This document shows positions 1 to 60,213 of a stretch of DNA of 60,213 nt, piece by piece (position 1 is the stretch's first letter; each line of letters begins with the position of its first letter). The stretch comes from Cochliopodium minus (lineage: Eukaryota > Discosea > Himatismenida > Cochliopodiidae). Location of the stretch: assembly GCA_024220525.1 (NCBI GenBank), contig JAMYWO010000024.1:78591-138803 (forward strand). The letters are read 5' to 3'. The notes beneath the pieces were generated by a model that was not told the DNA's origin, searched no databases, and worked only from the letters and a program-made list of their open reading frames with translations. The position numbers and the translations under genes were made by a program.

Positions 1-3000
1 GCCTTATTATCAACAAACAATTCAATAATCCCCTTATTTATTTTTGTTTCTGTGAAAATATTAATATCTTTTTCAAAATTTTCTTTAAAATCATCAAAGT
101 ATTTATTTTCAATTTTTTGGTTTATTGCAACGACAAAAAGAGGAGTATTTCCATTTTTGTTTTTAATATTCACATTACTTTTATTTTCAATCAAACATTC
201 GATGATATCATTCTTAATTTTTCCGTTTTTACATGCATGATGAAGAGGAGTATCTCCATTTAGATTTTTGATATTTATTTCTGCATTTTCAAAAATTAAA
301 ATTTTCAATATTTGAACATTCAAGTTTCTGTACAAACAAAGAAAATGAAGTGGAGAATTTCCTTCGAAATTAGTTGAATTCACAGAACATTTATTTTCAA
401 TCAAAAATTTAATAATATCAAGCTGTAAATTTTGATTTTTACATGCATAATGAAGTGGGGTATCTCCATTTTCATTTTTGTTTTTAACATTCACATCACT
501 TTTATTTTCAATCAAACATTTAATAATATCAAGCTGTAAATTTTGATTTTTACATGCATAATGAAGTGGAGTATCTCCATTTTATTTTTGATGTTTATTT
601 CAATAGTTTCATTTTCTAAACAATATTTCAAAATTTCAATATTCACATTTCGATTTAAACATAGATTATGTAAAGAAGTATTTCCTCGAAAATCTTTTAA
701 AACAAGATTTTTTTTTTCAAGCAATAGTTTGATTATCTTAAAGTTGAAATTTCCATTAGTACTAGCTAAATGAAGAGGCGATTTTCCTTGAAAATCAACT
801 GAATTTATATTACTCTTTTTTTTAATCAAAAGTTTAATTATTTCAAAATCTATTTGATTATTTTCACAATGTAAATGCAAAAAAGTTTTTTGTTGAATAT
901 TGGTTTTGTAATCTATTAGCTTGGTTGATGAGAGTAGATTATCAACAAATTGTAAATTCTTTGAATTTGAAAACATTTCTGCAAGATAATCTTCTTGAAT
1001 TTCATTAATTATTTTCAAAGAAGTACTTTTATTTTTTTCATCGTAAAACTCTTCAATACATAAACCAATTTCGTATTTACAATAAAAAAATTTTTCAAAA
1101 TTTCCTTTTTCAAATATTTTTGGAAAGAAAATTTTGAAAATTTCATCAAATTTCTCTGATTCTGTTCCACTAAAATGATATGATAAAAAGGGAATTATCA
1201 TTGTTGAATATTTCCATTCCTTTTTTGAACCATTAATCCAATTCATCATTTCATTTCTTTCAACTTGATTCCCAATTAATTTTTTGAAGATGTATTTTGA
1301 ACAAAAATATTCTTGAAATGAAATATGAGAAAATTCAAAGACAAAATTATTATTATCAAACGTTTTTTGAAAATTCCACACTTTTTTATAATTTCCATCA
1401 ATATTGATTTATCTTCATAATCTTCTTTGTTCATTTTATTTTCAAAAGTATTTTTAACCATCATTCCAAGATATTTTTCATCAAAACTAAATTGTTTGTT
1501 TCGAAAAGTTTCAAAAGAAATTTTTTTGATTATATATGTTGATTTTTTTCTGTAAAATTCTTTTTCAATGTTTTCAAATAAGGTGTCGATCATTTTTCCA
1601 TAAATATCACCAATTTTGTATATCTTTTTATTTACTTCTTGATCATCTTGTTTCTTTTCAAAAATCATACAAATCATTTCAAGAAATAAAGGAATAAGGC
1701 ACAAAGAATCTAATGATTTATTATTTTTCAAAATAATAAGAATGTTTTTTTCTGTTTTATCTTCATTTGGTTGTTTTTTACTTAAATATTTTTTGATAAA
1801 ACTTTCAATATCGTTTTTTTCAAATCCATCAATATTGAGTTTTAATGAAATACAATTTAATTTAATTTTTATTTCAGGTCTTGTTGTGATTATAATATTT
1901 TTGAAAATGATTATATCATTCAACAAATCTATTATTTTATTATATACTTGTGTTGAATTTACAATTTCATCCAATCCATCAAAAACAAACAAAATTTTAT
2001 TTTGATTGTTCAATGCAATCAACAAACCTCTTATTTTTTTCAATTTTTCCTCATCGAATTTATTTTTGAAATAAAATCTGATGATGAAATCAAAAATATC
2101 TTCGTTTTCAATTTTTTTCAATTCTACATGAAAAATAAATTCAAAACCTTCATTTCTCCACAATTTATTATTTACGAATTGATGACATAAAAATTTCGAA
2201 AGTGTTGATTTTCCTATGCCTGCTTTTCCTTCAATCAAAATTCTTTTTTCCTTTAATCCTTTTTTTTCAATTACATTAAAAGTTTTTTCCAAATCAAAAT
2301 TTTCTCCCATTTTCGTCTGGTTTCCAGATTTATAACTAACTATATCTTGATTTAAAAAACTTTTTATTTGAAGAGAAACAAAAGAATCCAAAATATTTCT
2401 TTGTTCTTTTTTCGGATCTATCGAAGCAATTTCAATATTTTTTTCAATGAATTCTCTTAAAAATTTTTTTATTTCTATTTTCAATTCTTTATCGTGATTT
2501 CGGGTCGGAGTTTCATTTTTCAACAATAATTGTTGAAAATGGGATTTCAAAATTTTTAGTTTGAGATTATTCAAATCACAAGAAAAAACAGGTTCTCCAT
2601 AATTGTGATCACAATTAGATTCAATGTTGCCAGAAATAGCTAAAGGACCACACTGAGGAGAATGGAATTTAATTTTACTTGGAAAAGCGATATTAGATAG
2701 TAAGTGAGAGTAAATTTCAGATAATCTAACAACTTTATTCCCATTAAAAATGTTTTTTATATTGTCGAGATCCAGTGTTTTTACAAGTGCATTTGTAAAG
2801 ATTCCCATTTGGTCAGTGGTGATCACTTCTTCATTATAATTTCCAGAAGTAATGGCCCAAATAGATTTTTTCATAGAATTTTGTATCATGATTAAATCTC
2901 TTGAATTACTAGTGTTTTTTGATTGAAAATCTTCAAAATTTTTGATTTTCATAATCCCTCCACTAAAACAACAATCCAAAATCAAAATGATGTGTTTACA

Positions 3001-3417
3001 ATTAAATTCTTTCAAATTGATGGCAACATGATGCATGTTTAATTTTGTTTTTCTATCGTTAGAATCATATTCATAGGGGCACAGAAAATAAGATTCTTCA
3101 ATTCCTTCTTTTGTTGTGTGTCCATGCCCTGAATAAAAAAAAACAAACAAACTCTCGGAAAAATGGGATTTTTCTTTTTCATTTTTTCCTTTGAATTTTT
3201 GGAAATATTTTTCAATCAAATTTTCAATATTTTCTTTTGTTGATTCTTTATTCAACAAAACATTATTATCATCTTTTTCAAATCCTAATTTCTCCAATGT
3301 TTCTTTCATCTTTTTTACATCGTTAATAGGCCCTCCTCTAAAAGAATCCAAATTTTTGTAAGTAGATATTCCAATGTAAACAGCATGGCAACTTGAATAT
3401 ATCTGATGTTCCATCAT
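1..3417 (-). CDS. NLR-like protein: caspase-like protease + NACHT NTPase + ankyrin repeats (3' end outside window)
   Basis: Probable intracellular sensor that couples a caspase/metacaspase-like protease to an NTPase switch and ankyrin repeats. Starts at 3417. The N-terminus has a caspase-type p20 fold with catalytic His in YSGHGH (about residue 98) and Cys in DCCFSGG (about residue 150). A NACHT module follows: P-loop GKAGIGKS (about 397-404) and Walker B FVFDGLDE (about 477-484). After it comes the family-typical FSHISFQEYF, then about eight ankyrin repeats (TPLHYAC type) running off the left edge. The frame changes twice by one base in A-runs (near 1381-1387 and 578-589), each as if one A were missing; both frames carry recognisable domain sequence, so sequencing error is the simplest reading. 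Two adjacent ankyrin repeats (about 422-590) are nearly identical in DNA. Domain calls are firm; an immune or cell-death role is inferred from architecture. Confidence 0.85.
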
Positions 3418-3910
3418 TTCATTCTTTTTAAATTTAAAATTTTTTTATAATTAAAAATTTATTATAAAAAAATATGAAACCACTTCATCCATATAAAGTA
3501 GATTCACATCTGATTCCTATTTTAAAATGAGACAATTTGATCAAAATTTTATTAAAATTTAATTAAATTTTATGCATAATAAATTTCTTTGAAAATTCAT
3601 AACATAATTATAATTATCAAATATTTTTGATACATTAGGCTTTGATAAGGAAAATAATTTAGATGATTATATACACTGTATGTAAATATCAATCTCCATT
3701 ATAGAGATGATTTTTTGGATCGTGTTAAAAATATGTCTCCTCCAGAAATATGAAAAAGAAATGTTTGATTTGTTGGTTATAAATATTTGGATATATTATT
3801 GCAATAATAAGAAAAAATTTCGAATACCCTATCGTTCTCCTTCATTTTTTTTTTATTCAAGATTTGATTGAAAAAAAAATTTAAATTTTTTATATTATCA
3901 CTGTTGCGAG
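3418..3910. other. AT-rich intergenic DNA
   Basis: No convincing ORF. It is the 5' flank of the caspase-NACHT gene (minus) and holds copy 1 of dispersed repeat DR1 at about 3647-3770. Confidence 0.6.
3647..3770 (+). repeat. Dispersed repeat DR1, copy 1 (shortest copy)
   Basis: Shares the block CTGTATGTAAATATCAAT, an 'ATATAGAGATGAT'-like stretch and ATCGTGTTAAAAATATGTC with copies near 6987-7165 and 9296-9470. No ORF and no clear terminal inverted repeats. It could be a short non-autonomous element or a repeated small RNA gene; the sequence does not decide. Confidence 0.7.
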
Positions 3911-4200
3911 GATTGGGAAGATCAAAACTGAAATGGACAGTGATGGCTTCAAAGTAGAAATTTTGATCAAAAATCTTTTATCAATTTGACGAAAGGTCAA
4001 TAAAATGGCTTCAAAGAGCACATTTTTGGTTGTCTTGAATCTGCATTTTGAGGGAAATAATATCATTAATTGATATTTGAATCCAAGTTTTAATTTTTCA
4101 ATAGATTTAATTCAAGCTATTTAGAACATATATTTTTTCCACATTTTATATTTGAGAAAAAAAAAATTATATGATTGCTAAATTGCAGAACATCTTGTTA
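3911..4200 (+). pseudogene. Degraded fragment of a dynamin stalk domain
   Basis: 3911-4058 aligns closely with 4870-5012 of the downstream dynamin gene. Both contain ATTTTGATCAAA, an ATCAATTTGAC(C/G)AAAGGTCAA block, and TGGCTTCAAAGAGCACATTT. The copy has in-frame stops and cannot be read through. Weaker similarity to the following dynamin sequence may continue to about 4200. This is a partial, decayed duplicate of a host gene directly upstream of its source. Confidence 0.8.
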
Positions 4201-4338
4201 TGAATCCATCAAACCTGCAGTATTTATTAAAATTATAATTATAATATTCTTTATCGTATTTTTTTTTTTTTTTATTTTTTCAAAGAAAAATTAATTAAAT
4301 ACAAGAAAAATTCTTTAATTTTATGTTGTTTTACCACA

Positions 4339-5675
4339 GGAGAGTCAGAGAAAAAACTGCAGAGATGTTTTAACAAGGCAACCCAAAACACCTATTTTAA
4401 ATTATGGTTATGTAGCAGTGATTAATCGTGGGAGTGAAGATGAAAAAATTTCTTTGGAAGAGATGGAAAAAAAAGAAAGAGAGATATTCAAAAATAAATT
4501 TGTTGAATTTAGTGACATTGCGGGGGAACAAGGAACTAAATTCCTCAGAGAGAAATTACAAAAGATTTTATTTGACCACATGGCTCTCACGATTCCCACT
4601 ATTAAAAAAGAGGTAAAGAAAATGATCTTATCAAATCAGAAGATCATCAAAGAATGCGGGGAATACAAGCTAAATGACCTAGAAACCCAAAATGAATTTA
4701 TCAAAAATTTTTTTACTAAATACAGCAAAGAATACAAAAATAAAATCAATGGGAAACAAGCTAATTTTCCTATAGGATACCTTGTTGGAGGAGCCAGAAT
4801 AAGATCTATTTTCATCGACATTTTCACTCAAAAGATGCTAAAGTTGGACCCTTTGGAAGGATTGACCATTGAGAAGATCAGAACTGCCAATAGAAACAGT
4901 AGTGGAGTCAAAGTACAAATTTTGATCAAACAAAAATCTTTCATCAATTTGACCAAAGGTCAATTAAATGGCTTCAAAGAGCACATTTTTGGTTGTCTTG
5001 AATCTGTTTTCGAAGAATTGAAGAATATCTTTAAAACAATTGATTTTGATCAAGCAAAGAACTTTGAAAAATTGGCTAATATTTGCCAAGATGTTGCTAT
5101 TCAAATGTTGGAGACTTTAAAAACAAAAACAGAAATTTTTTTGGAAAAATATCTGAAGATTGAACTCTCCCATATCAATATTGATCATCCTGATTTCATT
5201 AAGGGTTGTTCACTTGACTCTGACAAAAAAGTAATCAACAATTATATGGAGTTTGTGAAGACTGATTATCAAGTGCTAAATAATCAACCCACGAATGAAA
5301 TGTAAAATAAACTTTAATTTTTTTTTAATTAATTCTTTTTTAAGTCAAGAAAATAGGGAAAATTCTGAATGGAAAATTCCAGCAACAATATTAGGTGAAG
5401 AGAGTTTTGAGATCAATTTAACCCAAAGATTAATCTCATCTTATTTTTGTATTGTTCGTAAAAATTTGATTAACTTGGTTCCTAACACCATCATGACTCT
5501 ACTGGTAAACAAAAGCAAAGACAAGATTGGTCCAAAACTCTTTGATCTCCTTCTTAAAGAGAGAAAAAGTTTTTCAGAGATTCTCAAGGAATCAGTTTAT
5601 ATCACTGAAAAGAGGGAAAAAGCCAGAAGAGAATTGGAGTTCCTTCAAGAAGCAGATAAAATCCTATCAAAATAA
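4339..5675 (+). CDS. Dynamin-family protein: stalk + GED present, GTPase domain not found
   Basis: Dynamins are membrane-remodelling GTPases. The reading opens after an acceptor-like TTTTACCACAG (AG at about 4337-4338) with a CRDVLTRQ-like segment and GYVAVINRG, which match the G-domain/stalk junction of dynamins. The stalk has LVGGARIRSIF and ends in IELSHINIDHPDFI. A 43-nt intron (5302-5344) separates it from a GTPase-effector domain ending at 5675. No G1-G4 GTPase motifs occur between 3418 and 4338; that interval instead holds a decayed dynamin fragment. Either upstream exons were lost or rearranged, making this a 5'-truncated gene, or they were misassembled away. The open frame over 1.3 kb suggests recent function or recent loss. 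Confidence 0.75.
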
Positions 5676-5767
5676 ACCCAGTTCATGACTGAAATTTAAA
5701 AACAGATTTATTAAAAATATTAACCAAAAAAGAGATTTTATAAACAAAATTTTATTTAAAAAAATAA

Positions 5768-7770
5768 TCATTTTTTGAGTTTTTTGGAGGAATTATTTTC
5801 TTTGTTTCTCTTGGAGGAAGAAGAAGAAGATTTTCTTTTCTTCTTGTTTTTGGAAGAAGAAGATTTCTTGTCCTTATCCTTCTCTTTCTTAGAGATATGC
5901 TGTTCAAACTTGGAGAAAAAATCCAAAATGTCCTGATCAGGCCTTTTCTTTTTGAGATGTTTCTTGAGGATCTTCTTTTGCTTCTTAGTGAGGGAATCGT
6001 AGAAATCCTTCTCCTCGTCATCTCCTTCTTCCTTTTCGGCACCATTCTCAAGATCTTTGTCTTTAACGTCGTCTTCGTCTGCGATGAGTTGTTGGTTAGG
6101 GTCCTTTTTGGTGTGAGGAGATCAACGTAACATAAAATTTTTCAAAAAAAAAACTTTTAGGGATTTTAAAAAACAAAAAAAAAAATTTTATCAGAAAGAT
6201 CAATCAATAAAAAAAAAATGAAAAAAAAATGTAAAATAGAAAAAACAAATAAATTTTTAAATTTGAAAAAATAAAAAATGAATAAATAAAAGAATAAAAA
6301 ATGTAAAAAAATGAAAATGAAAATGAAAAAAAATTTAAAAGAAATTTTCAAGATAATAAATTGGAAAAAAAAAATTAAATTTGAAAAATATTTTAAATAA
6401 AATAAAAAAATGAACAAAAAATGAAAAAAATTTGAATTTTTTTTTTTTACATTAGGTTTAGAGTGACCGAAACGATCAATTTTGAAATGAATAAACTCCA
6501 AGTTATCGTGAGGCTGAGAGTCAGTGTTCTTGAGGTTGGAGGATTGTATTATGGAGAGGGGATCTTCGACCTTTTGGCGGAAAATGTCGTTGGGGTTGAA
6601 GTTTCGGAGGGGGCATTCTCTGTCGCCTGACGCATGACCCCAAACGTTACATCTTATGCACTTTACATTTCTTGAGTCAAGAAAAAAAAAATTGCCAAAA
6701 TTAATTTTATTCTAAAAAATAGTTTTTATAAAATCAAAATATAAATAAAACATTATAATATTATTTGAAAAAATATCTCAAAAATTAATCAAAATGTGTT
6801 ACCTTTAAACATTTTATTTTTGTTTTATTTTATTCTTGAGATATAATAAATTTTATGTTAAAAAATATATGAAATTTCTAGGAATTTAAATCGATTTTAC
6901 TTGATCTGTATGATTTTCCAAAAAAAAAACGGATTCTCATTGCCAGATAAATATATGTTTATTCGAAAGAAATATTTTATTTTTTATTTAAATCATCAGG
7001 AAAAATAATTTGCATAATCATGGATACACATACTGTATGTAAATATCAATTGTAAATTAGAAGATATATCCAATATAGATGAATGATTTTTTTATCGTGT
7101 TAAAAATATGTGTCTGGAGGTCCATTAAAAAAGAAAAAAAAATTTCCCCTTATGTAATTTTGATGCGATTCTTGGTTCGATGAAAATTGTAAAAAGAAAA
7201 TATTATATTATCGATAATAGATGAAAATATAATCTCATTATCAAATCTTTCTGATATTTTTTGAGTATACAATGTATAGGAGCATATATCAATATTATGT
7301 CTTTTTACCTTAATTCTACGCCAAGAGGATGAAATGTGACGATCTTATCAGACATGATTTCTTTGGGGGCACCTTTCAAAAATTCGAATTTCTCATCTAT
7401 CCTCGTCTCCTTTTTATCTGAATACACAATCAATAAAAATTAGTAATTATTCACCCGTGAAAAAATAAAAAAATAGAATAATAGTACTGTTATTATTGGT
7501 ATTGGTATTAGTATCCATTTTCATGCTTTGAGGTTGTTTATACATGAAACTCAAAGATTGAATATCTTTGAGATGTTTTGCTACATGCTTGTTATTTTGG
7601 GTTCCATCATTGAAATTAAAGGAGAGGGATCTCTCTATATCTATCTCCCTTCTCCTTTCCTCTGCCTTTCTTTTTTCCTCCAATTCCCTCTGTTCTGCGA
7701 GCCATAATTTTTTTTGATTGGTCTTTGTTGAAGGATGGAAAGATTTATGGAATAGAAATGGTGTTGCCAT
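5768..7770 (-). CDS. CIR1: CIR1-like protein (Cir_N domain, CCHC zinc knuckle, Lys/Ser-rich tail)
   Basis: Nuclear transcription/splicing-linked protein of the CBF1-interacting co-repressor (CIR) family. Four exons fit: 7770-7488, 7417-7309, 6670-6451, 6103-5768. The phases agree and give about 315 aa. Exon 1 has the Cir_N signature KSFHPSTKTNQKKLW..EQRELEEK near residue 9. Exon 2 has the family's KFEFLKGAPKE. Exon 3 has the zinc knuckle KCIRCNVWGHASGDRECPL. Exon 4 is acidic, then basic and Ser-rich (SSSSKNKKKRK, SSSSSSKRNK), typical of nuclear proteins. The large intron 2 (6671-7308) contains dispersed repeat DR1 copy 2. Start chosen at 7770, directly before the Cir_N domain. The family match is strong; the molecular role is inferred from other eukaryotes. 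Confidence 0.88.
6987..7165 (+). repeat. Dispersed repeat DR1, copy 2 (in CIR1 intron 2)
   Basis: About 180 bp closely matching copy 3 (9296-9470): shared AATAATTTGCATAAT, CTGTATGTAAATATCAATTG, TTAGAAGATATATC, TTTATCGTGTTAAAAATATG and AAAAAAGAAAAAAAAATTTCC. It lies on the opposite strand to the host gene's transcription. Confidence 0.8.
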
Positions 7771-8005
7771 TCTTTTGCCTTATTTTTTTTTTTTTTTTTT
7801 GCCTTATTGATCAATATTTAGATAATTATCATTTAATCCTATCTGAATGATTTTTTTAAAAAAATGTTCTTAAATTGTATTTTTTTTTTGATGATTCAGA
7901 AATTCAAGACAATCTTTCATGCGGATTACTTTTGAGTGATTTTTCAGATTTTCCAGTTTTAAATATGTTTATTTTTCATATTTAAAATAAAAATTAAAAA
8001 AAAAA

Positions 8006-10845
8006 ATGAAGCACATTTTTTTGATTGTATTTTTATTTAGTTGTTGCATAGGAATTATCAATTGTTCTTTTATATTCAATGTTCTGACCAATTCAACTGT
8101 ATTCATCAAAACATTTAAATATTACAGATCTCCATCATACAACAACATCACCTCCTTCGTAGTTCCCGTCTCCACCGATACCAAGAAATTTGATTTTTGT
8201 TATCCTCTTCAACCCGGATCTTTTCCAGGTGCAGTAATTTTAGGAGGGATACTTGGAGGATGTACTTTGCACAAAAAGGTAGAATATTTTTTTTGCAAAG
8301 TCTATCACGGTATAATTATCTTATTATTGATTAGATGACTTACGCACAACTATCTGGTGCATCTGGTAAATTTTGAATTTCATTACAATGTATCTTTTTA
8401 TATTTTTGAAATAACAACAAAAGCCCTCATTTTGGCAACTGGATCACCAGAATTCAATGCAATAGTAAAAGGTGAAAAAAAAAAAAAATAGTTTATTTAA
8501 AAGATGTGAAAGGGAAACTTCCTCCGATAAATAATAAATAATAATAAATTCATATCCATCAAAAATCACTTTATTTAATCGAATTTTTTATTTTCATCTA
8601 TCTATCAAACTAATTCAAGATGGAGATTTTTCAAATTTTACCATTCCTTTGTATTTCGTGGATATTTACAATGGAAACTTGATGGGCAAGATCATGACAA
8701 TAAATGCGCTCTCTGGAAAATTGTTCACTCCTATTGTGGTGCAGGGTAAAAAAATAAAAAACAAAATTCATATTCAAAGCAATATATCTTATTGCCCAAA
8801 AAGTTGATCAATGTTTTTAAAATTTTTTGTTTATTATACCTTACAATGCTCAATTAGAAAGTGAAATATTTATATTTTGATGAAAATAATAAAAAAAAAT
8901 TTTTATAGATGTATAAAATTTAAAAATCATATGATATCCAATGATTCAAAGTGATATCCTTTAGACATATTTTATATTGTATGAATTTATTTAACAAATA
9001 AAAAAGAAAGTGTGAATAGATATGCGATAGAAGCGAAGAAGGGAGGCTGGATCTTTTTGCAGGCCTTTCTAATGTTGATATTGGTGATGAGCTTTGCGCT
9101 GGCGATCAATGGGTTGGTATCTGATTTCATCTCCAAGGGCAAGAAGGTCACTTTGCAAAAGATCTCCATTGCCACCAACATGGTTGCCATTGTATTTCTG
9201 TTTTTATCCCTTATAGGTAAAATGAAAATTTTTTATATCAATCTGCGCCATATAATTTGATCAATGAGATTCTCATAAGAATTAATTTAAATTATTTTTC
9301 ATAATCAGAAGGAATAATAATTTGCATAATTATGCGAATCACCATACATTGTATGTAATATCAATTGTATATTAGAAGATATATCTCCAATATAGAGATG
9401 ATTGATTTTTTTTATCGTGTTAAAAATATGTCATTAAAAAAAGAAAAAAAAATTTCCACTTATGATATTGATAAATAATATTGATCCAATTATATCATTT
9501 TTACCAACAAATTTTCAATACATTTTAAAAAAAGATTGATCATTTTTGTGTTAATTTTTATCTTCCATTTATTCAGAATTTTTATTTTTGGAAGAAAATT
9601 TTAATTTTTTAAAAATGTTTGAATGATTTAATCGTTTTTGTTTTATTCTTGTTATTTTCAAAATTATGATAAAAAGAATTTTAATATCTTTCAAAAATTA
9701 AATTTAATTTTTAATTTAAATTATTTTTTATTTTAAATTTATTTTTTATTTTTTATTTTTTGTTTATTTAAATTTGTTTTTATTTTAAATTTATTTTTCA
9801 TTTTAAATTTATTTTTTGTTTAAATTTATTTTTTATTTTAAATTTATTTTTTATTTAAATTTATTTTTTTAATGTGGCAGATCCTTGGTCAGCTCACTCA
9901 GTGATGAAATTGCCATACCTGATGGTGACAAGCATTTTGACAGTGCCCTCAGTTCTCAACTCGATCTGTTTCATGATTTTTTTCTTGAATGAGTTGCTTC
10001 TTTTGAAGAACATGATTGAACCCAGTCTTGACAAATTCAAATATCCCTTCATTGTCTTTGCAGGTGTCATTTGGATTGTTTTCCTTTATTTCGCTATCTC
10101 TGTTGCGCTTCAATACGTCGTAAACATTTTTTTTTTTTTATTTTTTCCTTTTTTTATTATTCATTATTTTTTCATTTTTTATTTTTTTTATTATTAATTT
10201 TATTTATTTATTTTTTTTTAATTTTTTTTATTATTTTAATTTTAACATTTTATTTATTGAAAATCAATTTTTATAATAAAAATTTTTATTTAATATTATT
10301 TATTTAAATATAGAGTAAGATAAATTATTTAAAAATAAATTATTTTTGTCACTTATTTAAATATCATTGCTTCCATTTTAATTTATTACAAATTTTTTTT
10401 TTTGAAAAACCTTTATTTTTTATTTTCTAAAAAATAGAGTTTGACTTTCATAAGGGCGGCAGGCAGTCTGTCCTTAATCCTGCTCTTTTTCCTTCTCATC
10501 TACTTCATCGTAGTCTCCTACGCTTTCATCATGCGTCTCGTCAAGTACAAAAGCAACAAGTCCAAGAAGATCGTACCCCTTCTCATCTGCCAAAGCTTCG
10601 GCATCCTGCTCCTTTTGATCTTTGCTTGTCTATTCATTGTGACTTATACCAACGATTCTTTCAATGCAATCATTTTTCTCGTTTCTTGGAGGCTTCATTG
10701 GATCGGTTCCACTCTCATCATCTTTTCCCAGCTTTTGATCTTTAAGGTGCAGACCAAGAAGAAGTCTCAGTTTTCTGGCGCTTCTACTGAGGGCAACTCT
10801 AACTCCAATATAAACAACTCTAGATCTACACACAAACTCAAATGA
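8006..10845 (+). CDS. Predicted seven-transmembrane receptor-like protein with signal peptide
   Basis: Seven exons fit in phase: 8006-8278, 8335-8365, 8424-8471, 8620-8745, 9007-9216, 9881-10119, 10438-10845 (about 444 aa). The N-terminus has a signal peptide (MKHIFLIVFLFSCCIGIINC), then an extracellular domain of about 170 residues with possible N-glycosylation sites. Seven hydrophobic segments follow (starting near GWIFLQAF, ISIATNMV, KLPYLMVT, YPFIVFAG, LTFIRAAG, IVPLLICQ, AIIFLVSW), then a Ser/Asn-rich cytoplasmic tail. The layout resembles receptors with an extracellular domain plus 7-TM (GPR180/TMEM145 type), but I recognise no diagnostic motif. Intron 5 (9217-9880) carries DR1 copy 3 flanked by DR2-like sequence. 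Topology is fairly secure; family and ligand are unknown. Confidence 0.72.
9250..9515. repeat. DR2-like sequence split by DR1
   Basis: GATCAATGAGAT at about 9258 and an AATATTGATCCAATTATATCATTTTTAC-like stretch at about 9478-9508 match the two ends of DR2 copies elsewhere (37935-38015, reverse; 18303-18562). DR1 copy 3 lies between them. This suggests DR1 was inserted into a DR2 copy inside an intron of the 7-TM gene. Confidence 0.45.
9296..9470 (+). repeat. Dispersed repeat DR1, copy 3 (in 7-TM gene intron 5)
   Basis: Near full-length copy, most similar to copy 2. It keeps the ATATCTCCAATATAGAGATGAT block that is partly lost in copy 2. Flanked by DR2-like sequence on both sides. Confidence 0.8.
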
Positions 10846-11263
10846 ATCTTTCTTTTTTTTTAAAAAAAGAAAAAAGGAACAAAAATTATTCATTTTCTTC
10901 ACTTTTTAATTAAAAATTGTCATTTTATATGTATAGTTTTTTTTCTTATGATTTTTAAAGAGAAGTAAATTTTTTTCTTTCTAAGTTTCTTTGAATCAGA
11001 GTGCTTTAAATGAATTGGAAGAATTGAGAGATCACAACATATTGGTTAAGAAGAAATTTAAAATGTTTTTTTAAATCTAAAAAAGAATGGAAATGATTAT
11101 CATTTTTCTATTTAACTCCAATTAACATTCACCGAGTAATTCTTGCACTTTCTGCAAATTCTTGCACTTTTTGCATTGTTCATAAATTAAATCATGATAT
11201 ATTTTTTTGTTAACAAAAATAAAAATAATACAAAAAAGTTTTTTTAATTTTAATTTTTGTTTT
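10846..11263. other. Intergenic DNA between convergent genes
   Basis: Lies between the 3' ends of the 7-TM gene (plus) and the AMSH-like gene (minus). AT-rich, with a short direct repeat of TTCTTGCACTTT at about 11142-11175. No ORF recognised. Confidence 0.55.
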
Positions 11264-12806
11264 TTATCTAAAATCATGAACTTTGAAGTTCATATTTCCC
11301 CAAACTAACTCTGCGTGTTCAGTGTGCTGATAGAGACCTACTTTGTTGTCATGTGGGTGGAAACCTCTCTCCTCACACTTTTGCAAAATGGAAACGCCAA
11401 TGTCAGAGAGATGGAAAATACCAAAGTTGGGGTTGAATTGCGGCGAAACAACGATGGCAATGGCCTCCTTGAGCATCAACTGATAAGAGAGTTGTGTATG
11501 CAAATCAACACTTGACTATAATTAAAAGTATTGTAATTAAATGAGTAATATTCAAAAAAAAAAGAACCAATATCAATTGATTTTATTTATTTTTTTACTT
11601 TATTATTTTTTTATTTTTTATATTCATTATTTTTTATTTTATTTTTATTTGTTTTTATTTTTTTTTTTTATTTTTTAAATATTTCTATTATTTATTTCTA
11701 TTTAACCAATATTTTATTTAGTTTATTGAATTTTTTTAGGATATTTATATTTATTATTTTATTTTTTATTTTTTATTTCAATTTTTATTAATTTTTCATT
11801 TTCATTTTTAATTTTTTTGATATTTTAACATTATTTTTTTTTTATTTTAAATATTTTTTATTTATTTTATTTTTTTAATTTTATTATAATTTATTCATTT
11901 TGATTTTATTCAATTTATTTTGTCAGATTTATTTATTGATTATTATTTTTATTTTTATTTTTATTTTCGTTTTTATTTTTATTTTTATTTTATTTATTTT
12001 TAATATTTTTTTATTTTTTTTATTTTTTTAAATATTTAATTTATTTTATTTATTTTTTCAAATATAAGTTTTATTTTTTATTTTTCATTTTTTTATTTTA
12101 TTTTTTTTACCAAGAAACAGTTCTGGGTGGGATGTGTGTGGATCCAACCAAGAGTGAGGAGGTCGTTCTGGATTTGGAAGTCAAGAAGTTGGTCCTCATC
12201 GTAAGTATGACAGGTGTCCTTCGTACCTTTTTGTTTGGGGAGAATCAGATCCGTTACCACAAATTTTCCGTCGATCTAAAAAAAAATTAAAAAATAAATC
12301 AAAATTAAAAAACTAAAGAATTAAAAAAATAAAAATAAAAAATATTTAAAATAAAATAAAAATAAAAAATATTTAAAGTAATTAATCAAAAAAATTTTAT
12401 TAAAAAAAAAAAACAAAAAAATTAATTAAAAATAAAAAAATAAATATATAATCTAATCAAAAATAAAATAAAAATAAAAATAAAATAATCTAATCAAAAA
12501 ATAAAATAAAATAAAAATAAAAATAAAAATAATTGAATATTTTTAAAAAACAAACAAAATAAAAAAATAAAAAAATCTAAATGAAAAAATATATTCCTTT
12601 TTTCAAAAAAAAATAATAATTATTGATCAATAATTTTTTAAAATTTATTTTTTGGAAAAAAGTTTCCACCATTTTCCCAGTCAAAATACCACAGGTCTCA
12701 ATTGAGCTTCTTGTGTTGGAGAGGGCTTTCTCCATGAACTGTTGGAACATCTCTCCGTAAACGATCATTTTGGTGAACTTGTTAATAATCATTTCTTCAA
12801 GACTTC
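11264..12806 (-). CDS. AMSH-like JAMM/MPN+ deubiquitinase, catalytic domain (5' exons missing)
   Basis: Zinc metalloprotease of the AMSH/STAMBP family, which removes K63-linked ubiquitin on ESCRT-sorted endosomal cargo. Three exons fit: about 12806-12670 (contains SSIETCGILTGKM), 12275-12111 (TLGWIHTHPTQNCFL) and 11515-11264 (SSVDLHTQLSYQLM...GFHPHD). Across the last junction the JAMM zinc motif HxHP-x7-SxxD is intact (HTHPTQNCFLSSVD). The C-terminus is complete. The start of the first visible exon is uncertain, and the N-terminal region of the family (usually MIT-containing) is absent. Upstream the gene runs into the simple-repeat tract with the N at 12977, beyond which lies an unrelated plus-strand gene, so the 5' part is probably cut off by an assembly join. 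The intron 11516-12110 is unusually long (595 nt) and almost pure A/T. Confidence 0.85.
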
Positions 12807-12899
12807 CTCCTTTTTTTTTTTTAAAAAAAGCAAATAACATTTCATTTGATTTTGATTTTTGGAAGAACAAATTGAAATAAAAAAATTTTTGATACCTTT

Positions 12900-13170
12900 A
12901 ATTAAAAATAAATAAAATAAATAAAATAAATAAAATAAATAAAATAAATAAAATAAATAAAATAAATAAAATAAATANAAATAAAAAATAAAAAATAAAA
13001 AATAAAAAATAAAAAATAAAAAATAAAAAATAAAAAATAAAAAATAAAAAATCTCTAAAAATAAAAAATAAAAAATAAAAAAAAAATGTAAAATATAAAA
13101 TATAAAATAGAAAAGATTTGAAATAAAAAATAATTAATAAAAAATATAATAAATAAATAAAAATAAAATA
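12900..13170. repeat. A-rich simple-repeat tract containing an N (suspected assembly join)
   Basis: A 9-bp periodic tract (AAATAAAAT)n, then N at 12977, then a 7-bp periodic tract (AAATAAA)n. Two genes are truncated here: the AMSH-like gene loses its 5' exons on the left, and the tRNase Z gene loses its 5' exons on the right. The right edge of the window ends in similar sequence. Confidence 0.75.
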
Positions 13171-13173
13171 AAG

Positions 13174-14196
13174 AATAGAATGTTTTGGATATGTTTTGAA
13201 GGAAATAGACATTCCAGGAAAGTTCGAAACTTCAATAGCTAAGAATAAAGGGTTGCAGGGAAAGGAAATTGGAGATCTCATCAAGAACAAAATCTTTGAA
13301 AAAGATGGAAACACCATTAAATATGATGATTGTTTGAGTACATCTAAAAAAGGAAGGAAAATAGTAATATTAGGTAATATTTTATTTTTAAACTTTTTAT
13401 TCGTTTTATTTTTTATTTTAATATTTTATTTTAATATTTGTTTTCATTTTTAATTTTTTTTGTTTTTATTTTCTATTTTTTAATTTTTTATTTTATTATT
13501 TTTATTAGTCATTACTTATTGTTTATTTTTTATTTTTTTCATTTTTAATTTTTTATTGTTTATTTTTTATTTTTTATTAGTCATTATTTATTATTTATTT
13601 TTTAATTTTATTTTATCTTCTATTTTTTATTCATTATTTTTTATTTTTATTATATATTTTATTAATTACATTTTTTTTAATATTAAAATTTTATTAAAAT
13701 TTTTAAATTGATTATTTATATTTTTGGTTATTTTATATTTTTGGATATTTCTATTTTTAATTTAATTTTTTAAATTTTTTAAATTTTTATATAATTTAAA
13801 AAATTTATTTTATTTTAAATTTAATGATTATTTTTTATTTTATCTAATCATCAAAAAATTCTAAAAGGAGACACAATGGACTCGTCAGCTATTGAAGAAG
13901 AAGCAAAGGATTGTGATGTGATCTACCACGAATGCACTTACGACAAATCATTGAAAGAAAAGGCAATCAATGTGGGACATTCTACAAGCGAGATGGCAGG
14001 AACTTTTGCTAACAAAATTTCCGCTAAAAATTTGATTTTGTCTCATTTTTCAGCTCGTTATTTGTTAAGGGAGACTTCTCACAATCCAATTGCTGTTCAT
14101 ACTTTGCAAGAAGAAGCACAAGAGTTCTGTCCGAACACTATTGTTCATTTAGCTCATGATTTCTTTGAATTTGAAGTTTTAGTTCACAAAAATTAA
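13174..14196 (+). CDS. ELAC1: tRNase Z (short, ELAC1-like), C-terminal half
   Basis: tRNase Z cleaves the 3' trailer from pre-tRNAs. Two exons, 13174-13373 and 13868-14196 (intron 494 nt). The first opens after acceptor AAATAAAG with [13 protein letters not shown] and ends [10 protein letters not shown]; the second starts [12 protein letters not shown]. Metal-ligand and catalytic motifs of the C-terminal half are present: [17 protein letters not shown] and SHFSARY. The first half, with the HxHxDH motif, is absent upstream because the exon abuts the N-containing simple repeat. It is found instead at 58916-59962 at the right edge. The exon there ends in phase 2 and this exon supplies the one base needed (AG|A = Arg), so the two are probably one gene split by misassembly. 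45 kb apart, they cannot form an ordinary gene. Confidence 0.9.
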
Positions 14197-14506
14197 AATT
14201 TAAAAATTAAAAATTAAAAATTATTAATTATAAATTTAAATTTAAAAATTAAAAAATAAAAAATAAAAAATAAAAAAAAATTAAATTAAAAAATTTTTCC
14301 TACAACATTCACTTGGTGAGTTAAGGATACTTAAATGATGATATGAGTATAGTTTTCCTCCAAATTAAGTATCTCTTTAAATTAATGTTGGAATTAATAA
14401 AAAATTAATAAAATTAAAACAATACAAAAAAATCGAGAAATAAATTAGAATTTTCAGAATGGAAAACTACAGAAAATTGTTTCAAACAAATTATTTTAAT
14501 GTGAAT
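14197..14506. other. Intergenic DNA between convergent genes
   Basis: AT-rich 3' flanks of tRNase Z (plus) and the secreted-protein gene (minus). No ORF recognised. Confidence 0.6.
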
Positions 14507-15493
14507 TTAAAGTTCTTTTTCATTAACAGTTTCAACTGGATCAGGATGAATCAAACTAAATTTATATTCTGTATTCCAGAATTTCTTTGGAATTGTGATT
14601 GTCCAATCATCGATCAAGCCATTAGTTGCATGATTGGCTGTTGTTTTCCAATTATTTTTTTTGGCAATTTTTTGATGTTCTTGAAACACGAGTTGAGTAA
14701 TGGAATGAATTTCATGGTTCATTTCATTCAGATAATTTTCTTGTATTGATGAAACAATGCTTTCCACATTATCAAATCCTGAATCTAGGTTATCTTTCAT
14801 TTCTTGAATTCTTTCTCCAAATTGATCGATGATTTCATCAGAAAATAATTTTTTAAATTCTTCTACTGTAAATTGAGGATTAACACTGAAACCAGCCAAG
14901 AAAGCTCCTTTTTCTGCTATTTTCTGAAATAATGATGCTTCTATTGGATTATTGGAACAAGCAGATTTAACAAATTCCAAATCTTCTTGTGTTAAATCAG
15001 GAGGGAGTATTTGACCATTGATTTTCATGTCCCCTTTAATTCCTATATTATTTTTTCCATCAAAGAAAGGTAGGGTAATTTCTATTTTTCCATTTTCTAC
15101 TGGCGCATAATTTGAGGATTTTCCATCTTTTTGCACATCTGCCAAAATATTTTTTAAAGTAAAAAGGATAAAATTTGTTGATTCGCAAAATGTTGTTATC
15201 CCTGCTTTAAATTTTTGGTAGTTTTGAGCTTTTTCCATAACAACTTTTGTTAAACCATCAACAAAAAAATGCAAACGCAGGAAATTTTTTTGTATTGTTG
15301 TATTTTCTAGAAGTCCAAGGGTATCTTTTGGACTAAGATTTTGAATAAAACTAACATAACCCCGTTGATTAATTGACAAAGCCACCCATGCATTTGAAGC
15401 CTTCCTATAAAGTTGAATTTCACCATTTCTAATTTGATTTTGAGCATTGATGGTGCAAATCAAGAGAACACAAAAGTATATCAGGTTCTTCAT
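14507..15493 (-). CDS. Predicted secreted protein of unknown function
   Basis: Single uninterrupted exon, 328 aa. The N-terminus is a clear signal peptide (MKNLIYFCVLLICTINA). The mature protein is soluble, without a C-terminal membrane segment or a recognisable domain. It contains a few cysteines and an amphipathic, Gln/Glu/Asn-rich helical stretch over about residues 210-290. Start at 15493 chosen because the signal peptide begins there. It is one of the few intron-free genes in the window. It lies tail-to-tail with tRNase Z and upstream of nothing obviously related. I do not recognise the family. Confidence 0.75.
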   Translation of the reverse strand: MKNLIYFCVLLICTINAQNQIRNGEIQLYRKASNAWVALSINQRGYVSFIQNLSPKDTLGLLENTTIQKNFLRLHFFVDGLTKVVMEKAQNYQKFKAGITTFCESTNFILFTLKNILADVQKDGKSSNYAPVENGKIEITLPFFDGKNNIGIKGDMKINGQILPPDLTQEDLEFVKSACSNNPIEASLFQKIAEKGAFLAGFSVNPQFTVEEFKKLFSDEIIDQFGERIQEMKDNLDSGFDNVESIVSSIQENYLNEMNHEIHSITQLVFQEHQKIAKKNNWKTTANHATNGLIDDWTITIPKKFWNTEYKFSLIHPDPVETVNEKEL

Positions 15494-15902
15494 TTAAAAT
15501 CTAATTTTTTTTTATTTGAATTTGAAAAAAATGTCATGATTTCTTTACAAAAAAAAAATAACTCTTCATTTTTTATTAAATAAACACTTTTTAAAAAAAA
15601 AAAAAATTAGCCACCAACATGCCAAAAGTACACTGAACTAGGATAGTGTATATTACTATCCTTATCTCAAAAAATTATCAATAATCAAATTTCCTTTTCT
15701 TCTAATTATGATTTAATTGAAAGTTCAATTATTATAAATCTAATTGGTGATTGAAAAAAATAGTTCGAGTTAAACTAGTCAGCCTTTGGAATGTTTCTTT
15801 GTTCAGATTTTATAGAAAAAAAAAAATTTGATAAGAAAACATTTTTGAGCAAATTGAAGAAATTGAAAAGAAAATCAAATTTAAATTTTGAGAAATTTGG
15901 AA
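15494..15902. other. Intergenic DNA with a perfect 7-bp-arm palindrome
   Basis: 5' flank of the secreted-protein gene and 3' flank of the RING/TRAF gene. At about 15642-15662, GGATAGT...ACTATCC forms an inverted repeat with a 7-nt loop. Its role is unknown; it could be a regulatory site or chance. Confidence 0.4.
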
Positions 15903-17877
15903 TTATTTATCAAGAATGTTCCTTAATTCTTGAATGTATCGAGGAAGAGCCAAATTAAAATTCTCTTTTTGGATGTTGAGATACTTTTTGTATTTCTCAC
16001 AATCAATTTCATGAAGAGCAGTTATTCCCTTGGTGTCATGAAATGTACAACCTACCACATCTTTCCATCTGCAATAAGTTTTGCAGTCCGAATGTTTTTC
16101 AAAATCAATCCTTTTCATTGTTTTTTGGCAACTCAAACAATTCACTTGTAAATTTGAGATTCTCTTTTGATAATATTTGTTTGTTTCCATTTTCGAATTT
16201 TCACAATCTAAACAGTTAAAAATGAAATGAAGAATTTTTTTAAAAAATTTATTAACCAAATATAAGAAAATGATCAAAAGAAAATTTTAAGAAGAAAATA
16301 TTTGCTAAAATAATTTAAACAGCTTGGAGTGATTTTTAATTTATGAAAATGCAAGCTTGTTTATCTATTTTTGATATTCACAAGTTTGTAATTTAAATAA
16401 ATTAATTTACATAATAATTAAAAATATATAAAATAATTTAAAATTATTAAAAGATTTAAAAATCTTTATTAATAATTTTATTGATACATAAAATTTGACA
16501 CAAAAAAAAAAAAATTTGACACAAAAAATAAAAATTGTACCAAAAGGACACAAAGAATTGCTTTTACAACAACTTTTACAGCAAGAAAGATCGCATTCAG
16601 AACAAGTTTGGGGATGTTCATAAAGTTTTTTGCAAAGAGAACAGATTAGAAACTTTTTTATTTCGTCAACATAAACGAAACTTTGTTTTTCTTCTTCTTC
16701 TTTGGCACTTTGTTCGATCGTCGTTTCAATCTTTGAGGAAATAAAATTGATCTTTTCTAACAATTCCTCCATTTTCTTTTTGTTCTCTATTTTTCCCTTT
16801 TCAAATTCTTCTATTTTTTCTTTGTTTTGTTCATCCATTCTTTCAAGTTTTCCGATTTTTAATAATAATTCTACATTTTCTTTTTCTAGCAATTCTAAAC
16901 TTGTTTTTGATCTCTCTTGTTGTAATCTCTCTCGTTCTAATCTCTTTTCTTCTGTTTCTTTTATCGTTTGACAAGAGTGTTGGGAATAAGTGTGATTACA
17001 TTTATTACACTTTCTCGAAAAAGAATGATTAAATTATCATTTTTAAAATAATAAAAATACTTACATTCTATTCCAAATAGAAAAAGAAAGAAGAAAAATG
17101 AATGATTTGAATGTTTTTTGATTCAATAAAAATACTTACTTCCTATTCCAAAAAGAAAAATAGAAAAAAGAAAAAGAATGATTTTGATATTATTGATTAA
17201 TAAAATACTTACATCCTATTCCAAAAAGAAAAATAGAAAAAAGAAAAAAGAATGATTTGAATGTTTGTTGATTAAATAAAAATACTTACCCCCTATTCCA
17301 AAAAGAAAAATAGAAAAAAGAAAAATTAATGATTTGAATGTTTGTTTTTGATTAAATTAAAATACTTACCTTCTATTCCAAACGAAAAAGAAAAAGAATG
17401 ATTTGAATATTGTTGATTAAATAAAAATACTTACCCCCTATTCCAAATGAAAAAATTTGAATGTTTGTTGATTAAATTAAAATACTTACCTTCTATTCCA
17501 AAAAGAAAAATGAAAAAAGGATGATTTGAATGTTTGTTGATTAAATAATACTTACCCCCTATTCCAAAAAGAAAAATGAAAAATGATTTGAATGTTTGTT
17601 GATTAAATTAAAATACTTACCCCCTATTCCAAATAGAAAAATAGAAAAAGGATGATTTGAATGTTTGTTGATCAAATAAAAATACTTACAAACTATTCCA
17701 AATAGAAAAATGAAAAAAGAATGATTTGAATGTTTGTTGATTAAATAAAAATACTTACCCTCTATTCCAAATAGAAAAATGAAAAATGAAAAAAGAATGA
17801 TTTGGATATTGTTGATTGAATAAAAATACTTACCCTATCCAAAGAAAGATTTGAATAATATTGTGTTTTAAAGTCAT
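15903..17877 (-). CDS. RING/TRAF-type zinc-finger protein with coiled coil; 5' region holds a micro-exon array
   Basis: Probable E3 ubiquitin ligase or adaptor. Proposed exons: exon 1 17877-17834 (ATG...TGGATAGG, phase 2), eleven candidate 3-nt exons (17761 down to 17065), a main exon 17013-16541 and a last exon 16207-15903. About 284 aa with all micro-exons, 273 with none; the frame holds either way. The main exon starts with a Cys/His cluster KCNKCNHTYSQHSC, then a charged coiled coil (Glu/Lys-rich, about 90 residues), then a RING-like finger CSLCKKLYEHPQTCSECDLSCC...CPF. The last exon completes CPFDCENSKM and has a TRAF-type finger (CLSCQKTMKRIDFEKHSDC...GCTF). The start is the only ATG giving an exon whose GTAAGT donor keeps phase; its N-terminus (MTLKHNIIQIFLWI) is otherwise unsupported. 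Zinc-finger calls are solid; the 5' structure is inference. Confidence 0.68.
17014..17833 (-). repeat. Tandem array of intron-like units, each with a 3-nt putative micro-exon (11 units)
   Basis: On the minus strand each unit reads TTTGGAATAG|NNN|GTAAGTATTTT, with a T-rich tract before the acceptor and a shared interior around AATCAACAAACATTC. The NNN positions are 17759-17761 AGG, 17690-17692 TTT, 17621-17623 GGG, 17556-17558 GGG, 17490-17492 AAG, 17435-17437 GGG, 17370-17372 AAG, 17290-17292 GGG, 17213-17215 GAT, 17140-17142 GAA, 17065-17067 AAT. The spacing between AG and GT is always three bases, while the triplet has seven different sequences. The implied introns are 51-77 nt, the normal size here. 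The first exon's own donor (GGATAGG|GTAAGT, 17834) looks like a parental copy. Confidence 0.7.
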
Positions 17878-18302
17878 TTTACCCCACTTTAAACAAAATT
17901 TTTAATTAAAAAAATTATAAAAAATTATGTTCCATTTAATATTATAACATTAAAAAATTAAAAATAAAATCCGATTTCAATTTTATACATTTAATTACAA
18001 ATATATTAGAAAATAAATATTATTTTCATTTTAACAAACTTTAAAATTTAAATAAAGTTTTATTTTATATTAATAAAATATTAATTGAATCCATATAAAT
18101 ATTTCATTGTTGATCTAGATGTTTCAACAAGGTCTATTGTTTTTGAGTTTGTTTTTGTTCAAAAATCACAAATAAAAAATTAATATTCTTGTTATTGATT
18201 GAGCTAGTTGCAATCTATTCTGGCTATTTAATTTTTTTTTTTTCAATAAACAAAATCTTTAAAATGAATATTTGTAGCTAAGTAAAATCATCAAAGAAAA
18301 TT

Positions 18303-18390
18303 ATTGATTAAAGGATCATATTAATCAACATATATATACAATGATAATTAGATCTCATTGATCAATAATGATATAAAATTGATCCAAATT
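18303..18390 (+). repeat. Dispersed repeat DR2, copy 1
   Basis: Shares AAAGGATCATATTAATCAAC, ACAATGATAATTAG and TCTCATTGATCAAT with the copy at 18500-18562 and, in reverse complement, with 37935-38015. Confidence 0.6.
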
Positions 18391-18499
18391 TTATGGCAAA
18401 TATTAAAATAAATGTGGTTATATTATAATTGCAACCATTTTAATTTTCTTGGTCCAACCATTAAATTTTACTTGTTTATTATAAAATATTTGAAAATTT

Positions 18500-18562
18500 G
18501 TAAAAATGATCATTAATAGGATCAACATACAAATGATAATTTGGTCTCATTTATCAAAATTA
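18500..18562 (+). repeat. Dispersed repeat DR2, copy 2
   Basis: GTAAAAATGATCATTAATAG, GATCAACATACAAATGATAA and GGTCTCATTTATCA match the reverse complement of 37935-38015. Confidence 0.65.
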
Positions 18563-18991
18563 TTTACCAAAAGAACATTGACAGTTTGTTTCTTTACATT
18601 CGAAATAAAAAGTCATTTTTATATTATTTTTTTATATTGTTTATGAGTTTTTTGATTTAGTAATTTGTAAGTGATCTTAAAATAGAAGATTTCCTAAAGT
18701 TGAAAAGAAAACTTAATTCAATTGTCAAAGATCATAATTTCTAAGTACACCCATGATTGATTCCTATTTTGCAAAAGCAGGAGAAGTACTTCAGAACAAT
18801 AAACTAGATGCTAACCATTTGCTTGAATCGAACTAATCTGTCGAAGCAATCAAAAAAAAAAAAAATTGAAACAATAAAAATATATAAAAAAAAAAAATGG
18901 CGCAAATTTTTTATAAATTTTGAATACAAATAGAAGAATATAGAAAATAGATGTTTTAATAATTAGATCTTTATTTTAATATCGATATCAT

Positions 18992-19498
18992 TCACAGATT
19001 TTGGTTAAATTCAGCCTCAATATAGATAGACCCAAGATTCCCTTCTCCACTTCTTCCAGTAAGTGGCCACCAACTCCTTGGCTGAAGTCTGAGTTTGGAG
19101 ACATCGCTGTGGAATCTGCCCATGAACCTATGTGTCTTGATAAGATTTTTATCGAAAACTTCAACACTGATAGGTGCATCAATTGGTACATTTGAAAAGT
19201 AATATTTGTAATTCCATCTTGGATTCGTACTATTATGAATCACTATTCAAATATTCAGCGAAATTATTTATTATTATTTTTTTTATTTTTTTCATTTTTA
19301 TTTCTTTCACCTTTTGTTTTTTTTGTTTCATTATTTACAGTTATTTTACAATATGGATCACTTGTTCTCACAGTCCCAGTATTTATCAAGTTTTTTGACT
19401 GTTTTTTAAAAAAAATTAATCATTTTAAACAATGTTTAAACTGATGGCAGATCTGTAATAAGATTTCTTACTTCTACAACATGAAGTGTTAAATTCAT
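18992..19498 (-). CDS. Small C2-domain protein 1
   Basis: Three exons fit in phase: 19498-19472, 19398-19311, 19242-18992; about 121 aa, a single C2 domain with no other module. C2 domains bind phospholipids, often with Ca2+. Recognisable are NTGTVRTSDPYCKI (loop 1), NSTNPRWNYKYYF, VEVFDKNLIKTHRFMG (loop 3) and the array-specific SWWPLTG near the C-terminus. It is the 3'-most of eight minus-strand paralogues. The extra 5' intron that leaves only MNLTLHVVE in exon 1 is specific to this copy. Loop 3 keeps the first Asp but has Asn in the next ligand position, so Ca2+ affinity may be low. Confidence 0.82.
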
Positions 19499-19780
19499 TT
19501 TCCTTTTTACTTTTTTTTTTTTATTTTTACTTTTTTATTTGATTTGATTTGGAAATTTTCTTTCATTTGAATTTCTATATTCAAGAAAAAACTCTTTTAT
19601 TAATTTATAAAAAATGAGCAAAATAATGATTAATTTAGGGAGGAATTATGTTTACAAATTGAAAAAGATATCCTAATTATAATTATTAAAAAATAATAAA
19701 ATTGATTTTTAATCATACTAAATCATATTCAATTTCACACAAAGTTTTTAAACTTTTTCAAATTAATTAAATCTTTTTTT

Positions 19781-20560
19781 TTAATTATGATGGGTTGTAT
19801 CATGAACTATTGATGGCGGAACTCCTTGCTGAGGCTGAATGATAGGAGGATTATTTCCAACAGTATGAGTTTCATGTCTGTATATCGTTTTTTCAACGAC
19901 ATCACCTTTTTATTAAAAAAAATAAAAAAGTTTTGAGAAAACTTGAAAAAAAAAAACTAAAAAAAATTCATTTTTGTTAATGAAACTTTTATAAAAGAAA
20001 TTTTTTTTTTTACCTTGGTTATTGGTAGTCATTGGATAGCAAGTATGCTTAGGGAAATTAGTATGTTGAGGAGGATATGATTGTTGAGAACAAGTCGTTG
20101 TTTGTAGAGGAATGGTGTTTTGTTGGGGAATAGAGCTTTGTTGAGGATAAGATCCCTGAACTTGTTGAGGAATGTTGCTATGTTGTGGTTGCACATTCAA
20201 ATTTGGAAACTCTGCTTCAATGTATATTGACCCTAATGTACCTTGACCCTCCATTCCTGTCAATGGCCACCATGATTGTGGACTGTATTTGAATTTTGAT
20301 ACATCAGTCATTAAAGTTCCCATGAAGCGATCTTTTTTGACGAGATGTTTATCTCTTATTTCTATCACTATGGGTGAATCCATCGTTACATTTTGAAAAT
20401 AAAATCTGTATTCCCATCTTGGATTTGTGGTGTTATGTACCACTTTGCTCTTTTGAATTTGATTTCCTATCGTCACTTTCGCGTATGGATCGCTTGTTCT
20501 CACTGTTCCTGTGTTCACCAAGTTTTTTGCTTCCAACAAATTAAGTGTAAGATTAAACAT
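19781..20560 (-). CDS. C2-domain protein 2 with Gln/Pro-rich tail
   Basis: Exons 20560-20014 and 19905-19781, about 223 aa. The N-terminal C2 domain has NTGTVRTSDPYAKV, TTNPRWEYRFYF, IEIRDKHLVKKDRFMG and SWWPLTG. It is followed by a low-complexity tail rich in Gln, Pro, Ser and Thr (repeats of the type PQQSSIPQQ) and a second tail exon ending near VHDTTHHN. C2 copy 3 also has such a tail, of different composition (Ser/Thr/Pro); the other array members end right after the C2 domain. The tail may mediate protein interactions; this is inference. Confidence 0.82.
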
Positions 20561-20720
20561 TTCTTTTCTTTTTTTTTTTTAATATTTTTTATCATTGAGC
20601 CCAAAATTAATATATTAAATATTTATGTGGCGAAATTTCCTTTTATTTATTTTAATTTTGAACTTTTAACTTATTTATCAAAAAAAAAATAAACGAAAAA
20701 TAATTTTGTTTAATTTTTCA

Positions 20721-21413
20721 TTAATAATTGTTTTTCTCAAAAGTGGTTGTTTTTTCAGTGGTAACAGTGGTATTGGAAGGAAAAGTACTTGGCTGTGTTG
20801 TGGTACTAGGAATAGTAGATTGTGGAAAAGAGCTATTTTGAGTAGAGGTAGTACTTGGGTAATAGACTGCTGTTGGGGTGTTTGATTGTTGAAATGTGCT
20901 TGGAACTGTTGATTGCATTCCTCCCAGTGTTTGAGTTGGAAAATCTTGTAAGTCCGCTTCCATGTAAATTGATCCAAGAGCTGTTTCACCTTGAATTCCA
21001 ACATCTTTTAGAAAAAGAGGTAATAAAAAATTTATTTAAGATAATTATTTTATATTTTATTATATTTTCAGCTTAAAATTTTTTTAAAATTTTTTTTTAC
21101 TCGATAAATTCCACCATGATCTTGGATTGTTTCTCAATTGATTCATATCAATTGTCAATGTTCCCATCAATCTATCAGATTTGATGAGATTTTTGTCTCT
21201 TACTTCGATCAAGATGGGAGAATCAACAGAAATATCTTTGAAACAAAATTTGTGTTCCCATTTAGGGGTCAATGTGTTATGAATCACCCCACTCTTTTGT
21301 CTTTGGTTCCCTATTGTCATTCTTACGTATGGATCACTTGTTCTGATTGTACCAGTGTTTACCAAGTTTTTTGCTTCAATAACATTTAATGTCAGGTTTG
21401 TTAATTTACTCAT
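20721..21413 (-). CDS. C2-domain protein 3 with Ser/Thr/Pro-rich tail
   Basis: Exons 21413-21101 and 21004-20721, about 198 aa. C2 features: NTGTIRTSDPYVRM, TLTPKWEHKFCF, IEVRDKNLIKSDRLMG and SWWNL. The intron falls just after the WWNL motif, the same place as in copies 5, 7 and 9. The second exon finishes the C2 domain (ALGSIYMEADL) and continues into a Thr/Ser/Pro-rich tail of about 70 residues that could be heavily O-glycosylated or disordered. Closest relative in the array is copy 2. Confidence 0.82.
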
Positions 21414-21664
21414 TTTTATGGTTTTTTTAATTTTTTAGTTTTTTTTATTTATTTCTTTTTCCTTTTAAATTAATACTTTTAAAAATGGACAATAAAAAAG
21501 AAATTTCACTTTTTTTTTCGTTTCAAAATAAATTTAAATTTAAAAAAAAAATTTATTTGCTTTTTTAAAAAAAAATATGGAAATTTAGCTTTTTTTTTTG
21601 TTTAAATTTATTAATTAAAATAAATTACTGAAATTAGTAAATTATTGGATATCAAGTTTAAATT

Positions 21665-22103
21665 TTAACTATCAAGATGTGTAAATTCAGCATCTACAAA
21701 AATCGATCCAACATTGGTTTGTCCACAACAGCCCTTCATCTCAACCCATTGTTTGGGGTTTTCTCTAAATTGACTTATATTCATTTCGACTTTACCAATA
21801 CTTTTAAAATCAAAAATGATTAAGAAAAATTAATTGTCTGAAAAAAAATATTTATTCAACTTTAAAATACCATCTGTTTTGTTCATCAAGACTTCTATCC
21901 AATACTTCAATTAAAACAGGTTCAAAAAATGGAACTTTTTTAAAAGTTAAACAATCATCCCATTGTGGGTTAGTGGAATTTGTTGCCTCATTGGTGGCTT
22001 GAGATTCTCCATTTATAGTAACTTTGCAATAAGGATCACAGGTTATAATTGTACTAGTTGATCTTAAATCTTTTGCTTCTCTTACTCTCAAATTAATATC
22101 CAT
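21665..22103 (-). CDS. Small C2-domain protein 4
   Basis: Exons 22103-21871 and 21800-21665, about 122 aa. A divergent C2: STSTIITCDPYCKV, STNPQWDDCLTF, IEVLDRSLDEQNR, and WVEMKG in place of WWPLTG. The second exon ends with GSIFVDAEF. Its intron lies earlier than in the neighbours, right after loop 3. No tail. Confidence 0.78.
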
Positions 22104-22214
22104 TTAATCTAATTCTTTTTTTAAATATTTCTCTTATTTTCTTAAAATCTTTTTTAATTTTATTTTTAATATTTAGCTGAAATTATTTTAATATTTATTC
22201 GTTTAATTTTAAAA

Positions 22215-22676
22215 TTATTTGGACTGAATATTTTCCCTCTCAATAAATTCAAATTCAAGATAAATAGAACCAACATTCATTTCTCCATTGCTCCCAATCA
22301 ACTTTTTTTTATTTGGAATTAAATTAAAAAATTAAAAAAATAGAAAATTTCTTTTTTTTTTTACATTCCACCATGATTTTCCATTTTCGTGTAAATCAGG
22401 AATATCAATTTCAAGTCTTCCCAAACATCTTTCACTCTTTTTCAACCTTTTATCTAACACCTCCAAATGAATTTTTTCATTCAAATGGACATCTTTAAAG
22501 GTCAATGTAGTTTCCCATCTAGGATCAGTTGAATCAGCAACATTGGTAGTTTGTATTACTTTATTTAGCTTAATTTTGACGTAAGGAAAACACTTTTCTT
22601 CGTTTGGATTGTTCTTGTTAACGATTCCTTTATATTCCAAATTTTTTGCTTCCTCTACTCTAATATTCAAGTCCAT
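22215..22676 (-). CDS. Small C2-domain protein 5
   Basis: Exons 22676-22365 and 22301-22215, about 132 aa. The loop-1 region carries an insertion (NKNNPNEEKCFPYVKI) so the usual SDPY Asp is absent, arguing against normal Ca2+ binding. Then come STDPRWETTLTF, LEVLDKRLKKSERCLG and SWWN followed by the intron. The last exon ends with GSIYLEFEF. Confidence 0.78.
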
Positions 22677-22979
22677 CTTTTGATTTTGAATTTTTTTTTT
22701 AATCTAAATTTTAATAAAAAAAAATTATGGGAAAAATTCAAAAAATAAGAGCCAATTTTCATTTAATTATGAGCAAACATTCACTCCTTTGTAAATTATT
22801 ATTGATGGAAATTTTCAACAAAATTTTACTTTACAATTTCATATTTTCAAGCAATATGAACCCAATAGGCTTGAATATATAATGATTATATTTAAAACAT
22901 CACAAATACCCAATATAAAATCAATCAATCATACCCCAAATAATTTTATTGAAGACCTATATTTTATAAATGATATTTT

Positions 22980-23336
22980 TCAGTTAAATTCAACTTCAAT
23001 ATTGATCAATCCCATTGATGATTCACCATCTTTTCCAAACAAAGGCCACCAACCATCAGTTTTTTCCTGCAGCTTTGTAATATCAGTAACAATTCTTCCC
23101 ATCAACTTATTAGGCCTAAAATGATTCTTATCATAAATATCTATGCGTACCTGTGCCTCATGAGGAACAGCAGAGAAGTGTAACATCTCTCTCCATATTG
23201 GATCTAGCGTACCCCTTAATACTTTAGTCTTTTTCTTTTCATTGTTCAACTTTATTTTGCAGTAGGGATCGCTTTTACCAATCACAGCAGTATCAAGCAA
23301 TCCTTTAGCTTCTATTACGTTAAATGTAACATTCAT
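22980..23336 (-). CDS. Small C2-domain protein 6 (single exon)
   Basis: Intron-free, 118 aa. Complete C2: VIGKSDPYCKI, GTLDPIWREMLHF, IDIYDKNHFRPNKLMG, GWWPLFG and final INIEVEFN. Copies 6 and 8 lack the intron found after the WW motif in copies 3, 5, 7 and 9. Confidence 0.85.
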   Translation of the reverse strand: MNVTFNVIEAKGLLDTAVIGKSDPYCKIKLNNEKKKTKVLRGTLDPIWREMLHFSAVPHEAQVRIDIYDKNHFRPNKLMGRIVTDITKLQEKTDGWWPLFGKDGESSMGLINIEVEFN

Positions 23337-23452
23337 TTATTAATTTTTTTTTTTATTAATTTAAATAATTTATAAATCTTTTTCACTCAAATTTTTTCAA
23401 CCATTTTCATATCCAATTAAAAAAAGTTTTTAAAAACAAAATTTTAATTTAA

Positions 23453-23946
23453 CTATATGATATTGTTGTAATTCTCAATAAAGAAACATTCCAAATAGAC
23501 AGATCCTTGTGTCACTTCTCCTTCCCTTCCATACAAAGGCCACCTAACAAAAAAAAAATTATTATGTTTCTATTTTCTTGTTTATTTTCCTATTGAATAA
23601 TTTTTATTTTTATTTTCTTTTTCTTAAAAAAAATTTTTTAAATTAATTTTTTTTACCATGATTTTTGATAACTCTTCAATTTTGAAACATCTGTATGTAC
23701 TTTTGCTATAAACTTGTTAGATGAAAGCATGTTTTTATCATAAATTTCAATGCTCACTGGTGCATCAATTGGAACATTGTTGAAGTGAAATTTCTGGTCA
23801 AATCTTGGGTTGACAGTGTTTTTTTTTGTTTTTGTTCTTACTCTTTCGTTATTCACTATGATTTTACAGTATGGATCGCTTGTTCTAATAGTACCTTTAT
23901 TTTTTAGGTTTTTTGCTTCAACTACATGAATTGTGAAATTTTGCAT
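23453..23946 (-). CDS. Small C2-domain protein 7
   Basis: Exons 23946-23657 and 23543-23453, about 126 aa. NKGTIRTSDPYCKI, NTVNPRFDQKFHF, IEIYDKNMLSSNKFIA, then the intron splits the SWW motif (TG|G). The second exon gives WPLYGREGEV...GSVYLECFF. Close to copies 6 and 8. Confidence 0.83.
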
Positions 23947-24275
23947 TTTTTTTTTTTGAATTTAATTAAATTTTATCCTTTTTTTTTATATATTATATTT
24001 TTATAATCAAAATTAATTTTGTTTTTCTCTTTTTTTTTGATTTTGATTAGGATTGTTATATGCCTAAAATCAATGAAATAAACCACTTTAAAATGATCTT
24101 AAATTTCGTTTCAAATCAGAATTTTAAATTAAATAAATTGATTAATGGTTAAAATCAACATCAATTACGTTTTGAATCGAGAATCAATTAAATTCTCAAT
24201 TGTGGACAAAAAATATAATTTAATTTCGCTCAATTAATAAGTATGGTTTTTAATTTCACATCATATTAATTCCTT

Positions 24276-24647
24276 TCAATTAAATTCCACTTCCAGATAA
24301 ATAGATCCCTGGATTTCTTTCCCAGAGATCCCATTCAAAATCCACCATGCTTTGGGTTTATCCTTCAATTGGGAAATATCCCAGCTTAATTTAGCCATAA
24401 ATCTGTTATGTTTGAGAAGATTCTTGTCATATATCTCCAAACTCACATTAGTATTGGGTGGAACATTAGGAAAATACAATATCTCATTCCATTTAGGATT
24501 CAAGTTGTGATTGACGTGTTTTGTCTTTCTTTTTTGGCCATTGATCTTTATTTTACAGTAGGGATCGCTCGTTCTTATTGTTCCTTTGTTGCTTAGATTT
24601 TTTGCTTCTATCACATGGAATGTTACGTTCATGGATGACAATGACAT
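24276..24647 (-). CDS. Small C2-domain protein 8 (single exon)
   Basis: Intron-free, 123 aa. NKGTIRTSDPYCKI, HNLNPKWNEILYF, LEIYDKNLLKHNRFMA, AWWILNG and final GSIYLEVEFN. It is the 5'-most of the eight minus-strand members and faces the inverted copy 9 across about 160 bp. Confidence 0.85.
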   Translation of the reverse strand: MSLSSMNVTFHVIEAKNLSNKGTIRTSDPYCKIKINGQKRKTKHVNHNLNPKWNEILYFPNVPPNTNVSLEIYDKNLLKHNRFMAKLSWDISQLKDKPKAWWILNGISGKEIQGSIYLEVEFN

Positions 24648-24809
24648 CTTTTTTCAATTTCCTTTTAAAAGAGATTATTAAAAAATCTTTAAATTGTTGT
24701 TATCTAATTCCTATTTATTTAATTTCAGCTTTTGATTTTTTTTTAATTTAAGTGAAAAAATTATAGAATAAAAAATTAAAAAATTAAAAATAAAAAATTT
24801 AAACAAAGA

Positions 24810-25239
24810 ATGAATTTAATTTTACACTGCAAAGAAGCTAAAGAACTTATAAATAAAGGATCTGTAAGAATTAGTGATCCATTCTGCACAATAACTATAA
24901 AAAATGAGAGCAAAAGCACAAATCCATCACTAAACACTCTAAATCCGGTCTGGGAAGAGACTTTTCAGTTCAGAGATGTGAATGAAACAGATATGATCAC
25001 TCTTGAAATATTTGACAAGAATCTTGTTGCTTCCAATCAACTAATGGCCAAATTGGAGATGGAATTATTTAAGCTGAAAGGAAATCCTCAAAATTGGTAA
25101 AAAAAAAAAAAATTTCTTTCCTTATTTTCACTAAATTTCACCTTTAATTATATTTATATATATATATAGGTGGAGATTGAGTGGACCAATTGGTGAATTC
25201 ATGACTGCCAAAATTTATCTTGAAGCAGAATTTATTTAA
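24810..25239 (+). CDS. Small C2-domain protein 9 (inverted member)
   Basis: Exons 24810-25096 and 25170-25239, about 118 aa. NKGSVRISDPFCTI, NTLNPVWEETFQF, LEIFDKNLVASNQLMA, and an intron splitting the WW motif as in copy 7; then WRLSGPIGEF...IYLEAEF. The only plus-strand member, divergent from copy 8, so the two may share a promoter region (24648-24809). Confidence 0.83.
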
Positions 25240-25640
25240 AGAGAAAAGAAAGTGTCAATAAAAATTTATTTGATATATTTTGGTGTATGTACGTACATTC
25301 TAATTTTGTAAATACTGATAATTGGAGAGAATTGATTCATTTTGATCTTTATAAATTATATATTTGGCGCCATTTTTTTTATATTTTTTTTTCAAATCTT
25401 TAAACAAATCTTTGATTTTAATTCATTCTTTTCTAAATTCTTTTTCAAAGATTAATGTGAATTTGATTGGATCTAGAAAAGGATACAATCAATACGAATT
25501 TATCAATATTTTAATTTTGAAAAAATATTAAATTTAAAAAAACCGTTATATTTTGTAAAGATATATAAAAAAAAATGAAAGGAGCAAGTATGAAAAGAAT
25601 TATTTATCCATAACCTAATACATATAAATATTTTTAAACA
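25240..25640. other. Intergenic DNA
   Basis: Between C2 gene 9 and the kinesin gene, both on the plus strand. AT-rich, no ORF or repeat recognised; presumably holds the kinesin promoter. Confidence 0.55.
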
Positions 25641-28600
25641 ATGAAAAAAAATCATAACTCCCATTTTACAAAATTTATAGGTAAAAATATACTTGTGGTA
25701 GTAAGAATTAGACCATTCAATAATCAAGAAAAAGAATTAGACTCTGTATCAAATCCATTATTCACAATAGTAGATGAAAAAACGATAATATTCGATCCCA
25801 TCAACGAAATCAATTCAAGAAAGAAAAATTTTGCAAGCAGCAATAAAATAACGAAAAATTTGCCATTCAGATTCGATAAGATATTCTCACGTAAATTTAA
25901 ATATATATACAAATACAAATCAACAAATTTAACTTTATAAAAAAATTTATAATTTAAAAATATTAAATAGAGGAATCAACACAAAGCGAAGTTTTCGAAA
26001 CAATAAAGAATTTTGACTGTTTTTCATCAGTGTTGGAAGGAATATCTACATCGGTTTTTTCATATGGAATGACAGGATCAGGAAAAACACATACAATGAT
26101 AGGTAAATTTATTCTTAAATATTTCCCTTGTTGTGAAAAATGTTTTTAAAAAATATAAAATTCAATTTGAAATAATTGTGAAATTGACTTTTAAAATTTT
26201 TATATTTTCTTTATTTCAAGGCAATAATGAAGATTGGGGCATAATGATCAAATCAGTAGCGGAGATATTCGAAATGGTGGAAAAATATGAGAAAGAAGAA
26301 GAGAACATCAAATTCGAAGTGGAGATGAGCTACATAGAGATCTACAACGAGACGATAAAAGATTTATTGGATTCCACCATAAACACAGATAATGCAAATG
26401 AAGGAAAGAAACCAACACCTACATTAAGAGAGGATCCAGAAGAGGGAGTATGCTTAGGTGGGGTATCAAGGCATAAACCTCGAACATCTGATGAAGTATT
26501 TGAGATGTTGAAGCTTGGAAACAAGAATAGAGCTACCTCTGCCACTGCTGCGAATGATGTCTCTTCGAGATCCCATGCCATTTTGTTGTTGCATGTCAAG
26601 AGGACCAAGAAATTGATAGAGAATGGAAAATTGATCAGCGAGATCAAATATGCGACCTTATCCATGATTGATTTGGCTGGAAGTGAAAGGTATAAAAAGA
26701 AATTATAAAAAATAAATCAATATATTCCCAATACCTAAACAATAACATTCATATCATACAATATACACCCTTAAGCATTCCTCATTCAACAATATCTTCA
26801 TTTATTTATTTAATATATTTTGAATTATATGATAGAGCGAGCCAAACAAAGAATACAGGAACAAGATTGAAAGAAGGAGCAAATATCAACAAATCATTGT
26901 TGGCATTAGGTAAATAAAAAAAGAATACTTTTTGAAATTTGAAATTTAATTTCTAAAACAAATTAATTAAAGGAAAATGCATCAACTCTCTTTCAATGGG
27001 AAACACAAAATTTGTTCCGTTCAGAGAAAGTATATTGACAAGACTGTTGAAAAGCAGCTTCACAGGCAGCTCCAAAACGATCATGATAGGAACGCTATCA
27101 CCCTCCCATCTTCACTACGAAGACTCATTCAACACACTCAGGTTCGCAGACAGAGCAAAGTCAATAAAAGTGAACCCCACAGAAAAGTCGATTTCTTTTT
27201 CTTCAAACTTAAATTTCAAGGCGAGCCAGTTCCAACAAGAGATTGCCAAACAAAGCCAAATCATCATGGAACTTCAAAAGAAGCTAAAGGAGCAAGAAAT
27301 GATGATAGAACAGAAAGATCAATCGATTCACAAGCTCCAACTCTCTTTGTTCGGATCCCAACAACCTTCTCATTGTCAAAACAACGAAGAGAATCTTCTT
27401 GTGGGGTCTGGTTGTTCTTCTTTTCCCAACTCTTTTGTTTTGAGGACCACTTCTGGTGAGATCCCTCCTCCTCAACTCTCCTCTCACAAAGAAAAAGTTG
27501 AACGGATCAAGCAAAATAACACAACTTCCTCCACCACATTGAATAAATATCATATTCCTTCTTACAACAACAATACCATTAATAGCAATATCCCTTCCCA
27601 AAATAATAATACAATCATGAATAATAATACTTTCAATAAAACTTCTATTCCTTCAATGAACAATAATAATACAAATAAAACAAATCTATCTTCTATGAAT
27701 AACTCGAATACAAATAATATAAATAATATAAATAATAATAAATTTATTTCTAATCTTAGACCTCCATCTACATCTTCATCATCATCTTTATCAAATACAA
27801 ATTCGAATATAAATGTTTTGACGGAGAAGGAGAAAAAAAGAAAAAAAGTGAATTTTACAAGCAAGTTTCAACAACCCGTGCAAGATCTCCTCAACAGAAA
27901 GAAGGAGAGCTCGCCTCGCACAAAGCTCCGCGCCTCTCTTGCTTCTCCCAAAAAAAGACGCATGGATCTTCCTCCAAGCAGCAAAACAACACAACTGATG
28001 CACACAAAGATAAATCTTCAACAAAACAAAGAAAACAAAGTCAACAATAGCATCAATCTAAATAATATTAATAGCATTAATAATAATGTCAATGTAAATA
28101 ATAATAGTGATAACATTAATATTGATAAACTACAAAAAAACATCGAAAAGTTGAAATTGAGCAACAATGCCAAAGAAAACGAGGTGGAATCTGAACTTGG
28201 AAACATTCCTGAGCTCCCTCCTAGCAAAATCAACCCTCCTTCAAGCAGACTCCAAACACGCACCATCGGGCACGGATTCTCCAAATCTACCAAAAGTAGC
28301 GAAAGTAGAGTTTTGAACGAAAAGCCAACAAACAACTTGATTAACAGCAACAACATCAACAATAACTTTATTTTAAACACTTTCAACAACAATAACAAAA
28401 TAAATGTACAAATCGCTCCTTCTTCAACGAGAAAATCCAATATCAACATAAATCACATCAATAACTTGAGTTTGTCTACTAAGAAGAGAACTCCATCTTC
28501 CAACAAGAAGAAATCTCTTTTGTCTCGCCTCAAAAACTCTCCCAATAAAAAGAGACTCGGTCAGTTGCCTCCCAAGATCCCTTCCCTCTTCTCTACTTCT

Positions 28601-28687
28601 TCTCAATTCCAAATCGGATCCACTCCTCCTCAGATAAAAATCTCACCAATGTTGATGGATCAAGAGAAAGAGAATTTTTTGTATTAA
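25641..28687 (+). CDS. Kinesin motor protein with Asn-rich C-terminal tail
   Basis: Microtubule motor. Five exons fit in phase: 25641-25890, 25971-26102, 26221-26689, 26836-26909, 26973-28687; about 879 aa. N-terminal motor domain: NILVVVRIRPF, P-loop GMTGSGKTHT, SYIEIYNE, switch I NDVSSRSHA, switch II DLAGSER, and LGKCINSLSMGN...FRESILTRLLKSSFTG, ending with FADRAKSIK. A short coiled coil follows (about 45 residues, IAKQSQIIMELQKKLKEQE), then a long low-complexity tail rich in Asn, Ser and Pro with basic patches. The position of the motor and the LTRLLK region suggest a kinesin-8-like plus-end motor, but the subfamily needs a tree. Start at 25641 reads straight into the motor. Confidence 0.9.
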
Positions 28688-28791
28688 AAAATTAATTTTT
28701 TTTGAATATTAAAAAATATAAAATAAATTTTTCTTTGAATTTAGAAACAATGTATTTTTCAAACTTTTCATTTTGGGTTCACAAAATTTTT

Positions 28792-30067
28792 TTAATAAAA
28801 GTTTTTGATGAGATGTTCAAAACAAAGAAACCAAATAACTTTTGGAATTTTATTTTTTGAAAAAGAAGTGTTGTTCAACCTGTTTCTAACAAGCAAAAGC
28901 TTCAAAATGGTGTTTTGGAGAATTTCAGAATAAAATTTGTAATTTTCAGTCGACCAACCAAAATAAACCTCGTATCCCTCTGGTAAAATCTTTGGGAGTT
29001 CGACATCTTCACAGATGTAACAAACGCTTTTTCCTCCTAAACAGACATTGAAGTGGAGGTAAGGATTTTCGAAAATGAGTTTATTGGGCTCTAAAAACAT
29101 TCCTTCTTTAATGCTTCCATTGTAGAAATGAATTTCTTTTTTTTCAAAATTTACTAAGATTCCTTTTTAAAAAATGAATAATATAAAAATTAATAAAAAA
29201 TTAATTTAATATAAAAATAAAAACATTAAAATAAATATTTTAAAATTTGGAATTTTTTAATTTGTTTTTTACCTACTCTTGTTAGAACTTTCAAGTTTTG
29301 TTTTATATTTTTGATAGTTTGATCTGGATCTTTCTCATTTTTCAAATGAAAGAAGTTTTTGTTTTTGAATTTTCCTCCGTGATCATTCTTTTTGGCAACA
29401 TCTCCATTCTGCCACAAAACTGAAACAAAAATATTTTTATTTTATTATTATTTTAATTATTTAATTTTTAAAATTTTTATTCTTATTTTAATATTTTTAT
29501 TTTAAAGTAAAAGAATTTTTAATTTGTTTTTAATTTTTTATTTTTTTTTTTTATTACTATTGTCCGTGACCATATAATAAGATTCCTTTTGAAACCATCC
29601 AAATGCTTTATTTTTTATATAAAAATAGATAAATACTCAAAAAAAAAAATATTCTTCTTACTTGGATTTCGGTCTTTTGGATTATCTGATAAAAATGTAA
29701 GATGTATTAAAAATTTGAAGAGAAATTTAAGATTTAATTTATAATTCCCTTAAAAAAAAATATATTTACGTTCTTGAATCATTCCAACACCACAAAATGA
29801 AGATTCTAAATTTCATTTATTAAATGAAAGAAAATTTTTTTTTTATTTTTATATGCCAATAAATAAAGGGATGTATGATGATTTAATTGAATGAAATATT
29901 ACCATTCAGAAAGATATATTCTACATAATGTATCCCTTCTGAATATTTCTCAGGCAGGATGATTATCTTTTGGGTATCTTTCGCAATGAACAGTTTATCA
30001 CATGCAATAAAATCCGTGGGATTTTAATATACTCTGGATTATCCGAGAATTTGAGATCAACTATCAT
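28792..30067 (-). CDS. SPRY-like family gene S1
   Basis: Six-exon layout shared by the whole family, on the minus strand. Exon 1 from ATG 30067 (DLKFSDNPEYI...KYSEGIHYVEY), exon 2 near 29810-29770 (SSFCGVGMIQE), exon 3 near 29685 (DNPKDRNPS), exon 4 near 29615-29575 (AFGWFQKESYY), exon 5 near 29425-29275 (ends LKVLTRVG), exon 6 29165-28792 (VNFEKKEIHFYNG...IPKVIWFLCFEHLI). The GIHY.E / GVG / GWF / FYNG order matches the beta-strand pattern of SPRY (B30.2) protein-interaction domains. Exon 1 changes frame by one base in an A-run near 30020-30035, so it is either a recent pseudogene or carries a homopolymer error. Function unknown. Confidence 0.62.
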
Positions 30068-30383
30068 TTTGGAAGAATTTTTCTTTTCCTTTATCAATTT
30101 TATTTTATTTTATTTTATTATTTTGATTTGATATGAATGTTTAAAAATAAAATTGATAAAAAAAGTTGTGAAAGTAAAAGAGAAACTATCTTTATTTCAC
30201 TTTTTTTTTTTAAGCACCCACAAATTTCTATAAGAAAAAAAATATCCAAATAAATTTTCTTATTTTAAAGAATTGAGTTGGAACCCTTTTTTAAGATACA
30301 TTTATGATGATTTTTATTTAGAATTTTTTTTGGCTATGAGATGTTTAAAAGGAAATTTCCAAAATAATTTATAATAAAAAAAA
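30068..30383. other. Divergent intergenic region
   Basis: Between the 5' ends of S1 (minus) and S2 (plus). AT-rich; presumably a bidirectional promoter. No motif recognised. Confidence 0.5.
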
Positions 30384-31619
30384 ATGGGGAATAAAAATAA
30401 TGGAAAAAAGAAGAAAGAGGAGAAAGAAGAGATAATCAAGCAAAATAACGAACCAATAAATAATAAATGCAAAGAAATCAAAGGATTAAAGATAAGAAAA
30501 GAAATAAACACTAAAGTATCAAATAAATTGATTCCTCAACTCCAATTTGAAGATAATAAAGAATATTTGATAGATAGCAGATCAGAAAGGGTGATCACAC
30601 AAAAGATATTTCATTCGAATAACCAGAAGACGATAATTATACCCAATATGTTTACCAAAGGGATACATTATGTTGAATTCATCTTTATAACAGGTATATA
30701 TGATATTGCAAAATTTTTTATTTACGATTTTTTAGAGCGGATATTTAATATAAATTATATCAACAAAATATAGGAACATTTTGTGGTGTTGGATTGATTG
30801 AAAGTTGTAAGGATAACTAAAATAAAAAATTTTGATAAAATAATCGTTTGAAATTAGATGATTTGATGGGATCAAGTGAGAATTTTTTTATTAATTTTTT
30901 AAAAATGATTAACTTTTAAAAAAAAAAGCATTTGGATGGTATCAAACAAATAATTATTACATGTGTTCGAACGGAGGTATATTTATTTTGTTTATTTTAT
31001 TTTTAAAAATAAATAAACTTTTTTTATTGAAAAAAGTTTTGTATTACAACAGTCAAGTAAATAAAAACCACAAAGGGAGGGAGATGACCAATAGCTCTCA
31101 TACCAACTTGATTAAAATCAATGACATGGAAGGAACAATGAATAGGATAAGAGAAAAAGAAAATTCTCTTTATAGAGTGGGTAAAATAAAATTTAATTTT
31201 TTTTTAGAATATTTCTAAGAATTTTTTTAAATTTTTTTATTTCGAAAAAAAAAGGGGTTTTATTTGATTTTACAACAAAAAAAATTTTTTTCTACTACGG
31301 AAAGAAAGAAAGTGGAATGAACTTGAATGAAGACAATTTAGAAATCCAACATGACTACCTACGTCTGAGTGTTTGTGTGGGAGGTGGGTTGTGTTATATT
31401 TGCGATGATGTTTGCTTACCTGTTAAATTACCTCAAGGAATTTATATTGATTTGGATTGGTCAACTCAGAACTACAAAAATTTTTCGAATTATTTGCAGG
31501 ATATAATTTATACGATGATGCTTGTTAGGAATCGACTTAATTCTACTGTTTTACTTTCTTTTAAAGTTCCCAAAGTTGTTTGGTTTCTTTGCTTTGAATA
31601 TATTGTTAAATTAGTTTGA
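30384..31619 (+). CDS. SPRY-like family gene S2 (MGNKN N-terminus)
   Basis: Exon 1 30384-30693 starts MGNKNNGKKKKEEKEE, a Gly-2 start fitting N-myristoylation followed by a Lys/Glu-rich linker. Then come the family's LQFEDNKEYLI, QKIFHS, GIHYVEF. Middle exons: TFCGVGLIES (about 30775-30808), a DDLMGSS-like exon, AFGWYQTNNYYMCSNG (about 30930-30976), and a linker exon near 31044-31180. The last exon from about 31256 to 31619 has TTKKIFFYYGKKESGM, LCYICDDV, DWSTQNYKNFS, MLVRNRLNSTV and VPKVVWFLCFEYI. Membrane anchoring is inference from the N-terminus. Confidence 0.68.
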
Positions 31620-31766
31620 GTAATTCCAAAATTTTGTCTTTTTTTTTCTTTTTTAATTATTTGTTTAAATTTTATTATTTTAAATTCGAAATCTAAAATT
31701 GAATAAATTAAAAAATAAAAAAATGAATAAAAAAGCTTGGTTGAAAAAAATAAAAAAAAGAGTTGA

Positions 31767-33031
31767 ATGGGGAATAAGAATTTAAAAGATCACAAAGAAA
31801 CAAAGAAAGAATCGAAAGAGATAATTAAAAAGGATCAAGAAATCATCACTGTTGATAATAAAAAAAAAATTGAAAGCATACCTCCACCAAAACAAAAAGA
31901 GGAAATAATCACTAAAGTATCTGATAATCTATTCACTGATCTTAAATTTGTTGATGATGTCAATTATTTGATCGATAATCGAACTGAAAGAGTTATCACA
32001 GAGAAGATATTTCATTCCAAAACCCAAAAGACGATTATAATACCCGATATCTTTGATGAAGGGGTACATTATATGGAATTTATCTTGGTGGCAAGTAGAT
32101 TTAATCAACAAATTAATTCTAAATAATATTTGCATTATACAACAGCTTCTTTTTGTGGGATTGGATTCATCAACAAATGTAGCATAATACTTTTAAATTT
32201 AATTTATAAATTTAACCGCCATTTTTTTTTTTTTGAAAAAAAAAGTTGATTTAAGAGGATCCAGTAAATATTATTTCTTATTAGTTTAAAAAAATTAAAA
32301 AAACTTTAATCAATCAATTTTTTAAAAAGCCTACGGATGGAACCTTCCAAATAGTTATTTCATCTGCTCAAATGGAAGTAAAAAAAAAATTAATTAATTT
32401 TTAAATTATTTAATTGTATTATTTTTTAAAGTGTTGTACGTAAACGGAAGTAAACTAGAAGATCACGATTTTAAAAAACTAACTAATGGATCATTTTTGC
32501 ATCTCTCTAATATTTCTGATGTTTCAGAAACAATCGAGAAAATAAAAGAAACGAGAAAAAAGCTAATGAGAATTGGTAATAAAAAATAAAAAAATGTTAA
32601 AAATAAAAATAAAAATTAAAAAAATAAAAATAGTATCACATTAATTTAAACTCATTTTTTTATTTTTTTTTTTAGGTGTTTTGATCAATTTCAAAAATAA
32701 AGAAATAGATTTTTATTGTGGTACAAAAGAAGGGGGACTGGAATATGCAGGTGGAGTGTTAATTGATAAACAACACAAATCTCTTCGCTTGAGCGTTTGT
32801 GTAGGGGGAGGTTTGTGTTACATATGTGATGATGCAAACCTACCAAAAGGATGTGGAATCATTTTGAATTGGTCAACTCAAAACTACAGGAACTTTTCCA
32901 ATGAACTTCAAGAAACAATTTATATGATGATGCTCATACGATACAGACTTAATTCCACAATCATGGTTTCTTTTAAAGTTCCCAAATTTGTTTGGTTTCT
33001 TTGTTTTGAATATCTTCTGTTAAATGAATAA
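31767..33031 (+). CDS. SPRY-like family gene S3 (MGNKN N-terminus)
   Basis: Exon 1 starts MGNKNLKDHKETKKE at 31767 (possible N-myristoylation), with a long Lys/Glu linker and LKFVDDVNYLI...GVHYMEF. Further exons: SFCGIGFINKC (about 32145-32178), DLRGSS, AYGWNLPNSYFICSNG (about 32330-32372), a linker exon VLYVNGSKLEDHDF...LMRIG (about 32432-32575), and the last exon from about 32676 with LINFKNKEIDFYCG, LCYICDDAN, NWSTQNYRNFS, MLIRYRLNSTIM, VPKFVWFLCFEYL. Intron positions match S2. Confidence 0.7.
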
Positions 33032-33172
33032 AAAAAAAAAATCAAACATTAATTTTTCTAAAGAAGATCAACTAGCACTTTTTTATTTTTTTGTTTTTAA
33101 ACTATTTTATTTAAATTTTTTTTTTTATTTTTTTTCAGTGTGAATTCAAAAAAAAAATTTAAATAAAAAAAA

Positions 33173-34428
33173 ATGAAGTTACCTGATCTCAAATTCTCCA
33201 ATGATCCAAAATACATTTATAAAGGAACAATAGAAAATTTTGATGAGAAATTATTCTGTTCTTCTGGAAATTCAGCCCAAAAGATTGTGATTATACCTCA
33301 AAAATTTAGCGAGGGGATACATTACTCTGAATTTATCATAATTGCATGTATATTCTTTTATTTTATCGATTTATATCTTTAATAACTCATTTATTTATTT
33401 GATAATCAAAGCATCTTATGTTGGTGCAGGTGTATTTGATGAACGTAAAAAAAATATCAATTTATATTTTGGAGATTTCTTGAATTAATTATCCATCAAG
33501 ATCAATCCAATGATTCATGCCCCAGTAAATTCTAGATTTCATTATGTTCAAATATATATTTTATTTTATTTTGATATAAAAAAAAAAAAAAAAGCATTTG
33601 GATGGTTCCAAACGAGATCAAACTACATTTGTTCCAATGGATGTAAAATTTTTTTTATTTTTTATTTTTTATTTATTTCATTAGTATTATATAAAATAGG
33701 AATAGCAGGCGACCGTGTTTCGATATCTGATAAGTTAGGAAATCCTGATCAAATGATTTTGATATCTTCAAACACTCAAGAAACCAAAGAGAAAATAATA
33801 AAAGAAAAGGATAACTTAATAAGAGTGGGTAATTAAATATTCAAAATTAAAAAAAATTAAATCATTTCATTTATTTTTATTTTAACAAAAATATTAAATT
33901 TTTTTTTCTTAATTTTGTTTAGTTTTTCAGTTTTTTGATATTTTTTTTTTTCTTCATTTAATTATTTTTATTTCAAATTTTTTATTTTAAATCCAATAAT
34001 TTTTAATTTTTATTTTTGTTTTTATTTTTATTTAATAATTTATTTTTTTATTAAAAATAGGAATAATGATCAACTTTCACAAGAAAGAAGTTTATTTCTA
34101 TCACGGAAAAAAAAAAGAAGGTCTCTTTTTGGAAGAATTACCACAACCATTCAAGCATGATTACCTCGTGTACAACCTTTGTTTCGGTAAAGGGTTGGGA
34201 TACATTTGCGAAGACGTAGAACTTCCAAAGAATTTACCAAAGGGATACGAGATTTATTTGAATTGGTCCACTCAAAATTACAAACATTATTCCCTTGTTT
34301 TGAGAAAAACTATTTTGAAGCTTTTGCTTGTTAGAAACAGGTTGAACAAAACTTCTTTTTCAAAAAATAAAATTCCCAAAGTTATTTGGTTTCTTTTTTT
34401 CGAACATCTCATCAAAAACTTTCATTAA
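33173..34428 (+). CDS. SPRY-like family gene S4
   Basis: Exon 1 33173 (MKLPDLKFSNDPKYI...FSEGIHYSEFIIIA), exon 2 near 33410-33443 (SYVGAGVFDER), exon 3 near 33495-33520 (DQSNDSCPS), exon 4 near 33595-33642 (AFGWFQTRSNYICSNG), exon 5 near 33690-33831 (linker, ends NLIRVG), exon 6 34061-34428 (MINFHKKEVYFYHG...IPKVIWFLFFEHLIKNFH). No MGNKN extension. The last ~190 nt are almost identical to the same region of S6, indicating recent duplication or gene conversion. Confidence 0.7.
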
Positions 34429-34564
34429 AATAAAAACTGAAATTTCTTGTTTTAAAACTTTTTTTTTTAGAAGATTTGTTTTATCAAACTTTTTAATAAT
34501 CTTTTTAAAACAAAACTTTTTAATTTTTTTTTTTCGTGAATAAATGAATAAAAAAATAAAAAAA

Positions 34565-36080
34565 ATGAATTTACCTGATCTCAAATTTTCTAACGATCCA
34601 ATATTCACTTATGAAAAATCAAATTGGTCTTTAATAGATGATAAATTATTTTATTCAAAAGAAGATTCAACTCAAAAGACAATTATCATTCCCCAAAAAT
34701 TTAATGAGGGGATACATTATGCAGAATTCATCATAATTGGAAGTAATTCATTTCACATTCTATTAATGGATTTGTAAAATTTTAATTAATTACCATTTGA
34801 TATATTAGCATCATTTGTTGGAGTGGGTGTATTTGATGAACGTAAATAGGATTTTTTTTTGAATTTATAACAACATTCATACCTTTTCTTATTTTAGATG
34901 AACCCAAGGATACACATCCAAGTAAATTCCTTTGATATATCAAAAATTGAAATAAAATGAAATAAATTAAATTTAAAAAAAAAAAAAAAGCTTATGGATG
35001 GTTCCAAAAAAAATCCAACTATCTTTGTTCAAATGGACGTAATTTCTTTTTTATTTTTTTTTTGATTTCTTTTTTGATTTTTTTTATTAGTTTTGTATAT
35101 TTTGGGAAGTCCAGGCGTCACTGCAGGCTCGGATGAGATAGGAAATAAAATTTATATGGGTGTAATTTCTTCTGATGTAACAGAAACGAAAGAGAAAATA
35201 AGAAAACACAAGGATTCTTTAATGAGAGTGGGTAATTAAAAACTTTTAAATTTATTTCAATGACAATTTTATTTTTAAAATTTTAATAATGTTTAATAAT
35301 TTTTAATATTTATTTTTATTTTTTTATTTTTTATTGTGTTTGAATGAATATATTCCCCATATAAATATGCGAGATATAGACAGTGTTTTAATTTATCAGT
35401 TCAAAATTTAAATAAAAATTTGATTAAAGTAAGAATGTATCAATTTAAATCTCTTCCATAATTATAAACTCCGATGGATTATGTTGGCCTCCCCCTTCCA
35501 AGGGATTTCAATGTCACCTTCCTTTTTCTTTTTTATCTTTATACTTTAGCATCCTGTGTAGATATGTAGAGGAATAAACCACTGCATAAGTGTTTGGAAA
35601 ATTGATATTTTTTTTATTTTTTATTTTTATTATTTTTATTGATTAAATTATTTTTTATTTTTATTTTTAATTTTTATTATATTTTTTCAATCCAATTTAT
35701 TTAAAAATATAGGAATAATGATCAACTTCCACAAAAAAGAAGCTTTTTTTTATTACGGAACAAAAAAAAAAGGACTACTTTTAGTTGATACTCCTCAACC
35801 ATTCAAACATGATAATCTGGTGTACAATCTTTGTTTGGGTAATGGTGTGGGATACATTTGTGAAGACGTAGAACTTCCAAAGAATTTACCAAAGGGATAC
35901 GAGGTTTATTTGAATTGGTCCACTGAAAATTACAAACATTATTCCCTTTCTTTACAGAAATTAATGTTTAAACTGATGCTTGTTAGAAACAGGTTGAACA
36001 ACACCACTTTTTCAAAAAACAAAATTCCCAAAGTTATTTGGTTTCTTTTTTTCGAACATCTCATCAAAAACTTTCATTAA
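34565..36080 (+). CDS. SPRY-like family gene S5
   Basis: Exon 1 begins MNLPDLKFSNDP at 34565 (an in-frame ATG at 34544 would add seven residues) and contains FNEGIHYAEFIIIG. Exon 2 near 34808-34842 (SFVGVGVFDE), exon 3 near 34900-34920, exon 4 near 34991-35037 (AYGWFQKKSNYLCSNG), exon 5 near 35090-35230 (VLYILGSPGVTAGSDEIG... ends LMRVG), exon 6 35713-36080. Intron 5 is enlarged to about 480 nt by a ~250-bp stretch of unlike composition (35340-35590). Confidence 0.7.
35340..35590. other. Less AT-rich insert within intron 5 of S5
   Basis: Compared with the T/A homopolymers around it, this stretch has mixed composition (for example TTGGCCTCCCCCTTCCAAGG at about 35484). The equivalent intron in S4, S6, S8 and S9 lacks it. 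It has no ORF of note and no obvious terminal repeats. It could be a small mobile element or an intron-encoded RNA; neither is shown. Confidence 0.4.
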
Positions 36081-36205
36081 AAAAAAAAAACTTATCAAAC
36101 TTTTTAATAATCTTTTTAAAACAAAACTTTAAAACTTTTTTTTTTGGATTTTCAAAACAAAACTTTTTTTTTTTTCAGTGAATAAATAAAAAAAAAAAAA
36201 AAAAA

Positions 36206-37477
36206 ATGAATTTGCCTGATCTCAGATTCTCCAACGATCCAAAATCTGTTTATTTAGAAACAAAATTAACAGATTTTGATGATAAATTATTTTATTCAAA
36301 AGAAAATTTATCGTACAAAACAGTTATTATTCCTCAAAAATTTAATGAGGGGATACATTATGCAGAATTCATCATAATATGCAGTAATTCATTTTAGAAA
36401 CTATTAAAGGATTTGTAAATTTTAATTACTCGTTTGATATATTAGCATCATTTGTTGGTGCAGGTGTATTTGATGAACGTAAATAATGATTTTTTTTTTT
36501 TGAATTTGTTAAAGAATAACATTCATACCCTTTTATTATTATAGATGAACCCAAGGATACATATCCAAGTAAATTCACTTGATATATCAATTAATTGAAA
36601 TAATATTAAATTGAAAAAAAAAAATTAAAAAAAAAATAAGCATTTGGATGGTTTCAAAAAAGATGCAACTATCTTTGTTCCAATGGAAGTAAAATTAAAA
36701 AAAAAATTTTTTAAATTTTTAAATTTTTAATTTTTCATTTTTATTTTACATTTATTTTGATAGAAATGTATGGCACAGGTAACAGTGCCAACTCAACTTC
36801 CAGTGAAATCTGAAATAACATTTACATTCATATTATATCCCCAAATATTCAAGAAATGAAAGAAAAAATAATAAAAGAAAAGGAAAACTTAATAAGAGTG
36901 GGTAAATAAATTGAAAAAAATATTTTCTGAATAAAATACATAATTTTAAAAAAATTGTACTTGTTAATGAATTTCTTTATAAATATTTTTTTTATAATTT
37001 TATTTTTCATTTATATTTTTATTTAATATTTTTTTTATTTCTATTTTTTATTTTTTTATCTTTTCAAAAATTTTTTCAATTAATTAAATTCAATTTTTTT
37101 TAAAAATAGGATAATGATCAACTTTCACAAGAAAGAACTTTATTTCTATCACGGAAAAAAAAAAAGAAGGACTCTTTTTGGAAGAATTACCACAACCATT
37201 CAAGCATGATCATCTCGTGTACAACCTTTGTTTCGGAAATGGAGTGGGATACATTTGTGAAGACGTAGAACTTCCAAAGAATTTACCAAAGGGATACGAG
37301 ATTTATTTGAATTGGTCCACTCAAAATTACAAACATTATTCCCTTGTTTTGAGAAAAACTATTTTGAAGCTTTTGCTTGTTAGAAACAGGTTGAACAAAA
37401 CTTCTTTTTCAAAAAATAAAATTCCCAAAGTTATTTGGTTTCTTTTTTTCGAACATCTCATCAAAAATTTTCATTAA
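36206..37477 (+). CDS. SPRY-like family gene S6
   Basis: Exon 1 36206 (MNLPDLRFSNDPKSVY...FNEGIHYAEFIII), exon 2 near 36445-36480 (SFVGAGVFDER), exon 3 near 36545-36570 (DEPKDTYPS), exon 4 near 36642-36688 (AFGWFQKRCNYLCSNG), exon 5 near 36765-36900, exon 6 about 37110-37477. In exon 6 the A-run after the codons for FYHG has 11 A against 10 in S4, shifting the frame; downstream the sequence is nearly identical to S4. Exon 5 also appears to contain an in-frame stop (TCTGAAATA context, about 36810). S6 may be a young pseudogene or partly mis-sequenced. Confidence 0.6.
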
Positions 37478-37587
37478 AAAAAAAAGTAAAATCTCTTTTT
37501 TTAAACTTTTTTTTGGAAGTTTTATTCAAACAAAACTTTTAAACTTTTTTCAGTGAAAAAAAAAAATAAAAAAAAAAATAAAAAAAA

Positions 37588-39153
37588 ATGAATTTACCTG
37601 ATCTCAGATATTCAAACGACCCCAAATTTTTTTATCGGCCAGATGAATCTATGATAGTTGAGGATAAGTTATTCTATTCCAAATCTACTCAAAAAATCGT
37701 GATGATTCCAACCAAATTAAGCGAAGGAATACATTATGCAGAATTCGCTTTTATTTCGAGTAAAAATATTATCCAAAATAGGTTGATCTTAAACAACTCT
37801 TCTTATATTTTTATTTTTTTATTATAGCAACCTATATTGGTGTTGGTTTGATCGAAGAACGTAAAAGAAAATTTTTTTGTCTCCATATAATTTGGATCAA
37901 TTTTTATATATCTCAACATAAGGTAGTATAATTGATCAATGAGATGCAAATTATAATTTTATCATTTGTAAATGTTGATTAATATTGATCCTATTGACGA
38001 TCATTTTTACAAATAAAAAAATAAATATCTTTTTTAATTCAATCTCATCTCCTAAATTTTTAATTTCAAATCAAAAAAAAAACATGAACTAAAGATTGTG
38101 CGAATGATTCTAATCCAAGTAAAAAAACATTTAATTTCAAATTTTTTAATTTCATACAAAAATTTTTTAAACAAGCATACAACATGTACCAAAGTAAAAG
38201 CTATTGTATAAGTTCGAATGGGAGTAAAAAATTCTTTTTTTTTTTTTTAATTAATTGTTTTTTTAAAGTATATTACTCAAATGGAAACATGGGAAAGAAC
38301 CACAAAGCAAGTTTCGATAATAAGTATTTGGCAAAGTATATTTTTCCTGAAGATCTGAAAAGAACAGTTGAATTCATTTCAAAGAATAAACAAATAGGAA
38401 GAATTGGTTGATCAAATAAACAAAAAAAAACAAATTTAAATTAAAATTTAAAAATATAAACCTACAAAAATTTAAAAAATCAAAAAAATTAAAAAATCAA
38501 AAAAATTTATAATAAAATAAATTTTAAATAACCAAATAAGACATAATCATTGTAAAAATGAAAAAATTTTAATACAAATAACATTTTTTAAATAAACAAA
38601 AAAATTTCAAAAAAAAAAATTTAAATAAAATATGAAACAAGATATTCATTTTTTAAATAAATAAAAAACAAAAACAAAAAATTTTTAAAAAAACAAATTT
38701 TGTAAATAAAATCTAAAAAAAGATATTCCAAGAAAATAAAAAAAAAAAAAAAACATTAACAAAAAAATTCATTAACTTTTAATAGGAGTTTTAGTGAATT
38801 TCTACAAAAATGAAATCTATTTTTATCATGGAAATAAAACTAAAGGAATGAGACTTGACACCAACAAAATGACCTTCAACAATCCTCATTTGTACTACGA
38901 CATATGTTTGGGAATGGGTGTGTGTTATATATGCGAAGACGTCGATTTACCTGATCAGCTTCCAAAAGGATACAACATTTATTTGAAATGGTCCACTCAA
39001 AATTTTCATCTGTATCACTATCCTTTGAGGAAGACTATACACAAGATGATGCTTGTTAGAAATAGATTGAATAACACCACTTTTTCGAAAAACAAAATTC
39101 CTAAAGTTATTTGCTTTCTTTGTTTTGAGTATTTAGTCATAAGTTATTATTAA
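37588..39153 (+). CDS. SPRY-like family gene S7
   Basis: Exon 1 37588 (MNLPDLRYSNDPKFF...LSEGIHYAEFAFIS), exon 2 near 37828-37862 (TYIGVGLIEER), exon 3 near 38093-38119 (DCANDSNPS), exon 4 near 38176-38224 (AYNMYQSKSYCISSNG: the GWF Trp is replaced), exon 5 near 38268-38406 (VYYSNGNMGKNHKASF...GRIG), exon 6 about 38786-39153. Intron 2 carries a DR2 copy. Confidence 0.68.
37935..38015 (-). repeat. Dispersed repeat DR2, copy 3 (in S7 intron 2)
   Basis: Reverse complement matches 18500-18562 (GTAAAAATGATC, AATAGGATCA, ACAAATGATAA, CTCATT) and the ends of the 9250-9515 interval. Confidence 0.65.
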
Positions 39154-39547
39154 AAAAGCACCATTCTTTTTTTTCTTGACTAAAGATTTATTTTTTGAAA
39201 CAAAACTTTTGATAAAAAACTTTCAATTAAAAAGATTAATCAATAAAAGAGTGAAATGATTTTAATTTTTTTTTATTTAGAAATAAGTTTTTTTTATCAA
39301 ACTTTTTTAAGAGAGTTTTCTTTTGAAAGATTAATTTTAGACTTTAAAAGTTTTTATTAATACTCAATTTTAAGAGTATGAACAAACCAGTTGAATAAGT
39401 TTAGATTTTTTTAATAAAAACTAAAAGATCAAAATGAAATTTGAATTTACTTTTGAACAAAAAGTTGAATGATCTTTGATGTTTTTTTTTTATTTATTTT
39501 TTTGTTTTTTTTTTTTTTAAAATAAATTTAAATTAAAATAAAAAAAA
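39154..39547. other. Intergenic DNA between S7 and S8
   Basis: AT-rich, with several AACTTTT/AAAGTTT-like stretches as seen between other family members. No ORF recognised. Confidence 0.5.
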
Positions 39548-41103
39548 ATGAATATTCCTGATCTCAAATTTTCCAAAGACCCTCAATATGTTTTCAGGAA
39601 AGATAAAAACTTCAAGGTGGAAGATAAAATCATATTCTCCCAACCTGAACAACATATCGCGACGATCCCCCAGAAATTTAGCGAGGGGATCCATTATGCA
39701 GAGTTCATATTCATCCATCGTAAATATAAACAGATTATAATTGAGAAATCATCATTATCAATTTGTAAAATAAGGATCATTTAGCAGTGCAGGAATGTTT
39801 GAAGAACGTATAAAAAATAATTCAATTTAAAATCCACCATCTAACAATATTATAAACTCATTTTTTGAATCATAAATTTCAAGATCGTCCATTGGATACC
39901 TATCCCAGTAAATCCAATTGAATACATGTTTTAATTAGAAAATAATTTATAAATCAAAAAAAAAAAAATCAAGCATTCGCAATGTACCAAAGCAAATGTT
40001 ATTGTCTGAGTTCAAATGGATGTAAAAAAATTATTAAAAATCTATTTTAATTATTAATTTTTTAGACATGTCCAAATCTGACAACTTAGCGGATATAAAA
40101 TTTTTACTAACTAAATTTGGACTGTTGGAATATTTTTGGACATCCCAATTAATTTTTTATTAATTTAAAATTTTGAATTAAATTTTTTTAATATTTTTAT
40201 TAACTTATTAATTTGTAAATTTTTATTTAATTTCTAATTTATTTTATAAATGTTTAATTATTTTTTATTAATATTTATTAATGTTTAATTATTTTTTATT
40301 ATTTTAATTTGAAAATAAATTATTATTTATTTATTTTTTAAAAGTGTTTTATGTGAATGGGAAAACTAACAAACCTCATAAAGCTAAACAAATGAATAAC
40401 GATTCTTTGCTTCATTTAATCACTCTGGATCTCCCAAATATTGTTAAAGAAATAAAGAAAAGGAGCCAGACCATTTATAGAATTGGTACAAAAACGAACA
40501 AAAAAGATATAAAAAAATAATTAAAGTTTAAAATTTAAATTTTAATATAAAAAAAGTTTTTAATAAAAATAAATAAAAAATGTTTTAAAATACAAATAAA
40601 ATAAAAATAAAAAATAAAATATAAAAAATAAAAAATAAAAAATAAATAAAAAATTTGAAATAAAAAATAAAAAATAAAAAATAAAAATATAGAAAAAGAC
40701 AAATAAAATGTAAAAATATTTAATTTTAATATTTTTAGGAATCATGGTGAATTTCCACCTAAACGAGATCTTCATTTATCACGGCACCAAAGAACAAGGA
40801 ATGTTCCAAGAACCCAACCCAATGAAATTTGACAACCCGCACCTCTACTACAACATCTGTCTGGGAAACGGCATCTGTTACATCTGCGAAGACGTCGTTT
40901 TACCAAATTTGCCAAAGGGATATGAGATTTATTTAGATTGGTCCACTCAGAACTTTCTTCTTTACTCCCTTCCTTTTCAGCAAACTGTCAAACAGATGAT
41001 GCTTGTTAGACAGAGATTGAATAGAACTGTTTTGTTGAAGACTAAAGTTCCTAAAGTCATTTGGTTTCTTTGTTTTCAATTTATTATCCGAAATTTTTAT
41101 TAA
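39548..41103 (+). CDS. SPRY-like family gene S8
   Basis: Exon 1 39548 (MNIPDLKFSKDPQYVF...FSEGIHYAEFIFIH), a reduced exon 2 near 39784-39809 (GMFEER; the GVG strand is shortened), exon 3 near 39884-39911 (DRPLDTYPS), exon 4 near 39975-40022 (AFAMYQSKCYCLSSNG), exon 5 near 40345-40484 (VFYVNGKTNKPHKA...YRIG), exon 6 40739-41103 with noticeably higher GC (YICEDVVLPNLPKGYE). Intron 4 contains a ~76-bp hairpin MITE. Confidence 0.66.
40068..40143. mobile_element. Hairpin MITE-like element, copy 1 (in S8 intron 4)
   Basis: About 76 bp. The ends ATGTCCAAAT and ATTTTTGGACAT are inverted repeats. The core GCGGATATAAAATTTTTACT is identical to the copy at 57566-57647. The whole element folds as one imperfect hairpin. 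No coding capacity, so it would need a transposase in trans. Confidence 0.75.
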
Positions 41104-41378
41104 AAAATCAAACAAACTTTATAATGTTCCTCGAACTTTTTTGGTTTCTCAATTATTTTTTGGCTGATTAATTGATTAAATATTTTCAACTGATTTAATC
41201 TTTTTCATTTCAAACATGAAATCTATTCGAGAGTTTTTTTAAAGTTTTAAAAAACTTTTTTGAGTAATACTAAATGAAAAACTAATGTTTTTTTTTTGGA
41301 AAGTTTCACAAAAATTGTTTTATTTCAAAACGAAAGATAGTTTTTTTTTAATTTTTTTATTATCGAAAGAAAAAAAAA

Positions 41379-42717
41379 ATGGGAAACAAAAATAAATCTA
41401 AAGACAGATTTGAGTCTGGTGGATTAATTCTTGATCTCAAATTTTCTGATACTAAAGAATATGTCAAAGGGAATTCCAATTCTATTGTAACTGATAAACT
41501 CTTTTTATCTCTGTCAAATCAAAAGATAATCATCCTGCCTGGAAAATTTACCAAAAGGGATACATTATGTGGAATATATCTTAATAAGTGGTAATATTCT
41601 ATCGTATCAATACATCATACATCCCTTCCTTATTCAAGCAAATATAAATTATAAAATATAAATTTTCGAAATAAAAATATCAATTGGATAATTATTTTCT
41701 TTTAAACAATTAGATCCAAATCATTCTTGTGGTGTTGGAATGATCCAAGAATGTAAGCAAAAAATAAAAATTAATAAAAAATTCAATTTTAATTTTCAAG
41801 CATAAAAAAGATAATCCGAAAAACATCTTCCATTGTAAGATTGAAAAATAAAAAAATTGGTATTAAAAAATTAGATTAAAGCACTTGGAAGGTACCAGAA
41901 AAATTCACATTACATGTTGACAAATGACTGTGAGAAAAAATTTATTTAAAAAAAAAAACCAAAAAAAAAATATTAAAAATTAAAAAAACAAATGAAAATT
42001 TTTTGAAAAAAAGATTTGTGGAATAATGGGAACATATTTCATAAATATTCTGATGACACACATTTTAATAATGCAGAATTCGATTATTTGATAAACAGAA
42101 AAAATAAAGTGGAAAAAACTTTTGCAAATATTCAGAAAAATCTTGACAAATTGAAGAGAGTAGGTAAAAGATTCACAATTTTAAATCTTTAATCTTTAAT
42201 TTTTAATTTTTGATCTGTAATTTTTAATTTATAATTTTTAAATTTAATTTATAATTTTTTTTATTTTTTTTATTTTTAATATTAAATATTTTATTTTTAA
42301 TTTAAATTTTTAGATTTTTAAATTTTTAATTTATAATTTAATTTTAAAAAAGGGATTCTAATAAATTTTGAAAAGAAAGAGACACATTTCTACCATGGAA
42401 CTAAAGAAAAGGGAATGGTTTTTGTTCCCACCAAAATAGAATTCAATAATCCATATTTACACTTCAGTGTGTGTTTGGGAGGGAGAAGTGTTTGTTACAT
42501 ATGTGAAGATGTCGAGATTCCAAAGATTTTACCAAAAGGATATCACTTGTCTTTGGACTGGTCGACTGACAATTTCAAGTTTTATTCAAAAATCATACAA
42601 AAAACTATTTTTCAACTTATGCTTGTTAGAAAAAGGTTGAATGACACTGTCTTTGTTCAAAATAAGATTCCCAAAGTTGTTTGGTTTCTTTTTTTGGAAT
42701 TTGTTCTCAATTATTAA
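41379..42717 (+). CDS. SPRY-like family gene S9 (MGNKN N-terminus)
   Basis: Exon 1 starts MGNKNKSKDRFESGG at 41379 (possible N-myristoylation), then LKFSDTKEYV. Near 41550 the frame leaves the family consensus (GIHYVEY is present in another frame after ACCAAAAGGG); the pseudogene S10 has the same A-run, so this is inherited rather than a one-off read error. Later exons: SCGVGMIQE (about 41715-41755), a weak exon 4 near 41881-41930, a linker exon 42015-42161 ending LKRVG, and a complete last exon 42353-42717 (LINFEKKETHFYHG...KIPKVVWFLFLEFVLNY). Possibly decaying. Confidence 0.58.
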
Positions 42718-42824
42718 TCTTTTATTGTGTTTCATAAGAATAACATTTTGTCATTAAAATAAACTTTCTTCTTATTAAAATCATTTTAATTTAAAATTGA
42801 TTTTGATTCTAAATTATAAAAAAA

Positions 42825-43590
42825 ATGGGAAACAAAAATAAATCTCAGACAGATTCGAATCTGGTGGATTAATTCTTGATCTCAAATTTTCTGATACTAA
42901 AGAATATATCAAAGGGAATTCCAATTCTATTGTAACTGATAAACTCTTTTTATCTCTGTCAAATCAAAAGATAATCATCCTGCCTGGAAAATTTACCAAA
43001 AGGGATACATTATGTGGAATATATCTTAATAAGTGGTAATATTCTATCGTATCAATACATCATACATCCCTTCCTTATTCAAGCAAATATAAATTATAAA
43101 ATATAAATTTTCGAAATAAAAATATCAATTGGATAATTATTTTCTTTTAAACAATTAGATCCAAATCATTCTTGTGGTGTTGGAATGATCCAAGAATGTA
43201 AGTAAAAAAATTAAAAAAAAATTCAATTTTAATTTTCAAGCATAAAAAAGATAATCCGAAGAACATTTTGGAAAGTAAAAGTGAAATCATGAAAAAAAAT
43301 ATTTGTTTAAATAAGTTCGATTAAAGATTATGGATGGTTCCAAAAATATTCGCATTACATGTTGACAAATGACTGAAAAATACCAAATATTCAATTTTTT
43401 AAAAAACAAAAATGATTAAAAAAAATTAATTTTGAAAAAAGGTTGGAATAATGGGAAAACTAAACGGATCTGGTAATATATCTTTTAAAAATGTATTATT
43501 CGGTCGTTTGATCAGTAGAAAAAACAATATGGAAAAAACTTTCAAAAATATTCAGATCAATCTTGACAAATTGGAGAGAGTAGGTAAAAA
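42825..43590 (+). pseudogene. SPRY-like family member S10, truncated duplicate of S9
   Basis: 42825-43250 is nearly identical to 41379-41815 of S9, including intron sequence. A one-base shortening early in exon 1 (after MGNKNKS) leads to a stop within 16 codons. A linker exon ending LDKLERVG is present near 43445-43582, but no final exon follows: the sequence passes into unrelated DNA. This is a recent tandem duplication that lost its 3' exon. Confidence 0.8.
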
Positions 43591-43599
43591 AATAAAATA

Positions 43600-44032
43600 A
43601 GTTCAGCAATGAAAGCCTTTTCAAAATCAGTGTGGGTGAAAAAATGAATAAGAATATAAATAAAAAAAACTCAAATATAATCAAACTATGAATACTATTG
43701 AACCATCCAAATTCAAATTATGTCCAGAATGTGCAAAAAATATCAATCATAAGCAGAGATATCTCCTCATTAAATTATTTGAACAATGAAAATTTTTTTG
43801 TGAGAATTTAATATGCTCCATATAATTTGAATCCACAAGCATTCATGAGTAGAGTGGGAAAGGATAAGAAGGGATACGATTGTAGAACAAAATTCAACAA
43901 ATATGAACAACACTACAAATTTTTTTTTCTCATAAATATTGAAATCAAAAATATTGCTATCAAAGAGATCAAAAATCAGATAAAAGATAGTTAATTTGTT
44001 AAATAGGAGAAACTAAAGATTTTATGAAGAAC
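43600..44032. other. Region with a possible coding remnant of unknown origin
   Basis: A 33-codon ORF at 43688 (plus) reads KFKLCPECAKNINHKQRY, a CxxC zinc-ribbon-like start. After its stop, another frame reads NPQAFMSRVGKDKKGYDCRT up to about 43990. These may be remnants of a gene or exons of a small one. I do not recognise them. Confidence 0.3.
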
Positions 44033-47000
44033 TTATTTTTTCAAGTATTTCATCAAACTTTCAACTTCTTCAGTGAGGGTTTTGATTTGTTGATGATCCT
44101 TTTTTTCTTTCTCTTTTTGTTCAGACAATAACTGCTTTGTGAGAGATTGAACTTGTTGCTCATCAATTTGATTTTTTTCAGACAAATGTTTTTCAAGGTT
44201 TTCATCTTTTTTCTTTTGTTCTTCCAATTCCTTCTTTTGTTCTCCCAATTCCTTCTTTTGTTCTTCCAATTCCTTCTTTTGTTCTGACAATAAATGTTTG
44301 AGGGTTTCAATTTCTTTCTCTTCATCATTTTGTGCTAATTTGAAAGCTTCTTCCAGTTTATTTTCAATCTTGACATCCTCTTTGACCGAACAAAAAGATT
44401 GAACATTTACAATCTGCAAGTAATTGAGTTTTTTCTCTTCTTTTGGTTTGTTTTCAAACAAATGAGAACCAATTTCTTGAAAAAAAGAAGGAGAGTTTTG
44501 GCACAATGCTTTGTCCTCACTTTCATACACTGTTTCGAGTTTATTCAAAAAACAAAAGTATCCACATTCAAAAAATTGATCTCTACTCAAAGGAATGACT
44601 TGAAAAAGATCACATTTTGGTTCTAAAATTGTTTTGAGATTTGAATTTTGATCATAAAAAGCGATTTCTTTCAAAACTTCAACTTTTTCTTTTCCACCAA
44701 AATCAGCATTGTTGATATCAAAAGAAGAAATGAAAGAAGATTTTGAAACAACACAGTTTGTTTTAGAAAATGAACAATCAACATCAACAACGAAATCACT
44801 TGATCTGCAATTTACTTTTGAATGAGAAAAAGAAAAAGTTTTGACAAAACATTCTCCTTTCACAAAATTTTGATTTGAATCACATTCAATCTGAAAATCA
44901 TTCTTTTCTTTGATTGATTTGATTTGATTTTGAGGAACAAATTGAATTTCGCCATCTTTGAGAAAGTAAGTTGAATTCAATTCTGAAAAAACATCAAAAT
45001 TGAGGAGATAAAAATTTGTTTGTTTTGTTTTTGAAATGCTTGAAGATTGTCTCATTTCAAAAGTAAAATCATTTCTTGTTATTCCCGTTCCAGGTTCTCC
45101 CTTTTCTCCTTTTTGTCCTCCAGCATCTCCTTTCTCTCCTTTGTTGCCTTTAAATCCTCTTTCACCAGGTAAACCAATAGGACCATTGTTTCCTCTTGGA
45201 CCAGTATCTCCTTTTGGTCCACCAGGTGGTCCTTGAACACCAGTTGGTCCTTGTACTCCCAAAACACCAGTAGCTCCAGTAACACCTGTATTACCTTGAA
45301 CACCTGTGACACCAGTATAACCAACAACTCCAGTTGGCCCTGTATTTCCTTGTACTCCTGAAACTCCCGTAAATCCTTGAATACCTGTTGGTCCAGAAAA
45401 TCCTTGTACTCCTGTAACTCCCGTAAATCCTTGTACTCCTGAATATCCATTGGAACCAATAAGACCTGTTGCACCTGTTTGTCCTTGAGATCCTGCTACT
45501 CCTGTAGATCCTTGAATTCCTTGAACTCCTGTAGGTCCTTGCACTCCTTGAACTCCTGTAGGTCCTTGTATTCCTGCTACTCCTGTTGATCCTTGTACTC
45601 CTTGAACTCCCGTAGATCCTTGAACTCCTGTAACTCCTGTTATTCCTTGTGATCCTGTTACTCCAGTAGATCCTTGTATTCCTGTATATCCAATTGGAAA
45701 ATTATTTGGCAACAAAGATTCAATGGATAAACAAGTAAGTGTCACAGATGGAGTATTTGAACAAGAAGAACTCGTAATTGAACCCCCTCCAATTTTAACG
45801 TTATTATCAAACTTACAATTAGTTGGGGTGCTTGAACCTTTCGTACCAACATTATTTTCAAAAGCAATAACTCCATTCATACTGTTTCTACTAGAGTAAA
45901 GATCCTGTACGTTTGCTTTAAAAGAAAATTACTTTATTTTTAAAAATGATTAAAAATGATTTTACCACCAGTATTTGCAATATTTCCTCCAACAAAAAAA
46001 CTGGCAGTTAGTGTATTGGAACAAGAAACAAGATTCTTAGCTTGTGAAGAATATCCAATATTGCCCCCAACATAAAAACCACTTAACTAATTTTAAAATA
46101 TAAAGAATAATTTAAAAAAAGTTTTTTTCTTTTTACTGTGTTGAAAAGAGAGTTCAAATTATTGGCTGATGAACCAGAACTGTAAAAAAAAATCAAAATA
46201 AAAAAAAAAATTTATATCAATATCATTATTGAAAACCCATGAAGTCCAATGTTTCCTCCAGTCTGTTCACTATCCAAAAAAAAATAATTTAAAATAATTT
46301 CATTAAATTTAAATTTTGAAAAAATTCAAAAATTACTCTTGATTAATAATGTTGGAAAAGGAATCAAGATTGGAGACAGTGATGCTTTTTTTTTTTTTGA
46401 AAAAATAAATTAAATATATTTTTTTTTTTTAGAAAAATTATATATAATTTAAATTATCAGAAATTAAAAAAAATGTAAACCTCGAATGACCAATATTTCC
46501 TCCAGCATCTATATAAATAAAAATAATAAATTGTAAATTATAATAAATTAAAAACTGATTTAATTATTTAAGAATTTTTTTATGATTAGTATTTACATCC
46601 AAGAGTTAATAGTGAAGTTTTGGACATGATATTATTGTAAGACTTGAAATTTGAAGCAGATCCAGCTATTACATAAAGAAATAAAAGAAAAAATATGTCA
46701 AATGAAAAATTAATTATTACCAAATGTTGATCCAATATTATAACCAAAACTCAAGGTACTTAATTTAACAATCGTAATATCGTGAGATATCAAATTCAGT
46801 ACATTTCCAGCAGAAGTTCCCACAATCCCACCAAATGAATTTAATTTTTTTCCACTAACATCAATAGTATTGAATGAAGAAATACAATTCGTTATTGAAG
46901 CACTTAAAAGTGAACCAACTAAAAATCCAATATCAATACCTTCTTGTGAATTGGAAAATGTAATTGAAGATCTTGTTATCTCCAAATTCTTGATAGCGGA

Positions 47001-47138
47001 TCCTGTTGAAATCATTTTGAATAATCCATTAGAAACAGAGATCATGTTGATTATTTTCTGATTATTCCCATCCAATGTTCCTTGAAAATCAGCGAACGGA
47101 GTATATTTTGGTGTATAACATTCAGAAAGATCTATCAA
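44033..47138 (-). CDS. GLUG-like / collagen-like / coiled-coil surface protein (5' exons missing)
   Basis: Multi-exon gene. The first visible exon (47131-46720) has a beta-helix/GLUG-type start (FQGTLDGNNQKI, IGFLVGSL, FGGIVGTS). Several small exons repeat GGNIG motifs (for example GGNIGHS near 46490, GGNIGLHG near 46240, VGGNIGYSS near 46060). A large exon (about 45915-44033) then gives a region of about 70 Gly-X-Y triplets (GVQGPTGVQG, later GPPGGPKGDTGPRG) at about 45700-45080, a Cys-containing globular part, and a C-terminal coiled coil with tandem EEQKKEL repeats. Stop at 44033. The architecture suggests an extracellular adhesin or structural fibre. The 5' end, including any signal peptide, is lost at the N-containing repeat at 47161. 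The Thr-rich GPTG triplets resemble bacterial and giant-virus collagens as much as animal ones. Confidence 0.8.
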
Positions 47139-47160
47139 ATATCAATACAAAAAAAAATTT

Positions 47161-47240
47161 NTAATAAAATTAATAAAATTAATAAAATTAATAAAATTAA
47201 TAAAATTAATAAAATTAATAAAATTAATAAAATTAATATA
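47161..47240. repeat. (ATTAATAAA)n simple repeat beginning with an N (suspected assembly join)
   Basis: N at 47161 followed by about nine copies of a 9-bp unit. The GLUG/collagen gene (left) lacks its 5' exons here and the MCT-like transporter (right) lacks its 3' exons, so two same-strand unrelated genes are both broken at this point. Confidence 0.72.
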
Positions 47241-47304
47241 AAATAAAAAAATGAAGAATATAATGAATAATTAAAACCAAAAAAAAATAGTAAAAAATAA
47301 ATAC

Positions 47305-48389
47305 CTTAAAGTAACTCGCCAACCATATTTTTCAGACAAAGTTTCATTCAATAAAGAAAATGCAAATTGACCAAATCCTCTTTAAAAAATTAATTTTTTT
47401 TTAATAAATTATTTATTTAATTATTATTTTTACACTCCAGCACAAGAAATTCCAATCGCTACTCCTTTTCAAGTTCCAAAAAAAATATTTTATTTTTCAT
47501 TAAAAATAATTTATTTTTTACCTGTATGTTTATTAAACCAACCACCAATAGCAGCAAGAGAAGGAGTAAAAATGAACCCTAAAATTTTTATTTTTTGTTT
47601 TAAAATAATTTTTTTTTTAATTATTTTTATTTTTTTCATTATTTTTATTTTTTAATTATTTTTTTTATTTTTTTTTTTTGATTTACCATGACCCAAACCA
47701 CCCATTACACCAAGACACAAAATAATTTGCACAATTCCTTTTGAATAACTCGCCAAAAAAATTCCCAAATTACTTATAAAAGATCCCACCAAAATCAAAA
47801 TCCATATGGGTACTCTATTTTTTTATAAATAAATCAAAAAAAAAAATCAAAAAAAAAAGTTAAAATAATTTTTTTTTTTTTTGAACCTATCTGAAAGTAA
47901 TCCAGAGATTGGCCCAACTAAATTTGGCTTTTAAATTTATTAATTTATTAATTTTTTTACTAAATAAATAAATCTTTTTTTAATTTAATTTGTACCAATG
48001 ATCCAAGAATTGATGCGAACCATGATACATTTTTTCTTTTCGTTTTTTTTTTTGTGAAACAATCAATATGTTCATTTTTTCCAAAATTTTTTTAGTGGAG
48101 GAGATTTATTATATATTTTTTTTTAAACCTGCTTTGATGAAATTCTTCAGCAAATAATTCTATGAATACTCCCGCTGATATAGAAAATCCAAATGTGGAA
48201 ACTTATTTATAATATCACTCAATTGACCCAAATGAATTTATAAAAATTTTTTTTTTCACCTTGATTCAAAAAAGATCCCAATACAACAAGCCATGATCTC
48301 CATGAATCTATATCTTTATCAATAATTTTTCCTTCTTTTTCTGATAAATTATTATGAGTCATCAAAGGAACATCCTCATCCTCTTTCAT
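47305..48389 (-). CDS. MFS transporter, monocarboxylate-transporter-like, N-terminal half only
   Basis: Starts at 48389 (MKEDEDVPLMTHN). Eight short exons follow with family-typical motifs: SWRSWLVVLGSFLNQG (TM1); FGFSISAGVFIELF (TM2); SWFASILGSL (about 48030-47998); PNLVGPISGLLSDR (TM loop 2-3, about 47937-47890); VPIWILILVGSF...LGVMGGLGHG (47816-47687); FIFTPSLAAIGGWFNKHTG (47580-47522); VAIGISCAGVG; GFGQFAFSLLNETL...YGWRVTLR, ending at donor 47305. This covers TM1-TM6. The second six-helix bundle is missing, because the next sequence is the N-containing repeat and then an unrelated gene. Expected function: proton-linked transport of small organic acids; substrate unknown. Confidence 0.8.
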
Positions 48390-48689
48390 TTTTTTTATTT
48401 ATTTCCAAACTGTTCTTAAAAAAAAACAAATTTTTAACAATTTTGTAACTCATTTCTTTTTAATACAAGTTTAAAGAACTTTTAAGTTTGTCAAAGTTTC
48501 AAAAGTTTGTATCTTGTTTTGTAATCTTTCATAAAATTAATATTTTTGAAATAAAGACAAACAACAAAGGAGGAAATCAGTTCAAAGTTTCGATTGAAAA
48601 ATTAAAAACTAAAATTAAAAAGGGTACTATCTATAAAACTTTAATTGATGAATAACAAAAACAAAAGAAAAAAAGAAATGATAACACAA
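48390..48689. other. Intergenic DNA
   Basis: Between the transporter start and the 3' end of the PAS gene, both on the minus strand. Presumably the transporter promoter. No ORF recognised. Confidence 0.5.
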
Positions 48690-51005
48690 TCACTTCTTGT
48701 CGGGCAAAATGATGCCCAAGAAGATCTTCTCACCCTTAGAATTCTCCTTCTCCGAAACAGAGACAATGACATTGACCAAATCACCAGAAAGGCTCTTAGC
48801 AACGAGTTTCTTACGTTTGTTGATCAAACTAGTCTTTCCAGTCTTCAAGTAATTAAGAAGATAGGAGTTATGAAGTTTAGCATCCTTGTCATTCATCATG
48901 ATGGAAATGTTCTCGCCTACCACGTCGGACAATTTGAATCCGAGAAGCTCTGTGCAGTTCTCGTTGAGGGCTTGCACGATTCCTTCTTGGTCGATGATCA
49001 CTGCTGCGATGAGGAGGCTGTCGATGACTTCTCTTGACTCTTCCAAAACTGATTTTGTTTTGACTTTTTCTTGTCTAGAAAGAACACCTACGAAATATCT
49101 TTAAAGAAAGGAAAGAATTTAAAAAATGATAATTAAAATTTAAAAAAAATTAAAATTTAAAATTAATGAAATAAAAATAAAAATTAAAAATTAAAAATTA
49201 AAATTAAAAATTAAAAATTAAAAATTAAAAATTAAAAAGAAATAAAATTAAATAAAAATGAAAAGAAAAGAAAGAAAATAAAATATAAGTTGTTAACCTT
49301 TTTCCATCGCTCACAAATTCTGTAACTTCGAGGGTTACAGGTATGATGGAACCTTTGCCAGACTTCACAATAACTTGTCTTCCTCCTTTACCAATAATCT
49401 TTGAGTTACCTCCCTTCAAGTAATTTCTAATGTATCCGTCTAAAAAAAAATAATTAAAATTAAATAATTTTTAAAATGATAATTTATTCCTTTTAAAAAA
49501 AATTAAATAATTAAACTGATTATTATTGATTTTATTTTTAAAAAAATTATTTTAAATTACCATGTCTTGAATGGTAAGGTTCAGGCATGAGTACGTTGAT
49601 ATTTTGTCCGATGACTTCTTCCAATTTGTAAAAGAACAATGATTCTGAAAATCTTTTTTAAAAAATTTGAAACAAAATAAAAAAATTTGAAATAAAAAAT
49701 TGAAATAAAAAATTTGAAATTAAAAATAAAAAATAAAAAATAAAAATTAAAAAGTAAAAAAATAAAAAACAAAAACAAAAAATAAAAAATAAAAATAAAA
49801 ATTTGAAATAAAAAATTTGAAATATCAAATAAAAAAATAAAAATTTGAAATATCAAAAATAAAAAACAAAAAAAAATAAAAAAAAAAAATTGTACCTGTT
49901 CATGAATTGAATGCATCCACTATCATCAATTACAATGACAGATTCATTGAAACAATCCAAAATTTTAAAGCTGTTTTCAATGAGTTCATTGGATCTGTCC
50001 ATTGTATCCAACAAATGCAAAGTACCAGTGAATTGATGTCTTCCTGTGTGCTGCTTAGTTTCGTTGACGGAAAGCCAGGCGTCTTTGACAGTTCCGTTGG
50101 CGAGTTTCACTTTGACATTTCTTCCATTTCCTATCACCTTTTTAGTTCCTGTCTCCATATACCTTCTCAAATATTCATCTAAATTAAAAAATAAAATAAA
50201 ATAAAAAATAAAAAAAGAAAATGGAACAAATTAAATGGGAATTTGAAAAAATAATCAAATTTTACAAACTTTTAAAAATAAAAAATAAAAATAAAAATAA
50301 ATAAAAATAAAAATAAAAATAAAAAAGAAGATAAAATATTATGACAATACAATATAATAAAAAACAAAGTTAATGAATAAATTTTTTGTAAAAAATCATA
50401 AAAAATAGTGAAAGAATTGTAACTCTTGGTTTTTAAAAGTTGCTCAATTAATTTTCTTTGTTTTATAGTAATAATTGGAGAAAAATTTATTTTAAAATAT
50501 AAATTTTTCGCTATTTTACCATGTTTAGATGCGTATTCTTCGGGCATTATAGCTTTGATGTTCTTGCCAATTAAATATTCTTTTTTGTAACCAATTTCCT
50601 TTTTGAAATCAAAAAAAAAAAGATTTAATGAAAAATAAGATTTTAATAAAATATTTGAATCAAATTTCAATTTTAATTTTAATTTTTATAAATTTAATTT
50701 TTATAAATTTAATTTACCTTTTCCACTTTGGAATTCAAATAGAGGATAATACCCTTGGTATCAATGATAAAAGTGGAATCCCCAAGATTTTCGATCACAT
50801 TCTTCTCAGTCTCACCAATTTCGTTGGCATTCGTCTGTTGGACCTCTATCTTGATTTTTTCATCCTCAATAAGCTTCTTCCATTCTTTTTCTTCGATGAT
50901 TTCTTTTCCCTTGTGATAGAATTTGATCTCCCCTATCCCCATCTTGCTTGCAACTTTTTTTCTTGATTCTACCAAGCTATATGTCTTCTTTAATCCTATT
51001 TTCAT
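48690..51005 (-). CDS. Triple-PAS sensor-type protein
   Basis: Six exons in phase: 51005-50718, 50598-50520, 50178-49896, 49652-49561, 49439-49298, 49098-48690; about 430 aa. The N-terminal ~60 residues look like a beta-grasp fold ([19 protein letters not shown]). PAS 1: [17 protein letters not shown]...[39 protein letters not shown] 2: [16 protein letters not shown]...[24 protein letters not shown] 3: [17 protein letters not shown]...[21 protein letters not shown]. No kinase, cyclase or DNA-binding output domain is present, so it is probably an adaptor or a redox, ligand or light sensor acting through partners. Stop at 48690. Confidence 0.85.
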
Positions 51006-51131
51006 TTCATCTTTTCCAAGTATGAAGTTTACGAATATATTCTATTTTCAGTGAATAAAAAATTAATCATTTTTAAGATTTCTTTTCGGAGTATTAAATT
51101 TTATTTATAATAAATAAAAGTGAATATAATT

Positions 51132-51655
51132 TTATTTTCTGAGTTTTACATTCAAGAATTGTGTTTCCTTTTTTTCTTGCTTTTTTTCTTTTGATTTTTG
51201 AATAGGTTTCTTCACGTCATAAGTGATATGTATGGATAATTCTTTCAATTTTTTCAACAATTTGATTCTATGTCCTAATACTCTCACTCCCATCTCTGAA
51301 TGTATTGAATGGAACAAAAAAAAATAAAAATTATTAAATTGTCCGTTAAGAATTAAGAAAAAAATATTGTAATTTAAATCACCTTCCAAGTCATTTATAT
51401 TGAGTGAAAATATACTCTCACCAGTCACTTTATTGTCTAAGATTTCATTTCACATTCAATATAAAAAAAATTTTTTTTATTAAAGAGATTTCCTTTTGAA
51501 AAAATTTTGTAATATGTTGTATGTTGCTTTGTTATACCTCTGAAAACCGATGTATATTGGGATAATCCAATTTCATTTATCCATGAAGCAACTTCCTCTG
51601 TATTCCATGTAATAGGACTTTTATTATGATCTTTTCTGCTTGTAAGATTTTTCAT
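51132..51655 (-). CDS. Small SAM-domain protein
   Basis: Exons 51655-51538, 51436-51383, 51295-51132; 111 aa. The SAM domain fills residues about 15-80: WNTEEVASWINEIGLSQY, NKVTGESIFSLNINDLE, MGVRVLGHRIKLLKKLKEL. A basic, Lys-rich tail follows (KSKEKKQEKKE). SAM domains mediate oligomerisation or protein/RNA binding. It lies 126 bp upstream of the PAS gene on the same strand. Confidence 0.85.
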
Positions 51656-51791
51656 TTTTTTTTTTTTATGAAAGGAATTTGGTTTGTCAAATAAAATTTT
51701 TCCTTTTTTTTTTTAATATAAATAAGATTGAAAAATTTTAAAAAAAAGAAATTTAGAAGAGAAATGAAAAAAGAACTTTATTTTGTCAATT

Positions 51792-53105
51792 TTAAAAATT
51801 AGACTCTATATAATACTTAAAACAAATAAACCAAACAACTTTAGGAACTTTAAAGTTGGTCAAAACAGTATTGTTAAGCCTGTTCCTGACAAGCATCATT
51901 TTGAAAATGATTTTTTGTACATCAAAAGAATAATTTTTGTAGTTTTCAGTGGACCAATCCAAATAGATATTATATCCAAGAGGCAATTCTTTTGGTAGTT
52001 CAACATCATCACAAATATAACACAGTCCCCTTCCCACACATACACTGAAATAGAGATAATCATGCGAAATGTTTAGAATATTTTTTTGTAATTTCATCCC
52101 TTTTTCCTTTGTACCAAGGTAAAAATGGATTTGTTTGTCGTGAAAATTAACTAAAACTCCTTTTTTTTTTAACAAAAAAATTTTAATTGAAAAAAAAATG
52201 AAATAAATCAATTAAACTAGAATAAAACTAAATTTAAATTTTTTAGTTTTTCACCCGCTCTCAATATTGTGTTTTGTATTTTTTTAATTTTTTCTATGGT
52301 TGAAGAAATTACAACTTGTTTATCTCCATCTTTTTGAATGAATATAGAAGTAGACAAATCTTTGTTGCCCATTGATTTCCAGCATGGTTCCCCTTTGTTT
52401 TTGTTGCAAGATAAAGAACTGGATGAAATGGTTTGAAGTTAAAATTTTATAAACGATATTTAAAAATACCTACCTCCATTGGAACACATGTAATAATTGT
52501 TAGGTTGATACCATCCAAATGCTAATATTAATGATAAATAAAAAAAAAAAAACAAATCTCCTCTTTTAAAAAAAATTGTTATTTTTCAAATCCATATAAT
52601 AAAGAATTAATAGAATACTATTCAATCATATATTAAAAGAAATTTATTTCATACTACCAAGATTTTTAGTGAATAAATTTATTGTTTTATTAATTTACCT
52701 GATCCCTTCAAATCATCTGAAATCCAATCAACAAAATAAGAAAAAGAATTTTATTATTTCAGTGATAATTTATTTAAATGTTTTTACAATTCTCAATTAA
52801 TCCAATTCCACTGAATCCATCTTTAAAAATCGATTTCAATCTCAATATCGTGAATGATGGATCAAAAAAAATAAAGGTTTACCTGTAATCAAGATAAATT
52901 CTGCATAATGTATCCCAGAATCTATTTTATCAGGAAAGAGTATAGTATTTTGGGATTTGGAATGAAATATCTTCTCATCTACTATTGCACCTTGTTTAAT
53001 TATCAAATTTTTATCATCAACAAATTTGAGACGTGCAATTTTCATAATGTTGAAACTATTTTTTTTTTCATTTTGATTCAAATGAAAAAAGATAGATTCA
53101 TCCAT
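51792..53105 (-). CDS. SPRY-like family gene S11 (outside the main array)
   Basis: Exon 1 from 53105 (MDESIFFHLNQNEKK... LKFVDDKNLII...SGIHYAEFILIT), exon 2 near 52822-52790 (GFSGIGLIEN), exon 3 near 52722-52701 (DDLKGSG), exon 4 near 52523-52485 (AFGWYQPNNYYMCSNG), exon 5 near 52425-52258 (ends ILRAG), exon 6 about 52172-51792 (LVNFHDKQIHFYLG, LCYICDDVELPKEL, DWSTENYKNYS, MLVRNRLNNTVL, VPKVVWFICFKYYI). All six exons are open, so it appears intact. Closest in style to S2/S3 but with another N-terminus (an in-frame ATG MKIARLKF could also start it). Confidence 0.7.
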
Positions 53106-53770
53106 CTTCTTTAAAATCCATCAAAGATCTTAAAAGTTTTTCGAAAAATTATTCATTTTAAAAAGTTTAGGAAACTTTTATTTTATTTGAAAACGAATAA
53201 AATTTTTAACAATTTAAACTTTAATCAATTTTTGGTTTCTCCTTATTATTAAAAATTTAAGGAGTTTGGTTTGGGAGGAGAGTGAATGGATTTATTACAA
53301 ACTAAATAAAATTGAATTTTATATTATCCATGAATGAAATTTTTGTAAAAATTTATTAAATATTTGTTAGGAAAGACAAAAGAAAAGATTAATAACAACT
53401 TTTAATTTTCTTCTTATCAAACAAAGTAAAAAAAAAAATAATCAACAAAAAAATCATGTTTTATTATGCTGTAAATGGTAGGAGAATCTATGTATACTAA
53501 ATTTACTTGTACTTATAAAATATTGATTAAACTTATCTTTTTTTTTTATCATAATTAAATTCTAAGAGTTGTAAGTTTAAATTGATTTGTTCTACAACAA
53601 TCAACTTGATAAAAGTGATTACATGTGAAACTATTACAATTTAGCAGAAAGAAAAATGGATTTAAAAAAAATTTTTTGTTTGCTTTTCTTAATTTAAATA
53701 TTTTTTTGAATAAAAATGGAAAAAAAAAGAATAAAAGAAAAGGAAGATTTAAAGGTTACAGATTGATAAA
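53106..53770. other. Divergent intergenic region
   Basis: Between the 5' ends of S11 (minus) and F-box gene 1 (plus). AT-rich, no ORF or repeat recognised. Confidence 0.5.
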
Positions 53771-55235
53771 ATGAAAGATAATAAACCTGAAATAAATTCA
53801 AATGGTACATTTTCAAAATATAAAAAAATCTTTAATTTTATGGTTGCTATTTTGATTGATTATATTTTTTTTTTTTGTTGCAGATTACATAGGTAGATTG
53901 GTGAAATATATAGATGAAAAATCAGATATAAAATATGGAAAATGCCAATATTTGGGAGAAGTAAGGACTTGTTTTAGAAATAGACTCAGCAGTCTTTTGA
54001 GCGACCACTATAATGTAATCAATCATTATCATCTATTCAGATCAGGGAAAGAAAATGAAGAAAGAAATAACAAGGGTAAAAATATATAAAAAAAATATTA
54101 AAAAAAAAAAATAAAAAACAAAAATTTGAATTGATAAATTAAATTTTCTTTTTTTAAAAATTTTTTTAAAGGATATATCGATAGCAACCTAAGTATCTTC
54201 TTTCAGATCAAAAGGGATTACGATAAAGTTCCGAGCAACTTTTTGCACTTTATTCAATACAAACAAGTAAACGAAAATCCAAACCCAAGACCCACAACAA
54301 CAGAAAAAGTAGAAGAAAAAGAGGTAACTTATCTAAAAATTTTTTTTAATTTTTTTAAAATTAATTTTTTTAATTTTATTTTTTTTTTATTTTTAATTTA
54401 ATTTTTTAAAGATAACAATAACAAAATCAAGCTTTCCTCTTTTACCTCATTTGTTCGAATTTGTGGAAGAAAAAGATCTCAAAAATGATTTTCCTCTTAA
54501 TGATCTTCCCAACTCCATGTGGCCTGTCATCTTTGCGAACCTCAGAGCGAGGGAATTACCCCAAGTAATGTCAGTTTGTAAGAAATGGAAGCAGTTTTTC
54601 GAACATGACCTTCATTGGTTTTGATTTTTGTTTTATTTTTTCTTTTTACGTTTTTATTTTTTATGAGTTTTTATTTATTTATATTTGTTACAATTTTTAA
54701 AAATTTTTGTTAAATTTTATTTAAGGTAAGGTTTTTATTTTATTTTTTATTTTATTTATTGTCATTTACATTTTTGAGTATTTTTTCTTTTGAAAAGTTT
54801 ATATTATGTTTTATTTATTTATTTTTTATTTTAAAATTCCAAAGGAAATTAAGATTCTGCAAAGAGTTTAAGTGGATGAAAGTGTTGCCTAAAAAACCGG
54901 AAGAGATAACATGGAAACAACATTACCTCAATCAAGACTGGGAAATCACCATCAACGAAGTAGACATCCACGACAACTATAACGTGCATTCGTCTCACAT
55001 AGTCAAAGTGTCTCCCAATGCAGAGATGGTGAAACAGTTCCTCGTTGTTGTTCAAAACTCTGTCAAGTACTTCATGGGGGAAAGTTTTAACTTTAGATCT
55101 CCCAACACCTTTTCTGTCAAAGAAGATGCTCCTTACGAATATGATTCCAAAGCTTTTTTGGTCAGGGAATCTGGTTTGATAAATGGCGCTCACTTGAATT
55201 TCAGATACAAACCTCGCAGAGATTATTATGATTAA
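53771..55235 (+). CDS. F-box protein 1 with C-terminal ubiquitin-like region
   Basis: Five exons in phase: 53771-53804, 53884-54075, 54172-54323, 54412-54617, 54845-55235; about 324 aa. The N-terminal half carries a family-specific domain (YIGRLVKYIDEKSDIKYGKCQYLGEV). An F-box-like motif follows: LNDLPNSMWPVIFANLRARELPQ, then SVCKKWKQFFEHDLHW. After the intron come a conserved KLRFCKEF...TWKQHYLNQDWE and a beta-grasp-like tail (HIVKVSPNAEMVKQFLVVVQ...). F-box proteins usually recruit substrates to SCF ubiquitin ligases. Convergent with F-box gene 2 (135 bp apart). Confidence 0.75.
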
Positions 55236-55370
55236 AAAAAAAAATAAAAAGAAATTTCAAAATTTTAAATAAGAAATTTATTTTAAAGAAATTTCAACAT
55301 TTTAATTTATAATAAAAAAATTTCAATATTTTAATTATAATAAATAAATTTCTAAAAAAAGTTTTCTTTT

Positions 55371-56591
55371 TTAATAAATTTTTTCTAAACATTTTGCTTT
55401 TATTTCAACTATATTGAGAATATCTTCAAGATAATAAAATATTTCACTTCCATCCTCATAGCCATTATCTACCAAAGAATTATCATTAATGTCCCAGATA
55501 ACCTTTAATTCATAAAAGGAGAGAGTCAATTTGCCCAACCTTTTCTTTAAAATATTGAAGAGTTTTCTTGTGGAAATGGAGGGCGGAACTTTGAGAGTTA
55601 TTATTTCGGGAGGTCCTTCGTCCACTTTCCCTTTGCATATTATTTTCCAGTCTTGGTTGAGGTAGTGTTGTTTCCATGAAGTTTCTTTTTCTTTTATGGG
55701 TAAAACATCCATGCAAAATTCTCTTTTAAATCTTAATTTCCTTAAATTTTTTAAAAATAAAATTAAAAAAATTAAATAAAAATTAAAAAAACAAAATTTA
55801 CGAAAAATAAAAAACAAATCAGAAAATTAAAAATTAAAAATTTGAAATAAAAAATAAAAAATATTAATAATTAAAACAAAATTTATGAAAAATAAAATAA
55901 AAAATAAAAAATTTGAAATAAAAAATAAAAATAAAATGAAATAAAATAAAAAATAAAAAAATAAAAAATAAAATTGATGAAAAATAAAAACAAAATTTAG
56001 GAAAAAATAAATAATAAAATTTTACCAATGAAAATCATTTTCTATATGTTGCTTCCATTTCTTACAAACAATTACTAATTGAGGCAATTCATTAGTTTTG
56101 AAATAAGAAAAGATGATAGGCCAAATGGTGTTGGGAAGATCATTCAATTTGAAATCGCTTTGGAGATCCTTTTCATCAACCATGACGAAATTTTTCAGAG
56201 AATTTTCGACAGAAATTTCGATTTTTTGGAGATTTTCGGATTTTAAATCATTAGGGAAAACAAGCTTGGTCAATTCAATCATTAGAAAGTGATTATCGGG
56301 AATTTTCTCAAAGGTTAATTTCAATTGTTTTTCGTTTTTTTTATTATTGGAAAGATATTTCTCTTTAATCTCTTTTCCCGAATACATGATGAGGTATAAA
56401 TAGAATTTTCTTTTTGTATTTCTATCCACTGTCAATATATCTATGTATTTGCATATTCCATACCTCCCATTCAGTTTCTCATCCACAAATCTGATCAATT
56501 CTTTGTTGAATCTTGTCCTTTTGATCATCTCCACATATTCCACCTTCCACAATCTTATTTCATTTTCTATATTCTTCTTGGATATGATCAT
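55371..56591 (-). CDS. F-box protein 2 with C-terminal ubiquitin-like region
   Basis: Exons 56591-56026 and 55740-55371, about 311 aa. N-terminal family domain (KELIRFVDEKLNGRYGICKY), then the F-box LNDLPNTIWPIIFSYFKTNELPQ and VCKKWKQHIENDFHW. The second exon continues KLRFKREF...TSWKQHYLNQDWK and a tail like tubulin-cofactor ubiquitin-like domains (ITLKVPPSISTRKLFNILKK...YEDGSEIFYYLE). It has fewer introns than F-box gene 1, suggesting intron loss. Start at 56591 gives an N-terminus similar in extent to the relatives. Confidence 0.75.
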
Positions 56592-56796
56592 GGTTCATAT
56601 GAGATTCAATGATAGAATTGTCCAAACATGCACTGAACAAATTTGAATTTCCCATTTTTTTTTATTTTTTATTTTTTAAAGAAAATAAAACAGGTTATAA
56701 AAATATTATTGATTTGACACGTCTTTAATTTAAAACCAAAGAAATTATTGTAAGAGTGATTTTTTCTAATTGAAATTTAATTGATTTTTTTTTTTT

Positions 56797-58333
56797 CAAT
56801 TTATTAAATGTCTTTTGCCAACATTAGAGGATAATTTAGATATTTTAAACCGATAGAAGTAACGCCTTTTCCAAGTTTCTTCACTCACCCTATCACTAAT
56901 CCCAAAATTTTTTTCAAATCTAATTTTCCTAAAAATGAATCAAAATCAAAAATAAAATAAATAATAAAAAATAGTAAAAAAAAATAATAAAAAAAAATAA
57001 TAAATATTTAAATTTACCAATGATATTCATTTTCAATATGTTGTTTCCATTTCCTGCTGACTGAAACAATTTGAGGCAACTGACTTGTTTTGAAATGAGA
57101 AAGTATAATTGGCCAAATGCTTTTAGGAAGATCATTTATCCTGAAATCACTTTTTAAGGTGTTTTCATCAAATAATTGAAAGACATAAGGCATTAAAGGA
57201 AATGGATTATCAGATTTTCCAGATTCCTTGGAAAAAATTTTCAAAAATTAAATTATTTTATTTTATTAAATTTCAAAAATTAAATTATTTTATTTTATGA
57301 AATTATTTGAAAATAAATTAAAAATATTACTTTGATCTCATTTTCTTTTGATTTTATCTTTTCCATGCGTAGTTTACTTAACCTTTCATTTTTGGAATCA
57401 ACTTCTGTCAAAAATACACGAAGAAAGTTGGAAGGTACATTGGAAAATTGCCTTTTTAGTAGATTGGAGAAAGAAAAATTACGAGAGTCTTCTTAAAAAT
57501 AAATTAAAATTAAAAATAAAATAAAATAATTTAAAATGAATAAATATCTAAAATAAAATAATAGATAGGTCCAAATATTACAACTTTGTTAGCGGATATA
57601 AAATTTTTACTAACAAAATTTAAACTGTTGTAATATTTTTGGACCTAATAAAATAAAATAAATTTTGAATAAATAAATAAAATTATCTACCAAGATTTTT
57701 TGTTTTCGTGATTTCTTTCCCTGTTCGATACACTTGATAAGTTTCTGTGACGTGGCAATGACTTGATGTACTGTGGAATGTCTTGTCGTAGTTTTTCGAT
57801 TTGATTTCACCCAAAAATTGACAAATCCCATATTTTTGGTGTTTATTTTGGTCTACAAAACGAACCAATCTGTTTTTGTAAACTTTTAATAAAAATTAAG
57901 AAATAAAAACATTAAAAGCAAAAATACAAAAATAAATAAAATGAAAAAATGATTATATAAAAAAAAAAACTTTCAATATTGTTCTTTCTTTCTTTGAGTA
58001 ATCCTTCTTGTATTTTATCATTTTTTTTCTTAAAAAAGGAAGAGTAGTGTTCATATTTGAAGTAATCAATAATACTTTCTTTTAAGGTTTCTTTGTCCAT
58101 TTTTCCTTTGTCGTATCGATTATCCTCAAAATCTTTAATCATCTCATTTTTCAAAACATCAAATATATTTGAAATAAAAAGATGTTTATCTTCTTCAGAT
58201 AATATTCCTTATAACATTAAAAGAATGAGAATCAATGAAATTTTGATTGGAATATAAATAATTATATACCCTTGTTATCTTTATCAAATTTTCTCCATAT
58301 TTCATCAAATGATGCCTCATTTAAATTTTGCAT
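56797..58333 (-). CDS. F-box protein 3 with N-terminal EF-hand region
   Basis: Six exons: 58333-58270, 58207-57971, 57882-57691, about 57493-57333, about 57238-57018, and about 56940-56797. The N-terminus has an EF-hand-like loop DKDNKGILSEED (Lys at position 5 and Asp at 12, so possibly weak) in FDEIWRKF...KHLFI; a second acidic helix region follows. Exon 3 joins in phase (A|TT) to the family domain LVRFVDQNKHQKYGICQFLGE. Then come the F-box INDLPKSIWPIILSHFKTSQLPQ and SVSRKWKQHIENEYHW, and a short last exon (KIRFEKNF...ETWKRRYFYRF). It lacks the ubiquitin-like tail of genes 1 and 2. Intron 3 contains a MITE. Ca2+-linked F-box function is inference. Confidence 0.72.
57566..57647. mobile_element. 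Hairpin MITE-like element, copy 2 (in F-box gene 3 intron)
   Basis: About 82 bp: TAGGTCCAAATATTACAAC at one end and GTTGTAATATTTTTGGACCTA at the other are near-perfect inverted repeats, and inner TTTGTTAG/CTAACAAA extend the hairpin. Bounded by TA on both sides, which could be a TA target duplication. The core GCGGATATAAAATTTTTACT equals that of copy 1 (40068-40143). Confidence 0.8.
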
Positions 58334-58915
58334 TGGATTCTTTTTTATTTCAATTTTTTATTTTATTTTTTTGAAAAAAAAAATTCTTTCAAATCAAAAG
58401 AAAATTTGAGTTTTTAAAGCTATCACTTTAAAATATTAAATTTCTTTCTTTAATTTTTAATATTGGAACTTGATTATTTCTTGTCCTTTCCAAAATATAG
58501 ATTTTTTTCTAAACTTTTTAAATATTTTTTATCTTAACTAATGTTTATTTATTTTTAAATTATTTTTAATTTTTAATTTCTTCTTACAAAAAATTCTTTG
58601 AAAAAATAGTCTTGGTGCAAATGTATTCAGAAAAGGTGCATTGGGTACTATAATTCATTTTTTCTTTTTCTTTTTTTTATTTATCGAAAGGTGCTGTTCA
58701 TTCCAATTTAATAAAATAATCTATTTTTCCAAAAAGTTCCAAAAATTGTTTTCTTTTATTTAACATTAAAACTCACATTTACAATGAGTCCCTTTTTTTT
58801 CTTAAGAAAAAGTTTTGACCTAATTTTTAGAAATGAGAATCAAGTTGAAAAAGAAAATGATCATTTTCTTCATGATCCAATCATTCAAGTTTAAAAAAAT
58901 TTTTCAAAAAAAAAA
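58334..58915. other. Divergent intergenic region
   Basis: Between the 5' ends of F-box gene 3 (minus) and tRNase Z (plus). AT-rich; no ORF recognised. Confidence 0.5.
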
Positions 58916-59962
58916 ATGAAAGAAGAAAAAAAAGATACAACATATAAACCACCCAAAATCAAGATAAATATCCTTGGTACTTCATCTGGTATTCCAACAG
59001 AAGACAGAAATGTAAAATTTTGAGAAAAATATTGGAAATTAAACTTCAGAGAAAAATTAAATAGGTATCATGTACAGCAATTGAAATAGATAAAGAGATT
59101 GTGAGTATTGAGACTCAAATTTAAAGCAAATTGATTATTTATTAAGGAAATATTTTTATTTAGTGGATATTTGATTGTGGAGATGGAACACAAAAACAAA
59201 TGATCAAGAAAAATCTATCATTTCTGAAAGTGACAAAGATATTTATAACTCATTTGCATGTAAGAAGAGAAATAATTTTTTTATAAATTTTTTTTTTATC
59301 ATTTCAAAAGGGTTAAAAATGTTGAATAAAATATGACAAAAATTTTAAAAAAAAATTGTACAATGAAATTATAGGAGATCATGTTTATGGTTTAGTTGGT
59401 AAATTACTTTTTTTTTTAATAATTTTTTCTCTTTTGATTTATTAGTTTATTTTTCTAGTTTGCTTTTTTATTTATTTTCAATCTTTATTTTTAATAATTT
59501 GTATTTCTTTTGATTTAGTATACCTTTTTATTTTTGATAATTTAATTTAACTTTATTTTTTTTTATTTTTTATTTTTTATTTTTTACATTTAATTTTTTT
59601 ATTTTTATTTTTATTTTTATTTTTATTTTTATTTTTATTTCAAATTTTTTTTCTTGACAATTTAATTTTTTATTTTCAATTTGTACATTTTCATATTTTA
59701 ATTTTAATTTTAATTTTTTTTAATTTTTAATTTTTCTTAAAAAAAAAGGATTATTGGGAATGCTTTCAATGAAGAGCATAGAACACAAAGTGATTATTTA
59801 CGGGCCAATAGGAATTAAAGGATACTTGGAAAACGTGTTTAAAATGACGCAGCTCTACTTGAAGTATCCTCATCAAATCGTTGAAATGGAGGAGAAGAAG
59901 GCATATTTTTTTGGAGAATTGCTTGAAGGAATTTCCGTTTCTGCTCATCCTTTAGTTCATAG
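58916..59962 (+). CDS. ELAC1: tRNase Z (short, ELAC1-like), N-terminal half
   Basis: Exons 58916-59011, 59065-59100, about 59160-59259, about 59375-59400 and 59749-59962. The protein starts MKEEKKDTTYKPP and has INILGTSSGIPTEDRNVSC, WIFDCGDGTQ, the metallo-beta-lactamase motif ITHLHGDH (HxHxDH) and VYGLVGLLGM. The exosite-like region (YGPIGIKGYLENVFKMT) follows, then SAHPLVHR, ending at a donor in phase 2 (AG|GT). One junction (H/GDH, near 59259/59375) needs a one-base-shifted, non-canonical boundary, perhaps a base error. The last intron, A-rich simple repeat, runs off the window. The missing C-terminal half is found at 13174-14196 with matching phase. Confidence 0.9.
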
Positions 59963-60213
59963 GTAAAAAAATAAAAAATATAAAAAATGAATAAAATAAA
60001 AATTTAAATAAAAATAAAAATAAAAATCTCTAAAAATTAAAAATATAAAAATATAAAAATAAAAAAAATAAAAAATATAAAAAATGAATAAAATAAAAAA
60101 ATAAATAAAAATAAAAATAAAAAATATAAAAATAAAAAATATAAAAATAAAAAAAAATAAAAAATAAAAAATAAAAAATAAATAAAAAAAAAAATAAAAA
60201 TAAAAATAAAAAA
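59963..60213. repeat. A-rich simple-repeat intron sequence at window end
   Basis: Begins with a GTAAAA donor at 59963 and continues as degenerate (AAATAAA)n / (ATAAAAA)n. Same type as 12978-13170, which ends in the acceptor of the complementary tRNase Z exon. Confidence 0.7.

Follow-up and report, generated by a model that had tools for sequence, protein, structure and literature searches.

The short tandem units between the first two exons of a zinc-finger-like gene in the amoeba Cochliopodium minus raise the question of whether a cell could build the end of a protein from exons of a single codon each, or whether the units are a repeat or a set of decoy splice sites that resembles such exons. 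The window, i.e. the whole stretch of 60,213 nt that was analysed, has an A+T content of 66-83% across 2-kb stretches, and the units lie on its minus strand. For comparison, the genome of Anaeramoeba ignava has been given as 80.65% A+T (PMC11550330).

Anatomy of the array

Each unit consists of a T-rich tract, TTTGGAATAG, a triplet NNN and GTAAGTATT, so that the donor starting with GTAAGT follows the triplet directly. The initial annotation had counted eleven consecutive units with an AG-to-GT spacing of always three bases. This count was confirmed when the whole window was searched with the pattern TTTGGAATAGNNNGTAAGTATT, which gave 11 matches on the minus strand (17056-17771) where 100 dinucleotide-preserving shuffles of the window led us to expect 0. 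The array is located between a short ATG exon (17877-17834) and the long coding exon 2 (17009-16541). The features are listed below in 5' to 3' order of the minus strand; the candidate micro-exons were placed by the pattern and the triplet list.

17834..17877, minus strand: candidate exon 1, MTLKHNIIQIFLWI plus 2 nt, its end resembling an array unit
17759..17761, minus strand: candidate micro-exon 1, AGG
17690..17692, minus strand: candidate micro-exon 2, TTT
17621..17623, minus strand: candidate micro-exon 3, GGG
17556..17558, minus strand: candidate micro-exon 4, GGG
17490..17492, minus strand: candidate micro-exon 5, AAG
17435..17437, minus strand: candidate micro-exon 6, GGG
17370..17372, minus strand: candidate micro-exon 7, AAG
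17290..17292, minus strand: candidate micro-exon 8, GGG
17213..17215, minus strand: candidate micro-exon 9, GAT
17140..17142, minus strand: candidate micro-exon 10, GAA
17065..17067, minus strand: candidate micro-exon 11, AAT
17010..17013, minus strand: 4 nt separating the two possible exon 2 acceptors, after CGAG and after AAAG
16541..17009, minus strand: exon 2 (469 nt) with a CxxCxH motif, a coiled coil and a RING-like Cys-rich region, named by resemblance
15903..16207, minus strand: exon 3 with a TRAF-type-like Cys/His region, named by resemblance, ending in NILDK and a stop

Exon 1 itself ends like a unit, in TTTGGATAG, G and GTAAGT, and the array thus has 12 members if this end is counted. 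Passing from exon 1 to exon 2 would take 12 introns of 51-77 nt, the last one measured to CGAG. This length range had been given before and stands. It had also been described as normal for the genome; compared with a small sample, four introns of a neighbouring kinesin gene (63, 80, 118 and 146 nt, verified by reading the joined frame), it lies at or below the short end. The relatives of this kinesin include KIF18/19 and Klp5, with an identity of at most 46% among the best 120 of 3092. Its donors are GTAAAT (three) and GTATAA (one), never GTAAGT, and the array donors look closer to the textbook optimum.

The last intron of the window array could end at CGAG/A (17013) or at AAAG/TGT (17009), and the two acceptors imply different phases, the former fitting phase 2 and the latter phase 0. 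The earlier statement that exon 2 begins with the base completing phase 2 accordingly holds for CGAG/A, while the second acceptor gives the other phase.

Downstream of the array lies a member of a zinc-finger-like family with a coiled-coil/RING-like exon 2 and a TRAF-type-like exon 3, names that were given by resemblance; no Pfam family was matched at E values up to 0.1 by the 257 residues that exons 2 and 3 encode. The join of exon 2 and exon 3 matches P0001, a EukProt protein whose sequence was predicted from assembled transcripts. P0001 was the only match in two protein searches, in the second of which the 8000 best candidates were scored, and it starts inside exon 2, so that it covers no part of the array.

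Elsewhere on the minus strand of the window, an open frame at 1276-3444 gave caspase (Peptidase_C14) and NACHT matches and an overlapping frame at 512-1408 appeared ankyrin-like by eye; by these matches and by eye, 512-3444 may have an NLR-like architecture in a protist. At 44033-45928 of the same strand, collagen-like glycine-rich repeats are followed by a coiled-coil-like part, again judged by eye.

Sister arrays and their variation

The genome assembly (44.65 Mb, 598 contigs) contained four such arrays, here called C24a (the window array, 11 triplets), C24b (6), C119 (5) and C532 (11), with 33 triplets altogether, 15 of them distinct. All four adjoin, on the upstream side, copies of the same gene. 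C24b is on the same contig as the window array, about 58 kb away, and its upstream part, including exon 1, is hidden by a run of about 15 kb of N (C24:138804-153909), either a gap or withheld sequence, which extends from the end of the window as far as the C24b array. Across the four genes, exon 2 measures 469-688 nt and exon 3 about 300 nt, and both exons read through without a stop in every copy.

When the whole genome was scanned with the unit pattern, allowing up to 3 mismatches, 45 places were found, of which 33 were the array units and 12 lay scattered elsewhere with 3 mismatches each; the reversed control gave 9. A general tandem-unit pattern gave 28 matches, all of them in the four arrays (control 1). 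A looser pattern, in which GTAAGT donors enclose an exon of 1-18 nt, found 36 matches, 29 in the arrays and 7 single scattered ones; with 308 matches in its reversed control, it is powerless to separate single micro-exons from chance. Possible single micro-exons with an acceptor-like sequence and GTAAGT occur at C59:5597-5679 and C150:51370-51433 and may be chance, control matches being more numerous. None of these three genome scans, all keyed to GTAAGT-type donors, revealed a further array, and searching bacterial/archaeal and viral collections with the unit gave 3 and 1 stretches with one match each and no arrays.

A search of the genome with the gene gave 25 matching stretches at E values up to 0.01, the best five being the four array genes and a fifth close copy, C220:44035-47352. 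This copy is rearranged, its last exon being inverted directly before a truncated exon 2, which is either real or an assembly fault; no array was seen by eye in its readable part. On C7, an intron-like stretch upstream of a 45% identical relative ends in TTTTTGGACAG, a sequence similar to the array acceptors, and has no unit. Dispersal of the units in the manner of introners was considered and rejected: a DNA search gave 11 matches, 10 of them within the four arrays; the eleventh, 45 bp long, is on C11 and lies by eye downstream of a coding end. The counts of this search are lower bounds as simple repeats were skipped.

The triplet is 3 nt long in 33/33 units and the introns of the four arrays measure 49-85 nt. 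Of the 36 intron donors, 35 read GTAAGT and one GTGAGT; the unit acceptor is TAG in 33/33, and the last intron ends in all four arrays with CGAG(A or T)AAG followed by TGT, offering two possible acceptors 4 nt apart. As an array of splice sites the locus is firm; its use we infer. The reading we favour, at about even chances of being right, is that the sequence represents single-codon micro-exons in the N-terminal part of the coding region, each followed by a short, nearly identical intron.

The initial annotation had described differing triplets in fixed splice surroundings and had proposed to compare substitutions in triplets, splice sites and intron interiors. Within C24a, C24b, C119 and C532, respectively, the pairwise difference per site was 0.606, 0.422, 0.733 and 0.661 for the triplets, 0.054, 0.040, 0.000 and 0.021 for the donor region, 0.100, 0.017, 0.043 and 0.098 for the intron core and 0, 0, 0 and 0.093 for the acceptor. 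The core comprised well-aligned, hand-chosen columns; the intron comparison covered neither the pyrimidine tract nor the last intron of each array. The description was borne out: triplets are near random between units (0.42-0.73), donors (0-0.054) and acceptors (0-0.093) hardly vary, and the intron core differs at 0.017-0.100. When the 65 alignment columns with no more than four gaps were ranked by entropy, the three columns of the triplet took places 1, 3 and 4, and place 2 went to a pyrimidine-tract column that aligns poorly.

Unit pairs without a difference in the 33 core and donor columns differed on average at 0.86 of the 3 triplet bases (14 pairs), those with one difference at 1.12 (24 pairs) and those with more at 2.15-2.38 (68 pairs). 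Over all 106 pairs, triplet difference did not correlate significantly with intron distance, neither for the upstream intron (rho 0.15, p 0.12) nor for the downstream one (-0.16, p 0.11).

In composition, the triplets (38% GC, 69% purine) differed from the intron bodies (15% GC, 31% purine; binomial p 3e-8 and 2e-14) and were close to exons 2 and 3 of the four copies (28% GC, 63% purine), from which they departed slightly towards higher GC (p 0.034) and not in purines (p 0.25). These p values overstate the case since the units share ancestry; still, the triplet composition is exon-like and the direction is plain despite the relatedness of the units. Exons usually end in AG before the donor; the triplets depart from this, their last base being T in 15/33.

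An alternative account of these repeats is a minisatellite without a splicing role, which would have arisen from a duplicated exon-1/intron-1 boundary (TTTGGATAG-N-GTAAGT plus intron) and spread by unequal exchange inside one long intron. The tandem repeats are clear, exon 1 ends in a unit-like motif in all three sisters whose exon 1 is readable, and the units cluster by array: the nearest neighbour of a unit was in its own array for 86% of 29 units, as compared to a mean of 26% and a maximum of 60% in 2000 permutations. A neutral minisatellite would also spread its substitutions regardless of splice sites, which the differences given above contradict, and drift would not keep GTAAGT in 35/36 and TAG in 33/33 around a near-random, exon-like triplet. 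Duplication of this kind accounts more readily for how the units arose than for how they are maintained, and we consider a minisatellite without a splicing role unlikely. Another reading of the variable triplet, as a recombination site, was dropped as its two arms are by eye not inverted repeats.

Because units resemble other units of their own array, the arrays appear to turn over by duplication within each gene. C24a and C119 have their first two triplets in common (AGG, TTT) and C24a and C24b their last two (GAA, AAT), while C532 has neither pair. Such sharing would be expected from old array ends around a middle that turns over, and it means that the triplets are not fast everywhere. The array introns are slow, since their cores differ by 0.03-0.12 between arrays as compared to 0.17-0.37 between copies for intron 2, which served as an approximate neutral reference. 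Fast triplets may reflect diversifying selection or relaxed constraint between two constrained sites; the latter could suffice given that the intron cores themselves are slow. The fixed length of 3 nt may in part be inherited from an ancestral unit.

The coding sequence next to the array is also fast-changing. Between copies, silent divergence amounted to 0.08-0.30 and amino-acid-changing divergence was lower in 6/6 pairs. At the start of exon 2, before the ERM motif, C24a and C24b showed 24 amino-acid-changing and 3 silent differences, as compared to 13 and 11 after it; the nominal Fisher p values for this contrast were 0.011 (C24a-C24b), 0.047 (C24a-C532) and 0.080 (C24b-C532) in the three pairs. 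Per site, amino-acid-changing differences equalled or exceeded silent ones at the exon 2 start in 5/6 pairs (C24a-C24b 0.179 vs 0.107), the sixth pair, C24b-C119, having no difference there, and they were below silent ones after ERM in 6/6 pairs (C24a-C24b 0.026 vs 0.108). In C24b and C119 the 54 codons compared before ERM are identical, the rest differs and the arrays just upstream differ as well; recent gene conversion is a possible cause of this identity. The coiled coil of C532 exon 2 carries about 60 extra in-frame codons of ERIxQER-like repeats.

Reading frame and competing readings

In the window gene, the candidate exon 1 begins with the ATG at 17877, reaches the first GTAAGT after 44 nt and so ends in phase 2. 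In this phase none of the 55 ordered unit pairs of C24a gives a stop, and the initial annotation was right on both points for the window gene. Its frame argument did not extend to the sisters. In phase 2, stops occurred in 0/10 ordered pairs of C119, 3/15 of C24b and 2/55 of C532, and full inclusion would run into a stop in C24b and C532, i.e. in two of the other three arrays. Phase 1 gave stops in 7/55 pairs of C24a, 2/10 of C119, 21/55 of C532 and 0/15 of C24b. In phase 0, where each triplet is a codon, 0/33 triplets are stops, so that any subset of units remains open. Phase 0 is the sole phase open in all four arrays. Shuffling gave 33 stop-free triplets with a probability of 0.03-0.06, before allowing for three phases, and the absence of stops is therefore weak evidence.

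Exon 1 is 45 nt long in C119 and C532, and that of C532 has an in-frame TAA as codon 9; with 44 nt in C24a, no single shared frame is kept through exon 1. The difference between C24a and C119 could be absorbed by the two exon 2 acceptors (CGAG for phase 2, AAAG for phase 0). The stop in C532 is beyond this explanation, unless an earlier donor is used or the gene is decaying. Around the ATG, 28 of 31 alignment columns of exon 1 are identical among the three sisters with a readable exon 1; farther upstream no clear similarity was seen by eye in the same three. Homology of the ATG part to the intron units was rejected because it did not reach significance: out of 200 shuffles, 30, 88 and 139 were as good. 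A start codon assembled from joined micro-exons was likewise dropped: GAT and GAA of C24a would give ATG AAA ATA AAG TGT, and nothing comparable was found by eye in the other three triplet lists.

The open phase 0 would also suit fixed inclusion, in which all units are always spliced in and each gene encodes one constant peptide without combinatorial use: RFGGKGKGDEN (C24a), EELEEN (C24b, array cut off), RFVGD (C119) and SEFSNSPLSSY (C532). That sisters have some array-end triplets in common agrees with such a constant product. The two phases of exon 1 and the stop in one exon 1 do not, and eleven consecutive 3-nt exons would presumably be hard to include without error; we therefore think it very doubtful that inclusion is fixed.

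Could the donors alone be what matters? Units might be alternative or decoy 5' splice sites, or paired decoys, that delay or regulate removal of the first intron, the triplets never entering the mRNA. Donors are indeed among the best-kept elements of the arrays, and in sequence they differ from the four kinesin donors (GTAAAT, GTATAA). Decoys have no need of a TAG exactly 3 nt upstream in 33/33 units nor of exon-like triplets, and retained units would hit stops at once (ATA GGG TAA after exon 1), which makes such a role quite improbable. The annotation had named both a minisatellite and decoy sites as rivals of micro-exons; with both splice sites kept in four sisters around variable, exon-like triplets of 3 nt, the units look more like micro-exons than like either.

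In insect Dscam, docking-site RNA pairing guides a mutually exclusive choice of exons, and by analogy a single codon might be chosen here through pairing between a docking site and the introns. We tested the last intron of each array against the conserved core of its units. In C119 the pairing was better than in 200/200 shuffles. As many as 92/200 (C24a), 43/200 (C24b) and 64/200 (C532) shuffles did as well in the other arrays, and docking-selector pairing was rejected as a general feature, the last intron beating shuffles in only 1/4 arrays; a choice of this type seems extremely unlikely. Altogether, one-codon micro-exons fit the data better than docking-site pairing, introner-like spread or a neutral minisatellite.

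A putative codon-by-codon splicing scheme and related systems

If the units are micro-exons, the array would be transcribed and spliced, its units might be included in part, and the resulting peptide might have a function; these four steps we infer from the sequence. With only 3 nt, an exon leaves no room for simultaneous binding at its two splice sites. As the two can hardly be occupied together, stepwise (recursive) joining is likely. Exon 1 would be spliced to the TAG of a unit, by which NNN is added, and the GTAAGT following the added NNN would be the donor for the next step, whose target could be the following unit, a later unit or exon 2. Since every exon has three bases, the frame would be kept with any number and any choice of units, and the protein would gain an N-terminal peptide of between 0 and 11 residues ahead of the CxxCxH motif. 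Over time, arrays would grow and shrink by unit duplication, and selection would keep the splice sites while the codons change. That the array acts in this way as a codon-by-codon peptide generator, with variable number and choice of micro-exons and with codons driven apart by selection while splice sites are held, is a tentative proposal which we regard as possible and rather less than probable.

Micro-exon genes (MEGs) of schistosomes offer the nearest comparison. They are described as runs of very short exons, mostly multiples of three in length, with splice variants that alter proteins by a few residues and, in some cases, fast-changing proteins; exon sizes are given as 6 to 81 bp, with 15 bp commonest, or as 3-81 bp in the abstract, introns can approach 5 kb, micro-exons make up most of the coding region and the products are secreted (PMC10526429, PMC4350168). 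Like MEGs, the arrays have exon lengths divisible by three, in 33/33 putative exons. Unlike MEGs, all their units are 3 nt long, their introns (49-85 nt) are near-identical and they are confined to the N terminus; as most coding sequence is in the long exons 2 (469-688 nt) and 3 (about 300 nt), the array genes fail a defining feature of MEGs. If spliced, the array would work like MEGs and represent the single-codon limit of the MEG idea with near-identical introns.

Recursive splicing is described for Drosophila ratchet points and RS-exons, where a donor beside an acceptor serves a second splicing step; at ratchet points, which occur in long introns, the two sites adjoin each other and the mRNA usually retains no bases from them (PMC8605326). 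The array also has acceptor and donor side by side, and each step could supply the next donor, but three bases separate the sites in 33/33 units, unlike the abutting AG and GT of ratchet points, and the introns are short. In Arabidopsis APC11 an exon of 1 nt is spliced, and 3 nt is cited there as the smallest exon characterised earlier (PMC4674806); this exon is isolated and constitutive, whereas the array has many units of variable content. The dual-specific splice sites of polyubiquitin genes are usable as donor and as acceptor (PMC10809524). As that account presents them, the same site takes both roles, whereas the array has two separate sites 3 nt apart.

Among the open-licence papers listed, none described a tandem array of single-codon exons in its title or the start of its abstract, and exons of 1-3 bases appeared in the literature examined as isolated cases only. 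If the favoured reading is true, the array genes of C. minus would be an extreme of the micro-exon gene principle, a protein end varying one residue at a time. With nearly the same introns in all units and differences mainly in three exon bases, the array would also lend itself naturally to testing how small an exon can be.
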